Source of the DNA: Sorex araneus
Taxonomy: Eukaryota; Chordata; Mammalia; Eulipotyphla; Soricidae
Assembly: GCF_027595985.1 (NCBI RefSeq)
Contig: NC_073306.1
Span: forward strand, 78,201,977-78,265,976
Length of the DNA: 64,000 nucleotides
Direction of reading: 5' to 3'
Shown: positions 1-64,000 of the stretch, piece by piece
Numbering within the stretch: position 1 is the first letter of the stretch
Layout of the letters: the number at the start of each line of letters is the position of its first letter
Made by a program: the position numbers and the translations under genes
The notes under the pieces: generated by a model
Database searches by the model: none
What the model was told of the DNA's origin: nothing
The model's input: the letters and a program-made list of their open reading frames with translations, nothing else

Positions 1-70
1 GAGCCAGGAGTAACCCCTGTGCATCGCCAGGTGTGACCCAAAAAGCAAAAAAAAAAAAAAAAAAAAAAAA
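1..70 (+). mobile_element. SOR-type SINE, poly(A) class, 3' end only
   Basis: The 3' half of a tRNA-derived SINE enters from the left window edge and ends in a run of As. The words caggagtaacccctgtgcat and aggtgtgacccaaaaag recur in the complete copy at 7,914-8,081. The 5' head lies outside the window. Confidence 0.85.
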
Positions 71-121
71 CCAAAATGGGCCAGGCCAAAATGCCATAAT
101 ACTTAACTATAAATTAAGAGC

Positions 122-324
122 TAGGAGAGCCTGGCAAGCTCCCCGTGGTGTATTCATATGCCAAAACCTGTAACAATGATGGGTCTTTGACCCTAACCCT
201 GACCCTGAAAGAGCATTCAATGTGGCACTGTTGGGAAGGACAAGTAAAGAGAGGTTTCTAAAATCTTAGGGCTAGGACAAATGGAGACATTACTGAGACC
301 GCTTGAGAAAATCGACTATCAACG

Positions 325-325
<1 letters not shown>
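122..325 (+). mobile_element. RTE-tailed composite retroposon, 5'-truncated
   Basis: This stretch matches the 3' half of the elements at 19,431-20,050 and 41,467-42,072. Shared parts include gtgtattcatatgccaaaac, a ccctgaccctgaaagag block and the terminal gagacattactgagaccgct part. The last 50 bases resemble the RTE 3' end seen at 62,354-62,407. The GC-rich 5' half is missing. The tail runs directly into the GAT microsatellite. Confidence 0.7.
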
Positions 326-391
<66 letters not shown>

Positions 392-392
392 G
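326..392 (+). repeat. (GAT)n microsatellite
   Basis: About 22 near-perfect GAT units follow the retroposon tail. The copy at 41,467-42,072 ends in a short GAT run at the same point, so this array probably grew from the element's own tail. Confidence 0.95.
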
Positions 393-399
393 AAGACAG

Positions 400-737
<338 letters not shown>

Positions 738-894
738 CAGTACACTGTTCTTGGTAATATAAAGAAAAAAGAACAGTAGAACAGTTCTTGGTAATATAAG
801 AGTTTAGAAAAATCCAGAGAAAGTAGATAAAGCTGCAAATATCTTTTTCTAGGACAAGAACAACAAAAAATATATATTGGTAAAACAGTGTTTT

Positions 895-1272
895 TCAAAC
901 TATGGATCCAATGTGATATTCGCATTCCCAGTAGGACCATCACTAACATTAAGAATGCCCATGGGACCAAAAATGATGGCCTCTGAGTATCTATACTGCA
1001 AACCAAAAGGCCCAAAAGTAGAGAGATAGTAAGAAGGAAATTGTCTGCCATAAAGGCAGGGAGTGGGGTGGGATGGGGACATTTGATGCTGGAAAATGTA
1101 CACTGGGATGTGTGGGGTGGGAAGTAGGATGGGGACATTTGATGCTGGAAAATGTACACTGGGATGTGTGGGGGGATGGGTGCTCTATCATTGTATGACA
1201 AAAACTCAATCATGAAAGCTTTGTAACCATATCTCACAGTGATTCAATTATAAAATAAAAATTTAAAAAAAT
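895..1272 (+). mobile_element. L1 3'-UTR fragment
   Basis: A G-rich stretch leads to gtaaccatatctcacagtga and an A-rich end with AATAAA-like words. This is the layout of the 3' ends of the L1 copies at 7,662-7,897 and 32,751-34,096. A unit of about 59 bp containing catttgatgctggaaaatgt is present twice in tandem (about 1,071-1,129 and 1,130-1,173). No ORF2 sequence precedes it. Confidence 0.6.
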
Positions 1273-1377
1273 TTTAAAAAAATACTCATAGAGCAGTGCA
1301 TAAAGCTTAGAGACAAATGAAAGGCATACTTTTGATTTTAAATGAATTTTAAAAATTATTTTAAAACGTTTCTAATT

Positions 1378-1475
1378 ATTTATTTTTATTTTTTATAAAG
1401 TTGTTCATAATTTATTACATTCAATATTCAACACCAGTCCCACCACCATTTTACCTTTCAACCACCATAAACTTT
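1378..1475 (-). mobile_element. GC-headed retroposon, L1-like tail, 3' end only
   Basis: The reverse complement reads as a GGTGGTGG-type stretch followed by a terminal AT-rich motif (ttcataatttattacattca on the plus strand). It matches the tail of the complete element at 22,922-23,599. Only the tail is preserved. Confidence 0.55.
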
Positions 1476-1554
1476 AAAGAAAAATACTGCATTCACAGAT
1501 CTCTAAAGTGTACAAAATTTAAATTATAAAACAAATAATAACTACAGTTTATAA

Positions 1555-1790
1555 AGGCTATATGTATCCAATGCAATGTTATTTAACTGTAAAAAAGAAA
1601 GAGACTTTTTACATTTACAACATTGCTAAGTCTTGTAAACAGTATCCTAAGTGTAATAAGCCAGAAACAGGTGACATGTTTTCACACAATATCATCAAAT
1701 GCATAGGTAGGGAATAAAAATTGTGTTTAACATGGGTTGAGAGACGAAATATTTATTATTTAAAGGGTCCTGCAGTTCCGTATGACATGA
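1555..1790 (+). mobile_element. Ancient L1 ORF2 C-terminus fragment
   Basis: Heavily mutated sequence keeps the word order of the L1 ORF2 end: a tyrosine/methionine-rich stretch, then agtatcctaagtgtaataag, then gccagaaacaggtgacatg. This is equivalent to the SEMSQKERD region of the younger L1s here. No frame is open. Confidence 0.5.
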
Positions 1791-1884
1791 CATAAATATC
1801 TATATAGGAATAGTGGATACAAACAATGTGATTTTATTTAATACCATTGTCTGCTCTGGGAAATTTAAGTTAAATATATTTTAT

Positions 1885-2298
1885 TGTTAGGACCCACTTA
1901 GCTGGAGAACTGCCATGACAAGCTCTGAGTAACTTAGGCCTCTTCCAGGAACAAGAAAAGCAGAAAAACCAGATGCTTTTGTCAAAGATTACATGCCCAG
2001 AATAAGATTAGGTCTCTGGAATGTAACTGTCAGGGAGGTGGGCTGGATGTTGCAGGCCAAAACAACAACGACAAAAATATATGTACTCTGTAGGTAATAG
2101 AAAATTGCTGAGTAAAGCTTACTTGCCAAAATGAAAGTGTAAGAACTTGCTGTTTAGTGCTAGAAGTCCTTGTTGAACCCCACTGCGTCTGGTGGATACT
2201 TGGACCCCAGCTAGATGGAGCAATAAACCTCGCTGTGTGATTTGCATTATCCGCTCTGTACTCTGTCCTTGAGGGGTGGTCAACTCCGGACACTAACA
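1885..2298 (+). repeat. 5' LTR of endogenous retrovirus
   Basis: This 414-bp LTR starts TG and ends CA. Its partner is the 414-bp copy at 14,582-14,995 in the same orientation. TTAT lies just before this copy and just after the partner, a 4-bp target duplication as usual for class I (gammaretrovirus-like) elements. The motif ctagatggagcaataaacct holds the poly(A) signal. A primer-binding-site-like TGG follows two bases after the end. The two LTRs have diverged with many substitutions, so the insertion is old. Confidence 0.85.
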
Positions 2299-2300
2299 TT

Positions 2301-2318
2301 TGGAGGCCTCAGCAAGAT
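2301..2318 (+). other. Degenerate retroviral primer-binding site
   Basis: tggaggcctcagcaagat begins two bases after the LTR, the standard place for a tRNA primer site. It shares only about 10 of 18 positions with the proline-tRNA site as I remember it. The position is convincing, but the tRNA identity is not established. Confidence 0.45.
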
Positions 2319-2783
2319 ATGACACCCCCCCTCAAGTACAGACAACCCCCGATAACGAGGTTTAAACTGATCAGATTGTGGTAAGGAGGACTGGTCACCT
2401 CGTCTGGGGGACTGGGAGCGCCCCATCTGGGTTCGGTTGAGAATTCTCACTGGGGTGGAGAGATTCCACTGCTGGAGGTCATGGGAGACATCCGAGATGG
2501 TCAAGAGTCAGAACGCCATCCCCAGTGGACTCCGTTTGAACTGATTTCTGGTAAGAATCCTGATCTGGGTGTGAATGAGATGACGTCTGAGAGTAGTGTG
2601 TCTGACCGGCTGGTGTGTGTATGTGTTGAGTGACTCAGTGGGAATCTGTTTCAACGATGGAGTGATCTCTGTTGTATTTTCTGTTTAATCTGTCTCTTTT
2701 TCGTGACTCAATGTGACTCTATTTCACCGGTGGAGGATCTGTTACTTTCTGTTTGTTTAATCTGTCTCTTTCTCCTGATCATT

Positions 2784-2852
2784 ATGGGTCAGGCCCAGTT
2801 GGCCCCGAAATCTGTCCTGTTAACTAATTTTGATCTGGGAACCATGCAGTGA
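2784..2852 (+). pseudogene. gag matrix start, ERV remnant
   Basis: An ATG about 490 bp after the LTR opens with Met-Gly-Gln, the myristoylation-type start typical of gammaretroviral Gag. The frame stops after 22 codons with TGA. Downstream short blocks (about 2,850-3,340) may be further Gag remnants, but I cannot align them with confidence. The protein would have been a structural virion component. It is non-functional here. Confidence 0.5.
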
Positions 2853-3614
2853 AGAAATCCATGAAGAAGAAGGTAACCGGTGAAAAATCTGCCATGGAGG
2901 GGATGCTCCCTTGAAAATCTTTAGGGGGGATGAGGAAGGAATGGGATAACTTCTGTGTGAATGTGTGTGTATGAGCACCCCAAAAGGTCCTCCTATTTAG
3001 GCGTGATTTTGTGGCTCCACGACCTGGCATTCTTAAAATCCCACTAAGTCACGGAGCTCAAGTGGGCTGCCTGCCATTCCACGGAAGATGCACAGTCAAG
3101 GGTGGCGCTGGCATAAATGTCGGTCACAAGTCACAATGCTGAACTAGTACAGCTAACTCCTCCACTGGCCAGAGAAGAACCTGAGTGGTCTCTGCAAAGA
3201 GGCACCCCTCTTTTGTCTGTCTCGATTCAGCACCATTTATTATGGGAAGGACTGGAGGAAAACCCATTAGTAGGAAGATTCGGGGAAACTAAGGCAGATC
3301 CGGCTCTCAGGCAGAAATCCTTTCCCCACCCAGTCTAGATCAGTTAGGGGTCAATTGAAATTCAAATGAAAGTAGCCTGCAGGTTCAGCTCTGGGCAAAG
3401 TAAGGAAAAAGAAAAAAAGAAAGAGTAAAAGGCTGGGAAGATGTAGCAATCTAAGAAAGGCAAAGTTTTGCCAAGGGACCATCCTTTTTCATAAGGCATT
3501 GCCGGCACTCAGGAAATACGGGAAATTCTACATCAATACCCAAAGATTCTCCTGTGGGTTGCTTATTAAAATATCAGAGGAGCTTCCAACTAGGTAGTTT
3601 AAATGAGGAGCATT
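2853..3614 (+). other. Unassigned ERV internal sequence
   Basis: This lies between the gag start and the first SINE. It contains a Lys/Glu-coding purine stretch near 3,405-3,430 that could be a Gag spacer remnant. A 73-codon open frame at 3,117-3,338 has no motif I recognise. No protease motif was found. Confidence 0.35.
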
Positions 3615-3627
3615 TTGTTGACCTCTG

Positions 3628-3866
3628 GAGCAATAGCACAGCGGGTAGGGCGTTTGCCTTGCACGCAACCAAGCCCGGTTCGATTCCTCTGTCCCTGTCG
3701 GAGAGCCCAACAAGCTACAGAGAGTATCCCGCCTGCACAGCAGAGCCTGGCAAGCTCTCAGTGTGTATTTGATCTGCCAAAAACAGTAACAAGTCTCACA
3801 ATGGAGACGTTACTGGTGCCTGCTCCAGCAAATTGATGAACAATGGGAGGACAGAGGCTACAGTGC
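3628..3866 (+). mobile_element. SOR-type SINE, RTE-tailed class
   Basis: The tRNA-like head (agcacagcgggtagggcgtt, box B-like cggttcgattcc) is followed by the long second module and the tail gagacgttactggtgcctgc. It is flanked by the perfect 13-bp duplication ttgttgacctctg (3,615-3,627 and 3,867-3,879). Confidence 0.93.
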
Positions 3867-3879
3867 TTGTTGACCTCTG

Positions 3880-4195
3880 TAACATAACACCAGGTGGCCT
3901 GAGGGCAAGCTAGAGCACTGGAAAAGATGGTCAGTGAATGACAGTTTGCATTACCAGACCATCTTGCAGTTGGATCTTTTTGCGGAAAGTAAAAGAAATG
4001 GGATTATCAAATTAGAGTAAGCAGGAAAATGCAAGATTATATGATTGACTGTAGCCAGTTTATTGTCTGTCTTTTTTGTCTGTTAGAGCCAGGTAGAGGT
4101 AGAAATTAGAAGTAGAAATTCTTAGACCTAAGCAAGCAGGAACATCACAAGAGGTCAGAGCATTCAACCCAGGAATTTGAAATGTTTAAGTTTTC
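3880..4195. other. Unassigned sequence inside the ERV
   Basis: No coding frame or repeat was recognised. It probably belongs to the proviral interior interrupted by the flanking SINE and L1. Confidence 0.3.
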
Positions 4196-4213
4196 AAAAG
4201 TTTTGGAACTTGT

Positions 4214-4799
4214 AATTTCTTGGCATCTAGTCCAAAGGTCCCCAAACTCTATCAGAAAAGACCTTTACACATCTACGTTCATTGCAGTACTATATACAAT
4301 AGTCAAAATCTGGAAATAACCCAAGTGTCCAAGAACAGATGATTGGATAAAGAAGCTGTGGTACACATACACAATAGAATACTACTTGGCTATAAGGAAA
4401 GATGAAATCATGGCATTTGTGGCTACATGGATGGATTTGGAGATTACTATATTGGGTGAAGTTAGTCAGAAGGAGAGAGACAGATGCAGAATAATCTCTC
4501 TTATATATGAAGTACAACATATATTAGGTATAACAGGTATAACAAATTCCCTAAGGCAACAAAACCAGACAAGGTCTTTATTTATTTTTTGTTTTTGTAG
4601 AAATCTTACCAAGGCAGAGAGGATGAAAGTGGAAATAGGTCTGGGCAGGAGGTGGGACAGTGGGACAACGGTGGAGGGAAGTGGACACTCTGAAGGACAG
4701 TGTGATGTTATAATGTTTTATGCATGAAACCATACCATTGAAGTATTGTAAACCACAGTGCCTAAAATAAAATTTAAAATAACAATGATTAAAAAAAAA
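4214..4799 (+). mobile_element. 5'-truncated L1 (ORF2 end plus 3' UTR)
   Basis: Sequence equivalent to the ORF2 C-terminus (ttcattgcagtactatatac, then the SQKERD-like block near 4,465) leads to a poly(A) tail. It is flanked by the perfect 18-bp duplication aaaagttttggaacttgt (4,196-4,213 and 4,800-4,817). It is more diverged than the L1s at 24,657 and 32,751. The open frame at 4,386-4,727 is partly the ORF2 remnant. Confidence 0.9.
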
Positions 4800-4817
4800 A
4801 AAAGTTTTGGAACTTGT

Positions 4818-5522
4818 TAGACCAGGCTTAAGCAAACGTTTCTCACCGGAATGTTGAGAGTACGGAGAAATAGAAATTCTCAATCTAGATCTTATTGGAA
4901 AAAGTTTATGGTTTCTTGGTCCCTGGAGTTCTCTCAGCTCCAGAACCTGTATTTAGAAAAGGCTGGGAGCTACAGCCAAAAAGCAGCAGAGAGATAAGAG
5001 CTTTGCAAGACAATGCAGAGATAACCTTAATGAGAATTTAGGGTTGCTTTACAAATAACATAGACATAGATGACACCAAAATTAAGTTTTCTCATAATTT
5101 TTTATAAACATTGGCAGCTCAGATGTTTTCTTATGCTTATATCAAAGTTTGGTAAAACCTAAGAGCCTCTTTCTGTGTGAAAGCATGTTTGCATTCTTGT
5201 GGAATTGTCAAAAGTATCTGGTGTGAAAGCTCATGATTTGAAACAACTAAGGTACAAGAACTATTGAAATTAGGTCCAAAAAAAAAAAAAGGTTTTCTCA
5301 TGTTTCATAAAAATTGATTGTTCAAAGGTCTTATACTGTTGTCAATATACATATGTATCTGCATTAGATTTAGTAATTGTAGTAAAAACAGGTTCAAAAG
5401 TAATGGTTTAGTTTAAACATGAGTTTCTATAGTTGTAAAATTGGTTGTGAAACTTATCCTGCCAGTGCTCTATCTGATTGCTGAGATTTTTGGTATTAAA
5501 ATTTCTAGAACTACTTAGTGAA
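4818..5522. other. Unassigned AT-rich sequence inside the ERV
   Basis: There is no recognisable retroviral motif, and only short A-runs (5,279-5,291) stand out. It could be degraded proviral DNA or older inserted repeat. Confidence 0.3.
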
Positions 5523-5640
5523 GAGTTATAATGGGTTAATCTCAGATGTCAGCCTTTGTAGAAGTGTATAAAACAAACAAACAAACAAACACCCAAGCAG
5601 CTAAGAACAGCCCCTTAGGTTTCAATAGTTTCTGAGAATG
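5523..5640 (+). repeat. Left copy of a long flanking duplication
   Basis: This about 118-bp segment recurs at 6,282-6,385 on the other side of a minus-strand retroposon. Both start gagttataa and end atagtttctgagaatg. They differ by substitutions and by a CAAA-repeat length change. Confidence 0.85.
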
Positions 5641-6281
5641 TTATTTTTTTTTTGCGATTCTTATATCTTTAATTTTCTTAAAGTAGTTCACAATAGTTCA
5701 TTACAGATAATGTTCAAATACCCACCCAACCAGTGAACACCTTCCCACCACAATAAGAGGGAAATGTGTGAAGGTTGTTGTATTTCATTCTGGGGTCATT
5801 TATGCCCATATGTAAGAGAATAAAAGCAAGTATGTTAAAACCAAACACATGTGTGCTATTTTAGGTACATCAGTGAGCTAGAGTATAAGAGGTCGAGCTC
5901 CAGGAAATACTGCATGCTTTCTTCTGGGGGCTTTGTTTTATAGTCTCTGGATCTTGGCTGTTGATGAGATTACATGGCACTGGGGGCAGTTTGTGGGTGT
6001 GACTGCCTAGCTACTGGAAAACTGGGGATCTGGGTAGAGGAGACCAAGTCCTGATCTAAGCAGGCTTAGAGATCTCAGCCATGGGTCCCACACACTTGGG
6101 CTCCTCTGCCGGTTCCTTCATGGGTCAGGCTCATCCGAGAGTGCAGAGAGTGGTCTTGAGCATGGCTGTGGTTGGGTTCTGGAGTTTTTAGGCTGCTTGG
6201 GTTCTTCTTGGGGCAGGGAGGGAGACTCAACCTGCCCCCCTCCAAGGGGTCCCTGGTAAAGATAAACAGGCTCTGGGGCAG
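5641..6281 (-). mobile_element. GC-headed retroposon with L1-like tail
   Basis: On the minus strand a GC-rich 5' half (about 6,281-6,100) resembles the 5' half of the element at 22,922-23,599. It is followed by an AT-rich 3' part ending at the T-run (5,642-5,653). It is bounded by the duplicated segments 5,523-5,640 and 6,282-6,385. No coding capacity is seen. Confidence 0.7.
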
Positions 6282-6385
6282 GAGTTATAAAATGGGTTAC
6301 TCTCAGATGTCAGCCTTCATCAAAGTGTAAAAAATAAAACAACAACCCCAAGCAGCCCCTTTGGCTTCAATAGTTTCTGAGAATG
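6282..6385 (+). repeat. Right copy of the long flanking duplication
   Basis: Partner of 5,523-5,640. At over 100 bp it is far longer than the 10-18 bp target duplications of the other retroposons here. Confidence 0.85.
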
Positions 6386-6657
6386 GAGAATTTCATGGAA
6401 AATATAAGAAAATAACTAGTCAACTTTTCCTGGCTATATTGGTAATCAGCTTGTCCAGTATATGAAAAATGCATGCTATTATTATAACTTTATTTCATGC
6501 AAAGCTTTGTTACCAAGTATCACCTATTTCTAACCTTCATGCAAGTGTGAAATCCTTACTGTTTCATGGTAATCTATGAGTGTTTTAATCCTTTTATATC
6601 TGTGTTTTCCTAAAGATAAGAACTCTAAAGATGTCTCCTAATTTTTAATGTGAAGTG
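6386..6657. other. Unassigned sequence inside the ERV
   Basis: AT-rich sequence with no motif that I recognise. Confidence 0.3.
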
Positions 6658-6661
6658 AACT

Positions 6662-7167
6662 TGTTAGGTCCCAGGAAGGGAGTTTCACTCGCACATTGAC
6701 CAGACCAGACGTGAGGATGCATATGCAAGGCCTCTTTATTGCTAGCTCGAGCTAGGGTCCAAGTTTCATCCAACACAGTGGAATCTTGATAAGGACACCA
6801 ACTCAGAATTCTAAGCAGTTTATATAGGGTTTGGTTATATAAGAGCTTTTTATTTTCTAGGAACTGGCAATATGTTTCCAATTCTTGTCCCTGTCCAGTC
6901 CTATGACTTCAGGGACCAGCATTATGTTTCCAGTTCTTGGCCCCTTTCTGGTCCCATGACTCCACTCCCTTGGCCCTCTCTGCTCCGCTGGGTACCACTG
7001 CCCATCCCCCCTACTTCTATAGGCTGTTGCCATGGGGCGGTTTATCTGCCCAGGGTGATATTGCTTTCTGAGAAGTAGGGACTTTCTGATGGAGGAAACC
7101 AAGGCTTAGGCCGGCTGAGTTTCGGTCTTAATGTGGAGCCTGTCATGGCTCCAACTTCAGTCTCACA
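6662..7167 (-). repeat. Solo LTR, class I-like, inverted
   Basis: A 506-bp element with TG and CA ends is flanked by the 4-bp duplication AACT (6,658-6,661 and 7,168-7,171). On the minus strand it has a TATATAAA box and an AATAAA signal. The signal follows cttggaccctagctcgagc, nearly the same context as in the LTRs at 1,885 and 14,582, so the families are related. No internal region adjoins, so the provirus was lost by LTR recombination. Confidence 0.8.
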
Positions 7168-7171
7168 AACT

Positions 7172-7647
7172 TTTGTCCAGTGAATATACGTTGTAAAAAC
7201 TTTAATTGTGAGCATTTTTAAGGCTTTTTGAATATCTATAGAACTGATCTAATGCTTTTGAAATAGCACTGCAGAGTACAGTTTTGTCATGTTAAGTGAG
7301 ATGATTGGTAACTTGTGTCTAAACTTGGGAGATCACGTTGTACTAATATAGATGTATGTCTTAAGTCAGAGAGATAAAGGATGGAGATATCATTAGGGGG
7401 GGAAAGGAATCTGTTAAAGTGATGTTGGTTTTTAAATAGGATGAAGGAAAGTTATAGGACAGAATGAATGTTAAGGAATGTGCAGAAGGTTTGAGGGAAG
7501 GAACTGATTAAACTGTATTGTTATAAGAAACCCTTTAAATTACATCCACAGAATTGTTCTAGTACCTTTTTGGTAAGCTCTATGGAAAAGATATTGGACA
7601 GATTGTCTGGACTACTGTTACAATGCTCTTGGATAATTAAATTATTC
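7172..7647. other. Unassigned sequence inside the ERV
   Basis: Possibly remaining proviral interior. No motif was recognised. Confidence 0.3.
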
Positions 7648-7661
7648 AAAAGTTGCAGGAA

Positions 7662-7897
7662 ACTACAACACCCAAAAGGAGAGAGAACAAAGGGAAATGC
7701 CCTGCCACAGAGGAAGGGTGGGGTGGTGGGGGATGGGGTGGGGGTGGTGAGAGGGATACTGGGATCATTGGTGGAGGTGAATGGGCACTGGTGGAGGGAT
7801 GGGTAAACGATCACTGTATGAGTGAAATGCAAACACAAAAGTTAATAAGTTTGTAACTGTATATCACAGTGATTCTCTAATAAAAATTTTTTTTTAA
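7662..7897 (+). mobile_element. L1 3'-UTR insertion
   Basis: A 236-bp L1 tail: the agagagaacaaagggaaatg block, a G-rich tract, atcacagtgattctctaata and an A-rich end. It is flanked by aaaagttgcaggaa at 7,648-7,661 and 7,898-7,911. The open frames across the G-rich tract are not genes. Confidence 0.88.
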
Positions 7898-7913
7898 AAA
7901 AGTTGCAGGAAGT

Positions 7914-8081
7914 TGGGGCTGGAGCGATAGCACAGCGGGTAGTGCATTTGCCTTGCATGCGGCCAACCCAGGTTTAATTCCCATCATCCCATACGGTACC
8001 CTAAGCACCGCCAGGAGTAATTCCTGAGTGCAGAGCCAGGAGTAACCCCTGTGCATCGCCAGGTGTGACCCAAAAAGAAAA
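7914..8081 (+). mobile_element. SOR-type SINE, poly(A) class, complete
   Basis: A full copy: head gctggagcgatagcacagcg, box B-like ccaggtttaattccc, body ccgccaggagtaattcctga and a poly(A) tail. It is flanked by aaaaaagttgcaggaagt (7,896-7,913 and 8,082-8,099). It landed in the same target word as the L1 tail just upstream. Confidence 0.95.
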
Positions 8082-8158
8082 AAAAAAGTTGCAGGAAGTC
8101 AAGGGTTTTTCAACACGAGTTAGATGAATTAGACATTTAAATGAGTTAACATATTAAA

Positions 8159-8400
8159 CTGAGCCATAGCACAACGGTAGGGCATTTGCCTTGCACATGG
8201 CCGACCCGGGTTCAAGTCCTCCATCCCTCTTGGAGAGCTCGGCAAGCTACTGAGAGTATCACACCTGCACGGCAGAGCCTGGCAAGCTACCCGTGGCATA
8301 TTCACTATGCCAAAAACAGTAGCAACAAGTCTCACAATGGAGACATTACTGGTGCCCGCTCTAGTAAATCCATGAACATCGGGACGACAGTGAGACAGAA
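8159..8400 (+). mobile_element. SOR-type SINE, RTE-tailed class
   Basis: Head, second module (gagagctcggcaagctactg) and tail (gagacattactggtgcccgc) are all present. The word ggaagtcaaggtt occurs at about 8,439 and, in near-identical form, at about 8,094, so an uncertain duplication may enclose this copy and some flank. Confidence 0.88.
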
Positions 8401-8454
8401 ACTGTATGCTGAACTCCTGGTACAGTGCTCTTAAATAATGGGAAGTCAAGGTTT

Positions 8455-8839
8455 ATTTCTTTTTTTAGATATAATTCATATATATATATATATTTTAAAA
8501 TCAAACACAATTAAATAGAATATGGTTTAAGTACATGAATACTTTGTTTTAGAATAACAGAGGTGGTACATAGTACCAAAAATTTATACATAGTCTTGTT
8601 GCTTCTGTTGATGAAACAATGTGCCTCTAAACAATCAAATATCACAATGAAATAAATTCTCTATTCATTCAAGACTTTCTCAAGGACAGAGGTGATTAAT
8701 AATCATATATATTTATATAATTTTTGTGTGTTTTTTGCAAAGTCTGAGCAAAAGCAGTAACACCTAAGAGAATGAATGCTCTTTGCTGTCCGTCACATGA
8801 GATGAGGAAGCCTTGGCACCGCTTAGTCAGGGAAGTGTG
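8455..8839. other. AT-rich unassigned sequence
   Basis: It includes a short (AT)n near 8,478-8,493. Nothing coding was recognised before the reverse-transcriptase remnant. Confidence 0.3.
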
Positions 8840-9690
8840 CCTGCCAAGGGCAGCTGCTGATCACTGCAAGGTTCAGAGGATAGTAGGGCATCTCCTTCTA
8901 ATTCTCCCTGGATTCACCAATTTTTGCAATAAAAAAGAAATCTGGTAAGTGGAGGTTGCTATGAGATTTTAGAGCATCTAATGACATATGGGAGCTCTGC
9001 AACAGGCCTGCCAAGTCTTGTTGCTATTCCTGATTTGTATTACAAAGTTGTTTTGAATTTAAAAGATTGCTTTTTTACTCTACCTTTGCAAGAAAAAGAT
9101 TGTTGTCACTTTGCACTTAGTGTTCCTGCTATTAACTTACAAACCCTCATGAACGTTATCAATGGGTTGTCTTACCCCAAGGAATGAAAAACAGCCCCCA
9201 CTTTGTATCAAAAGTTTGTAGCTAAAGCTATTCAGCCTGTAAGAAAGTTATTTGAGCCGGTCATGATGATACATTATATGGATGATATTCTTATGGCTGC
9301 CAAAACTGAAGATTTAATAAAAAGAAGCATATGTGGCATTACAAGATAATCTTGAGAAATGGGAACTTGTAATAGCACCAGATAAAATTTAATGGAAAGC
9401 TTCCATATGAATATTTGGGCTCTAGACTATTACAAGAACAAATTGTCCACAAAAAGTGCAAATTTGGAGAGATTGTTTGAAAACTTTAAATAATTATCAA
9501 AAATTACTTGGAGATATTAATTGGATTCGACCTGCTTTAAAATTAACCACTAGGAAACTAAAACCTCTTTTTGATATATTAAAAGTAGATGCTGATCCTT
9601 TATCCCCCAGGGAGTTAACTCCTGAAGCTTCCTTGGCATTAGAACAGAAGAGGAGGCTCTTCAACTGGCTTAGCAAAAATACTTGAATTA
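8840..9690 (+). pseudogene. ERV class II pol: reverse transcriptase remnant
   Basis: Conceptual reading in shifting frames gives successive betaretrovirus-like RT blocks. A KKKSGKWRLL block lies near 8,930, a GLPSLVAIP / LKDCFFTLPL block at 9,005-9,090, and the catalytic YMDD at 9,275-9,286. [13 protein letters not shown] / [12 protein letters not shown] block lies at 9,500-9,570 in the frame 9,456-9,686. The wording is typical of ERVK/MMTV-type polymerases. Frameshifts and stops break it repeatedly (for example a stop before 8,990 and another at 9,187), so no enzyme can be made. Gag and protease do not precede it in recognisable form. Confidence 0.88.
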
Positions 9691-10330
9691 TAGTAATCCA
9701 TTTTACTTATGTGTATGTCCTACTAACTACACACCTACTGCTGTCTTATGGCATGATGGGCCTTTGTAATAGATACATTATTCTTCTTCACCTTCTAAAG
9801 CATTATTACCTTATATGGAAGCTTATAGTGAGTTAATTATTGCTGGAAGAAAAAGATCACAATTATTGTTTGCTATGGATCCTTCAGTAATTGTGGTACC
9901 CTGTAACAAAAAATAAGTTGGTTGGTTGTTCTCTATGGAAGATTCTTGGGGCTAGCGTTTTTAGGATATACTGGAAGGATTGATAATCATTATCCTGGTG
10001 ATAAATTGTTACAATTTGCCTTAAAAACACCTTTTATTTTTCCCCATGTTGTTAAAGACTCCTATTGCAGGTGCCTTATCTGTATTTACTGATGGCACCT
10101 CTAAATGATTTGCTAGCATAGTTGTGAAAGATAAATTTCAGGTGTTTTCTATTTCTACTGCTTCTGCTCAACATCTATTTGGAAAACATTGCAATTATGG
10201 AAAGACCCTTTGAGTACTTTTATAGATAGCAACTACATAGCAAAAAATTTGCCAGCAGGAGAAACAGCCATTTTGCCTCAAAGGAGTACATTTCCCATTG
10301 TTACTTTGTTTATTAATATTCAGCAATGCT
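9691..10330 (+). pseudogene. ERV class II pol: connection and RNase H remnant
   Basis: Continuing from the RT, a connection domain is visible in broken frames. An RNase H block with the catalytic-aspartate motif FTDGTS lies near 10,085-10,105. The reading is split by stops. It would have degraded genomic RNA in RNA-DNA hybrids during reverse transcription. Confidence 0.75.
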
Positions 10331-11240
10331 TGCAAGCCCAGACCTGTGGGGTCTATGTAGCCCATTTGGGGTTACCCGGTCCTTTATCTGAAGTCAATGA
10401 GAAAGCAGGCCTTGCTCTTAGATTTCATGCTGTTCTTACACCTGGACAGTCAAATAAATTATGTCATCGAAATGCAAAAGTGTTGCAATATCAATTTGGA
10501 CTTACTAGAGAGGCAGCACGATTAATGGTTAAAAATTGCCCTGCCTGTGCACCTCATTCCAGAATAGTTTCTGATGGGGTTAATCCAAGATGACTTCTTT
10601 CTAATGAATTATGGCAAATGGATGTCACTCATGAACCTTCATTTGGAAAATTGATATTTATTCATGTTTTTGGACACGTTTTCAGGCCTGACCTTTGTAA
10701 CTTTACAAACTGATGAGGCCTGTAAGGATGTATCACGCCATTGTCTAAGTCAATTCGCTCAATTTGGCATTCCCCAATCCTATAAAACTGATAATGTCCC
10801 AGGATATACTGGGAAACCATTTCAATACTTTTGCTATGCATTTGCTATTAAGCATGTTACTGGAATCTTATATAATCCACAAGGACAAACTATTGTGGAG
10901 AGAGCTAATCAAACCTTGAAGGTCATGCTTCATAAATTAAAAGAAAAAGGGGGAGATAGTAGGGAAGTCTATAGACAGACACCTCAGAATTTATTATCTC
11001 ATGGCTTATTTGTCCAAATAAATTTAAATAAGGATGATTCTAGTGCTGCAAATCACTTCTAAAAGCATGATGATAAGAAAAAAATTGCTCAGGCCAAGTG
11101 GAAAGATCCCAATACTCATCAATGGTATGGACCTGATCCTATATTAATGTGGGGAAGAGGATATGCTTGTGTCTTTTCCAGAATCCACAATGAACCACGA
11201 TGGTACCGGCGCGATTCATCCGGCAAGTGGAAGAAAAAGA
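10331..11240 (+). pseudogene. ERV class II pol: integrase remnant
   Basis: Frames 10,189-10,593 and 10,664-11,062 hold the integrase. The zinc-binding part reads CHRNAKVLQYQFGLT then CPAC. The catalytic core shows the first Asp in WQMDVTHE, the second in YKTDNVPGY and the Glu in NPQGQTIVERANQ. A C-terminal WKDPN/HQWYGPDPIL/WGRGYACVF block follows in another frame (about 11,095-11,185). All three catalytic acidic residues survive, but frameshifts separate the parts. Confidence 0.88.
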
Positions 11241-11394
11241 GGAATTACAAGAATCTCCTATGTGAATTACAAGAATCTCCTTCCATCACTGGAAGATGAG
11301 GAAGATGCTGATAACACCGGCACACAAGAACCAACTGTCCATATTGTGGCTCTGCTAACTGTTAGCCACAATGACATTAATGTCACAAAAGGTC

Positions 11395-12560
11395 TGGAGT
11401 GAGATTTTTTGGACCTATGTCCCAGATCCTCATATGTTACAATTAGCCACTTGGAGAGGGGAACAGATTCCGTTTTATAACAATGCTGCTCAGTATGTCA
11501 TATTGAGCTAGTCATATTGAATGGCATCAGACAGATATGTCTTTTAGTGGTATATATAGGGGAGTGCTCATCTCCCTAGAAAGGAATTCAACTGCTAATG
11601 TAATTTTAGGATGTCTGGGTTTGCAAGATCATGTGCTATATTGGAAGAATCTTACCAATGTTGTTACTATTAATGGAACAGGATTTTCTAAGTGGTCTCA
11701 GTCCTATGATATGCTTGTGATATTTACCACCAGACTTAGAGACTTGCACACAAACGGTTGTACCCTCTCTATCCTCAATGTGGACGATGTGCAGGAGTCT
11801 TCAGGCCAGTTCCTGGACCATGAAGAACTACACATGGATCTCCTGGCATCCTCGAGCTCAAAATTCAAGTCTGAATGGAAATTGGAAAATTGCAGATGCA
11901 CTCTGGGGACTGCTGAATGAAGGTCATCAGATGGGAATATGGAGAGTGACCCTAGCTATGGAAAGGACCATGAATCATATCCGAAAAATGTAGAACAATT
12001 GAACTGTCCTAAAGGAAATCAGAATGTACAATTCTCTCTCAGTATGGGCGCCTTACAAACTGATGGGTCTGTTAAAGTTTGTGTACAGCTCTCCTGGTTT
12101 TTAATGTTTGGATATGCTAATATTAGTTATATGTCAGGAGTCCAGAATGTAATATGTAGTAGTTGTATAATTATGAATTGTATTATGGGTGTTGGTTTAG
12201 GGAAATAAGTACTAATTTTAAAACAATATTTTTATTGATTCCTACCAATATTATAAGTCCTTGGGCTGAAAAAATTATTGGTAATTTTTCAAACTTTGTA
12301 TGAATTATTTAGACCTAAGAGGGTACTGGGATTAACCATAGTTGGAGTTTTACCTTGATTAGTGTTATTGCTACTGCTAATACAGCAGGAATTGCCCTAT
12401 CACATTCAATACAAACAGCTCATGTAGCCAATGAATTGTCTAAACATGTGAGTACTACTTTAAGCCTGAAAGAAGCTATAGATAGAAAATTGGATAAAAA
12501 ATAAATAGCTTATGGGATGTAGTCAAAGTTATGGGTAATGAGGTACAGCTCCATGCGGGG
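11395..12560 (+). pseudogene. ERV class II env remnant (SU and TM)
   Basis: After pol, a betaretrovirus-type surface start is visible (FWTYVPDP, 11,408-11,440). An SU C-terminal ICSSC motif near 12,150 resembles the CSSC box of MMTV-like Env. A fusion-peptide and heptad-repeat stretch follows (ISVIATANTAGIALSHS, about 12,360-12,415). Many stops and frameshifts interrupt it. This was an envelope glycoprotein and is a dead copy. Confidence 0.75.
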
Positions 12561-13070
12561 CTTGGAGCACACTACCAGAGTGAACTCCTCATCCGTACAC
12601 ACTGGGAGATCTGGCCTGAATTAGGTGACACAAGACTGTCACCCGCGAGGTCCTTACACTGTGATCCTGACCACACCAACTGCTCTGAAGGTGGATGGAA
12701 TCAAGACCTCAGTCCATGTTTCACATGTAACAGCTGCCTCCCCCATTGGAGATAGAATGACACCAACCCATTGGAGATAGAATGACACCAACCTAAGGCA
12801 TGTCCGGACAATGGAAGATGATCCCACTCCAGATCAGACTGAAGAAAGTGGCTCAAAGGAACCATGGAAAGGGCACGGGTTGTTCTCTGTTTCTGCATGC
12901 TTGTAGTGACAACTGCAGAGCGAGCTCCTTATGTCCCCCACTTTGGGCACGGGGTACTCTTTTGGTACTGAGATATGTAGAATTGACCTTGATCTGTGCC
13001 AGTTATGACCCACACTGGGACGTGTTTTTGTTTAGAGACCTGTGTAATCATAATAAAAGGGGCAGCAGCG
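12561..13070 (+). other. ERV 3' region, unassigned
   Basis: A 25-bp unit, attggagatagaatgacacc plus flank, is repeated in tandem near 12,744-12,793. A hydrophobic leader-like frame ends in TTAERAPYV near 12,925. An AATAAAAGG word lies at 13,052. It could hold the end of env or another retroviral piece. Confidence 0.35.
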
Positions 13071-13079
13071 CTCTGTCAC

Positions 13080-13830
13080 TCCTGCCACCCAAGTTCGGTA
13101 TTCTTATACTGCTTCCCCCACCCCAGGGAGGTCAATGGCGATGGGCAGGTGAAGGAAGGAACGGGAGCCAGGCTAGTCGGTCTCAATTGCCGTTTATTCC
13201 AATCTCATCTCCATTCATTCCTGTCTCTCTCCCTATGCTTCTCCCCATTCCCATGCTACTTCATTCTCCTTCTCAATCTCTCATCATTCTCCTTCTCCTA
13301 CCGGCTTTGGATCTGGATCTGATCCCCCCAGCCCACTCTTACAGCCTAGTTAAATCCCTGAGCATGAGGGGTTGGGGCTTACACATAAGTGTCATCATGC
13401 AATCAGGGGATGTAAGGTCCATCCCTCAGGGGAAGCTACTTCCAGGACAGATTCTTATCCAGCAAGCGACTGGCCTAAACGTAAATATGGGTGTTTTTCT
13501 CCTCTCCTCAGTCCAACAAACATATAAACATTCATAAGATTAATAATTTTGTATGGACACAATAAGAGATACATTAAGCTTATAGAATTGCTCTCCTGGG
13601 GCCATCTTGATCTCAGACTACAGTGCTCAGGCCAGATTAGCCTTTCCTATCCCTAGCAGGGTCCTAATCTCGTCATTACTTTTGGATCATGACAGCATTT
13701 GTCCATGATCAAACTCTTAATTTATAGTTAAGAATTGTGGCGCTTTAGCCTGGCCCATTTCAATGCCAGGGTAGCTCACAGCTTGCCCTGGATCCCTTCA
13801 GTCCCGTGCAGGGACCCTGCTTTTGGGGTG
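13080..13830 (-). repeat. Possible inverted LTR
   Basis: On the minus strand an aagatggccccaggagagc stretch resembles ERVK/IAP-type U3 sequence. It is followed by a pyrimidine-free stretch and ggaataaacggcaattgag, a plausible poly(A) signal and R region. I found no exact target duplication, and the ends are estimates. The 245-codon frame at 12,800-13,537 on the other strand is probably incidental. Confidence 0.35.
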
Positions 13831-14139
13831 CTAGGAACTAAGGGCAACTGAGGCTTAAGTCAAGAAAGCAGATGCCCGGGAGGAAATAATGTTCAAAGCC
13901 AATTAAATCCCAAGTTATAAAGCATAATATGGATTGTCTTCCTATGTCTGTACAAAAAGGGCATTGCTTTAAAGTAAACAATTCAAAAGACATAAGTAGT
14001 GGAGAAAGGTAGTATTTCACTCATACATATAAAATCATAGATTTCTGAGGAATCTGACCTTACAAGTTAACAGAATCTGATTAGGGGGAAAAGGTGATAG
14101 ACCAGTTGGGGAAGAGAGCATAGAGAGGAGTTTACATAT

Positions 14140-14352
14140 AAACTCAGTGGAATGGAAGTGTCTCAGGAGCACTGTGAAAAACCTATGCTTCCTGTGGCAA
14201 GGGGAACAGGACATACCAATGTTGTCAATGTTTAGAGCTACATTCCAATAAACACAGAGGAATGGAGGTGCTTCAGGAGCACTGTGATGGGTATTACCAG
14301 ATAAACCTAAACTCTTTGTGGCAAGGGAGAAAGGACAAACCAATGATATGCT
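14140..14352 (+). repeat. Two-copy tandem repeat, period about 110 bp
   Basis: The block aaactcagtggaatggaagt at 14,140 recurs as aaacacagaggaatggaggt at 14,250. Both are followed by caggagcactgtga and a gtggcaaggg word. It lies in the proviral 3' interior, upstream of the 3' LTR. Confidence 0.75.
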
Positions 14353-14581
14353 ACAGAGACCTACTGAGCCTATTGTCTTGCACGTAACCTCTTGCTTGTC
14401 CCCTTCTTACTTTGCCAACTCCTGTCCTCCTGAATTGTGCTTAACAGTAAAGATTGCGCTGCAGGAATATTGAAGGTAGGATAAGCACGGTACAGTTGAT
14501 GGTTCTCAAGCAGGAGTACCAGAAGCTCCCAAACCTGGGGAACTACACCTGAATGGTCAGAATGAGGAAGATTCCTCATTA

Positions 14582-14995
14582 TGAATAACTAAAGCACCCA
14601 CTTAGCCGGAGAACTGACAGGCTCTGAGAAACTTAGGCCTCTTCCAAGAACAAGAAAAGCAGAAAAACCAGATGCTTTTGTCAAAAATTACATCCCCGGA
14701 ATAAGATTAGTCTCTGAAATGTAACTGTCAGGGAGATGGGCTGAATGTTGCAGGACAAAACAACAACAAAAATATATGTACTCTGTAGGCAATAGAAAAT
14801 TGCTGAGTAATGCTTACTTGCTAAAACGAAAGTATAAGAACTCGCTGAATTGAGTACTTGAGGTCCTTGTTGAACCCCGCTGCGTCTGGCGGATACTTGG
14901 ACCCCAGCTAGCTGGAGCAATATACCTCACTATGTGATTTACATTTTCGGCTCTGTTCTTTGTCCTTGAAGGGTGGTTGACTCCACACTCTAATA
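14582..14995 (+). repeat. 3' LTR of endogenous retrovirus
   Basis: Same orientation and length (414 bp) as the 5' LTR. Long shared words include cttaggcctcttcca and aagcagaaaaaccagatgct. Its poly(A) region reads gctagctggagcaatatacc, so the AATAAA has decayed to AATATA. The end has mutated from CA to TA. TTAT follows directly (14,996-14,999). Confidence 0.83.
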
Positions 14996-14999
14996 TTAT

Positions 15000-15729
15000 C
15001 TTAAGAAATTTTTTAGAAATAAGACAGTTAAAATAAATACCTCGGAATGTTGCAGTGAAGTGAACCTTCCTAAAGAAACCAGAGGGCAAAGGAATGGATG
15101 GAGTTGTCGTTTTGCTTTTAAAAACAGTGTTTTATAATTTGTTTTTGTTGAGGCACTGTGATAATGAGGTGGCCTAGAAAGCCCCCATTTCAAAGGCCTC
15201 TGCTAAGATAACAGGCTGTGTCCAGAAGGCTTAAGGGGCCCCATTGCTCCATCCTGCCCCACAGCTTGTAGGACTGCCCTAGACACCCCTGATTTATCAA
15301 TTAGCAAGACATACATTCTATGTTTTTGCCACCAGAATGTCTAGAATTGACCCACACTACTCTCTTCCTAGGATAGACTATAATTATTTTATTATCTTTA
15401 TATGATCACCTCAGAACATTTCATAGTTGATCCAAAGTGATATATGGATTTCTTACCCTTCATATGTGATTGGCTTAGAATATTTTATACACAATATGCG
15501 TTCTCCCCCAGATTGGGTACATGTCTCCTGCTAGCCCTCACCTAGGACTAAACTAAAGCAGATGTTTCCAGCCTAAAGCAGCCACGATAAAAAAAAAAAA
15601 AAGTGTCCCCCTAAGAACACTAGCTGGGCCCATCTCTTTGGAGGCCTCCCTGCTTCTCAACAGTGGACTTTTTTTTGTTTCCAATAAACTGACTTTGCTC
15701 TGTCTAAACAGGCTCACTCCTGGTAAACT
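15000..15729. other. Unassigned sequence
   Basis: No gene was seen. An A-run (15,589-15,602) and ccaataaactgactttgctc near 15,680 recall an LTR poly(A) region, but no boundaries are evident. The open frames here are shadows of the SINE or of chance. Confidence 0.3.
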
Positions 15730-15911
15730 TTTTTTTTTTTGCTTTTTTTTTGGGGGGGTCACACCCAGCGATGCTCAGGGGTTACTCCTGGCTTTGCACT
15801 CAGGAATTACTCCTGGCGGTGCTTGGGGAACCATATGGGATGCCGGGGATCGAACCCGGGTCGGCCTCTTGCAAGGCAAATGCCCTACCCGCTGTGCTAT
15901 CGCTCTGGCCC
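15730..15911 (-). mobile_element. SOR-type SINE, poly(A) class, complete
   Basis: Inverted copy with T-run (poly(A)), body and head. It is flanked by cactcctggtaaact at 15,715-15,729 and the same word with one change at 15,912-15,926. Confidence 0.93.
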
Positions 15912-15926
15912 CACTCTTGGTAAACT

Positions 15927-18107
15927 CTTTTACCCACCCCACAGCTTGGGCCCAGTGGGTTCAGGCACTTCCTCTGAACCCTTCAACTGAGTTTCAGACA
16001 TACAACATTCCAACTCATCATTTCTTTTTCTTTTGAGATCAAAAAACTGGGCACTTTGGTCTGCACTTGTAGTTAGAGAGAGAAAAATACAGGGTCAGAG
16101 TGACTGATGCATTACTCACACATGTCAGAGTGACACGATACATAGATTTTGTGTGGGAAAAAAAGGTCCTTCTGGGAGTACAAGCTATCTGGGAAAAACA
16201 AAAAACAAAACAGGACTGGCATTCAGGGCTTCCTCTGATTGTAGTAGTGAGTACAAAGCAGGCAGGAATCAGACTTCCCTTCACAGGGAAACAGGCTTCC
16301 CTTCATACTGTTGAGGTTCTAGATCTGATTGTTTGCAGTTCACAAGAACGGGCTTCCTCCCTAGGTCTCACCTGGGCTTTGCTGGGTTAGCCCACAAAGG
16401 TTTCTGGAGAGGAATTTTCTGTTCTGAATTTTCTTTCTTCCATCACAAAAGGGCTGCACTGCTAGCTTTGTGTGCTGGAGCCCCAGGTTAGAGCCCCCAC
16501 ACCCTAAGGTCCCTGAAGCAGGATGCTGGGGACAGTCCTTGCAAAGAGCCACATGTGCAACTCACCTTCCCAAACTGGACAATCTGTTTCTCTGTGCTAT
16601 GCCACAGCTAACGATTTCTTACAACAATAATATTCCTCAAATACATTGGCTATTTGTGTATTTAAGGAAGTATAGATTGAAAGGAATGGAGAAGTTTCTT
16701 TGTTTTCAAACGGAGACGCTTTCTGCTGATCATCACAAACTAAAACATACTTTTGAATGTTTAAGAATTACTCTATCTGCTCATCTTTTACCTGCAGGTT
16801 TAAAAGATCGACTAGAACAATGAAATAAACTGCTGTGTGGAATTGAATGAGGATAATCTAAACAAATGTTTTTTTATAAAGGCAAGGCAGGAGAATATTC
16901 TGAATATTAAGAGACACAAGCTGAAATAATTATCTGAAAATGGTCGGGGTTTCTGCAACTTATGTCCATTGGTCAGTTAAGAATAAAAATTAAATTGTAA
17001 ATACCTGTTGTATTAGATAGAGACTTTTATCCACCTTTGAAGCAATAAAGCCAGACTAGCAAAATACTACTAGAGTATGAATGTAGGTACAGGACAACTG
17101 GGATTTCCTTCTAATTGTTTTTTAAAAGCAAGTTCTATTTTTAAAATTTGGTATTAACAATACTGGGGGAGAAGAGAGAGAAAGGAATAGTTTTGACTAG
17201 GACATTCTTTTTACCCAATAAAGATCAATGAAGAAGAGCTCAATTTATGTCTATTGACTCTCATTTTAAAGTTTTTAAAAGCAAAACTAACAGAAAGCAT
17301 CAAAAGTAACTATTTAGACACTAAATGCCTATAAGCTCCCAGCTGGTGATAGAAGCTTGTTCTGTGAATATTCTACTGCAACCAAAGTGCCTACAGCAAG
17401 GCAGACAGGTGCCTGAGGGCCAGATAGTATGATAATTCTATCACACATGATATATTTTGTATGTTTTATATTTCTGCATCTTGTTTAATTTGTGCCTATG
17501 TGAAAGTAGTTTTTCACAATAAAATAATTTTAAAATAAAGTTAAGTAAAAATAAAACTAAACAGTCCTTAGTTGCATTGTGCAGTGATGAGATATTCTGC
17601 TCAATATTCTTATACTCCCCTCTTTCCCCACCACAGGATCCCCTTCCTAACACAGATACTCACTTTCTGCGTAGTTTAGTCAATTCCCTAGCTTCAGGAT
17701 CACTTTTTCATCATATAAGGTGTTTGGTGTGACTGCTGACTAGTGAGGACATAAGAGGAACAGGTTATAAGTGAACAATGGAGCAAATGCCAGATTGTTG
17801 GTAGGGAAATGCCCTGAGGAAACAGGTTTCCTGAAGATGAGGGAAATCTTCCTCCCACTGTTTTCCCTTTCCCTCAGCCGTTCATCTTCCTAGTCTGTGA
17901 AAACTCTTTTGTAATGAGGCAGATTGTAAGGACTTGAGTATTTGTGGAACTATATTGTCTTTCACCACTTTAGAAGCCAGTGGACCTAACATTTTACCCA
18001 GGTCTGTACTCACTGTGAAGTGCAAAGTCTAAAGCTTGTTACATGACAAGGTGGCTTCCTTGCCTGACTGGTTGCATGGGTTGGTGAAATTAGAAAACAT
18101 AAAGATC
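15927..18107. other. Unassigned unique-looking sequence
   Basis: No motif or coherent coding region was seen. Short frames at 16,100-16,390 and 16,470-16,823 show no family signature. A SINE-like word (gctggagccccaggttagag) near 16,470 hints at an old SINE. Confidence 0.35.
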
Positions 18108-18342
18108 TGCACTGTTGGTCTGTCCTCCCATTGTTCATCGACTTGCTCAAGTGGACACCAGTAACGTCTCCATTGTGAGACTTGTTGTTACTGTTTTTGG
18201 CATATCGAATATGCCTCGGGTCGCTTGCCGTGAGGGCGGGATACTCTCCGTAGCTTGCCGGGCTCTCCAAGAGGGACAGAGGAATCGAACCCAGGTCAGC
18301 CTCGTGCAAGGAAAACGCCCTACCTGCTGTGCTATGGAAAAA
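18108..18342 (-). mobile_element. SOR-type SINE, RTE-tailed class
   Basis: Inverted copy: the tail starts as tcctcccattgttcatcgac, followed by caccagtaacgtctccattg. The head ends near the A-run at 18,341. The 157-codon minus frame across it is chance. Confidence 0.9.
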
Positions 18343-18459
18343 AAAAATGTTTCTGGGCATATTTACACAGATTTGCTCTACAAGATTATCACCAGCTCCA
18401 CTAAGAAAAACACGTGGATATGGCACAAGGCCGCACTGAAAACATAAAGGCATGTAGGT

Positions 18460-18474
18460 GCTGCCATCTTGTGG
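18460..18474 (-). promoter_or_regulatory. CTCF-like motif candidate
   Basis: The minus strand reads ccacaagatggcagc. This fits the remembered CTCF core CCASYAGRKGGCRS with one mismatch. Sequence only; chance is possible. Confidence 0.25.
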
Positions 18475-19418
18475 ACCCAGCATGGATCCAGCATGTGAAT
18501 GACGAAATTGCTAGTGAAAGTGCTTTACTGATCTTAATATTGAGTTTACGTAAACTGATTTATAAATGTTCCCAAAGGAAGGTAGTTTTGACCTAGATTT
18601 ATAAATGCCAATGCAATATCAATTATGTAATGAAATTAGTAATGAAATTAAATCAAAATTAAATAAACAATAATCAAGTTTAGAAATAAGCAATTTCTAA
18701 AGCATGAAAACAGTATAAAGAAAATGACTTACAAAATTTAAATATTGGAAATAGTGAGTGTTACTAATGTATTAGTGAAAGAAAATCAACTGCGCATGAG
18801 AGCATTTCAGTGTAACATTACAAGGGAGGAAAGAACTGTCAAGTGCTCAAAGATATTTTATAGCATCATTAAAAGTATTAGGATACTGGCTAAATCCTCT
18901 GCAGTAATAAATTACTTAATCACTTTAGTGCATAGTTTCAACCACACAATAAAGCCAGTCAAAAGCAAAAACAAATCAAATGAACAAAATCTTTGCAGTA
19001 AATATTACCCTGAACCCTATAGATAGAAATAAAGTAGTTCTGAGGGAGAAGACCCCTCCTTCCAGTGTTTACATCTTAAAAGATAATCCACAATAATCAA
19101 ACAAGTTAATGATCCAGATAATTTCAGGTAGGAGCGGTTCAGGCATGAAGAGAATAACAAGAAAGTTACTAGACTGAAGGCTGAGAGGAAATGTGGAAGC
19201 ATTTGAGTGAGGCTGAAATGACAAGAAATCAATCAGAACACCTACAGCTTCCTGTGCTTGCAAAAGGAAACTGAATACAAGCAAAACAGAACAAAGCCCA
19301 AACGTGAGCATGAGAAAAGTTATGCAGCATGAAAAAGACAGCTTAAATCACGCACCATAGCACAGACACATGTGTGAAATATGCTATTCTGTGGACAGAG
19401 TGGAATAAAACCAATCCT
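18475..19418. other. Unassigned AT-rich sequence
   Basis: No gene was recognised and the frames are short and uncharacteristic. Confidence 0.3.
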
Positions 19419-19430
19419 ATAAGAGAATCT

Positions 19431-20050
19431 TCATGCATGAGGCCTGTCCAAACGTGTAGAGAGGAGCCTCCAGCATGGCTGCAGCTAGGTTCTGGTGGTC
19501 TTCGGCCACTGGGAGCTCTGCTTGGGGTGGGGAGGGAAGCTGGAGCCCATCCCCTCCGAGGGGCCCCCGGGGAAGACAGCCAGGCATGAGGGCAAGAGAC
19601 TCTCTGCATCACTCTCTTCTGAGAGCTTGCTTTTAAGTCTCTGGATGTTGACCGTTGATGGGACAACCGGCAGAGGAACCCAGGTGTGTGTAATCCCATC
19701 AACAGTCAACATCCAGAGACTTAAAAGCAAGCTCTCAGAAGCGCAGGGCTGCAAGTGGCCGCGAAAAAGCGCAATATCTTTGACCTACTTCTCCCTCTAG
19801 GAGAAACTGGCAATCTTCTGAGAGTTTCCTGCCCCCATGGGACAGCCTTGCAAGCTCCCCATGGTGTATTCATATGCAAAATCCAGTAACAAGCTGGATC
19901 TCATTCCCCTGACCCTGAAGAGCCTCCAGTGCAACATCCTTAGGAGGGCCAAGTCGAGATAGACTTCTAAGATCTCAGGGAAAGTACGAAATGAGATGTT
20001 ACTGAGCCCGCCCGAGAAATCGGTGATTAATGGGATATTGTGTGTGTGTG
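19431..20050 (+). mobile_element. RTE-tailed composite retroposon with 5' inversion
   Basis: It is flanked by the perfect 12-bp duplication ataagagaatct (19,419-19,430 and 20,051-20,062). The 3' part (19,661-20,050) runs in plus sense, ending in a cgagaaatcggtgattaatg block and a short (GT)n. The 5' GC-rich part (19,431-19,660) is inverted. At the junction, arms of about 42 bp (19,620-19,661 and 19,697-19,738) form an inverted repeat around agagacttaaaagcaagctc. This resembles twin-primed reverse transcription. Confidence 0.85.
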
Positions 20051-20199
20051 ATAAGAGAATCTATTTTTTCAAAGATGTTTATACCTACAGAATGATGCCA
20101 TGCCAAGAGAAAACAGGCTGCCATCAAGGTAACTTTTTAAAAAGTATTAATTTTAGGAAAAAATATATATAAATGTCATACTCTGGAGACAGAAACAAA

Positions 20200-20260
20200 G
20201 GAGAGAGAGACAGGTAGACAGACAGACAGACAGAGACAGAGAGACAGAGACAGAGAGAGG
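20200..20260 (+). repeat. (CAGA)n-rich purine repeat
   Basis: Interrupted CAGA and GAGA units. Confidence 0.85.
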
Positions 20261-20394
20261 ACTCCTTGGTGCCTAGAACACCACAGAAGGATCATTCTGA
20301 AACAGCCTACTAATTCCTCACCATGTAACCAACTGCCCTCTTCAGATTAAAGAACCTACTCCTCACAGCCAGTCCTTCATTTATTTCAGCGAGG

Positions 20395-20504
20395 ACACAG
20401 TTTTAGAGCCTGAAAGAGAGTACAGGGACTTGTCTTGTATTTCTGACCCTACTTCAATCCCTGGCACCACATATGGTTCCCCAAGCACTGTCAGGACATC
20501 TCTG

Positions 20505-20565
<61 letters not shown>

Positions 20566-20615
20566 CAACCCACCAGGAATAAATCCTAAGCACAGACAGG
20601 AGTGACCCAAAATTA
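20395..20615 (+). mobile_element. Old SOR-like SINE with internal (CA)n
   Basis: The body cccaagcactgtcaggacat and the end acaggagtgacccaaaat match the poly(A)-class SINE. A long (CA)n array has expanded inside it (20,510-20,564). Confidence 0.6.
20510..20564 (+). repeat. (CA)n microsatellite
   Basis: About 27 CA dinucleotides, uninterrupted. Confidence 0.97.
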
Positions 20616-20870
20616 AACAAAAATGATGACTCCCGATCTTGGGACTGAGAAAAATGAGAGAAATTACTCCCATGCTACCCTATCTGCAACAAGAAACTTG
20701 TTGACTCTATACAATTGGATCAATGAACTAATATAGTGCAGGTCAATGTCTTGACTTCTGCCAGAGAAGAGAGCAACCTACCAGGAGCTCACAGCGGTGA
20801 TTATCCCACCACTTAACCACTTTGCCAGTCCTTTTTCATTAGCTTTGAACGTCTGCTTATTAAAAGAATG

Positions 20871-20888
20871 ACCACAAGAGGGCAGCAC
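20871..20888 (+). promoter_or_regulatory. CTCF-like motif candidate
   Basis: accacaagagggcagcac matches the CTCF core consensus with one mismatch and lies outside any recognised repeat. Confidence 0.3.
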
Positions 20889-21935
20889 AGAAGTTTTCTT
20901 TTAAAGCCAGGGGTCATCTTTCATAGAACTTGACAGAGGAAGCAAAAAGGAGAGAAATCTTTCTTCCCCCATAAACGTTATAAAGAAGCAAGATCTAAGG
21001 ATATTTAAAAACTTTTTAAAAAGTCTGTAAAAATGTATCAGATTCGGGACAAATGAAACTTGAATTTGGTAAAGTCGGAGATTAGAAATCTGAGTGAGCA
21101 GAATCTATTTGTCCAAAATATCAATAAAAGATGGGGAAGCTAAGAACAAAGATCAATGTTGAAGGAAGGTGGCCAGAAATTTTGGTCAATAAATAAAATA
21201 TTTCAGAATATTTAACTCAGGGACAGATTTATATTCACTGGTGCACAATCGCTTGTGAGAGACTCCACCATCCTTAGCTATTCATGAGTGTCTTAATTTT
21301 AAGTATCCAAAGCAGCATTTCTTTACATTATTTTATTTAGTTCATATTTGAGCATTTACAATTCATGTATAGTTGACAAATATGTTCACGTCTTTAAGGG
21401 TTTCTCTTTGCCCACCTATTTTCCTCCTGTTCTCTCCCTCTTTCATTGAAGCACCAGTAGGGCCAAACACAACCATTTCCGGGATTTATTTTAAAGGCCT
21501 AAGCCAGGGGGGTGGTTTAGAAGAGAGTGGAGGAGAGAAGAAGCAATACAGCAGTTCAGAAGCAGAGCATATTTGAATGCCCAAGTAGAATAGTGGAGCT
21601 TTCTCCAGAGCAGAAAAAGGACATCCTTGTCGTGGGAGAGGGAGAAATCATAAAAGATCTGGGTCTCTAAAGCTTATGGATCAGAGAAGAACCAAGTCTT
21701 TTGGTGGAGATGCACAAAGGAACCTGTTAGGCCCTTGACAGTCATTTCTGGCTGAAATGTGCAGAGGCAAAGCCATCCTTACAGTGTTAGACTCAACAGG
21801 CCTCATTTCTTCTTTCAGCCCCAACATGGTTTTTGCAAAATTTAATTCAAACTTGGCCAAAGCTAGGTGCTAATTGTTTCATATTCTTTTATTGAGATGT
21901 CATGGTTTTCAACTTCTTCTGTATGTATTATTATG
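20889..21935. other. Unassigned sequence
   Basis: No gene or repeat was recognised. Confidence 0.3.
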
Positions 21936-21945
21936 TACTTGTGAT

Positions 21946-22189
21946 GTTTAACTGGAGCGATAGCATAGCTAGGCATTTGCCTTGCACGCGGCCAATCTGG
22001 GTTTGATTCCTTTGTCCCTCTCGGAGAGCTTGGCAGGCTACCGAAAGTATCCCGCTCACATGGCAGAACCTGGCAAGCTACCTGTGGCATATTTGATATG
22101 CCAAAAACAGTAACAAGTCTCACAATGGAGACGTTACTGGTGCCCGCTCGAGCAAATCAATAAACAAGGAGATGAGAGTGCTACAGTGC
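21946..22189 (+). mobile_element. SOR-type SINE, RTE-tailed class
   Basis: Full-length copy with tail gagacgttactggtgcccgc. It is flanked by the perfect 10-bp duplication tacttgtgat (21,936-21,945 and 22,190-22,199). Confidence 0.93.
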
Positions 22190-22199
22190 TACTTGTGAT

Positions 22200-22910
22200 T
22201 TACTTCACCAACTACTTGTTGACACAAGTCTTCTTCAAAGCTTATACTGAATCATTCTTGAATCAAATATGCAGCCAGAAACACTATCATATATTTTATA
22301 ATTTAAGTAGCATATATAACAACCAAGTAACATTTCTTCTGAATTTCCTCTTTGAGCTAGAATAAATTTTGCCTGTGACTGCTAATTTCAGAAAGACTTA
22401 CCAAAACTATACCTTTTCAGATTATAGGGCGCTTTTGAGATGAAGGATTTGTATAGTTAAGTGCAATTACCTGGGACAAATCTGAGCAACTCCAAGGGTA
22501 ATCCAAACACCCTTGGAATTCATGTCTTCAGTGGCCTTTGAGCCTGAAGTTCAGGGAATGCAAGATTCGGTCCTACAGGCTTCCTGGAAGTCTCATCAAT
22601 GCTCAAAACACTTCTCACTCCTGTACAAGGCCCTGAAGAGAGCAGGGTGGAAAGAAGGAACCACCTTCACACCACTCACAGCCTACTGGCACTGGAGGAA
22701 CAGGTCAGCAGCTGCACTGACTTTTGTAGCCACTAGAGGCAATCTGATAGCAGTTTCTACATGAATGGCAAAGTACTGCTAGTTAAGTTTTGTTTTGTTT
22801 CTAAAATTTTTCATTTATATTTTTTCTTTAATTATTTTCCACTTCCCCTTGACTGTTATTGCAGTTGTGATGATCTTTAAAGTGATAATACAATGTTTCT
22901 CCAATTAAAG
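22200..22910. other. Unassigned sequence
   Basis: No gene was recognised. The open frame at 22,513-22,764 has no motif. Confidence 0.3.
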
Positions 22911-22921
22911 AAGTACCAAGG

Positions 22922-23599
22922 ATAGAAAATTCTGACCTTGCACCAGGCTGTCTTTACCAGGGCAACTCCGAGGGGGATGGGTTGTGTTTCTCTCCCTGCT
23001 CCAGCAGAATTCCTCAGCCAAAAACCTCCAGAACTCAACCAAAGCCTTGCTCAAGGCTGCTCTCCGCAAACTTGGACGAGCCTCACCCACAAGGGAACCT
23101 GCAGAAGAACCCAGGTATGCAGGCCCCATGACTGAAATCTCCAAACTTACTCGGAGTGGAACTGGGCCTCATCCCCCCAGCTCCAAAGCTTTCCAGGAGC
23201 TTGGCAGTCACATCCACAAACTAGCCCTGTTGCCCTATAATCTCATCAACGGCCAAGAGCCAGAGACTGAAACAAAGCTCCCAGAAGAAAACAACATATG
23301 CCTTATCCATGAGTGAATCTGCTCTATAATCATATCCTTAATTTTAGAATTCCTGGACCTCTCATACTCATAACCACTGATGTACCAAGAGTAGCACACA
23401 TTTGTTTGAGTAACAACATGTCTGTAATCTCATACAGGGACTTAATGGCACCAGGATAAAATACAACAATCTTCATGCACTTTCCTATAATGGTGATGGG
23501 AAGGTGCATGGTGGTGGGTTTGGTGTTTGAATACTAAATGTAATGAATTATTGTCAACAACTTTATATAAATTAAATAACTAAATAACATAAAATTTAA
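22922..23599 (+). mobile_element. GC-headed retroposon with L1-like tail, complete
   Basis: A 678-bp unit is flanked by the perfect 11-bp duplication aagtaccaagg (22,911-22,921 and 23,600-23,610). The 5' half is GC-rich (cagccaaaaacctccagaac, tggacgagcctcacccacaa). The 3' half is AT-rich and ends in a ggtgatgggaaggtgcatgg tract, tgtttgaatactaaatgtaa and an A-rich terminus, a layout like the local L1 3' UTR. Its 65-110 codon frames have no homology I know. Mobilisation by L1 in trans is inferred. Confidence 0.85.
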
Positions 23600-23656
23600 A
23601 AAGTACCAAGGGGTGCATTCTCTGCCTCACACATCATGGCCTGTGAGTGATGTGTG

Positions 23657-23788
23657 GTCTCTCTCTCTCCCTCTCTCTCTCTCTTTCTCTCTCTCCTCTC
23701 TCTCTCCTCTCTCTCTCCCTCTCTCTCTTTCTCTCTCTCCTCTCTCTCTCTCTTTTTCTCTCCATCCCTCCCTCCCTCCCTCCCTCTC
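23657..23788 (+). repeat. (CT)n / (CCCT)n microsatellite
   Basis: A pyrimidine tract with interruptions. The Ser/Leu and Arg/Glu open frames on the two strands are artefacts. Confidence 0.95.
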
Positions 23789-23849
23789 TATACATTTTTC
23801 TAAATAGAACTATTTTCCTTGCCCCCAAATCAGGCATCACACAACATCA

Positions 23850-23911
23850 TTTTTGTTTTTGTTTTTGTTTTTTTACTTTTTGGGTCACACCCAGTGATGC
23901 TCAAGGGTTAC
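23850..23911 (-). mobile_element. SOR-type SINE, poly(A) class, truncated
   Basis: The T-rich tail and tttttgggtcacacccagtg are followed by only about 20 further SINE bases, then break. Confidence 0.8.
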
Positions 23912-23984
23912 AAAAGTCCATTGTCTATTTTTATGACATGCTGATATACAAAAAAAATCCAGTAGAAACATATTAAAAATAACA

Positions 23985-24640
23985 CATAATGACAATGAAG
24001 TGGCAGTCAGGCTACAAAATTGCATACTTGCATTTCTATATACAAATAATATGCCAGCAGTAAAAGAAATAAGGAGAATAATACCACTGAAAATTGCAAT
24101 AAAATATTACATGGCTTTGAATAAAGTTAACAAAAAAGTACACAGAGAATTATACATTGTTGAAAAATAAAGGCATAAAATATGGACTGACATTCTTTCT
24201 GTGCTTGAAATTAGAAAAATTGTTAATACAGCACTTATTAAAACAGTATACAGATTTATTATAATTTCTATCAAAATTTAAATGGAATTTTATGCAAATA
24301 TTTTTAAGTCAAAAAGTTTATTTGAGTGTTACAGCTCTTTTAGAATTTGTCTAGCAGGCTTTCTGGTCTCCACCGGAAAGCCCCCACCTACAAAAAAAAA
24401 AAAAAGTTTATTTGAAATTCCAAAGGATCCCAAATAGAAAAAACATTTCTGAGACAAAAAGAATAAAAGTACTAATCTAAAAGGTAGACACACATATATT
24501 CATTGCAGTATTTTTTATAGTAAACTCAGAACTGGAAACAGCCCATGTCCTCATCAACAGATTAAGGATTATAGAGGCTATGACACAACATCAGTACACA
24601 CCGAAATACTCAGCTATAAAAAGAATAAAACTCTGCCATT
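23985..24640 (+). mobile_element. Ancient L1 ORF2 fragment (left part)
   Basis: Degraded ORF2 sequence runs from the C-terminal RT region (tggcagtcaggctacaaaat) to the end region (attcattgcagtattttt). It is interrupted by a small retrocopy (24,326-24,400) and then by the full-length L1 at 24,657. Its continuation is at 31,377-31,640. Confidence 0.75.
24326..24400 (+). mobile_element. 75-bp poly(A) retrocopy of unknown small transcript
   Basis: About 66 bp plus a poly(A) run are flanked by the perfect 15-bp duplication aaaaagtttatttga (24,311-24,325 and 24,401-24,415). It contains a strong hairpin: the stem ggctttc pairs with ggaaagcc across a short loop. ACA follows shortly before the As. 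The layout recalls the 3' hairpin of an H/ACA snoRNA, but I cannot name the parent, and an mRNA 3' end is also possible. Confidence 0.6.
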
Positions 24641-24656
24641 TAAAACAACATAGATA

Positions 24657-24837
24657 GCTTTTTTTTTCAGGTTAGTGGACTGAACGGGCGCCATCCCATC
24701 TGCGCCTGCACCTCCCCACCACCCCCGCCCCCCGCCGTCTTCCTCAGACCCTGGCTCCACCCTTTCTGAGCAACGCCCACCTAGACCCTCATCACCTTCC
24801 AGCGCCGGCCCACTGGTCCGCTCCCTTTTTCAGCAAT
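24657..24837 (+). promoter_or_regulatory. L1 5' UTR, internal promoter region
   Basis: GC-rich sequence starting near caggttagtggactgaacgg and containing gcgccatcccatctgcgcct precedes the ORF1 ATG. In L1s this region carries an internal promoter. At 181 bp it is short, and no tandem monomers are seen. Confidence 0.6.
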
Positions 24838-25788
24838 ATGAAGAAACAACGCAAATCCCTGCCACAAGGGGAGGATGAAGAAAAGAGTCTTGATGCATCA
24901 GTAGACCTTACCTACAAACTGGATCTCTCCGATAAAGAATTCAGAGGTGAAATCCTCAAGATGTTCAATCAACTCAATCGAAAGTTTGACAAGGTATTTG
25001 TTACATTAAAGGAGGACCTCACAGAAACGATACCACAGGCAGCTGAGAAATTATGGGAAGAAATGAGAACAGAAAGAAAAAACCTACAGAAGGAAATGTC
25101 ACAAATCAAGGATTCGGTAGATGAATTAAAAAACTCAGTGGGTGCCCTCAACAATAGAATGACTGCAGCAGAGGACAGAATCAGTGAGCTTGAAGATCAG
25201 CTCCAGGCAGCCTACAGGCAACAACAATCAATGGGGAGAGACCTCAAAATAGCTCTAGGGAGAATTAGAATCCTAGGGGATGAATTCAAGAGGAACAACA
25301 TTAGAATCATTGGACTACCAGAAGGACAGGGAACCAACCCCAATGAAAAAGCCACAGTCAAAAAAATCATTGCTGAAAAGTTCCCAGAGCTGGATAATGC
25401 AGACATCCAGATTCAAGGAGCCAGAAGGGTACCAGCTAAAAGAGACCCTAACAGAAAAACTCCAAGACATATCATAGTTAGGATGATGGACGTAACAGAT
25501 AGAGACACATTACTGCAAGCCGCAGGGTCGAAGAAGGAAATCACATACAATGGAGCACCCCTTAGGTTCACAGCAGACCTATCGGAGGAAACCCTTCAAG
25601 CTCAAAGGCAGTGGTGGGATATAGTGAAAAAACTCAATGAAATGAATGCCTCACCAAGAATACTTTATCCGGCCAAACTCTCATTCAAACTCAAAGGAAT
25701 TATACACTATTTTGTGGATAAACAACAACTCAGGAACTTCATAGACTCTAAACCAAACTTAAAAGAAGGTCTAAAGGGGCTACTATAA
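24838..25788 (+). CDS. L1 ORF1 protein, intact
   Basis: An uninterrupted 316-codon frame encodes the L1 RNA-binding protein that coats L1 RNA in cytoplasmic ribonucleoprotein particles. Residues about 50-150 are heptad-rich with many Leu/Glu/Lys (coiled coil for trimerisation). Residues 153-245 form the RRM, with RNP2-like [10 protein letters not shown] (153-162) and RNP1-like [10 protein letters not shown] (210-219). Residues about 246-312 are the C-terminal domain ([14 protein letters not shown], 274-287). It is slightly shorter than human ORF1p (338 aa), mainly at the N-terminus. The start is the first ATG after the UTR. ORF2 follows after 43 bp. Intact coding does not show expression. Confidence 0.93.
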
Positions 25789-25831
25789 GACAAGAAAACC
25801 CCCTATAAGCACAACAAACATTTACAGAGAG

Positions 25832-27196
25832 ATGACACAAAACCCTATGACAATAATCTCTCTCAATGTCAATGGTCTTAATTCACCAATTAAGAGACAC
25901 AGACTGGCAAAATGGATTCAGAGACTCAACCCAACATTCTGCTGCCTGCAAGAAACACATCTGAATAGCCAGAACAAACACAGACTCAAAGTCAAAGGAT
26001 GGAAAACAATTCTGCAAGCAAACAACTCCCTCAAAAAAGCTGGGGTGGCTTTACTAGTATCAGACAACATAGACTTCAGGTTGAAAAAGATTAGAAGGGA
26101 TAGTGAAGGCCACTTTTTATTAATCAAGGGATATGTACAGCAGGAAGAAATCACACTCCTAAATGTGTATGCATCCAATGAGGGGCCAGCTAAATACCTA
26201 CAACAGCTGCTAACAGACCATAAGAAGGACATTGTGGAACACACAATAGTAGTTGGAAACTTCAACACTGCCCTATCACCTTTGGACAGATCAAGAAGAT
26301 TAAAACTCACTAAGGAAATAATGGCTTTGAAGGAAGAAATAGAAGAGAGAGGGCTAATAGATCTATACAGGGCTCTATATCCAAAAAAAAGGGAATACAC
26401 ATTCTTTTCCAGTGCATATGGAACATTTTCCAGAATAGACCATGCGCTGGGCCACGCAACATACCTCAACAGAATCAACAAAATAGACATTGTACCAGTT
26501 ATTTTTTCAGACCATGATGCACTGAAAATAGAAGTTAATCATGGACAGATGCAGAAAAATAAATCAAACACCTGGAAATTAAATAGCTCGATGTTGAACA
26601 ATGAGTGGGTCAGGAAGGAAATCAAGGAGGAAATCAAAAGGTACCTGGAAACAAATGAGAATGAAGACACGAGCTACCAGAACCTGTGGGACGCACCTAA
26701 AGCCGTTTTAAGGGGAAAATTTATAGCTCTGCAAGCATATCTCAGGAAGGGAGAAAGGGCCCGCATAAATAACTTGATTTCACAGCTCAAGACCTTAGAA
26801 AAGGACCAACAAAAGGAGTCCAAACCAGGCAGAAGGAAAGAGATAATAAAACTTAGAGCAGAAATTAACGACATGGAAACCCAAAAGACAATCCAGAAGA
26901 TCAATGAAACCAAGAGCTGGTTCTTTGAGAAAATAAATAAGATTGATAAACCACTAGCAAGATGCACAAAGAAAGAGAGAGACAGAACACTTATAAGTCG
27001 AATCAGAAATGAAAAGGGGGACATCGCAACAGAAACCAATGAAATTCAAAAGATCATCAGAGACTACTTTAAAAATCTGTATGCCACGAAACAAGAGAAC
27101 CTAGAAGAAATGGATAAATTCCTGGATTCCTATAACCTCCCAAGGCTGAACCAAGAAGACCTGGAGTTCCTGAATAGTAGGAAATTGAAACGGTAA
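25832..27196 (+). pseudogene. L1 ORF2 part 1: endonuclease and N-terminal linker
   Basis: A 454-codon frame starts at ATG 25,832. Endonuclease motifs are present: SLNVNGLNS (10-18), LQETHL (39-44) and SDHDAL near 230. The usual GDFNT motif reads GNFNT, with codon 143 being AAC (26,258-26,260). This changes the conserved catalytic aspartate (human D145) to asparagine. The frame ends early at TAA 27,194-27,196, because it slips by one base near 27,175-27,185 relative to the next part, a small deletion. ORF2p would nick target DNA and reverse-transcribe L1 RNA; this copy is doubly disabled. Confidence 0.93.
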
Positions 27197-28563
27197 TCAA
27201 AAGTCTTCCCAAAAACAAAAGCCCAGGCCCAGACAGATTCACTAGCGAATTCTTCCAAACATTTAAAGAGGACCTATTGCCAGTTCTACTCAAGCTTTTC
27301 CAGGAAATTGAAGAAACAGAAACCCTCCCAAACAGTTTCTATGAGGTTCACATCTCCCTAATACCAAAAGTAAACAAAGACACCACAAAAAAAGAAAACT
27401 ACAGGCCAATATCCCTGATGAACACAGATGCGAAGATTCTCAACAAAATATTAGCAAACAGAATTCAACAACTCATCAAAAAGATCATACACCACGACCA
27501 AGTGGGATTCATCCCAGGGATGCAAGGATGGTTTACCATTTGGAAATCAATCAACATAATCCATCATATCAACAAAAGAAAAGATAAAAATCATATAATC
27601 ATATCAATAGATGCAGAGAAAGCATTTGACAAGATCCAGCACGCGTTTATGATGAAAACTCTCACCAAAATGGGTATAGAAGGGACCTTCCTCAATATAG
27701 TCAAAGCCATCTACCACAAGCCTATGGCAAGCATCATCCTCAATGGGGAAAAACTAAGACCCTTCCCTCTGAGAACAGGGACAAGACAAGGATGCCCACT
27801 CTCTCCTCTTCTGTTCAATATAGTACTGGAAGTACTTGCAACAGCGATTAGGCAAGAAAAAGATATTAAGGGCATTCAGGTAGGAAAGGAAGAAATCAAG
27901 CTCTCACTATTCGCTGATGATATGATATTATACTTAGAAAACCCTAAAACCTCTACCAAGAAACTCCTAGAAACAATAGACTCATATAGTAAAGTTGCAG
28001 GCTATAAAATCAACACCCAAAAGTCCATGGCTTTCTTATATGCAAATAGTGAGAGAGAACAAAGCGACATGATAAAAGCTATCCCATTCACAATTGTGCA
28101 TCAAAAAATAAAATACCTCAGAATCAGCTTAACTAAGGAGGTAAAGGACTTGTATAATGAAAACTACAAAATGCTACTTCAGGAAATAAAAGAAGACACG
28201 AGGAAATGGAAAAATATCCCCTGCTCATAGATTGGAAGAATTAATATTGTCAAAATGGCAATTCTCCCCAAAGCATTGTACAAATTCATTGCAATCCCTA
28301 TAGGAATACCCTTGTCATTCTTCAAAGAAATGGAGCAAGCGGTCCTGAAATTCATATGGAACAATAAACCCACACGAATAGCTAAAGCAATTCTTGGGAA
28401 AAAGAAAATGGGAGGAATCAACCTCCCCAACTTCCAACTCTACTACAAAGCGGTAGTCATTAAAACAGCTTGGTACTGGAACAAAGGCAGAGCGGCAGAC
28501 CAATGGAACAGGGTTGAATACTCTGACACATCCCCCCCAAATATATTACCATCTACTCTTTGA
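27181..28563 (+). pseudogene. L1 ORF2 part 2: reverse transcriptase and thumb
   Basis: Reading continues one frame over. RT motifs include [38 protein letters not shown] and the catalytic FADD (27,910-27,921). A Trp codon in the conserved NIPCSW motif has become TAG (28,228-28,230). The frame then stays open to 28,563, where a run of Cs near 28,531-28,538 marks another frameshift. The catalytic Asp pair is preserved, but the protein is cut in pieces. Confidence 0.93.
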
Positions 28564-29270
28564 TAAGGGAGCAAGAAAGGTGAAGTGGAGCAAGGAAAGC
28601 ATGTTTAACAAATTGTGCTGGCAAAACTGGACAGCTACATGCAAAAAAATGGGCTTAGACGTCCACCTATCACCATGTACAAAAGTCAGATAAAAATGGA
28701 TTAAAGACCTCAACATCAGACCAGAATCCCTAAGGTACATTGAAGACAAGGTCGGCAAAACCCTCCACGACATTGAAGCCAAAGGTATCTTCAAAGCTGA
28801 CACGCCACTGGCCAAGCAAGTGAAAACAGAGATAAATAAATGGGACTATCTCAAACTAAGAAGCTTCTGCACCTCAAGAGAAACATTGACCAAAGTACAA
28901 AGACAATCTACAGAATGGGAAAGGATATTTACGCAGTACCCATCCGATAAAAGGTTGATAACAAGGATATACAATGCACTGGTTGAACTCCACAAGAAGA
29001 AAACTGCCAATCCGATCAAAAAATGGGGTGATGAAATGAACAGAAACTTTCCTAAAGAAGAAATCCGAATGGCTCAGAAGCACATGAGAAAATGTTCCAC
29101 ATCACTAATCATCAGGGAAATGCAGATCAAAACAACCATGAGATATCATCTCACACCACAGAGACTGGCCCACATCCCAAAAAACAAAACAACCGATGTT
29201 GGCGTGGATGCAGAGAGAAAGGGACTCTTCTTCACTGCTGGTGGGAATGCCGACTGGTTCAGCCCTTTTG
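28544..29270 (+). pseudogene. L1 ORF2 part 3: C-terminal domain, interrupted
   Basis: The frame resumes (KGARKVKWSKESMFNKLCWQ), meets a stop at 28,691-28,693 and goes on through KVGKTLHDIE to the zinc-knuckle-like region near 29,190-29,265. There another one-base shift occurs. The inverted L1 tail inserted at 29,271 ends it. Confidence 0.9.
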
Positions 29271-30475
29271 TTTTGTTTTGTTTTGTTTTTAAATTTATTT
29301 ATTTTTAATTAGAGAATCACCGTGAGGGTACAGTTACAGATTTATACACTTTTGTGCTTATACTTCCCTCATACAAAGTTTGGAACCCATCCCTTCACCA
29401 GTGCCCATTCTCCACCACCCGTAAACCCAGTGTCCCTCCCACCCTCCCCAATCCCATCTCCCCCCCACCCCACCCTGCCACTGTGGCAAGGCATTCCCTT
29501 CTGTTTTCTCTCTCTAATTAGCTGTTGTGGTTTGCAATAAAGGTGTTGAGTGGCCGCTGTGCTCAGTCTCTAGCCCTCATTCAGCCCGCAACTCCCTTCC
29601 CCCACATGGCCTTCGACTACAATGTAGTTGGTGATCGCTTCTCTGAGTTGACCTTTCCCCGGAACGTGAGGCCAGCCTCGAAGCCATGGAGTCAACCTCC
29701 TGGTACTTATTTCTACAGTTCTTGGGTGTTAGTCTCCCACTCTGTTATTCTATATACCATAGATGAGTGCAATCTTTCTATGTCTGTCTCTCTCTTTCTG
29801 ACTCATTTCACTCAGCATGAAACTTTTCATGCCCATCCACTTGACTACAAAATTCTTGACCTCCTTTTTTCTAACAGCTGCATAGTATTCCATTGTATAG
29901 ATGTACCAAAGTTTCCTCAACCAGTCATCCGTTCTGGGGCATTCGGGTTTTTTCCAGATTCTGGCTATTGTAAACAGTGCTGCGATGAACATACATGTGC
30001 AGATGTTGTTTCGATTGTACTTTTTTGCCTCTCTGGGATATATTCCCAGCAGTGGTATTGCTGGGTCAAATGGGAATTCAATATCTAATTTTTTGAGAGT
30101 CGTCCAAATTGTTTTCCAGAAGGGCTGAACCAGTCGGCATTCCCACCAGCAGTGAAGAAGGGTCCCTTTCTCCCCACATCCTCTCCAACAGTGGTTGCTT
30201 TTGTTCTTTTGGATGTGTGCTAGTCTCTGTGGTGTGAGGTGGTATCTCAAAGTTGTTTTGATCTGCATCTCTCTGATGATTAGTGATGCAGAACACTTTT
30301 TCATGTGCCTTTTGGCCATTCGTATTTCTTCCTTGGTAAAGTTTCTGTTCATTTCTTCGCCCCATTTTTTGATGGGGTTGGATGTTTTCTTCTTGTAGAG
30401 TTCAACCAGTGCTTTATATACCATTGATATCAACCCCTTATCTGATGGGTATTGTGTAAATATCCTTTCCCATTC
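29271..30475 (-). mobile_element. Nested 5'-truncated L1, inverted
   Basis: This 1,205-bp minus-strand L1 end is inserted in the older L1's ORF2. The 15-bp target duplication ggttcagcccttttg is perfect (29,256-29,270 and 30,476-30,490). The T-rich left end is its poly(A) tail. The right end starts within ORF2 ([13 protein letters not shown] on the minus strand). It is younger than its host L1 by position and by its uninterrupted frame. Confidence 0.96.
29750..30433 (-). pseudogene. L1 ORF2 C-terminal segment of the nested copy
   Basis: An uninterrupted 227-codon reading from an internal Met, and also open upstream to the insertion edge at 30,475. It contains the Cys/His-rich [19 protein letters not shown] block and the ending [17 protein letters not shown]. 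Endonuclease and RT are missing through 5' truncation, so it is a non-functional part of ORF2. Confidence 0.9.
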
Positions 30476-30490
30476 GGTTCAGCCCTTTTG

Positions 30491-30858
30491 GAAAATAAAT
30501 ATGGACGATTCTCAAAAAATTAGAAATTGAGTTTCCATTTGACCCAGCAATACCACTCCTGGGAATATATCTCGGAGAGGCAAAAAGGTATAGGAGAGAT
30601 GGCATATGTATTTCTATGTTCATTGCAGCACTGTTTACAATAGCCAGAATCTGGAAAAAAACAGAGTGCCCCCAAACAGATGACTGGTTAAAGAAACTCT
30701 GGTACATCTACACAATGGAATACTATGTAGCCGTCAGAAAACATGAAGTCATGAAATTTGCATATAAATGGATCAACATGGAAAGTATCATGTTGAGTGA
30801 AATGAGTCAGAAAGAAAGAGACAGACATAGAAAGATTGCACTCATATGTGGAATATAA
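30491..30858 (+). pseudogene. L1 ORF2 part 4: last residues of the host L1
   Basis: Reading resumes after the nested insertion ([17 protein letters not shown], then [19 protein letters not shown]). It ends at the natural stop TAA 30,856-30,858. A shift near 30,500-30,610 separates it from the earlier block. Confidence 0.9.
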
Positions 30859-31360
30859 TGTAACTAAGAAGTACAAGTTGGCAACGATGCAACTTCTGGC
30901 AGATATCTCTCTGGACTTAGTTACTAAAATACTAAAATACAGAAACCCAAAACCGAGAGGCCGCTACGTGTGGTCACTCGACCTCATACCTGTTCATCCT
31001 CAGCAATGGAAAATAAATTATCTAATGCTTCCTTTTCAGCAGGTCTAACTTTAGGGGAGAGAGTCTCTAAACAATAATAGTGAGTTTTGTTGAAATATTG
31101 AATGCAATCAAAGTGAAAGTAAATTGAAATTTATTAGTTACACAGGCGGGGGGGGGGCTTAGTGTGGGGGGGCTAGGGACGTGGGGGGGTTAGGGGTGTG
31201 GGGGTGCGGGGTGGAGCTATAATGGGATTCTTGGTGGTGGATTATGTGCACTGGTGAAGGGATGGGTATTCGAGCATTGTATAACTGAGACTTAAACCTG
31301 AAAACTTTGTAACTTTCCACATGGTGACTCAATAAAAATTTTAAAAAAAATAAAAATAAA
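30859..31360 (+). other. L1 3' UTR with G-rich tract
   Basis: It holds a G-rich tract (31,146-31,215), the ggtgaagggatgggtattcg and gtaactttccacatggtgac blocks common to L1 tails here, and an AATAAA-containing A-rich end. Confidence 0.85.
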
Positions 31361-31376
31361 TAAAACAACATAGATA

Positions 31377-31640
31377 TACTTAGAATGACATTTGTTGATT
31401 TTAGATAAAGATGGAGAAAGATAAATAACATGTAATTTTATTCATAACTGGCATTTTGAGAAAAAAATATGAACTAAACAAAAGAAAAATGAACTGTTGG
31501 GTTATATGGCTAATCAGTGGTTCCCAAAAGGGAAAAGAAAAAGGGTGGTAAGCTGGGACAAAAGTAATTAGGGAATGGTGAAGAATAGACCAGGACTTCC
31601 AATGGTGAACCTAGGATAGTATTCTGCTTTTTAATAATGC
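31377..31640 (+). mobile_element. Ancient L1 fragment (right part)
   Basis: Continuation of the old L1 split at 24,656. A gatggagaaagataaataac block (end of ORF2) is followed by a ggttcccaaaagggaaaaga 3'-UTR-like stretch. Confidence 0.6.
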
Positions 31641-31974
31641 ACACCTGCTATAATTCAAATTAGAATACAAATTATAATTATAATGTTATAATACAAATTA
31701 ATACAGCTTTAAAAATATTAACAATGTAGTAGAGAGGATCATTTCACAATGAGAAATGCTTTAACTCATGAAAAGAATGCATGATTTCTAATGTTTTATA
31801 CATATAATTATCAAAAATAGTCAACAAACTTTGAATGGTTGAAATCATGTCAACTCTTTGTAAAGGATGAAAATTAAAATTATTTTATAGATGATATTTA
31901 AATCATGAGAGAAGACATGCTAATAGCTATACTGATAAATTAATCTGAAAATCAAAATTACAAGGAAACTTGGG

Positions 31975-32125
31975 AGAGCAGAAAAATAGTACAGTGGGTA
32001 GGGTATTTGCCTGGTACTCAATCAACCTCATTTGTTCTACATCTGGCTTCATTTGTGATTCTTCTGAGACCTGCCAATTGTGATCCCTAAGCACAGAGCC
32101 AAGAGCTAAAAGTAAGAATGATAAC
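31975..32125 (+). mobile_element. Degraded SOR-like SINE
   Basis: The head-like word agtacagtgggtagggtatt and body word ccctaagcacagagccaaga are recognisable. Confidence 0.6.
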
Positions 32126-32734
32126 CACCGGGAATGCCCCCACCCAAGAAAAGTAACTAGAAAAAATAGTCATATATCTTAAATAACTCATAGTCAAGAG
32201 AAGTAACAAGGAGAACTGAAAACTATTTCAAACTTTTCTTTATCTAGCAAATAATATGTGCTATCTTAATTTGGGTAACCATGTCTAGGGTTATCTCCTT
32301 TCTTTAAATTGAAACCATGGAACATATTTCTGTTCAGTTGAAAAAAAATTCAGCATGATACTTTCACATATTTCCTATTTTGTAAAAAGATATTCTGAGA
32401 GATCAGGGTTGAATGTACATTTGTTCAATGTTAAGAACTTTCCACTCTGTCTCAAATGAGTTCTCACTGGCTAGACGTTAAGTTTAATTTTTTAGTAACT
32501 ATAGAAAAAATACAGATCTGATCATTTTATTTCACCATTGGACCATGAATGTCAGCTGCTTAAGGAAATAAAATGTCTCTTTAATGTAATTTTTCTCTGT
32601 GCCTAATTACAAACTTTTATGTGTAAGGACAAATTATAGTCAAAATATTTTATCAACCTGATATATTAAGCATTTGTTTTTCATCATTGGAATAATTTTT
32701 AGTTTAAAAAATATTAGCCAAAAGAACATTTTTC
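32126..32734. other. Unassigned AT-rich sequence
   Basis: Nothing recognised. Confidence 0.3.
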
Positions 32735-32750
32735 AAAAAGCTCTTGCTTA

Positions 32751-34096
32751 AACCCTCCACGATATTGAAGATAAAGGTATCTTCAAAGATGACATGCAAC
32801 TGGCCAACCAAGTGGAAACAGAGATCAACAAATGGGACTACATTAAACTAAAAACATTCTGGACTGCAAAAGATACAGTGACCAGAATACAAAGACTATC
32901 TACAGAATGGGAAAGGATATTTACACAATACCCATCAGATAAGGGGTTAATGTCAATGGTATATAAAGCACTGGTTGAACTCTACAAGAAGAAAACATCC
33001 AACCCCATCAGAAAATGGGGTGAGGAAATGAACAGAAACTTTCCCAAGGAAGAGATACGAATGGCCAAAAGGCACATGAAAAAGTGCTCTACATCACTAA
33101 TCATCAGGGAGATCCAGATCAAAACAACCATGAGATACCACCTCACACCACAGAGACTAGCACACATCCAAAAGAACAAAAGCAACCACTGTTGGAGAGG
33201 ATGTGGGGAGAAAGGGACCCTTCTACACTGCTGGTGGGCATGCCGACTGGTTCAGCCCTTCTGGAAAACAATATGGACTCTTCTCAAAAAATTAGAAATC
33301 GAGCTCCCATTTGACCCAGCAATATCACTGCTGGGAATATATCCCAGAGAGGCAAAAAAGTATAATCGAAACAACATCTGCACATGTATGTTCATAGCAG
33401 CACTGTTTACAATAGCCAGAATCTGGAAAAAACCCAAGTGCCCTAGAACAGATGACTGGTTGAAGAAACTTTGGTACATCTATACAATGGAATACTATGC
33501 AGCTGTTAGAAAAAAATGAGGTCATGAAGTTTGCATATAAGTGGATCGGCATGGAAAGTATCATGCTAAGTGAAATGAGTCAGAAAGAGAGAGACAGACA
33601 TAGAAAGATTGCACTCATCTGTGGAATATAGAATAACAGAGTAGGAGACTAACACCCAAGAATAGTAGAAATAAGTACCAGGAGGCTGACTCCATGGCTT
33701 GGAGGCTGGCCTCACATTCTGGGGAGAGGGCAACTCAGAGAAGGGATCACCAAGTATAATGCGGTCGGAGGCCATGCGGGGGAAGGGTGATGCGGGCTGA
33801 ATGTGGGCTAGAGACTGAACACAGTGGCCACTCAACACCTTTATTGAGAACCACAACACCTAATTAGAGAGAGAGAACAAAAGAGAATACCCTGCCACAG
33901 TGGTAGGGCAGGTTGTGGGGAGATGGGATTGGGGAGGGTAGGAGGGATGCTGGGTTTACTGGTGGTGGAGAATGGGCACTGGTGAAGGGATGGGTTCTCG
34001 AACTTTGTATGAGGGAAACAAGAGCACAAAGATGAGTAAATCTGTAACTGTACCCTCACAGTGATTCACTAATTAAAAATAAATAAAGGAAGAAAA
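32751..34096 (+). mobile_element. 5'-truncated L1
   Basis: 1,346 bp flanked by the perfect 16-bp duplication aaaaagctcttgctta (32,735-32,750 and 34,097-34,112). It contains the ORF2 C-terminus (open 32,752-33,519), a 3' UTR with a ggtggtggagaatgggcact block, and an A-rich tail. Confidence 0.95.
32752..33519 (+). pseudogene. L1 ORF2 C-terminal segment
   Basis: An open reading of 255 codons from the truncation edge, with the [19 protein letters not shown] Cys/His region. It ends prematurely at YAAVRKK: an A-run at 33,508-33,516 is one base longer than in the sibling copies, which moves the frame onto TGA. The usual ending (EVMKFAYKW to SQKERD) lies in the next frame. Confidence 0.92.
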
Positions 34097-34112
34097 AAAA
34101 AGCTCTTGCTTA

Positions 34113-34889
34113 TGATCTGTTGGTGAATTTCTTGAACTACTACTGTTGCTCACTTTGAAAATGAAATAATGACCTAATAATCTATATTTAAAATACATCA
34201 CAGATACACCAGAAAGAGATTCTGATGAGTCACAGATGGTGCCATTGCGAAGGATTCTATCCAAATGTTTTAATTTTTAAAGACATAGTTATTTGAAATT
34301 ATTATGGTAATAGGAATCAGGAATCATTGAAATTCACATACAACCCGTAAGCCACTTCTTTTGTCAATGCCCCTTTTTTGCTTAGATTCTGAAGATATAT
34401 GCATGAGTTCTAGCTCTGCCAACTGCTAGCTGCATGCTAATAGTCTGAGCTTGTTTCCTGTCCGGTCACATGGGCTTTGTAGTGATGCCTCAGGGTTTAT
34501 CTTTATCAAGTTCTATAATGACTAAGAAAATGATTTGTGAATTTCAAATGTTAACAAACAACCGTAGAATGTTAACAATTTATCATTAGAAGACAAAGAG
34601 AATGCTCACTCACCTTTTAAATTTTTCCATGTTCTATTACAATGCTGAAAAAGAAATGAAGATCCTTGAAAGATAGGACTTAACCTGAGGATAACTCAAT
34701 CTATGGAATACTCTTAAAATTGATTTCAGATTATCTCTCAGGTACACTCTAAAGGAAGCTGTTACAATTAGTGGTATGTGTTATAAAATTAAGAAGATGA
34801 ATAATGAAGAAACCCTGCCTTTGAGAGGAATGTAAAGTCCTTAATCACCCATCATCTGTAAAAATAGTAGTTTATAAAATTATTTCCCC
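34113..34889. other. Unassigned sequence
   Basis: No gene was recognised. Confidence 0.3.
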
Positions 34890-34891
34890 CT

Positions 34892-35045
34892 GAGACCAGA
34901 GAAACAGGACAGTGGGAGAGCATTTGCCTTGCATGCAGCCAACCCTAGTTCTATCTCCAGCATCCCATATGGTCCCCTGTGCCCACCAGGAGTGATCCCT
35001 GAGTACAAAGACAGAAATCAGCCCTGAGCACAACGGGATATTTTA
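34892..35045 (+). mobile_element. SOR-like SINE, poly(A)-class body
   Basis: gagcatttgccttgcatgca and tcccatatggtcccctgtgc followed by ccaccaggagtgatccctga. Confidence 0.75.
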
Positions 35046-35439
35046 GCATTGCTTTCTCATTAACTAGGACATCATCAAACAAAAATATTCTTCAGTAAGT
35101 CTAGCAACACATTAAACATCACAATAATAATGACTTAATTGATGCAAGAAACACTGCATCACTACAGTTACCAAAAACACCAAATCACTACGGTTACTCT
35201 TTTTAAAAATACTGCTGAGCCATTAAAAAGCTAACAGACTTTAAACATCACAATCAGACAGATTGTATTATCTCTCTACAAGAGAGTTCAGCTGGAAATA
35301 AGTAGGGCAAAGATAAAGTAAATATTCTCATTGGGAATGTTTAATACACTATATAAATAGCTCGTGATATGACAGGGGAAATGCAATAGAAATTACAAAA
35401 ATCTATACAGGATGCTCCCAGAATTGTGTTTTGAGGACT

Positions 35440-35600
35440 GAGGACCATTCCTGGTGATGCCATTGTGATGGTTTGAGACTCAGACTCCGTTATGCGTTGC
35501 AGCTCGGCCTGGCAGTTTTCTCAGGGGGCCAAGAGATTCTGAAATAAAAGTCTTATATATGCAAGGCATGCAATTCACCACATTCAACTATCTTCCCAAC
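35440..35600 (-). mobile_element. Possible degraded SINE
   Basis: tgcaaggcatgcaattcacc resembles the inverted SINE head, preceded by a GC-rich body. Weak. Confidence 0.3.
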
Positions 35601-35839
35601 TCTGTTAAATATTTCAATAATGATTTCATAAAACATAAGTTAGAGAGAGGAAGATAAAAAATCAATGACAAGACTTAGAAAAAGAATAGTAAATTAAGTC
35701 CAAAAAAATTACAGAGACCAAAATGTTCAGATCAACTAATAAAGTGGAAATATATCCATACTAAGAAGATCAACAATTCCTAAACTTATTGAAGAAATGG
35801 AGATGTGATGCCCTGGTTATGTGCTTGCTTTGCATACCT

Positions 35840-36474
35840 GAGACCTAGGTTTAAAATCCATAAATGGCACAAGATGAGTCGCCATAACCATGCCACCAGA
35901 TCCCATGCCAGGCTGTTTCATTAGGGGCAACCCAGACGGGGCGGGTGAGCCCCTCCCAGCCCCAAAGGAGCCAGACCCAGAAGCCAAAAACCTCCAGAAC
36001 TCCACTGCTCCCACACTAACGGCTGCTCTCTACATGCTTGGACTAGCCTCACTCATGAGTAAATCTAGTCCTAGACATCTCATACTTTACACCACCAATA
36101 TACCAAGAGTAGCACACCATATATGATTGAGATTAAAGTAGAAGGCAACCAATCTTAGGGGGAAATATTTTATACAGATATAGATATAAGCACACAAGTC
36201 TCAACCTTTAACAACATGTTATTGATCTCTTATAGAATGACTTAATGGCTCCTGGGTGAAATTAAATAATCTTCACACATTTTTCTCCAGGAAACTTTTG
36301 GGGTCTCATTTTTAGTGGATTATTCATAACAAGCAATACAAAATAAATTATTTTGGTTCTGCTTGGGGGGCAGGGTTTGGGGCTTGAGGTGGAAATATGG
36401 AGGTGGGAAGGTATAATAGTGGTGGGATTGGTGCTTGAATATTAAATGCATCAAACATTGTGAACAGCTTTTTT
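35840..36474 (+). mobile_element. GC-headed retroposon with L1-like tail
   Basis: Matches 22,922-23,599 in order: agaagccaaaaacctccaga, atgcttggactagcctcact, a ccaagagtagcacac block and the tail ggtgggattggtgcttgaat. No clear target duplication was found. Confidence 0.75.
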
Positions 36475-36486
36475 AAAAAAGACTCA

Positions 36487-36694
36487 AGCCTTGCTCGCTT
36501 CAGCAGCACATATACTAAAATTGGAATGATACAGAGGAGATTTGCATGGCCCCTGCACAAGGATGACATGCAAATTCGTGAAGCATTCCATATTTTTGGT
36601 ATGACTGTAACACATGCACAAAACTCTGTAACTGTACCCTCCCAGTGACTCATTAGTAAAAAAAAAATTTTTTTAAGAAAATTTGGAGAGATGA
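36487..36694 (+). mobile_element. U6 snRNA / L1 chimeric retrocopy
   Basis: A U6-like sequence (36,491-36,597) is joined directly to the last bases of an L1 3' UTR (about 36,603-36,660) and an A-rich tail. The whole is flanked by the 12-bp duplication aaaaaagactca (36,475-36,486 and 36,695-36,706). The single duplication pair shows one insertion event, as expected when L1 reverse transcriptase switches template from L1 RNA to U6. Confidence 0.9.
36491..36597 (+). pseudogene. RNU6 pseudogene: U6 snRNA pseudogene
   Basis: Nearly full-length U6: tgctcgcttcagcagcacat at the 5' end, the ACAGAG box retained (36,531-36,536), and a terminal tattttt. Substitutions versus vertebrate U6 as I know it include tcagcagc for tcggcagc and gaatgat for gaacgat. 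A further change is gacatgc for gacacgc. Upstream sequence belongs to a retroposon, not to a U6 promoter (no PSE/TATA seen), so it is a retropseudogene. Confidence 0.93.
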
Positions 36695-36706
36695 TAAAAA
36701 AGACTC

Positions 36707-37489
36707 ATAAACCTAAACAAGAAAAAGACAGTAAAGGTATGAAACAGCGAAACTGGGAATTTATATGATAACATTAGGACAGACCTCAAAGACATTAGAA
36801 ATATCATTTAAAAAGTACTGTAAAAATATTATTCAACTAAATTTGAAAAATTCAATGGAAATTGACACATTTCTTCAGACAAATGTAATTTTCTAGAACT
36901 GATGCAAGAAAAAAAAAGAAAATCTAAAAATAAATACCAACTTAAGTAACCAAGGCATTTTCCCTTCTGAGAAACCCATGTTCTCTTTGGTACATTTATT
37001 TCTCACTCTCTTTTCCCTCACATCTATATAAATTTCTTTGAATAAAAACTATTTTGATTCAACACACACAAAATTAAAGGAACTAAATCTAATTAAATTA
37101 TTAAAATAATTAAAATACCCTAAAGAAACCTAGAAACCCAAAGGGTTACCCAAAAAAGTGTTACCAATTATACCACAGAAAATAAAAGTATAGGTCCTTT
37201 TTATTTATGATAATTGATGTGACTAGCCATCCCTGCCAAGATGAATAATATATATAAAACAAACAAATGGTTTGAGTAATTGTTCATTATTTAAAGAATG
37301 AAAAACAGCTAACATTTAAAATCCCATTTATGTAATTCTTCACATTAATAAAGTAAAAGAACATGTGTTACATAATAGGTGCAAAAATTATAATATAGAA
37401 CTTATACTCATAATTCATTGTAATACAAAAACCCACAGACTCTTCCTTAATTTTCAGATTGCCTATAAAAACAATAAAAGGCTCCAGGG
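36707..37489. other. Unassigned AT-rich sequence
   Basis: No gene or identifiable repeat. Confidence 0.3.
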
Positions 37490-37620
37490 GTATTTCAAAG
37501 AGCACGTATTTGGCACAGGAGATCCTGGGGTTGCAACATAAGCATCAAATATTGCCAAGAGAAACCCACAAGCTGGGGGTAACTCCTGAGTACCACCAGA
37601 TATGGCTCCAAAACAAAAGA
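37490..37620 (+). mobile_element. Old SINE-like sequence
   Basis: gtaactcctgagtaccacca recalls the SINE body, with a degraded head before it. Confidence 0.4.
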
Positions 37621-37679
37621 AAACACACACTCACATATACACAGAGAGAGAGATACACACACACCTTATGCCAGGCCTA

Positions 37680-37870
37680 GAGAGATAGGTCAGAGGGCTA
37701 ATGTACATGTGGTAGAGAGCACGAGTCTCTGAGTTCCAACTCCAGAACAGCATGTGTCCTAAGCACCACCAGGATGGTCGTGGTGTCCCCCAGGACCACT
37801 GGAACTAAGGAGTGCTGACTGCATCACCCACCCTAGCACTGAACCAACAGAACGTATAGTGGGCGCAGTA
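37680..37870 (+). mobile_element. Old SINE-like sequence
   Basis: tgagttccaactccagaaca followed by cctaagcaccaccaggatgg. Confidence 0.4.
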
Positions 37871-38179
37871 TCATCAGGAGTAGCTGCAGGAATGTCAGTG
37901 GATCTCTCAGAAGCAGAAAGAAAACAAGAATACTTAGTATAAGCATTTCTTTTTCTCCCTCATGTGTATACCCTAGCCACTACAATAAATGAGGAAAAAG
38001 AATAAAAATGAAGTGTATATTTGTCATTAATTGTAAATGAAAGAGTATTGGTGGATACATACCTATGCCTGATAGTTCATAATGTGACCATAGTGAAACT
38101 CATTGTATTTACAGTACATTATATGTACATAGCTGTATCTGTGAAAATTAGAAAATTTAGAGAGGTCAAGAAATTACTG

Positions 38180-38320
38180 GGAACAAGGACATGGTGTAAG
38201 TGATAAGTCATGTATGTGCCTAGTATGTGGGAAGCCCAGAATTTGAATCTCTGCACTGCACACCTGGCACAGTCTTGTCTGGTGTGACTCTGGGGCCTTG
38301 AGTACCGCTGGAAGATGCAT
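38180..38320 (+). mobile_element. Old SINE-like sequence
   Basis: gggaagcccagaatttgaat then tggtgtgactctggggcctt. Only the tRNA-like layout is visible. Confidence 0.35.
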
Positions 38321-38374
38321 CTATAGGGAGAAATGTTAAATGGGTATTACTTATTTGGCATTAAAAATCAAGTA

Positions 38375-38634
38375 TCACTGTATCACTGTCATCCCATTGT
38401 TCATCGAATTGCTCGAGCGGGCACCAGTAACGTCTCCATTGTGAGACTTGTTGTTACTGTTTTTGGCATGTCAAATATGCCACTGGTAGCTTGCCAAGCT
38501 CTGCCTTGCGGGTGAGATACTCTCAGTAGCTTACCAGACTCTCCAAGAGGGGCAGAGGAATCGCACCCAGGTCGGCCGCATGCAAGGCAAACTCCCTACC
38601 CACTGTGCTATCGCTCCAGCCCCCCTCGCCCCAA
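38375..38634 (-). mobile_element. SOR-type SINE, RTE-tailed class
   Basis: Inverted complete copy with tail tatcactgtcatcccattgt and head at the right. It is flanked by aaaaatcaagta (38,363-38,374 and 38,635-38,646). Confidence 0.93.
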
Positions 38635-38646
38635 AAAAATCAAGTA

Positions 38647-39244
38647 ACTAAAAATAAAATTAATTTAGTAGCTTAAATGTACAAACTATCAACACAGGAA
38701 ATTGTAACATAGCATGAATAGGAAGATTCCAAAACATAAAGATGAAAGACTAAAAGTAATCTATGAAATATTTGAAAGCACAATAAAATCTCAGACTGGT
38801 ATCCATAGCCTAAGTTTTCAAATAGATTCTCAAATTCTTATAAAAAAAAAAAAAAGCTAAAGAACAGCCAAGATCTTGGCTGCAATGCTCTTTAGAAATC
38901 AGAATTATTTATTTTAAAGGAACAGTAACTAGTTTGATCTTCATTACCTAATTCTCATGAGGACAGCCTGGCTATCCCAAACATACTAGGCCAATAGTCC
39001 ACTAGCCTATTACAATCAAAATACTCCCCAAACTCATTAAAATAATGGTAAACTCAAGAATCTGAACAAACCTAATGTAAAAGAACACAATCCATGAAGC
39101 TGCACTAGACGACCACATAAGTCACACAGGAGCACCAAAGAGGAAGTTAGTATTCTTGAGGGTGAAAAAGTAGACCACCATCCACCAAGCTCATCCAGAA
39201 GAAAAGAGCCCAGAAGCCTCAACAAGGAATATTCACATATACCA
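38647..39244. other. Unassigned, possibly L1 5' leader
   Basis: Precedes the decayed L1 ORF1. It could be that element's 5' UTR, but it shows no similarity to the leader at 24,657-24,837. Confidence 0.3.
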
Positions 39245-40333
39245 TCTCTCCGATAAAGAATTCAGAGACGAAACGTGAGTTCAATGCGTTCAAAGAAAAA
39301 GGGGAACGGACATCCAGTAAATTTAAGGAGGATATGAAAGAAACAGTAGAACAGACAGTAAAATACAGGAAGAAATGAGAGCAGAAATAAGAAAGCTACA
39401 AACAGAACTATCACTAATAAAGAATTCAGTAGATGAAATTAAAAACTCAGGGGGTGCCCTCAACAGTAGAATGACAACAGCCGAAGACAGAATCAGTGAG
39501 CTTGAAGATGAGCTGCAGAAAGCATACAGGCAAAAACAGACAATGGAAAAATACCTCAAAATAGCTCAAGGGTGAATAAGAGAGACCGAGGGGATGAATT
39601 CAAAAGGAATAGCATAAGGATCATCAGAGTATGACAGGGAGGCAACCCCAATGAAGTAGTAACAGTTAAATTAATATCATTGCTGAGAAGTTCCCAAAGC
39701 TGGAGAATGCAGGCATCCAGATCCAAGAAGGCCAAAGGGTACCAGCTAAAACAGATCCTAATAAAAAGACTCCAAGACATATCTTAATCAGAATGACAAA
39801 TGTCACAGATAGAGACATAATACTCCAACCAGCAAGGTCAAGGAAATCACATACAAAGGAGCAGTCCTTAGATTTACAGCAGGCTTACAGAGGAAACCGT
39901 CCAAGTCCGAAGACAGAGGTGGGATATAGTGGAAAAACTCAGTGAAATTAATGCCTTACTGTCACTGTCATCCCGTTGCTCATCGATTTGTTCGAGCAGG
40001 CACCAGTAATGTCTCCAAAGAGATTTGTTTGTTACTCTTTTTGGCATGTTGAATATGCCATGGGTAGCTTGCCAGGCTCTGCTGTGCGGGTGAGATACTG
40101 TTGGTAGCTTGCTGGGTTCTCCGAGAGGGGTGAAGGGATCGAACCTGGGTCGGTCACGTGCAAGGCAAATGCCTTACCACTATGCTATCGCTCCAGCCCT
40201 AAGAGTACTTTATCCAGCTAGACTCTCACTCAGCCTTGAAGGAACAATATACTATTTTGTGGATAAACCACAGCTCAGGAACTTCATATACTCAAAACCA
40301 ACCTTAAAAGAAGGGCTGAAGAGGCTTCTGTAA
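39245..40333 (+). pseudogene. L1 ORF1 remnant, split by a SINE
   Basis: The block order of ORF1 is kept: LSDKEF-like start (39,250), coiled coil ([20 protein letters not shown] in the frame 39,375-39,575), broken RRM, then the C-terminal domain (frame to 40,333). Multiple stops and frameshifts are present. A minus-strand SINE interrupts the C-terminal domain at 39,958-40,200. Confidence 0.88.
39958..40200 (-). mobile_element. SOR-type SINE, RTE-tailed class, within L1
   Basis: Inverted complete copy from ctgtcactgtcatcccgttg to tatgctatcgctccagccct. L1 ORF1 homology resumes at once on the right. Confidence 0.9.
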
Positions 40334-40369
40334 AACAAGACAAGCCCCATAAGCCCCCCCAGAAAGATG

Positions 40370-41455
40370 GCACAAATTCCCAAGACAATAATATCTCTCA
40401 ATGTCAATAGTATAAATGCATCAATTAAGAGACACAGAGTGCCAAAACAGATTAAAACACTGAACCCAACATTCTGCTGCCTATAAGAAACACATCTGAA
40501 CAGTCAGAGCAAACACAGACTCAAAGTCAAAGGATGGAAAAACAATCCTTCAAGCAAACAACTCCCTCAAAAAAGCGAGGGTGGCCATACTAGTATCTGA
40601 AAACATCAATTTCAGGCTAAAAAATATTAGAAGGGACAGTGAAGGCCATATTTTAATAATCAAGGGATATATACATCAGGAAGAAATCACACTCCTAAAC
40701 ATATACACACCCTGTGAGGGGACAGCAAAATACTTATAACAACTGCTAACAGACTTCAAGGAGGACATTGGTAGTAACCCAATAGTAGTCAGAGACTTCA
40801 ACACTGACTTATCACCTCTTGATAGATTAATAGGCCTAAAACTCAGCAAGGAAGTACTGGCTCTGAGGGAAGAAGAGAGGGGGCTAATAGATGTCTATAG
40901 GACCTTTTATCCCCAAAAGCAAATACACATTCTTTTCCAGTGCACATAGAACATTTTCCAAGATATACATACCATATGCTGAGTCACAAAATATACCTCA
41001 ATAGAATCAGGAAGATAGAAATTGTATCAACTATCTGTTCAAACCATGGTGCACTGAAGATAGAAGTTAATCACACACAGAAATGGAAAAATCAAATCAA
41101 ACACCTGGAAATTAAACAGTTCAATGTTGGACAACTGGTGGGTTAGAGAAGGAATCAAGAAAGAAATAAAAAGATTACTAGAAACAAATGAGAATGAAAA
41201 CATGAGCTACCAGAACTTGTGGGACACAGCTAAAGCAGTAGTAAGGAGAAAATTTATAGCTCTGCAAGCGTTTATCAGGAAAGAAGAAAGGCCTCACATA
41301 AATAACTTGACTTCACAGCTTAAGACATTTTCTAATTCATTAAAAAGTGACCAACAAAAGGAGCCCAAACTAACCAGCAAGAAAGAAATAATAAAACTTA
41401 GAGAGAAATCAATGAGCTGGATTTTCAAAACACAATCCAAAAGATTAATGAAACC
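40370..41455 (+). pseudogene. L1 ORF2 endonuclease and linker remnant
   Basis: Degraded equivalent of the first 350 codons of ORF2: aatatctctcaatgtcaata near 40,388, then aagaaacacatctgaacagt, and a linker block in frame 41,124-41,462. Stops are frequent. The element breaks off at about 41,455. Confidence 0.85.
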
Positions 41456-41466
41456 AAGATAATATC

Positions 41467-42072
41467 AAAGGGGGTGGCTCTAGCTTCCCTCCCCAACCCG
41501 AGCAGAGCTCCCTTGGCCAAAGACCACCGGAGCCTAGCCACAGCCGTGCTCAAGGCCCCTCTCCAGATGTTCGAACAAGCCTCACGCATGAAGGTACCTG
41601 CAGAGGAACCAGGTGTGTGGGACCTGGGGTTGAGACCTCCAAGCCTGCTCCGATCAAGATTGGGCCTCTTCCGCCCAGATTTCCCATTTTCCAGTAGCTA
41701 GGCATTCACACCCAGGGACTGCCCCCGATGCCGTGTAATCCCACCAATGGCCAACACCCAGAGACTATAAAACCAAGCTCCCGGAAACAACATTTTATAG
41801 CCTACTTCTCCCTCTGGGAGAACCTGGCAAGCTATCAAGAGTTTCCTGCCCAAATGGGAGAGCCTCGAAAACTCCCCATGGTGTATTCATATGCCAAAAC
41901 CAGTAACAATGCTGGGTCTCATTCCCCTGACCCTGAAAGAGCCTCCAATTTGGCATCATTGGGAAGGACAAGTAAAGAGAGGCTTCTAAACTCTCAGGGC
42001 TAGGACAAATGGAGATGTTACTGAGACCGCTCAAGAAATTTGACCGTCAACGGGATGATGATGATGATGATG
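41467..42072 (+). mobile_element. RTE-tailed composite retroposon, full structure
   Basis: The GC-rich 5' half (agcttccctccccaacccga, gttcgaacaagcctcacgca) is followed by the second module (gtgtattcatatgccaaaac) and an RTE-like tail ending in a short GAT run. A probable duplication aagata(a/c)tatc lies at 41,456-41,466 and 42,073-42,083 with one mismatch. Confidence 0.8.
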
Positions 42073-42199
42073 AAGATACTATCTGAACAAAGACAGACAA
42101 ACAGAATAATGGGTGAAAGCAGGTCCACATTGACATAGATCATTGTCCTTCAGTTTAAGAGGAAAAGATAGCACTGCAAAGCAACTGAGAAAGGCTGGT

Positions 42200-42335
42200 G
42201 ATGGATTAAGAAAAAACTGATATGGAAAAAAATTATATTAGCTCTGTTTTGCAGTTCAAACAAAATAAATTCCATGCAAATAGTAGACTTAAACATGAAA
42301 GACAAAACAACAGAGCTTCCAGAAGATATCATGGA
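42200..42335 (+). mobile_element. Ancient L1 ORF2 fragment, possible
   Basis: acttaaacatgaaagacaaa and cagagcttccagaagatatc recall the ORF2 stretch before the C-terminal domain. Weak. Confidence 0.4.
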
Positions 42336-42473
42336 ATGAATGCTAAGATCTCAGGAACAGGAACTATATCCAAAAGAAAGATATAAAGAAAAAGACTAAT
42401 AAATTAGGCCATACGTAGATGTTATAAATTGTGAAAAGCTTTTAATTAAAATAAATTTACATACCATACTTCT

Positions 42474-42718
42474 GGGGCTGGAGCGATAGTACAGCGGGTA
42501 GGGGGTTTGCTTTGCATGCGGCTGACCCAGATTCGATTCCTCAGCCCCTCTTGGAGATCCCGGCAAGCTATCGAGAGTATCTCCCCACATGGCAGAGCCT
42601 GGCAAGCTACCCATGGCGTATTCAATATGCCAAAACCAGTAACAAGTCTCACAATGGACACATTACTGGTGCCCACTCGATCAAATCAATAAGCAACGGG
42701 ATGACAGTGATACAGTGA
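42474..42718 (+). mobile_element. SOR-type SINE, RTE-tailed class
   Basis: Head ggggctggagcgatagtaca, second module and tail with gatgacagtgatacagtgat. Confidence 0.92.
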
Positions 42719-42774
42719 TATTGAAATAATACATTTATATTCACACAAAACGTCCACTATGTTCATAAAGAGTG

Positions 42775-42850
42775 GAAGTAAGGGCTGGATTACATGTTTT
42801 GCATGCAGGAGGCCCGGGTTTGATCCTTTGCTCTGAAGGATCCACAGAGC
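42775..42850 (+). mobile_element. SINE head fragment
   Basis: ttttgcatgcaggaggcccg followed by a box B-like gggtttgatcc. Confidence 0.45.
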
Positions 42851-43610
42851 ACAAAAGAGGGTGTCCTGCCCTCAAGTGTGTTTACAAAGGGGTGGATGAA
42901 GACATTTTCAACCTGGAAAATTTAAGAGTGTATGTCCAGACTATAGAAAGAAACTTCCTGATTGAAATGAAAAGGACAATTCCATTTAAAATTAGGCTCT
43001 TTCCTCACCAAAAAGAATACCCTAAATAGTTAATAAACCTATGAGAAGGCTCTCAGTTCTTCCTGGGCATCTGGGAAATGCAATACATCCAGCAGAACGT
43101 CTAAGAGAAGTGCTGACAAGGGCATGGCACCCAGGGGCTTTCATCCCCTTCAGAGGAAGGGTAAGTTTAGTTCAAGCATTTTGAAACAAATATTTACTGA
43201 ACTAGTTGTGCATACCCTCTGACACCATTTAGCAGAGCCTGTCACGTGATTTGTGGGTTCACCTAAGAATAAAACCACAGGAACTGTTTTTCAAAAACAG
43301 GTGAGAGCTGTTTAAAGTACTGGAATATAAATATTTTTTTCTTTCTTCCATAACCTCCCTTGCCGCTTTCATGATGCTGTTCATTTCTTCTTTCAGGCAA
43401 TTCTGTGAAGAAAAACTTTAAAATCTAAATTATTCACATGAATTTTTCTACAATATAGTTGTACAATGCAGGGTTTAAGTTTAAATAGGAAAACACTTAA
43501 CTTGGAGGTGGAATCACCCAAATTAAATCATTTGTGATTTATATCCCACACACATGCACATGTGTTTTATGGAAGTACCACACAAAACTAACCCTGCTCT
43601 TCTCTATATA
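42851..43610. other. Unassigned sequence
   Basis: No gene was recognised. Confidence 0.3.
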
Positions 43611-43611
43611 T

Positions 43612-43770
43612 ATTTTTTTGTTTTTAGGGGGATCCACACACAGTGGTGCTCAGGTTTACTCCTGGCTCTGTGCTCAGGGGCTACTCTTGGTGGACTTCAG
43701 GGACCATATATGGTACCTGGTTGACTGTGTGTAAGAAAAGTGTCTTCACCCTTGTACTATCTCTCTGAAC
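43612..43770 (-). mobile_element. SOR-like SINE, older
   Basis: Inverted: T-run, gtttactcctggctctgtgc, then a degraded head near 43,760. Confidence 0.75.
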
Positions 43771-43890
43771 AGTTTGTTTCACTTCTACAAATGCTCATAG
43801 TTTCTTAATGCTCTCTACTTTGGGCTTACTGATGACTAAGGAAGAAATAAAAGGAAAAGAAATCAAGTTTGTCTTGTCCTGTCCTTTTTT

Positions 43891-44072
43891 TTTTTTTTTT
43901 TTTTTTTTGCTTTTTGGGTCACACCTGGCGATGCTCAGGGGCTACTCCTGGCTCTGCACTCAGGAATCACTCCTGGCGGTGCTCAGGGGACCATATGGGA
44001 TGCTGGGAATCGAACCCGGGTCGGCCGCGTGCAAGGCAAATGCCCTACCCGCTGTGCTATCACTCCAGCCCC
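43891..44072 (-). mobile_element. SOR-type SINE, poly(A) class, complete
   Basis: Inverted, well conserved. It is flanked by tgtcctgtcctttttt (43,875-43,890 and 44,073-44,088). Low divergence suggests a recent insertion. The 79 and 105-codon frames over it are not genes. Confidence 0.95.
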
Positions 44073-44519
44073 TGTCCTGTCCTTTTTTCTTCTCTGCCAT
44101 TATTTTAAGTTCTATGATTGGCTAGCCAAGGGGAAGTTGTGTTTCCTAGAATGCTTTGCCTTCTTCCTACGTTTGGTACAGATTCTTCCAGGGTTGTCAA
44201 TCTCCTGCTTACAAAGACCGTAGACAGAACCCACTATATTAAACGTGTTCTGTGAGATCCACCATGACCCAGTAGAATGTTACTGAGGTGGTTTGCAATA
44301 TGCAAATGAGCCCACCTCAAAATTAAACATGCACATTGTACCTTTCTTTTCTGCTTATGCACCCAGTCATGATTCCATCGGAACTCGGTACAAAACAAAG
44401 TTTCATGGGGGAGTCCTAAGAATTTCAAGTTATCAAGAACAGAGCAGTACAGCACTTAGAGCCCTTGTGAGCACCCAGGCTCCACACAGTTGTCCAAACC
44501 ACAGTCCTGTCCTGAAGGT

Positions 44520-44768
44520 ACCATCCTAGATCTATAGTGAGCAAAAAAGAATGCAAAGACACAAACATACATGCTCCAGAATATTCCTCATCGTTGTTTA
44601 GTTATTTACTTAGACTTGAAATAATTCAAATGTCCATAGTATTCATGGAGTAAGTATACATTGTACACTTACAGCTATTAGTTTGAAAGAGCTCTAGCTT
44701 ACACCTGTGGAGATGACCCTCATGAGTACAATGTTAAGCAGAAGAAGACAAACACAGATGAATGCCAT
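44520..44768 (+). mobile_element. Ancient L1 ORF2 C-terminus
   Basis: acttgaaataattcaaatgt and gttaagcagaagaagacaaa fit the ORF2 end, strongly mutated. Confidence 0.5.
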
Positions 44769-44880
44769 CAGGGGCTGGGGATACAGCTCAGGGTTTAGAG
44801 CTCCCGCCTAGTTAGGTCCTAAGTTCTCTCCCCAGCACCAGGTATCCCTTCCCAGAGCTGTTTAGATGAGCCCTCTAAAA
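44769..44880 (+). mobile_element. tRNA-derived SINE fragment
   Basis: ggggctggggatacagctca with box B-like aagttctctccccagcacc. The head is closer to a generic tRNA than to the common SOR head. Confidence 0.55.
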
Positions 44881-45000
44881 AAAATTAATAAAACATGGTT
44901 TTAAGAGTTTTCCAAAATAAGTAATATTGTATGATTCTTCTATTTAAGTTTCAGAGCAACCAAATTAATGCTAAAATTTGGGATAGTGTGTACTTCCTGA

Positions 45001-45241
45001 GGGCTGGAGCACAGCGGTTGGGCTTTCTCCTTTCATGCGGCTGACCCGTGTTCGGTTCCTCTGCCCCTCTCGGAGAGACCGGCAAGCTACTGAGAGTATG
45101 GAGCCCACACGGCAGAGCCTGGCAAGCTACCCATGCGTATTGGATATGCCAAAAACAGTAACAATAAGTCTCTCAATGAGAGACGTTACTGGTGCCCGCT
45201 CGAGCAAATCGATGAGCAATGGGATGACAGTGACAGTGACA
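45001..45241 (+). mobile_element. SOR-type SINE, RTE-tailed class
   Basis: Flanked by the perfect 13-bp duplication gtgtacttcctga (44,988-45,000 and 45,242-45,254). The tail shows a cagtgacagtgacagt repeat. The head has lost the ATAG word. Confidence 0.95.
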
Positions 45242-45374
45242 GTGTACTTCCTGAAAAAGAAGGAAAAAAACATATTGATAAGAGAGTAACAAAGATATTT
45301 TGTAAAAAAAAGTTGATGTAAGTGAAGCCATTAGCTGTCACTATCAGAAATGTATTTTTTCCCCAGTGACTTGC

Positions 45375-45530
45375 AAGCTACCGAGAGTATCTCGCCCCCA
45401 AGGCAGAGCCTGGCAAGTTACCCGTGGCGTATTGGATATGCCAAAAAAGAGTAACAAGTCTCACAATGGAGACGTTACTGGTGCCTGCTCGAGCAAATCG
45501 ATGAACAACAGGATGACAGTGACAGTGACA
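45375..45530 (+). mobile_element. SOR-type SINE, RTE-tailed class, 5'-truncated
   Basis: Begins inside the second module (gcaagctaccgagagtatct). Its 3' end at 45,465-45,518 matches the RTE 3' end at 62,354-62,407 (minus strand) at 47 of 54 positions. The AGTGAC-type tail is repeated. Confidence 0.93.
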
Positions 45531-45535
45531 GTGAC

Positions 45536-46196
45536 TTCATTTACTTCTTATAACTATGATGAATTAAATGAATTAATTCATTTACTTCTTATTACATGTG
45601 ATGAATTCAGGTAAGTTATTAAGGTTTTACTAATCATACTATCTCCTTGAAACTATGTTTTTCAATATATACAAATGGATTTCTAAAATTTCTATTATGT
45701 GCTGAAGAGAAAAGACATTAAAGAGAAGCACAGATTCTGGGGAACAGAGACCAGAGGATGAGCGTGCAAAACAGTTTTATCCAGAGTCCTACAACAGCTA
45801 AACACATAATCCGGATGAATTCATAATAATTAGTTTCATATTTCTAATGAGTTGACTGTAGGAGTAGCGTAGGAGTGGTAGGAGTTGACAGGTTGTGGGA
45901 GTGAAAAATATGTTTTTTTTTTCCCAAGTAGTTCTGGAAGAGGAAGGCCAGAGAAATTCTGAAACAAGATTGAGCACTGACCACAAGAGGGCGCAGTGAG
46001 AAAGAGAAAAATGCGGATTCATTCCAAGGCTTTGATCACTTAGTGCCTGAGAGAAATTTCTGTCTTCACTAACTACACTCATTCCAAACACTGCACCACA
46101 TTCTGCTCAGATCAAGTAATGTAAATTAAGAAATAGAGGCAATCGATTCCAGTGCTTTTTTGTTTGTTGTTTGTTGAACCTACTTCAAAACAGATC
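45536..46196. other. Unassigned sequence
   Basis: Apart from the CTCF-like word at 45,981, no element or gene was recognised. Confidence 0.3.
45981..45998 (+). promoter_or_regulatory. CTCF-like motif candidate
   Basis: ccacaagagggcgcagtg fits the CTCF core with one mismatch, same orientation as the site at 20,871. Confidence 0.3.
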
Positions 46197-46209
46197 TCTT
46201 TTTCTTTTC

Positions 46210-46399
46210 TTTCTTTTTTTTAGAGGGGGGGAAGAAGAGGAACCACACCTGACAGTGCTCTGGGCTTACTCCCGGCTCTGTGCTCAAGATCACTCCTGGC
46301 AGGATTTGGGGAACATACAGGATGCCAGGGATCAAACCTGGGTCAGCCTCATGCCAGGCAAATGCCCTACCCATTGTACTATACAATCACTCCAGCCCT
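46210..46399 (-). mobile_element. SOR-type SINE, poly(A) class
   Basis: Inverted copy flanked by tctttttcttttc (46,197-46,209 and 46,400-46,412). Confidence 0.88.
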
Positions 46400-46616
46400 T
46401 CTTTTTCTTTTCAAATATCTATTTTTGAGTATTAAGCAGCCCAAGTAGATATTTCAAGGAAGACTGGGATTGGCATCTTTCCCCCATCCTGAATTCCCAC
46501 CCAAACAATACATGAGAGTCAGATTGTCCTAGAATTACTCCAATATTCTAAGATCACCAGCTCTTATTTGTACTTGCTGATTAAAACTACTCGGGTCAGT
46601 ATCTGTGTAGAAAAAT

Positions 46617-46748
46617 TCTGTCACTGTCACTGTCATCCCGTTGCTCGTCCATTTGCTCGAGCGGGCACCAGTAACGTCTCCATGTGAGACATGTTGTTAC
46701 CGTTTGGGGCATATCGAATATGCCATGGGTAGCTTGCCAGGCTCTGCC
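46617..46748 (-). mobile_element. SOR-type SINE, RTE-tailed class, truncated
   Basis: Inverted tail and second module only (ctgtcactgtcatcccgttg to tagcttgccaggctctgcca). Confidence 0.88.
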
Positions 46749-46855
46749 ACTCCAACAGTGTGGTCACGTCATATCTGTAAGTGTGTAGTTTTTATAACTA
46801 GCATTTTTGTAGTTAGCATTTTTTTAAATTTTTTCTATTTAAAAGATTTATTTAG

Positions 46856-46990
46856 GGACTGGAGATACAGCACAGAGGTTGAGGAATATGCCTTGCATGC
46901 AGATAACCCCAGTGTGATAGGTCCCCAGGACTATCACCTGGTGTAGCCATTGAGGCCCCAGCACCCCAGGGGGGTTCCTGTTAATGCTCA
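46856..46990 (+). mobile_element. Old tRNA-derived SINE
   Basis: gggactggagatacagcaca, then tgccttgcatgcagataacc, then a degenerate box B and body. Confidence 0.65.
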
Positions 46991-47789
46991 GAGGCACTGC
47001 AGTGTACAAGCAGCACCACATCCTCGGTCCTTTGCATTAAGCCATCCTGCTGGGCTGATCATCCCTTGGAGCATCCCCCAGGCCTCCTGAGCACCTCTTG
47101 GGATGCACCACACCACCATCAATCCCTGCTATAAAGACTCACGTAGGTGGAGATGGACTGATTGTTCACAGTGAGCTACAGTCAACAAAGAGGAAGTGTT
47201 TATAATGATAAGGTAGGTGATGAAAACCCTTTGACCACATATTATTAACCACAAATCTGAAAGAAGCCACAAAATCGAGCTCCAGCAGGAGTTGTCCATT
47301 TTCACTGTTCATGTGAGACTGTGCCCAATGCAGAGATGGTGATGGTTTCTTAATTAGTCACACAGGGGAGGCGTTCTTCTCCTTTCCTCTCTCCCTAAAT
47401 GAGATTGCAACAACAACAACAACGAATTTCTTTAATGATTTCACTTAGCTAAGATCACAGAAGTGCTTTTTTTTTTAAGGCATGGGGTGTGCCTTGAAGA
47501 TATTTTATACCCGAAAATCAGACAACCTTAGTACAGAGACGTGAAAGCCACCTAAAATTATCTTGCTCCGGCAGCACATTGCAGTGGCGGTTTTGAATGT
47601 GTGCCCACACATGATTTGAATCAGCTCCCTTTAAAGAGTGAGGCTTCAGTCCCAGCCCACTGCCGTGTTCCTGACATCTGACTAATTTGTAACGATTTGG
47701 AGCCAGCAGCACTGACTGTGTTCCCTTTGGGCATCAGAGTTGTAAGACTCTGCACTTGCCCCTGGGGAATGTGCTTTTTCTGTCCTGGA
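46991..47789. other. Unassigned sequence
   Basis: A (CAA)n stub lies at 47,407-47,422. No gene was seen. Confidence 0.3.
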
Positions 47790-48070
47790 TCACTGGCTCT
47801 GGGAGAAGCCTGGTCATGAGCAGTGTTGGGGAGAGTCCACGTGAGGAGGAACCGGAGCCTCCTGCCAGCAGCCATGGGAATCAGCCCGGACACGAAAGCC
47901 CAAGGCCAGTCGCAACCCGGCTGCCAGCTCAGCCATAGCCGCCCAGGTGCTGGAGCCAAAACCATCCTGAGCCCTGATTTCTGCTCTCGGAAACTGTGAG
48001 GGAATAATAGTGTGTTGTGTGAAGCACTTACACTTGGGAGCTGTTTTGTACACGATAGAAAACTAGTCGA
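47790..48070 (+). repeat. MLT1-like MaLR LTR, ancient
   Basis: The string order (gaaccggagcctcctgccag, cagccatgggaat, then tcggaaactgtgagggaata and a gttttgtaca region) matches the 3' half of MLT1 LTRs as I know them. Strongly diverged; the ends are estimates. Confidence 0.5.
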
Positions 48071-48454
48071 TTTGGGTAACTGCAAGTAGAGTGCTGAAAT
48101 AATAGAATATAAAATGTTCTATTATGAGGCATAGGAACTGGGCAGGGGTGTTGAAGAGCACATAAATGAGAGCTGATGTGACTGGTCGTCTTAACAGATA
48201 CCTCCCGGGCTCTGAGGAGGCAGAGGCTGAGGGCTGACAGGAAGAGGAGTAAAGGCTACTGGGATCTGGAATATTGAGATCATTGGTATTTGTGTAGTCC
48301 AGCAACAGAGTTGCGTGTAGTTGTAAGAAAAGTAAAATATGTTCCTAGTGAGTCAACTATGAAGACTTAACCGCCACAGCCACCAAATTCTAAGAGGACC
48401 CGCAAGTTTATCTTTGCTGCTGATAGTACAGTGCAAATGAAGATATATTTTGTA

Positions 48455-48655
48455 AAGATTTTATTATTGAGTCACTGTGAGACAGTTCTTTGCAAATCTG
48501 TTCATAATTTGTTGCAGCCATACAGTGTTCCAACACCCATCCCTCCACCAGTGTACTTTTCCCTGCACCAGTGTCCCCAGTTTCCCTCCCATCACCCCCC
48601 ATGACCTCAAGTCTCTCTCTATGACAGGCATTTTTCTTCTCTCTCTTTCAAGCAA
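48455..48655 (-). mobile_element. L1 3'-UTR fragment, inverted
   Basis: gagtcactgtgagacagttc, then cacccatccctccaccagtg and a pyrimidine-rich block, the inverse of the local L1 tail. Confidence 0.8.
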
Positions 48656-48727
48656 GTGAAGATAATTCAACCAAAGAATTTCTAAACAAAAATCGAAAGG
48701 GGGTGCAGTAATGTTTTTAAAATTTTG

Positions 48728-48850
48728 ATGACTAGAGGCTAAAAGATCATTAAAGTGGTTAAGGCCAGACATTTGTTCAACCTGTTTGATTCCTGGCCCC
48801 TAAGCATTCCTGGGTACAGCCCCCCAGGGTGACCTAATTCCCAGCACATC
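48728..48850 (+). mobile_element. Old SINE-like sequence
   Basis: A head-like stretch and tgtttgattcctggccccta. Confidence 0.5.
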
Positions 48851-49224
48851 AGCCCAAAGCAACTTCACATCCTCAGAACCATGAACTGAGTTGCGGATCA
48901 GTTGACCAATACTCACTGGAGGGGGGTTTCTGGGGCTCCATTAGGGAGCAAATTAAATGAAAAATCAATGGCAAATGAAAAATAAAGAAATGGCTTTTAA
49001 CCTTAAGCAAGGAATCAGTCCCAGGCATTGCAGAAGAGGGAAGAGAAGCAGGGATAAGTCAAACATGAAGTTAAGGGTTAACTAAAATATGCATTTGGAT
49101 TTTGTTAAGACTGCAAGAATATCTGAGATGGTTTGTTCTAGTAATCTGGTCAAGGAAAGGCCCTCTCAGATTTGCAGAGTGAGTAACAGATGCTCTCAGT
49201 CAAACAATAGGACCCCTGAAAAAC

Positions 49225-49335
49225 TGCAGCTCAGTGCACTGGCCGACTTTCCCTGGCACTGCCTGGTCCCCTAAGACACTGCCAGGAGCAGCTCCCGGGG
49301 GAGCAGAGCCAGGAGTAAACCCTGAGCACCCCAAA
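49225..49335 (+). mobile_element. SOR-like SINE body, degraded
   Basis: gcagagccaggagtaaaccc and tgagcaccccaaaacccaaa mark the 3' end. Confidence 0.65.
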
Positions 49336-51417
49336 ACCCAAACCAGCATCCAAACTAAACAATAACCAAATACAATACAGATTAGTAGGAGAAAAAGGAC
49401 AAATGTAATTTCATTTTCATGAAAACTATACATGAATGTTATGTTCTAAACATATACATCAATTTCAAGTTTATGCTCTGAGCTAAGGAAAATAATTAGG
49501 GCCCTGGGCTTCAAGAAGACAGGGTGGGGAAGGGGGTGGGGTGCTCCCTTGCAGAGAGGGTGACGCATGACAAAAACACAGATGAAATGCATTCTGTTGT
49601 TATGTTTACCCTGCCACAGAAATGGTTTTCTCCAACAGAAAGGGCATTTCAGGAGAGAGCCTAGTATCTGTATCTGGGTAATGTCCTTACTTTTCATTAC
49701 TTTGGCTAGTTAAAGTAGTGGTGATAGTTTATTTCTGAGTTCTCCAGGGTCTCTAGTGACCTTCATACAAAATAAACCTCAGGCTAATGGGCACATGTCA
49801 GGAAGGCCACTTGGGCCATTTTGGGGGGCTGTCTTCAACTGCAGTGAGAGCGAGGAGGGATAGGAGTAAGGAGATGAATCAGTGGGGGTAGTAGAGAGCA
49901 CACAGCAGTAGCAGTAGCCAGCTTCTGAGAATCCCCGCCCTAGTGCTCTCCACCTTCTGGAAACATACCATCGTGTGGTGCCCCAGCCCTCTTCTTGGCC
50001 CCTTCTAATTCTATACCAGGATTGTCGGAGAAACCTCTGAGAAGACAAGGTTCAATAAACAGAGAGCTCCAGCCCGAGTAGTCAGAACCAGACATCACAA
50101 CCCAGGGATTGGTTTCACTCGTATGTCTTCCTGTTGGTCTTAATTTTAGAAGAGAGGGGAAAATAGTCTTGCCACCCTCACCTCCACTGAGCAGCTACAG
50201 AGAGACACTGGCTGGACAATGAACAGACTTGGGTCAGTTTAGCCTATTCAACTCCCTGCTGAGATAGGGCATGCTCTTGGAAGTGGGTTTCATCTGTCTA
50301 TTGTCCTCTGAGATCTCTCCTGTCCTCTACATATTCCTCCCTATCCCCTAACTTTGTGTTCAGCAGGCCCCTGCCAGAGAGGAGAGGAGTTCATAGTCAG
50401 AGCATCTTTCCCTAAGGTGCAGGGGCTGGAGTCCCACCAAGCCCAGCCCAGGAATGACCTGTAGATTTAGTGACTTGAGAAAAGTCAGAGCCAGGATGCA
50501 CTTAGCACCTAGAGACATTGGGAAGGAGGGCAGTGGGGACTGTGGTCTGCACGGACCTAGAGCAGGAGATGTTTGGAGAGGGTGATCCCTGTCTGCTGTG
50601 AGTGGAGACAGGAGAGGGAGGTCAAGTCAGGAGAGTGGCAAAACTCAATATCAACCCTTATATCTGGGTAGACTCCCATTCAAATCATCTTCATGCCTAC
50701 AGACCACTAGCTTCTGATGCTAAAGAGGAAGTTCGAGTTCCTGTTTCTGAGGCCTGACAGGTTCCGGGGTGTGCCTGTACTCTGCACTGCCCCGGGGGCC
50801 CAATCCCTGTGTATGCTGAGAACCAGAAGAGTTGAGAAGCTGAGCCTAGCCTGGCCTCAACAGTCTTCTAAGGACTCTCTGATTCCAAACAGAGCTTGCA
50901 GCAACAACAGCAGAAGACAGTGCATTCTAACATAGCTTCCCCTATCAGCTACTCATGTAACTCTGAAAATGATAAAAAAGAAAAGGAAAGATGGGGCAAA
51001 GTTGGTTTCTTTTCATTTTTTTCCCTTAGTTACCAGCAAGTCAAAAGTAGGGAGTGCTGAGAGACCATGAGTGTCCAGGGGGAAAAAACTAGAATAGTCG
51101 AGTCCATTTTGTGTAGTGCTTCCAAAAAACTACATGTGTACCTTTGAGGGAGGGGATGGGTGGTGGAGGGAGGGTGAAGAGGAGGGTTATAAATTACAAA
51201 TATGGCAGTTTGGGTGATTCTATGTACAAACTAAATGGCTTCTTTTTTCACTTAAAACTGTTGTAGGTATAAATAATTGAGCTTTTCTGATTGATGTATT
51301 TCTGTATTATGCAGCAAGACACAGTAGATATTTCATTCCGAAATGAGGTGTCAGACCATAAATAAATTTTCAAATGAGATTAAAAGAACCAGCTTTGGTG
51401 CCTTCAATATTCAACCG
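49336..51417. other. Unassigned, low-repeat stretch
   Basis: About 2 kb without a recognised repeat or a frame with a family signature. Possible unique intergenic or intronic DNA. Confidence 0.35.
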
Positions 51418-51548
51418 AGGCCAGTGGGCGATGGCTCAAAGGACTAGAGAGCATGCAATTGGGAGCCCCAGGTTAGATTCTCAGAACTGTACAGTGCTAC
51501 GAGTGACCCTCAGGTACCACCAGACCTGCCCCTTCCCCCAAAAGAGAA
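51418..51548 (+). mobile_element. Old SINE-like sequence
   Basis: gagccccaggttagattctc (box B-like) and ctcaggtaccaccagacctg, followed by an A-rich end. Confidence 0.55.
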
Positions 51549-51558
51549 AGAAGAAAAC

Positions 51559-52086
51559 TTTTTAAAATTTATGTTTTATTGAATCTCTGTGAGAGTTACA
51601 AAACTTTCATGATTGAGTTTTATTCATACAATGATCAAACACCCATCCCTCCACCAGTGCACATTTTCTAACCACCAATTTCCTGGTATCTCTTCCACCA
51701 CCCCCACCCCATCTCACTTCCAGCTTCTGTGGAAATGCCTTCCTTCTTACTCTCTTTCAACTTTTGGGCATCATGGTTTGCAATACAGATGCTGAGATGC
51801 CATTATGTTTGGTCCTTTATCTACTTTCAGCACACATCTCCCATCCCGAGTGATCCCTCCAATTATCATTGACTTACCGGTCCCTTCTCTATTCCAACTG
51901 CCTTCTTCCCCAGCTCATGAGGCAGACTTCCAAACTGTGGAGTGATCCTCCTGACCCTTGTCTCTACCATCCTTGGGTGTTAGTCTCATCTTATGTTATT
52001 TTATATTTCACAAATGAGTGCAGTCATCCTATGTCTGTCCCTCTCTTTCTTGCTCTTTCACTTAGCATGATACTCTCCATGTCCAT
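51559..52086 (-). mobile_element. 5'-truncated L1, inverted
   Basis: Inverted ORF2 end and 3' UTR (tgagtgcagtcatcctatgt near 52,014; caccagtgcacattttctaa near 51,653). It is flanked by agaagaaaac (51,549-51,558 and 52,087-52,096). Confidence 0.9.
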
Positions 52087-52096
52087 AGAAGAAAAC

Positions 52097-53924
52097 ATTG
52101 TAAAATAATTTTAAAACTTTTTAAAGAGTTTTGTCCTTCAAATAAGCAAAAAAATTCTTTGTGGAGACTATGGAAAACCTACTAAAGTTTTCTGCAACTG
52201 TGGAAGTACTTTGGGTCACGGAGTAACAAGTCTGGGGATTGTGGCAGGATGTATGGGCATCTTTCTGTGAAGGGGGGTGGAAATGTGGGGATATCAATTT
52301 CTATCAGTTAATGAGAGTTGAAAGCTGATGGCAAATCATCCTGGAAACTCATGCTGCCTAGACAGAATCCATCTCAACCAGACACCAACAATCCCAATGA
52401 AGTCTGAGCTTGGGTGGCACTGGGTGTGGCCATTTCAGCTGGGTGTTCAGAAGCTAAGAAGAAGGACAGGTGAGTCGTCTACAGAATCTGCAGGATCAGG
52501 AGCACCATCACCCTGGGAGAGCCGGGGGCAGGTGGCCCAGCAGGAAAGTTGCCAAAAAATGCAGGAGCTGGGAGGTCTCAGAAAGAAAGATCAGCTTTAA
52601 CCAGTTGTCCCAGAGAGGAAAGAGCGCCAATGAAAGTCCCAATCCAATTCGAACCTTCCCCTTATCTCTGAACTTAATCAGACACTATTCAGGAGACTGT
52701 GCAGCTCACAGTCCTTCCCAGACATGGTTGCTAGGAAGCGACTAGAGACAGAAGGGGGATGGCGAAGGAAGTCTGACCTTCAAATGAAAACTGAAATGTA
52801 TACTAGACATGCCACTCTGTGAACCAAGCTCTGTTTTTCAAGTTAAAGCAACCATGGAACTTTCTGCCATTAAGTCCCCTAGAGCATTTATCCAGCAGCA
52901 GGGAAAACATTTATCTTCCTGAATACATTTTGAAGTGGCAGTGGGAGGAAAAAATAAAATTGCTTTTCTTATTGCATTGCTGAAGCTGTGCTTATTCAAT
53001 ATACATTTATTTTCATGGAAATATTACTCTCAGCATAAATTATTAAGAAAAGTGAAATTTTTTAATGGAAACTTTGCATTGCTATGATGAAAAAGTATCA
53101 TTTAGAAATAACAGCCACAACGCCTTATGTTTAAAGAGCTTTTGAAAATACAAAAATCACTTTCACATCTACTTTTCGTTATCTGTACAATGCTTTGCAA
53201 TAGTCATAGAATAAGATACTGATTAAGGACCAAATCAAGACTCATGCATGCATAGCTATCTAAACACTCGGTCAATTATTTAATATAGATTAATAGATTT
53301 ATAAAGCATCCAGCTCAGCTTGACTCTGTGACTATAGATTTCTTGCCACCTGGAGGCCCCAGATTTACATCCAGTTCCTCTCTGATTGTTGTGGTTCCTC
53401 ATCCTGGCTTGGGATTGCTCCCGCCCCATGTCTTAGAACCCCACGTTACTCCCCTTATTCTGAATCTGACTCTGGAACTAAGCCCCATATATTATATCTG
53501 GGTCATTACAACAAAACTTGCCCAAGTTTTGGCATCTGTCCCTGTGGTCATAGCTTTTGCGCATACCCAGGTCTCTAATTCCTAGTCTATCATCCAGTTA
53601 TGTATGGAAGATGAACCCAGAAGAATGAGTCTTCATAATACCCTGACAAATCCTCCTCAATTCTTCATTATGTGTCTTGTACCAGTATTAGGACTTGCTG
53701 TGATTTTAATGGCTATTCTCTTGCCAACTGTTTTTCTGGTTGAACTTAACTGTTGGCCCTCAACAAAGGTGCTATCTCACATCCTAAACCTCTATCCAGT
53801 CCAAGTATCAGATTCCAGCTGTCCTGTGGTGGGTTATTGATCTAAAAGCCTTCATGGTCCTCCTTTGGGCCTGTTCTACCAAACATGTCCTATCAAATCC
53901 CAGTAATACTAGCTAAAATATGTG
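52097..53924. other. Unassigned, low-repeat stretch
   Basis: Includes neighbouring frames at 53,328-53,585 and 53,604-53,840 with hydrophobic runs. I do not recognise them and see no splice-site-supported exon. Confidence 0.35.
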
Positions 53925-54115
53925 TTAATATCTGTTAAGTTCCAATTACTGGGTGAAGGATTTTATTATTTGGCTCTTTATACAACCACCCCGTGAGGTA
54001 GGTGCAATTGTCTTTTACAAATAAGGAAATTGAGGAATATGCTGGTTCAATAACTTGCCCAATGATTTGTTTATTTGTAGAAGAGGCCAGGCTTGACCTC
54101 TTCTTTAGAGAGGTG
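53925..54115 (+). mobile_element. MIR SINE
   Basis: accccgtgaggtaggtgcaa, aataaggaaattgaggaata and taacttgcccaatgattt follow the MIR core in order. This is an ancient mammalian SINE. Confidence 0.8.
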
Positions 54116-57100
54116 TAAAATTTCTAATACAATTGATTATGCAATATATTTACATTCGCAGTAAGGAAAAGTGTTCAAAGGATCCAGGAAACTGTATGGA
54201 GAAATTCAAACCATATAAACGGCAAAGGAAAACTAAGAACATTTTAGGAAAAGGAAAGACCAATGAGAATAAATGTCCTTCAATTTGTTGATACTAAGGT
54301 GAGAGAAACTAAAAGAAAAAAAAATATATCTGCTAACAACTTTTGGCAAACAGACAAGTGGAAGAAAGAGATTGATTTCTAGAGAAGAATTTTTGGTTGC
54401 CAAAATCCTGGATAGGGAAGAAAGGCTGAACTTTTTGCTGATCAGACAAGACTGGAATTGTTCCTAAATGCTGCAGGAATATATTGGATGAGGTACACTG
54501 AACACTGACTCTATGTCCATGAAAGGTTTATACCTTCCAAGGAGGAAGGAATGTTATCGGACAGCTGAGTTTGGAGTCTAACAGGAATTGGGTTTATAGC
54601 ATCCAAACTCTTTTACTTTGAGAAGATCCGCTCACTTTTCTGTGTATGATTTCTAGGTTATAAAATATGAATATACATATCTACCATGCAAGATTACCAT
54701 GCTAATATGACACTTACATAATGTCTGGTTTCATAGGACTAGTGTCTAGCATTGTGCCCAGCCTGGCAAACAGTTAACAATCATACCATTAGGATTGTAT
54801 AGAGATTAGAGGAACCATCATCCACCTTGCGATGAAGGAAAAAAAAAATGTGTACTGTGTTTTTAGCTCCTTGTAGAGGTTCAGGCAGATAGCAGTCACC
54901 AATAAATATTACTCAGTGAGCAAAGGGAGTAAAAGAAAAACCACGCCAATCCTAATGATTCCATCTCAAGACCCAGGATATAGCTGCAGGAGAGAGGGCA
55001 GCGTTCATGTGGGCATCCGATGAGTCAGCCAAACTTCTATTTTCTATGTCTTCTCCTGGGGTTTTAGACCTACATGCTGAGGCAGACCCCAGCACTAGCA
55101 ACACACTGGGATGTTGTTGGATGTGCTAATGCTTTCACATGACATATCAGATTCATTCAAACTGATTGGTATGTTGGTAGATGAAACATTTATGCCTTTC
55201 AGAGCTTTCCTCTGTCTAATGGATACGTTTTTCAGATTTTATCTGGGAGGTAAGATATGTGAAGGAAAGGATAAACCAATTATGGTATAGTTTAGATCCC
55301 TCTGTTACCTGATTGTCATCTTGGCCTATATTTATGTAATAATAAGAGGGTAGTAAAGATATTTAGATGTGGATACATGAACTTCAGTGCCATCTTTCAT
55401 CGATTTAAAAAGTCATTTAAAGACAGAAGCAGTATACGGTGTTCCAGGAGCTGGCAGGGTAAATCAAAGGAAAGTCAGTATAGAACAAAATCATGTAGAA
55501 AGTGCTGAGTCATATGGCAAAACTTGTATTTCACATCAAGAATGAAATAAAATAAGGCATCATAATGGATCAGAGATTTTGAACCCTGTGATATTTTCAT
55601 GAGTAGAGAACAAAGAGTCATTTATGCTGGTGACATTTGAAGAACATTTGAAACTAGCAAATGGTGCCAACTGCAATTAATAAAACAGTCATGATCAGTG
55701 ATACGGAAAAGGGAAAGCTCTGAGGATTTCAGGCACCCACTCTTTTTATGAGTTCTGAATCTTCAGAGTAAATATGAATATTAACAAAGAAAGCAAAATA
55801 GTAACATAGATGATTGGAACCATAATATGACAGTTGATTTGCTTCCAATGCAAACAGCAATCCAATCTGTGTTTCTCTAACATCTTTCCACGGACTGGCA
55901 CCATGCAACTAATAGCCCATCTGCATTGTCAGTGATGACACCAATGAGAATAGAGAACTACTTACATAAAGACAAGCATCAGCAGCTAAAATGATCATAT
56001 ATTTGCTTATTCATAAAAACTGAACAATTTATAGTCCAGTAGACTATAATTAGTTCAATGAATTATTTTCTTCCTGCCTGGTAAATTTTCAATGTTCTTT
56101 AAAAAATAACCTACAATTTTCAAAGGCCTAAATTATTTTATCTTAAAGCTAACTAAAAAAGAAATTATTTTACATAGAACTGTGAGTCTAACAACCTCAC
56201 CCTTTGCACTAAACACAAAATTATTTCCTTTCTATATCAAGGGTTTTTTTTTAGATGCTGTTTTTTACTCATGATTTTTTTTTAAAGGCATGTACTTTGA
56301 TGATTTTTTTGCAATTTACCCAGCAGTGTTCAGCGCATTCCTTCTCTCAAGAGTGTTCAGGATTGAACCAGGATTTGCCACATTCAAGTCAAATGCTTTA
56401 CCTACTGCCCGGTACTATCTCTGTAAATCTACATTTTGAGGTCCTATGGAATGTAAACTTTACTATCCGCACGAGCTGTAAAAACTAGGCTTTTTATAAG
56501 ATTCTTTTCTGGTCTACCAAGTAAAAATAGGAATATGTATTGCAAATACTGTTCTGATGCTAAATGAGATCCAGCAAACATTTAGTAAAGAAGTATTTGG
56601 AAACTATGAAATGTTTGTTTGGTGTGCGCTCAGTGGCGCTGAGGGAAGCACATGATCCTGGGCCTCCTGTATGCAAAGCGCATGCTCAGACTATTGAGCT
56701 CTCTTACTGGCGAAAAAACGGGACATTAATTACCTCTTATTCTTTCTTCTACGTGGCCAGGTTTCCAGGAAAATAAAATACAATTTTTTTTAATTTGAAA
56801 AAGTAATTTGACCTAAATTTAGCATACAAATGAATATATATTTCAGAAAGTAGCTCAGACAGATAAATCTGTCTAGCTGTAAAGGTACAGATATAGTGGT
56901 TGAACTAGAGCATAAACGAATTTTCTAACATTTTCATAACAATTTTTAAATCAGAAGTCAAAATTTAAAAGAATCTGTGATGTACCCTGGCTTATAATAG
57001 TCAACCCAAATTAATCTCTTTTATGATCTAGGTTTCTGGCTAATATGAGCTTTTCCTAAAATGGGATAGATCACTTTCTAGTTACGTAGAAGTCAGCTAT

Positions 57101-57259
57101 TGTATACTTAATCATCAATGTTATCAGTAGATTTTGGAAGAGTATTTTATGCTATATTCAATTTCATACCTGAAAATATGCTTTATCAGGAAGACAATAA
57201 TATTTTGTTTACTTAGAATCATGAGGCTGTTGTTACATTTCAAATTAAAGTGCCTACCT
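54116..57259. other. Unassigned, low-repeat stretch
   Basis: About 3.1 kb with no confident element. 54,600-54,780 may be a second MIR (tagcattgtgcccagcctgg). Open frames are short and uncharacteristic. Confidence 0.35.
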
Positions 57260-57260
57260 G

Positions 57261-57317
<57 letters not shown>

Positions 57318-57325
57318 TGTGTGTA
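57260..57325 (+). repeat. (GT)n microsatellite
   Basis: About 30 GT units with one AT interruption, followed by a short GAGA tract. Confidence 0.97.
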
Positions 57326-58505
57326 AGAGAGAGTGAGAGAGAAAGTGTTTGAGAGAAGAAGAGAGGAAGTGAGGGAAGGTGGAATATAAGCATACATTCC
57401 ATCTAAAACATAGTTGATAATAACTTTTGTGACTTAATTTCAGCATATACTAGCTATTATCAGCCATTGACACTTTTAAATTGATTTAACTGGGGTGGAG
57501 TCCCAAAGATGAGTAAAAGAAGAAATAACATTGAGAATATTAAGGTTTGATCCTTTCTATTAAGAGTTGATTTTGGAGTTGTGGAGCACTATATTGGGAG
57601 ATGGAAAAATTCACTGCAAAAATTCACTGCAAAAAGACAATATCTGTGTGTAAAGTCATAGAAATACTAACAATCAGTATGTGCAAAGTATGAATAATTG
57701 CCTATTGTATACATATTGTACTAAGTTACATTAATCTAGTTACACTGTAAACTCCAAATAATAACACAAACATTAACTATTTAAAGATTAGTCTGATTTT
57801 TCAAGGACTTAGATATCAGATGGTCATTTGCTGGTATTATGAGTATCATCATTTCACATGTTCTGTTAAGAGATTATTCCCTAAGGAAAATTTAGTTTAA
57901 GCTCTCCCAGAAACTGCTGTAATAAATCTTTAAAATATAGACATGCCTACTGCTAAAATATATTCTGGCATGGAAAATTTAAACAATGTGAAATCCCAGA
58001 GACTAAGAAATATGGTACAATCATATTACCAATCTTGGCTTCTATTGAAAGAACAGATGTTAGAGAAAACCTTTGAAAGGACTTCATTTGAATATAATAG
58101 ATCTCATTTATTCCAAACTTTCCTATAACCTCCACAATATTCATATGCCAATGAGGTCTTTGTGATTTTGTTGTTGGAGCTATTAATGTATAGACTGCTG
58201 AAATCATAACTTCTATTTTAGGAGGATAGGAGCATTACTTTTATGATTAAAATCAGCATCTTCAAAGATTGCTATTGTAAACAAATACAATGTGAAGTCA
58301 TTAGTGTTACTGAGATACATATCTGTGAAGACATTTTGAACTAGCAAGACAAAGTGGAAAAGCAGCATAACTCCAACTACATGTTCTTTGCAATAGATCA
58401 GTTTGGTTAAGTACCATATGCATCTCTTTATTGAAATCCTATTTTTATTGAATATAACTTATCGAACCTAACAAAGCCAAGATATTGCAATGGTTTTGTT
58501 ATATA
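57326..58505. other. Unassigned AT-rich stretch
   Basis: No gene or element was recognised. A small tandem aaaattcactgc pair lies near 57,606-57,633. Confidence 0.3.
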
Positions 58506-58507
58506 CT

Positions 58508-58640
58508 TCACAGGAACCAGGGAGATAGTTCAAGTGGTTGAGCATACACCTCGCCTGTGTGAGTGAGAAGCCCTGAGTTTGAACCCCTCCTGGTGCGCCA
58601 AGAACCACTAGGTGTAGCTCTCATAACCTCCTGAACACCA
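58508..58640 (+). mobile_element. Old tRNA-derived SINE
   Basis: ggaaccagggagatagttca with box B-like gagtttgaacccctcc. Confidence 0.6.
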
Positions 58641-58716
58641 GATGAAATCTTTAGTGTGTACTATCATGTGTGTGTGTGTTTCTATGTGATAGGTATTTGC
58701 ATATCACAAAAGTAAT

Positions 58717-58876
58717 TTTTTTTCTTTTTGGGTCACACCCAGCAATGCACAGGGGTTACTCCTGGCTGAACACTCAGGAATTACTTCTGGTGGTGCTCAG
58801 TGGATTATATGGAATGCTGGGAATCAAACCCAGGTTGGTCACGTGCAAGGCAAATGCCCTACCAGCTTGTGCTATG
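58717..58876 (-). mobile_element. SOR-type SINE, poly(A) class
   Basis: Inverted complete copy flanked by the perfect 11-bp duplication acaaaagtaat (58,706-58,716 and 58,877-58,887). Confidence 0.93.
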
Positions 58877-58887
58877 ACAAAAGTAAT

Positions 58888-59709
58888 CTTTTCACAAAAA
58901 TTTTCAACACAAAAAGAAAGCATTTACATACCTAATAGTAAGCATATGGTTCAGTCTATAAGTCCTCACTTTGTTCTTATTAAGAAATGTCACATTATCA
59001 CATATTAAAGAAAGAATAGGTATATGTTTTCTCTATTTACAAAGCTATAACTCCTTCTGACAAAGGAGCATGGTGCTTTATGAGCTCATGTTTATGCAGC
59101 ACCTAAATATTTAGCATTTGAACCACAATGGAATTTAGTGAGTATGTAAGACCTCTTAAAGTTTCTCAATTTGCATTTAATTTAAAAGAAAATATGTGTG
59201 CTCTAGGGTCTTGCTTTGGGGAACTAATTCTATCCTTAAAAAGCCAAGTAACTTAAACATATTGAATAGCAAATTCTCCTGAGGTGCTTGCTCACTTCTT
59301 GGATATTAACTAGGAAATTTTAGCCTCATTGAATATGGCAAAGCTGACCTCAGAAGGATTAGGCATGAGCCAACTGCAGGTGCACTACTAAATGGCCACC
59401 TGACAAGTTGGGTATTGTCCTGACACTCCCATATATTTTCCTGGGTTTTTAAAAATTATTTTATTTATTATGTTTCCTTTATTTAATTCTTCTTTTATTT
59501 CTCTCTTCATTATATTTTCTTGGACAATTTTCAAAGCTCTAGAAACAAGATGAGTTAATCAATACCAAGGTCTAATATTTTCAGGAATTATATTTTTATC
59601 CATATAAATAACCCCTGTGAGGTCTCCCCTGATCCCTGTCAATTATTATTTACTTTTCTGAATAAGTAAATTTGCCTATTATTGGCATTTTACATACATA
59701 GAATGATTT
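58888..59709. other. Unassigned sequence
   Basis: Nothing recognised. Confidence 0.3.
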
Positions 59710-59719
59710 TCATACACAG

Positions 59720-61110
59720 TTTTTTAAATTGAATCACCGTGAGAACAGTTACAAAGCTTTCCAGTCTAAGTCTCAGTCATGCAATGACCAAACACTCATC
59801 CCCTCACCAGTACACACCCTCCACCACCAAGAATCCCAGTATACCCCCATCCCAACCCTCCCCCCCTCGCCTATGTGGCAGATGATTTCCACCTTACTTT
59901 CTCTCTGCTTTGATCACATTCAATATTTTGACAAAAGATCCACCATTATTATTTGGAATTTTCCTCAACATTCAGACCTGCCAAAAAGGCATCATTGGAT
60001 AATTAGTTTTCTATTGCTGATATGAAGAACATTTTGGATTTCTGATATTTTAGTAATAAGTCTGGAGGGATTTCTGCCCAAAGCTGCTGGGTTCCTAGAT
60101 TGTTTTGGGTGCCTCTGGGATCATGGCCATTCAGGAGCCAGGAGCTGTTCATGGGCGGCAGCTCAAGGCTCATTGGGGCGGGGAGAGAGGTTAGTTCCAC
60201 TCCCATCCTGTGAGGCCCCGCATGTCATGTCCCTGAAGTCTCATACCTGGCTGTCCAATAGGCTCTGAAAAGGTGGTGTTCACCACGCTGCGGGAGAGAA
60301 TAGGCAGAAGGGACAAACACCTTTCCCCACCCGGGATGGCACAGCGCTGTAGTTTAATGCTCAGTCCAGGTGCATTTCTGCCAGAAGTCGCTGGGTTCCA
60401 AGATTGGTCTCTAGGATCATGGCCGTTCAGGAGCCAGGAGCCGTTTGTGGGCGGTAACTCAGGGCCTAGTCAGGGCTGGGAGAGGGGCCGGTTCCATCCC
60501 CCCCATCCTGTGAGGCTTTGAGTGTCGCCACTCTCTCTCTAGTTTTGGGCAGGGGCAGATGCTAGATCATTTATTTTCCATTGCTCACTTTGTATATCAG
60601 GAAAGGTTGTGCGGCCGCATAAGAAGCCGCGTGCTTCGAAGGAATAGTCCTGTGGCCACATACCGGAGCCATGCTTGTAGAAGCTCATGGCCTCTAGGAT
60701 TCCATCTGGAGAAGGCGGGGAGACTGCACCTGCTCCATCTCGGGGTCCCAGAGATATCAGCTGGGTATGGAGCCCAGAGAATTATCCAGTGTTGTGGTGC
60801 CCACTGGTTTTTTTCACTGCTGAGTGTGGCAAGATAGCGCCAGGGATGGGTTGAGGACATGACTTCTGGCATCAGGGCTGGGAGCCGGGATGGAACTTCC
60901 CGGCTCCAGCGCCACCATACGGTTTGGAGGAATAGTCCTGTGGCCACATACTGGAGCCATGCTTGTAGAAGTTCATGATCACTGGGATTCCATCTGGAGA
61001 AGGCAGGGAGACTGCACCTCCTCATCTGGGGTCCCAGAGATATCAGCTCGATATGGAGCCTGGAGAATTCTCCAGTGTTGTGGTGCCTGCCAGTTTTCTT
61101 CACTGCTGAG
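59720..61110 (-). mobile_element. Composite retroposon: tandem GC-rich units plus L1-like tail
   Basis: Read on the minus strand, two about 288-bp units (B: 60,925-61,110 and 60,637-60,924) are followed by two about 303-bp units (A: 60,368-60,600 and 60,065-60,367). An L1-like 3' end follows (59,940-59,720; ttgaatcaccgtgagaacag on the plus strand) with a T-run. Similar words flank it (catacacagttttttaa at 59,711 and catacgcacagctttttttt at 61,114), a probable diverged target duplication. The 168-codon minus frame (60,597-61,103) spans the B repeats and has no recognised homology. Confidence 0.65.
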
Positions 61111-61551
61111 TCTCATACGCACAGCTTTTTTTTTAACTGATTTTGTTTACTTAACAGGTGTCTAAGTTTCTTCTATATTCTAGTACATATTACATTACAT
61201 TACTTTATTTCTGTAGTACGTTATCACATTACTTTTTACTGTCAAAAATAATGGTTGTACAATACACTACAATTTTTGCCCATCAAGTAATCAACTGAAG
61301 TACATTTGGGTGGTTTCTACTTTTTATTTGTCAAACTATTTTGTTATTATTTCTACTTTTTAGTTATAATGCTGTTATCAATATTCAAGTACAGATTTTT
61401 GAATAGCCATGTTTTCAATTTGCTTCACTCTTACCTATGAATATAATTGTGCAATCATATACCAATTTTGTGTTTAATACATTGTAAAACTATCAGATAT
61501 TTTCAAAGGCTGAATTTGAAAATGGTACTTACTATTTTTTATACTACTATT

Positions 61552-62338
61552 GAAAATAGTATCTACACAATGGAAAACTAAAGCAGTTGTTAGGAAAAAT
61601 GAAGTCATGAAATTTGCTTATAAATGGATGGACATGGAAAGTATCATGCTAAATGAAATGAGTCTGAAGAAGAGAGACAGACAGAATAATTACATTCATT
61701 TGTACAATATTTTAAAAAAGCATAGTGTGATATTATTACCAAAGTATAGCAGAAATGAAGGCCAGGAGGACTAGCCTATGGCTGGAAGCCTGCCACAAGT
61801 ATGAAGTTGGGAAGGGGAGAGGATAGTTAGTATAGAAAAGGGACCACTATGACAATGATTTTTGGGAATAATCACTCTGCACAAGACTGAGTGTTGAAAG
61901 TAGGGAAAGGATTATATATGATAACCTTTCAGTACCTATATTGTAAGCCACAATGCTCAAAAGGAAATAGATACAGAGATCTAAGGAAGAGAAAGAAGGA
62001 GAAGGAGAAGGGGAAGGGAAAGGGGAAAAGGAAGAAGAAGGAAGAAGGAGGAGGGGGAGGTGAGGAGAGAGGAGGAGGAGGACAAGGAAGAGGACGAGGA
62101 GGATGATGAAGATGAGGAGAAGAAGGAGAAGGAGGAGGAGAAGGAGGAGGAGGAGGAGGAGGAGGAGGAGGAGTCGGCCTAGTGCCTGTCATGGAGGCTG
62201 ACTGGGTGGTGGAAGGTGAAAGGAGGGAAACTGAGGACCCCAGTAGTAAGAAATGTACACTGCTGAAGGGACATGTGTTGGAATATTGTATGACTGAAAC
62301 CCAATCACGAACAACTTTATAACTGTGTATCTCACAGT
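61552..62338 (+). mobile_element. L1 ORF2 end and 3' UTR (left part)
   Basis: The frame 61,550-61,774 carries an MKFAYKWMDMESIMLNEMS ending, followed by a 3' UTR and the terminal gtgtatctcacagt. The A-rich end is at 63,077-63,100, beyond the RTE insertion. A purine microsatellite has expanded inside. Confidence 0.85.
61978..62174 (+). repeat. (GGA)n / (GAA)n purine repeat
   Basis: An imperfect purine tract within the L1 3' UTR. The poly-Pro minus frame and Lys/Gly plus frame are artefacts. Confidence 0.95.
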
Positions 62339-63066
62339 ATCACTTGTATCACTTGTCATCCTGTTGCTTATCTAGTTGCTCGAGCAGGTGCCAGTAACAT
62401 CTCCATTCGTCTCTGTCGCGTCCTGGTGTAGCTCAATGGCATCTGCTTGCTCCAGGAACATGAAGAGGCTCAAACCATTAATTCAGGGTCTTGATGAAGA
62501 AGTCTGACCATCTCGTAAGTGGGTGTCCAGGTGTTCTTTTGACATCCCGTGGAATCCAGTCAAGCATGACCATTCTATTATAAGAGAAAGGAGACACCCA
62601 CAACATTGGCAACTATTGCCAGATCTGCCTGTTGTCCGTCATACAAGTTGTTCACTCGAGTCATCCTGAATAGAACAGTCATACTGAATAGAACACTAGA
62701 TGAAGGACAACCATGCAAGCAAGCTGGGTTCCATAAAGGATTCAACATGATCAACTATATCCACACAGTGACCAAGCTCACTGAGGTTTCACGGGAGTTC
62801 AAGATGCCGCTCTGTCTAACATTCATAGATTTAAAGAAGGCCTTTGACTCTTTTGAGACTGAAGTGGTCATCGAAGCTCTAGCCAAACAGGGCATTCAAA
62901 CTCAGTATGTCAGGATCCTCCGTGAGCTGTATTATGGATTCACCACCGGGATCTCACCATTCTACAAGGAAGCAATCATCAACATAAAGAGAGGTGTTTG
63001 GCAGGGCAACACCATTTCACTGAAACTCTTCAGTGCCACCCCTGAGAATATCATGTGATGACTGAA
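62339..63066 (-). mobile_element. RTE-clade LINE fragment with 5' inversion
   Basis: 728 bp flanked by the 10-bp duplication atctcacagt (62,329-62,338 and 63,067-63,076) inside an L1 tail. The left part (62,339-62,575) is the element's 3' end in minus sense. It encodes the ORF C-terminus (WIPRDVKRTPGHP, then GRDRDEW) and a repeated-word tail. The right part (62,583-63,055) is RT sequence in plus sense. Opposite senses within one duplication pair mean a twin-primed 5' inversion. Confidence 0.88.
62586..63058 (+). pseudogene. RTE-clade reverse transcriptase fragment
   Basis: An open stretch (62,606-63,058) carries RT motifs: YKLFTRVILNR, then LDEGQPCKQAGFHKGFNMI (equivalent of the QxGF block). 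Next comes LCLTFIDLKKAFDSFETE with the first catalytic Asp, then GVWQGNTISLKLFSAT, equivalent to RQGD(T/P)xSPxLF. Gly-Asp reads Gly-Asn here. The wording fits the RTE clade, not L1 (compare [13 protein letters not shown]). The YADD region and endonuclease are absent. An early frameshift lies near 62,625-62,640. Confidence 0.9.
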
Positions 63067-63100
63067 ATCTCACAGTTTCATAAATTTCATAAAAAATAAT

Positions 63101-63353
63101 GCACTGCCACTGTAGCACTGTTGTCCTATTGTTCATCGATTTGCCGAGCTGGCACCAGTAACGTCTCCATTGTGAGACTTGTTGTTACTGTTTTTGGCAT
63201 ATCGAATATGCCACGGGTAGCTTGCCAGGCTCTGCTGTGCGGGCAGGAAATTTTTAGTAGCTTGCTGGGCTCTCTGAGAGGGACGAAGGAATCGAACCTG
63301 GGTCGGCCTCATGCAAGACAAATGTCTTACCCACTGTGCTATCACTCCAGTCC
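63101..63353 (-). mobile_element. SOR-type SINE, RTE-tailed class, inverted
   Basis: Tail (tgttgtcctattgttcatcg) on the left, head (ctatcactccagtcc) at the right, abutting the next SINE head to head. It shares the outer duplication cataaaaaataat (63,088-63,100 and 63,519-63,531) with it. Confidence 0.92.
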
Positions 63354-63518
63354 TAGCACAGCAGGTAGGGTGTTTTCCCTGCATGTGGCCAACCCGGGTT
63401 TGATTCCCCCGTTCCTGTCAGAGAACCCAGCAAACTACTGAGAGTATCCTGCCTGCACGGCAGAGCCTGGCAAGCTACCCATGAAGTATCGATATGCCAA
63501 AAACAGTAACAAGTCTCA
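63354..63518 (+). mobile_element. SOR-type SINE, RTE-tailed class, 3'-truncated
   Basis: Begins near the head (tagcacagcaggtagggtgt) and stops within the second module (aacagtaacaagtctca), just before the right-hand duplication. No tail. Confidence 0.9.
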
Positions 63519-63531
63519 CATAAAAAATAAT

Positions 63532-63815
63532 AATAATTCTTTTTAAATGTTTGTGTTAGTAGCTGTAAAGCTGGAAAATCTTTAAAAAGCAGTTACCACC
63601 CTTTTATTTTCCTACATACCTGGAACATAAGACGTGGGCATATTCTCCATATTCTTTAAATTGATGGAGCACTCACCATCCTCAGATATTACACTGACAT
63701 ACCCACAAGATAAAGTCATACCTTTTATCCTCAAGGACTTTAGGACCTAGCAATGAAACTTGTTTCAAAATCCCTTTAGTCTCTATCTACTAAAGAAAGC
63801 AGCTGTTTTTGTTGT
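63532..63815. other. Unassigned sequence
   Basis: Nothing recognised. Confidence 0.3.
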
Positions 63816-63878
63816 TTTATTTTGGGGCCACATCCAGCAGTGCTCAGGGCTTACTCCTATCTCAGTGCTTAAGGGACT
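63816..63878 (-). mobile_element. SOR-like SINE 3' part, inverted
   Basis: gtgctcagggcttactccta matches the inverted SINE body. Confidence 0.65.
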
Positions 63879-63887
63879 AGATGTGGT

Positions 63888-64000
63888 TCAAGATGATATA
63901 GTACAGTGGGCAAGGCACTTATCTACCATGTAGCTAGCCAGAGTTCGATTTCCAGCACCCCATATGGCTCCCCAAGCCCGCCAGGAGTAAACCCTGAGTG
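63888..64000 (+). mobile_element. SOR-like SINE, cut by window end
   Basis: The degenerate head (agtacagtgggcaaggcact) and box B-like gttcgatttcc are followed by ccgccaggagtaaaccctga. Confidence 0.8.

What the first reader, a model, noticed from the sequence alone, without database searches (positions are those of the whole stretch)
62339..63066. RTE-clade LINE in a shrew-like genome, with a twin-primed inversion
The RT fragment has RTE wording (LCLTFIDLKKAFDS, QAGFHKGF) and the 3' end encodes an RTE-type C-terminus on the other strand. Both lie inside one 10-bp duplication pair. From memory, this wording is closest to RTE elements of nematodes and arthropods rather than to L1 or typical BovB. 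That would raise horizontal transfer, as known for BovB and AviRTE.
Basis: partly seen in the sequence, partly recalled or inferred. Interest (0 to 1): 0.82.

Follow-up and report, generated by a model that had tools for sequence, protein, structure and literature searches.

The report
Nematode-type retrotransposon and its SINE riders
This stretch of a shrew-like mammalian genome holds a broken, inverted copy of a jumping gene of a kind otherwise found in parasitic worms (its transfer to shrews is already published), and the same jumping gene has supplied both ends of an abundant family of short repeats, which I did not find described.

Summary
Window 62336-63066 is one copy of an RTE-clade LINE, with its 3' end and C-terminus on the minus strand and part of its RT on the plus strand, inside a 10-nt target duplication: a 5'-truncated, twin-primed inversion. 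The RT fragment is 59-74% identical to strongylid-nematode RTEs and 28-32% to Bov-B, and groups with the nematodes (100/100). The 2.4-Gb genome gave 39 more scored copies, so it is not contamination. The family and its transfer are published (RTE1_Sar of Sorex araneus; Dunemann & Wasmuth 2019). What I did not find described: an abundant shrew SINE rides on this LINE. It has a tRNA-Ala head, ~105 nt of the LINE's 5' end and the last ~60 nt of its 3' end, which still read as the nematode-type C-terminus (WRRYWCPLEQIDEQRDD). All 17 head-bearing copies tested match both LINE ends. A second rider with a GC-rich head has the same two ends. Each is of order 10^5 copies by extrapolation from 110 kb. 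Bipartite RTE-driven SINEs are known for AviRTE and Bov-B, so this is a new member of a known kind.

The parts
62336..62562 (-). RTE 3' segment, sense on minus: C-terminal codons, stop and tail (element ~2869-3100)
   Evidence: 82% to a genomic copy; nematode C-termini, E 3.6e-27
62563..63066 (+). RTE reverse-transcriptase segment, inverted relative to the 3' segment (element ~1716-2214)
   Evidence: 85% to a genomic copy; RVT_1
62329..62338 (.). target-site duplication ATCTCACAGT next to the element's 3' end (its GT may also be tail)
63067..63076 (.). target-site duplication ATCTCACAGT next to the inverted RT segment
62337..62356 (-). 3' tail repeat of the RTE, period 9, 2.2 copies
62352..62561 (-). 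C-terminal ORF remnant in one frame with two stops
3621..3866 (+). SINE form A (tRNA-Ala head, RTE 5' piece, RTE 3' piece); 12-nt duplication
8155..8399 (+). SINE form A
18110..18347 (-). SINE form A
21948..22192 (+). SINE form A; 10-nt duplication
38372..38623 (-). SINE form A; 12-nt duplication
39959..40200 (-). SINE form A
42474..42722 (+). SINE form A
45000..45240 (+). SINE form A; 13-nt duplication
45361..45528 (+). SINE form A, head missing
46620..46765 (-). SINE form A, head missing
63106..63354 (-). SINE form A, about 40 nt from the RTE copy
122..349 (+). form B rider (RTE 5' and 3' pieces, GAT tail), 5'-truncated
19780..20041 (+). form B rider with a GC-rich head upstream
41791..42085 (+). 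form B rider with a GC-rich head upstream and GAT tail
43912..44072 (-). form C: same tRNA-Ala head, different body, poly-A tail, no RTE parts (contrast)

Best explanation
62336-63066 is a dead, 5'-truncated, twin-primed copy of the RTE-clade LINE known from Sorex as RTE1_Sar. Its enzyme nicked the target and copied about 230 nt of its RNA's 3' end. The second target end then primed inside the same RNA near element position 2214 and was copied back to about 1716, which left an inverted RT piece, a 654-nt gap in the element and a 10-nt duplication (inferred from anatomy; the pattern recurs in the genome). The same LINE drives at least two non-autonomous families. Form A, the SINE, is a tRNA-Ala head (same as the head of the A-tailed shrew SINE, form C) joined after the B box to ~105 nt of the LINE's 5' end and then to its last ~60 nt plus a tail repeat. 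Pol III would make the RNA, and the LINE protein would recognise the 3' piece and copy it at a nick (inferred). Form B has a different, GC-rich head and the same two LINE ends. Since the LINE came from a strongylid nematode (published), these host SINEs run on a worm-derived engine.
For: RT: 59-74% to the strongylid-type rows used in the tree against 28-32% to Bov-B rows; tree 100/100. Element anatomy, duplication and empty site. 39 other copies of the RT stretch at 84-86%; 10,699 first-look candidates, only 40 scored. SINE 3' part: 11 other places in the window (10 form A, one form B) share 54-69 nt with the LINE's 3' end (E 3e-4 to 5e-14), and a Nippostrongylus RTE C-terminus finds 9 of these tails at E<=4e-5. 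SINE 5' part: expected from AviRTE/Bov-B SINEs, then found at the LINE's 5' end in copies at different genomic places (E to 2e-39); 17 of 17 head-bearing copies tested match both ends. Head shared with form C: 60 of 67 positions, then 6 of 23. Exact repeats of 10-13 nt around 4 of 9 head-bearing SINEs of the window. Form B.
Against: Mobilisation by the LINE is inferred from shared ends; no assay. The 29 LINE copies compared average 3.7% from consensus at non-CpG-type sites, the 11 SINE copies 8.9%, so the SINEs look older; the LINE copies were best matches to the window, which biases them young, but this is unresolved. Around 5 of 9 SINEs no repeat over 6 nt was found. The 5' piece was not shown in any nematode, so it could be host sequence taken up by the LINE. 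No endonuclease domain passed Pfam's cut-off. The Repbase consensus was not at hand.
Confidence: 0.9

Rival explanations
1. The fragment is mammalian Bov-B or L1, inherited vertically.
For: Bov-B proteins do match the RT stretch, weakly (28-32%); R2 and L1 chains match at E 2e-5 to 2e-3; an L1-like remnant lies elsewhere in the window (27214-28026).
Against: Strongylid RTEs match at E down to 1e-58 and 59-74%; the tree separates Bov-B at 100/100; the C-terminus matches strongylid RTEs at E 3.6e-27.
Confidence: 0.01
2. Nematode contamination of the assembly.
For: Dunemann & Wasmuth mention some contamination in an older shrew assembly (PMC6542046, section heading and discussion).
Against: 39 other copies on ten large contigs, 29 of them 7.4% from their consensus on average; this one sits in a repeat of the same window beside a shrew-type SINE; the same paper rejects contamination for RTE1_Sar.
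Confidence: 0.01
3. Two independent insertions, or a later rearrangement, rather than twin priming.
For: Opposite-strand segments can arise that way; the 654-nt gap is large; L014 shows an opposite-strand arrangement that does not fit twin priming.
Against: One duplication frames both segments, the outer end of the inverted piece is its 3'-proximal end as twin priming requires, and L023 repeats the pattern with a 12-nt duplication.
Confidence: 0.07
4. The SINE is moved by L1 and shares the LINE ends only by ancestry; or the LINE took its 5' end from the SINE.
Against: Form A ends in a tail repeat like the LINE's (ACAGTGAT against ACAAGTGAT), and none of its 9 head-bearing window copies has a run of 8 A in the 220 nt after the head; its 3' piece is LINE coding sequence, so that part came from the LINE; the LINE 5' end and form B continue ~80 nt that form A lacks.
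Confidence: 0.1

Closest known systems
RTE1_Sar (Sorex araneus; Dunemann & Wasmuth 2019, PMC6542046)
   Same: RTE LINE of high copy number in a shrew, nearest to strongylid nematode RTEs; transfer to the shrew lineage already argued
   Different: A term search of the paper's main text finds no SINE, inversion or twin priming.
AviRTE and its SINEs (Suh et al. 2016, PMC4844689, passages read)
   Same: Nematode-linked RTE whose host gained several SINEs with different heads and a bipartite tail from the LINE's 5' and 3' ends
   Different: Birds and filarial nematodes. The shared 3' piece there is described as 3' UTR; here it runs into the C-terminal codons, because the stop codon lies in the tail repeat
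Bov-B and Bov-B-mobilised SINEs (Gogolevsky et al. 2008, recalled; cited)
   Same: RTE clade, bipartite SINE tails
   Different: RT 28-32% identical, separate clade
Sor SINE of shrews (named in PMC11240701, passages read)
   Same: Shrew SINE; probably form C here (guess, not tested by sequence)
   Different: Form C is A-tailed and has no RTE parts; form A swaps the body after the B box

Membership tests
RTE-clade LINE | RT domain nested among RTE elements | tested here: met
   RVT_1 E 9.3e-8; 120 listed hits of 272, the named ones strongylid; tree. That those proteins are RTE-clade rests on the paper and on knowledge
RTE-clade LINE | AP-type endonuclease upstream of RT | tested here: inconclusive
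   Exo_endo_phos_2 E 0.0058 (L012) and 0.11 (L005), below cut-off
RTE-clade LINE | very short 3' end with simple-repeat tail, target duplications | tested here: met
   stop lies in the tail unit; duplications 10 nt (window) and 12 nt (L023); none found at L018
RTE1_Sar | similarity to the Repbase consensus | not testable with these tools
   consensus not held; assignment rests on host type, copy number and strongylid kinship
RTE1_Sar | high copy number in the shrew, nearest kin in strongylids | tested here: met
   the genome's species name was not shown to me
Bov-B | groups with ruminant Bov-B | tested here: not met
   28-32% identity, 100/100 split
L1 | closest to L1 ORF2 | tested here: not met
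   L1 chains only E 5.7e-4 or weaker against 1e-58 for strongylid RTEs
twin-primed insertion | 5' segment inverted, 3'-proximal end outermost, one duplication around both | tested here: met
bipartite RTE-mobilised SINE | pol III head | tested here: met
   tRNA-Ala called at 3625-3699 in one form A copy of 11 in the window, and in one form C copy; transcription not tested
bipartite RTE-mobilised SINE | piece of the LINE's 5' end | tested here: met
   17 of 17 copies tested; E to 2e-39
bipartite RTE-mobilised SINE | piece of the LINE's 3' end | tested here: met
   17 of 17 copies tested, 32-66 nt; nematode C-term tblastn
bipartite RTE-mobilised SINE | moved by the RTE enzyme | not testable with these tools
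   needs an assay; 10-13 nt repeats around 4 of 9 copies are consistent

The most novel reading that the evidence does not exclude
A retrotransposon that a mammal acquired from a parasitic nematode was captured at least twice by host sequences, once by the tRNA-Ala SINE already present and once by an unrelated GC-rich head. It has since produced of order 10^5 copies of each, so a few per cent of a shrew genome is traffic on a worm-derived engine, and this is undescribed.
Probability: 0.45. Interest if true: 0.55.

Novelty: new member of a known kind. Interest (0 to 1): 0.42.

Why it matters
The LINE and its transfer from nematodes are published, so the finding as given is a fossil copy of a known element. 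The SINE link adds that a parasite-derived LINE changed its host's genome beyond its own copies. It also gives a mammalian parallel to AviRTE in birds: a second case in which the recipient of a nematode-linked RTE grew bipartite SINEs with different heads. The shared tRNA head with two alternative bodies (A-tailed and RTE-type) gives a testable before-and-after series for how a SINE changes engine, datable by comparing shrews, moles and hedgehogs.

Tried and rejected
Bov-B and L1 as the source: rejected by tree and identities. Contamination: rejected. The second 10-nt repeat (ATGACTGAAA) as the duplication: it is not at the element's ends. A first impression that 13 of 29 RTE copies form a family with its own ends was an artefact: minus-strand loci are not flipped by the genome search. 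A first impression that form B has no head was wrong: 5 of 10 long copies share a GC-rich head. L014 was not counted as twin-primed, because neither segment holds the 3' end. No relatives of the RTE in viral contigs or genome contigs, and no SINE-tail match in viral contigs. Literature: a SINE tied to an RTE in shrews was sought (listings; passages of six papers, and sections of PMC6542046); I found none that ties a shrew SINE to RTE1_Sar. That library lacks most subscription journals, and Repbase and Dfam were not at hand.

Full report
What is there. The RT fragment is real (Pfam RVT_1, E 9.3e-8). The minus strand of 62561-62352 reads in one frame as an RTE C-terminus with two stops. Six nematode C-termini were used; the best, from Nippostrongylus (P0177), matches 63% over 70 columns at E 3.6e-27, and 10 single-base shuffles of the window gave no hit at E<=1e-3. 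Against one genomic copy of the same element as a coordinate frame, the minus segment 62336-62562 is element 3100-2869 and the plus segment 62563-63068 is element 1716-2214, so the junction is at ~62562/62563. The element is about 3.1 kb: the farthest shared 5' edge lies ~215 nt before locus L005.

Twin priming. ATCTCACAGT stands at both outer edges (62329-62338, 63067-63076). The left flank is the end of a host repeat with other copies in the window (48630-48474, 51666, 31244, 1190, 59811). With the insert and one duplication removed, the flanks continue much like those copies, by eye. The outermost end of the inverted piece is its 3'-proximal end, as twin priming requires. Of 29 other genomic copies fetched (L002-L030, of 39 scored), two show the same pattern: L023, with a 12-nt duplication but also an internal deletion and a 146-nt gap at the inner junction, and L018, with a clean junction but no duplication found. 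L009 and L026 are possible, with gaps of 258 and 225 nt, and L014 was not counted.

What it is. The first search listed the best 120 of 272 proteins. The named ones are Haemonchus, Ancylostoma, Necator, Angiostrongylus, Nippostrongylus, Heligmosomoides and Parelaphostrongylus, all strongylid nematodes (recalled taxonomy); a few unnamed ENA rows stand among them. In a 25-row tree the window falls with 19 such rows (three of them unnamed ENA) at 100/100, and five Bov-B rows (four named Bos or Capra, one unnamed) fall apart; a sixth Bov-B row (P0305) was dropped for short overlap. In a second tree of 22 rows, four unnamed ENA fragments group with the window (100/98); their source is unknown, possibly shrew. 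The genome (2,405,902,106 bases, 65 contigs) gave 41 matches: the window itself, 39 other copies of the RT stretch at 84-86%, and one short fragment; there were 10,699 first-look candidates, of which only 40 were scored. This excludes contamination and fits Sorex araneus, although the species name was not shown to me.

Already known. Dunemann & Wasmuth 2019 (PMC6542046; [quoted passage not shown] A term search of its main text finds no mention of SINEs, inversion or twin priming. I could not compare with the Repbase consensus itself.

The SINE. The last part of the element's 3' end occurs in 11 other places of the window by blastn (54-69 nt, 74-86% identity, E 3e-4 to 5e-14). Ten are form A copies and one (42004) is form B; nhmmer added one more form A copy (8155-8399), which makes 11 form A copies. 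Translated, these tails are the C-terminus of the LINE's ORF: the Nippostrongylus sequence ending EWRRYWRPLEQIDDQRDDR finds nine of them at E<=4e-5; two further copies reach only 0.002 and 0.46. Bipartite SINEs of AviRTE and Bov-B suggested that the SINE's middle should come from the LINE's 5' end (Suh et al. 2016, passages read). I fetched 5' regions of nine genomic copies; two (L032, L039) are 5'-truncated and seven were compared. SINE positions ~65-175 match the LINE's 5' end at 85-91% over 105-112 nt in four (E 8e-32 to 2e-39) and over 77-80 nt in two; the seventh starts inside this stretch and matches over 12 nt only. All 17 head-bearing form A copies that I tested, 9 from the window and 8 from random loci, match one of four LINE 5' pieces and one of four LINE 3' pieces (3' matches 32-66 nt). 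The head is the tRNA-Ala head of an A-tailed SINE, form C: 60 of 67 positions of the two consensuses are identical, then 6 of 23 after the B box.

A second rider. Form B carries ~190 nt of the LINE's 5' end and the 3' piece; 2 of 3 window copies have a (GAT)n tail. Upstream, 5 of 10 long copies share 75-400 nt of a GC-rich module containing TATAAAA or TTAAAAG; of the other five, three start inside the RTE piece and two have different upstream sequence. AviRTE in birds also has SINEs with GC-rich heads.

How many. In 11 random 10-kb loci (L040-L050, the first 11 of 51 positions drawn by script from ten contigs), I count 8 head-bearing form A, 2 headless A and one fragment, 7 form B, and 2 LINE 3' ends; L040 had none. 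Scaled to 2.4 Gb this is roughly 175,000 head-bearing A and 150,000 B, each uncertain by about twofold either way (Poisson, my estimate).

Age. Mean divergence from consensus outside CG, TG and CA: LINE RT piece 3.7% for 29 copies (window copy 4.7%), form A 8.9% for 11, form C 12.1% for 6 (range 3.1-25%), form B 7.9% for 3. The LINE copies were chosen as best matches to the window and so are biased young. Taken at face value, the SINEs look older, which I cannot resolve here.

Mechanism. Shown: shared ends, similar tail repeats, exact repeats of 10-13 nt around 4 of 9 head-bearing form A copies of the window (around the other 5 the longest shared word was 4-6 nt), and a shared head with an A-tailed SINE. 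Inferred: pol III transcription from the tRNA head, recognition of the 3' piece by the LINE protein, target-primed reverse transcription. Not shown: that the LINE moves the SINE, the direction of the 5' sharing, and the nematode origin of the 5' piece.

Verdict. The addition is that this nematode-derived LINE shares both ends with, and so most likely powers, an abundant bipartite SINE and a second rider in the shrew. That is a new member of a known kind, unless Repbase or Dfam already records the link.

Noticed in passing
41791-42085, 19780-20041, 122-349; L050:7616-7366, L048:9082-9333, L044:2652-2408: Form B: RTE 5' and 3' pieces, in 5 of 10 long copies behind a GC-rich head with a TATAAAA- or TTAAAAG-like motif. 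Head copies without a detected RTE body also occur (5922-6099, 23163-23297).
   Followed up: partly
63352-63521 (+): SINE A body (head plus RTE 5' piece) without the RTE 3' piece, ending A-rich, head to head with a full form A copy.
   Followed up: no
L002-L030 3' ends: By eye, LINE 3' ends come in two wordings: IEDQ (L005, L010) and IDEQ/IDKQ (L003, L011, L019; the window copy reads LDKQ). Form A carries IDEQ.
   Followed up: partly
P0003, P0013, P0053, P0099: Unnamed ENA protein fragments on contigs under 2 kb group with the window RT rather than with any named nematode (100/98); possibly shrew DNA in other data sets.
   Followed up: partly
48630-48474, 51666-51594, 31244-31314, 1190-1240, 59811-59736: A host interspersed repeat ending about ..TCTCACRGTGATTCA.., into one copy of which the RTE inserted.
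   Followed up: partly
36491-36597 and 24324-24385: Full-length U6 and U7 snRNA matches, gene or pseudogene.
   Followed up: no
27214-28026: L1-like RT remnant, matched by Bov-B query proteins at 29-31%; the L1 label is recalled, not tested.
   Followed up: no
one search hits P0242 and P0268: Bov-B proteins filed under bacterial names (Mycoplasmopsis, Mycolicibacterium), most likely ruminant DNA contamination.
   Followed up: no
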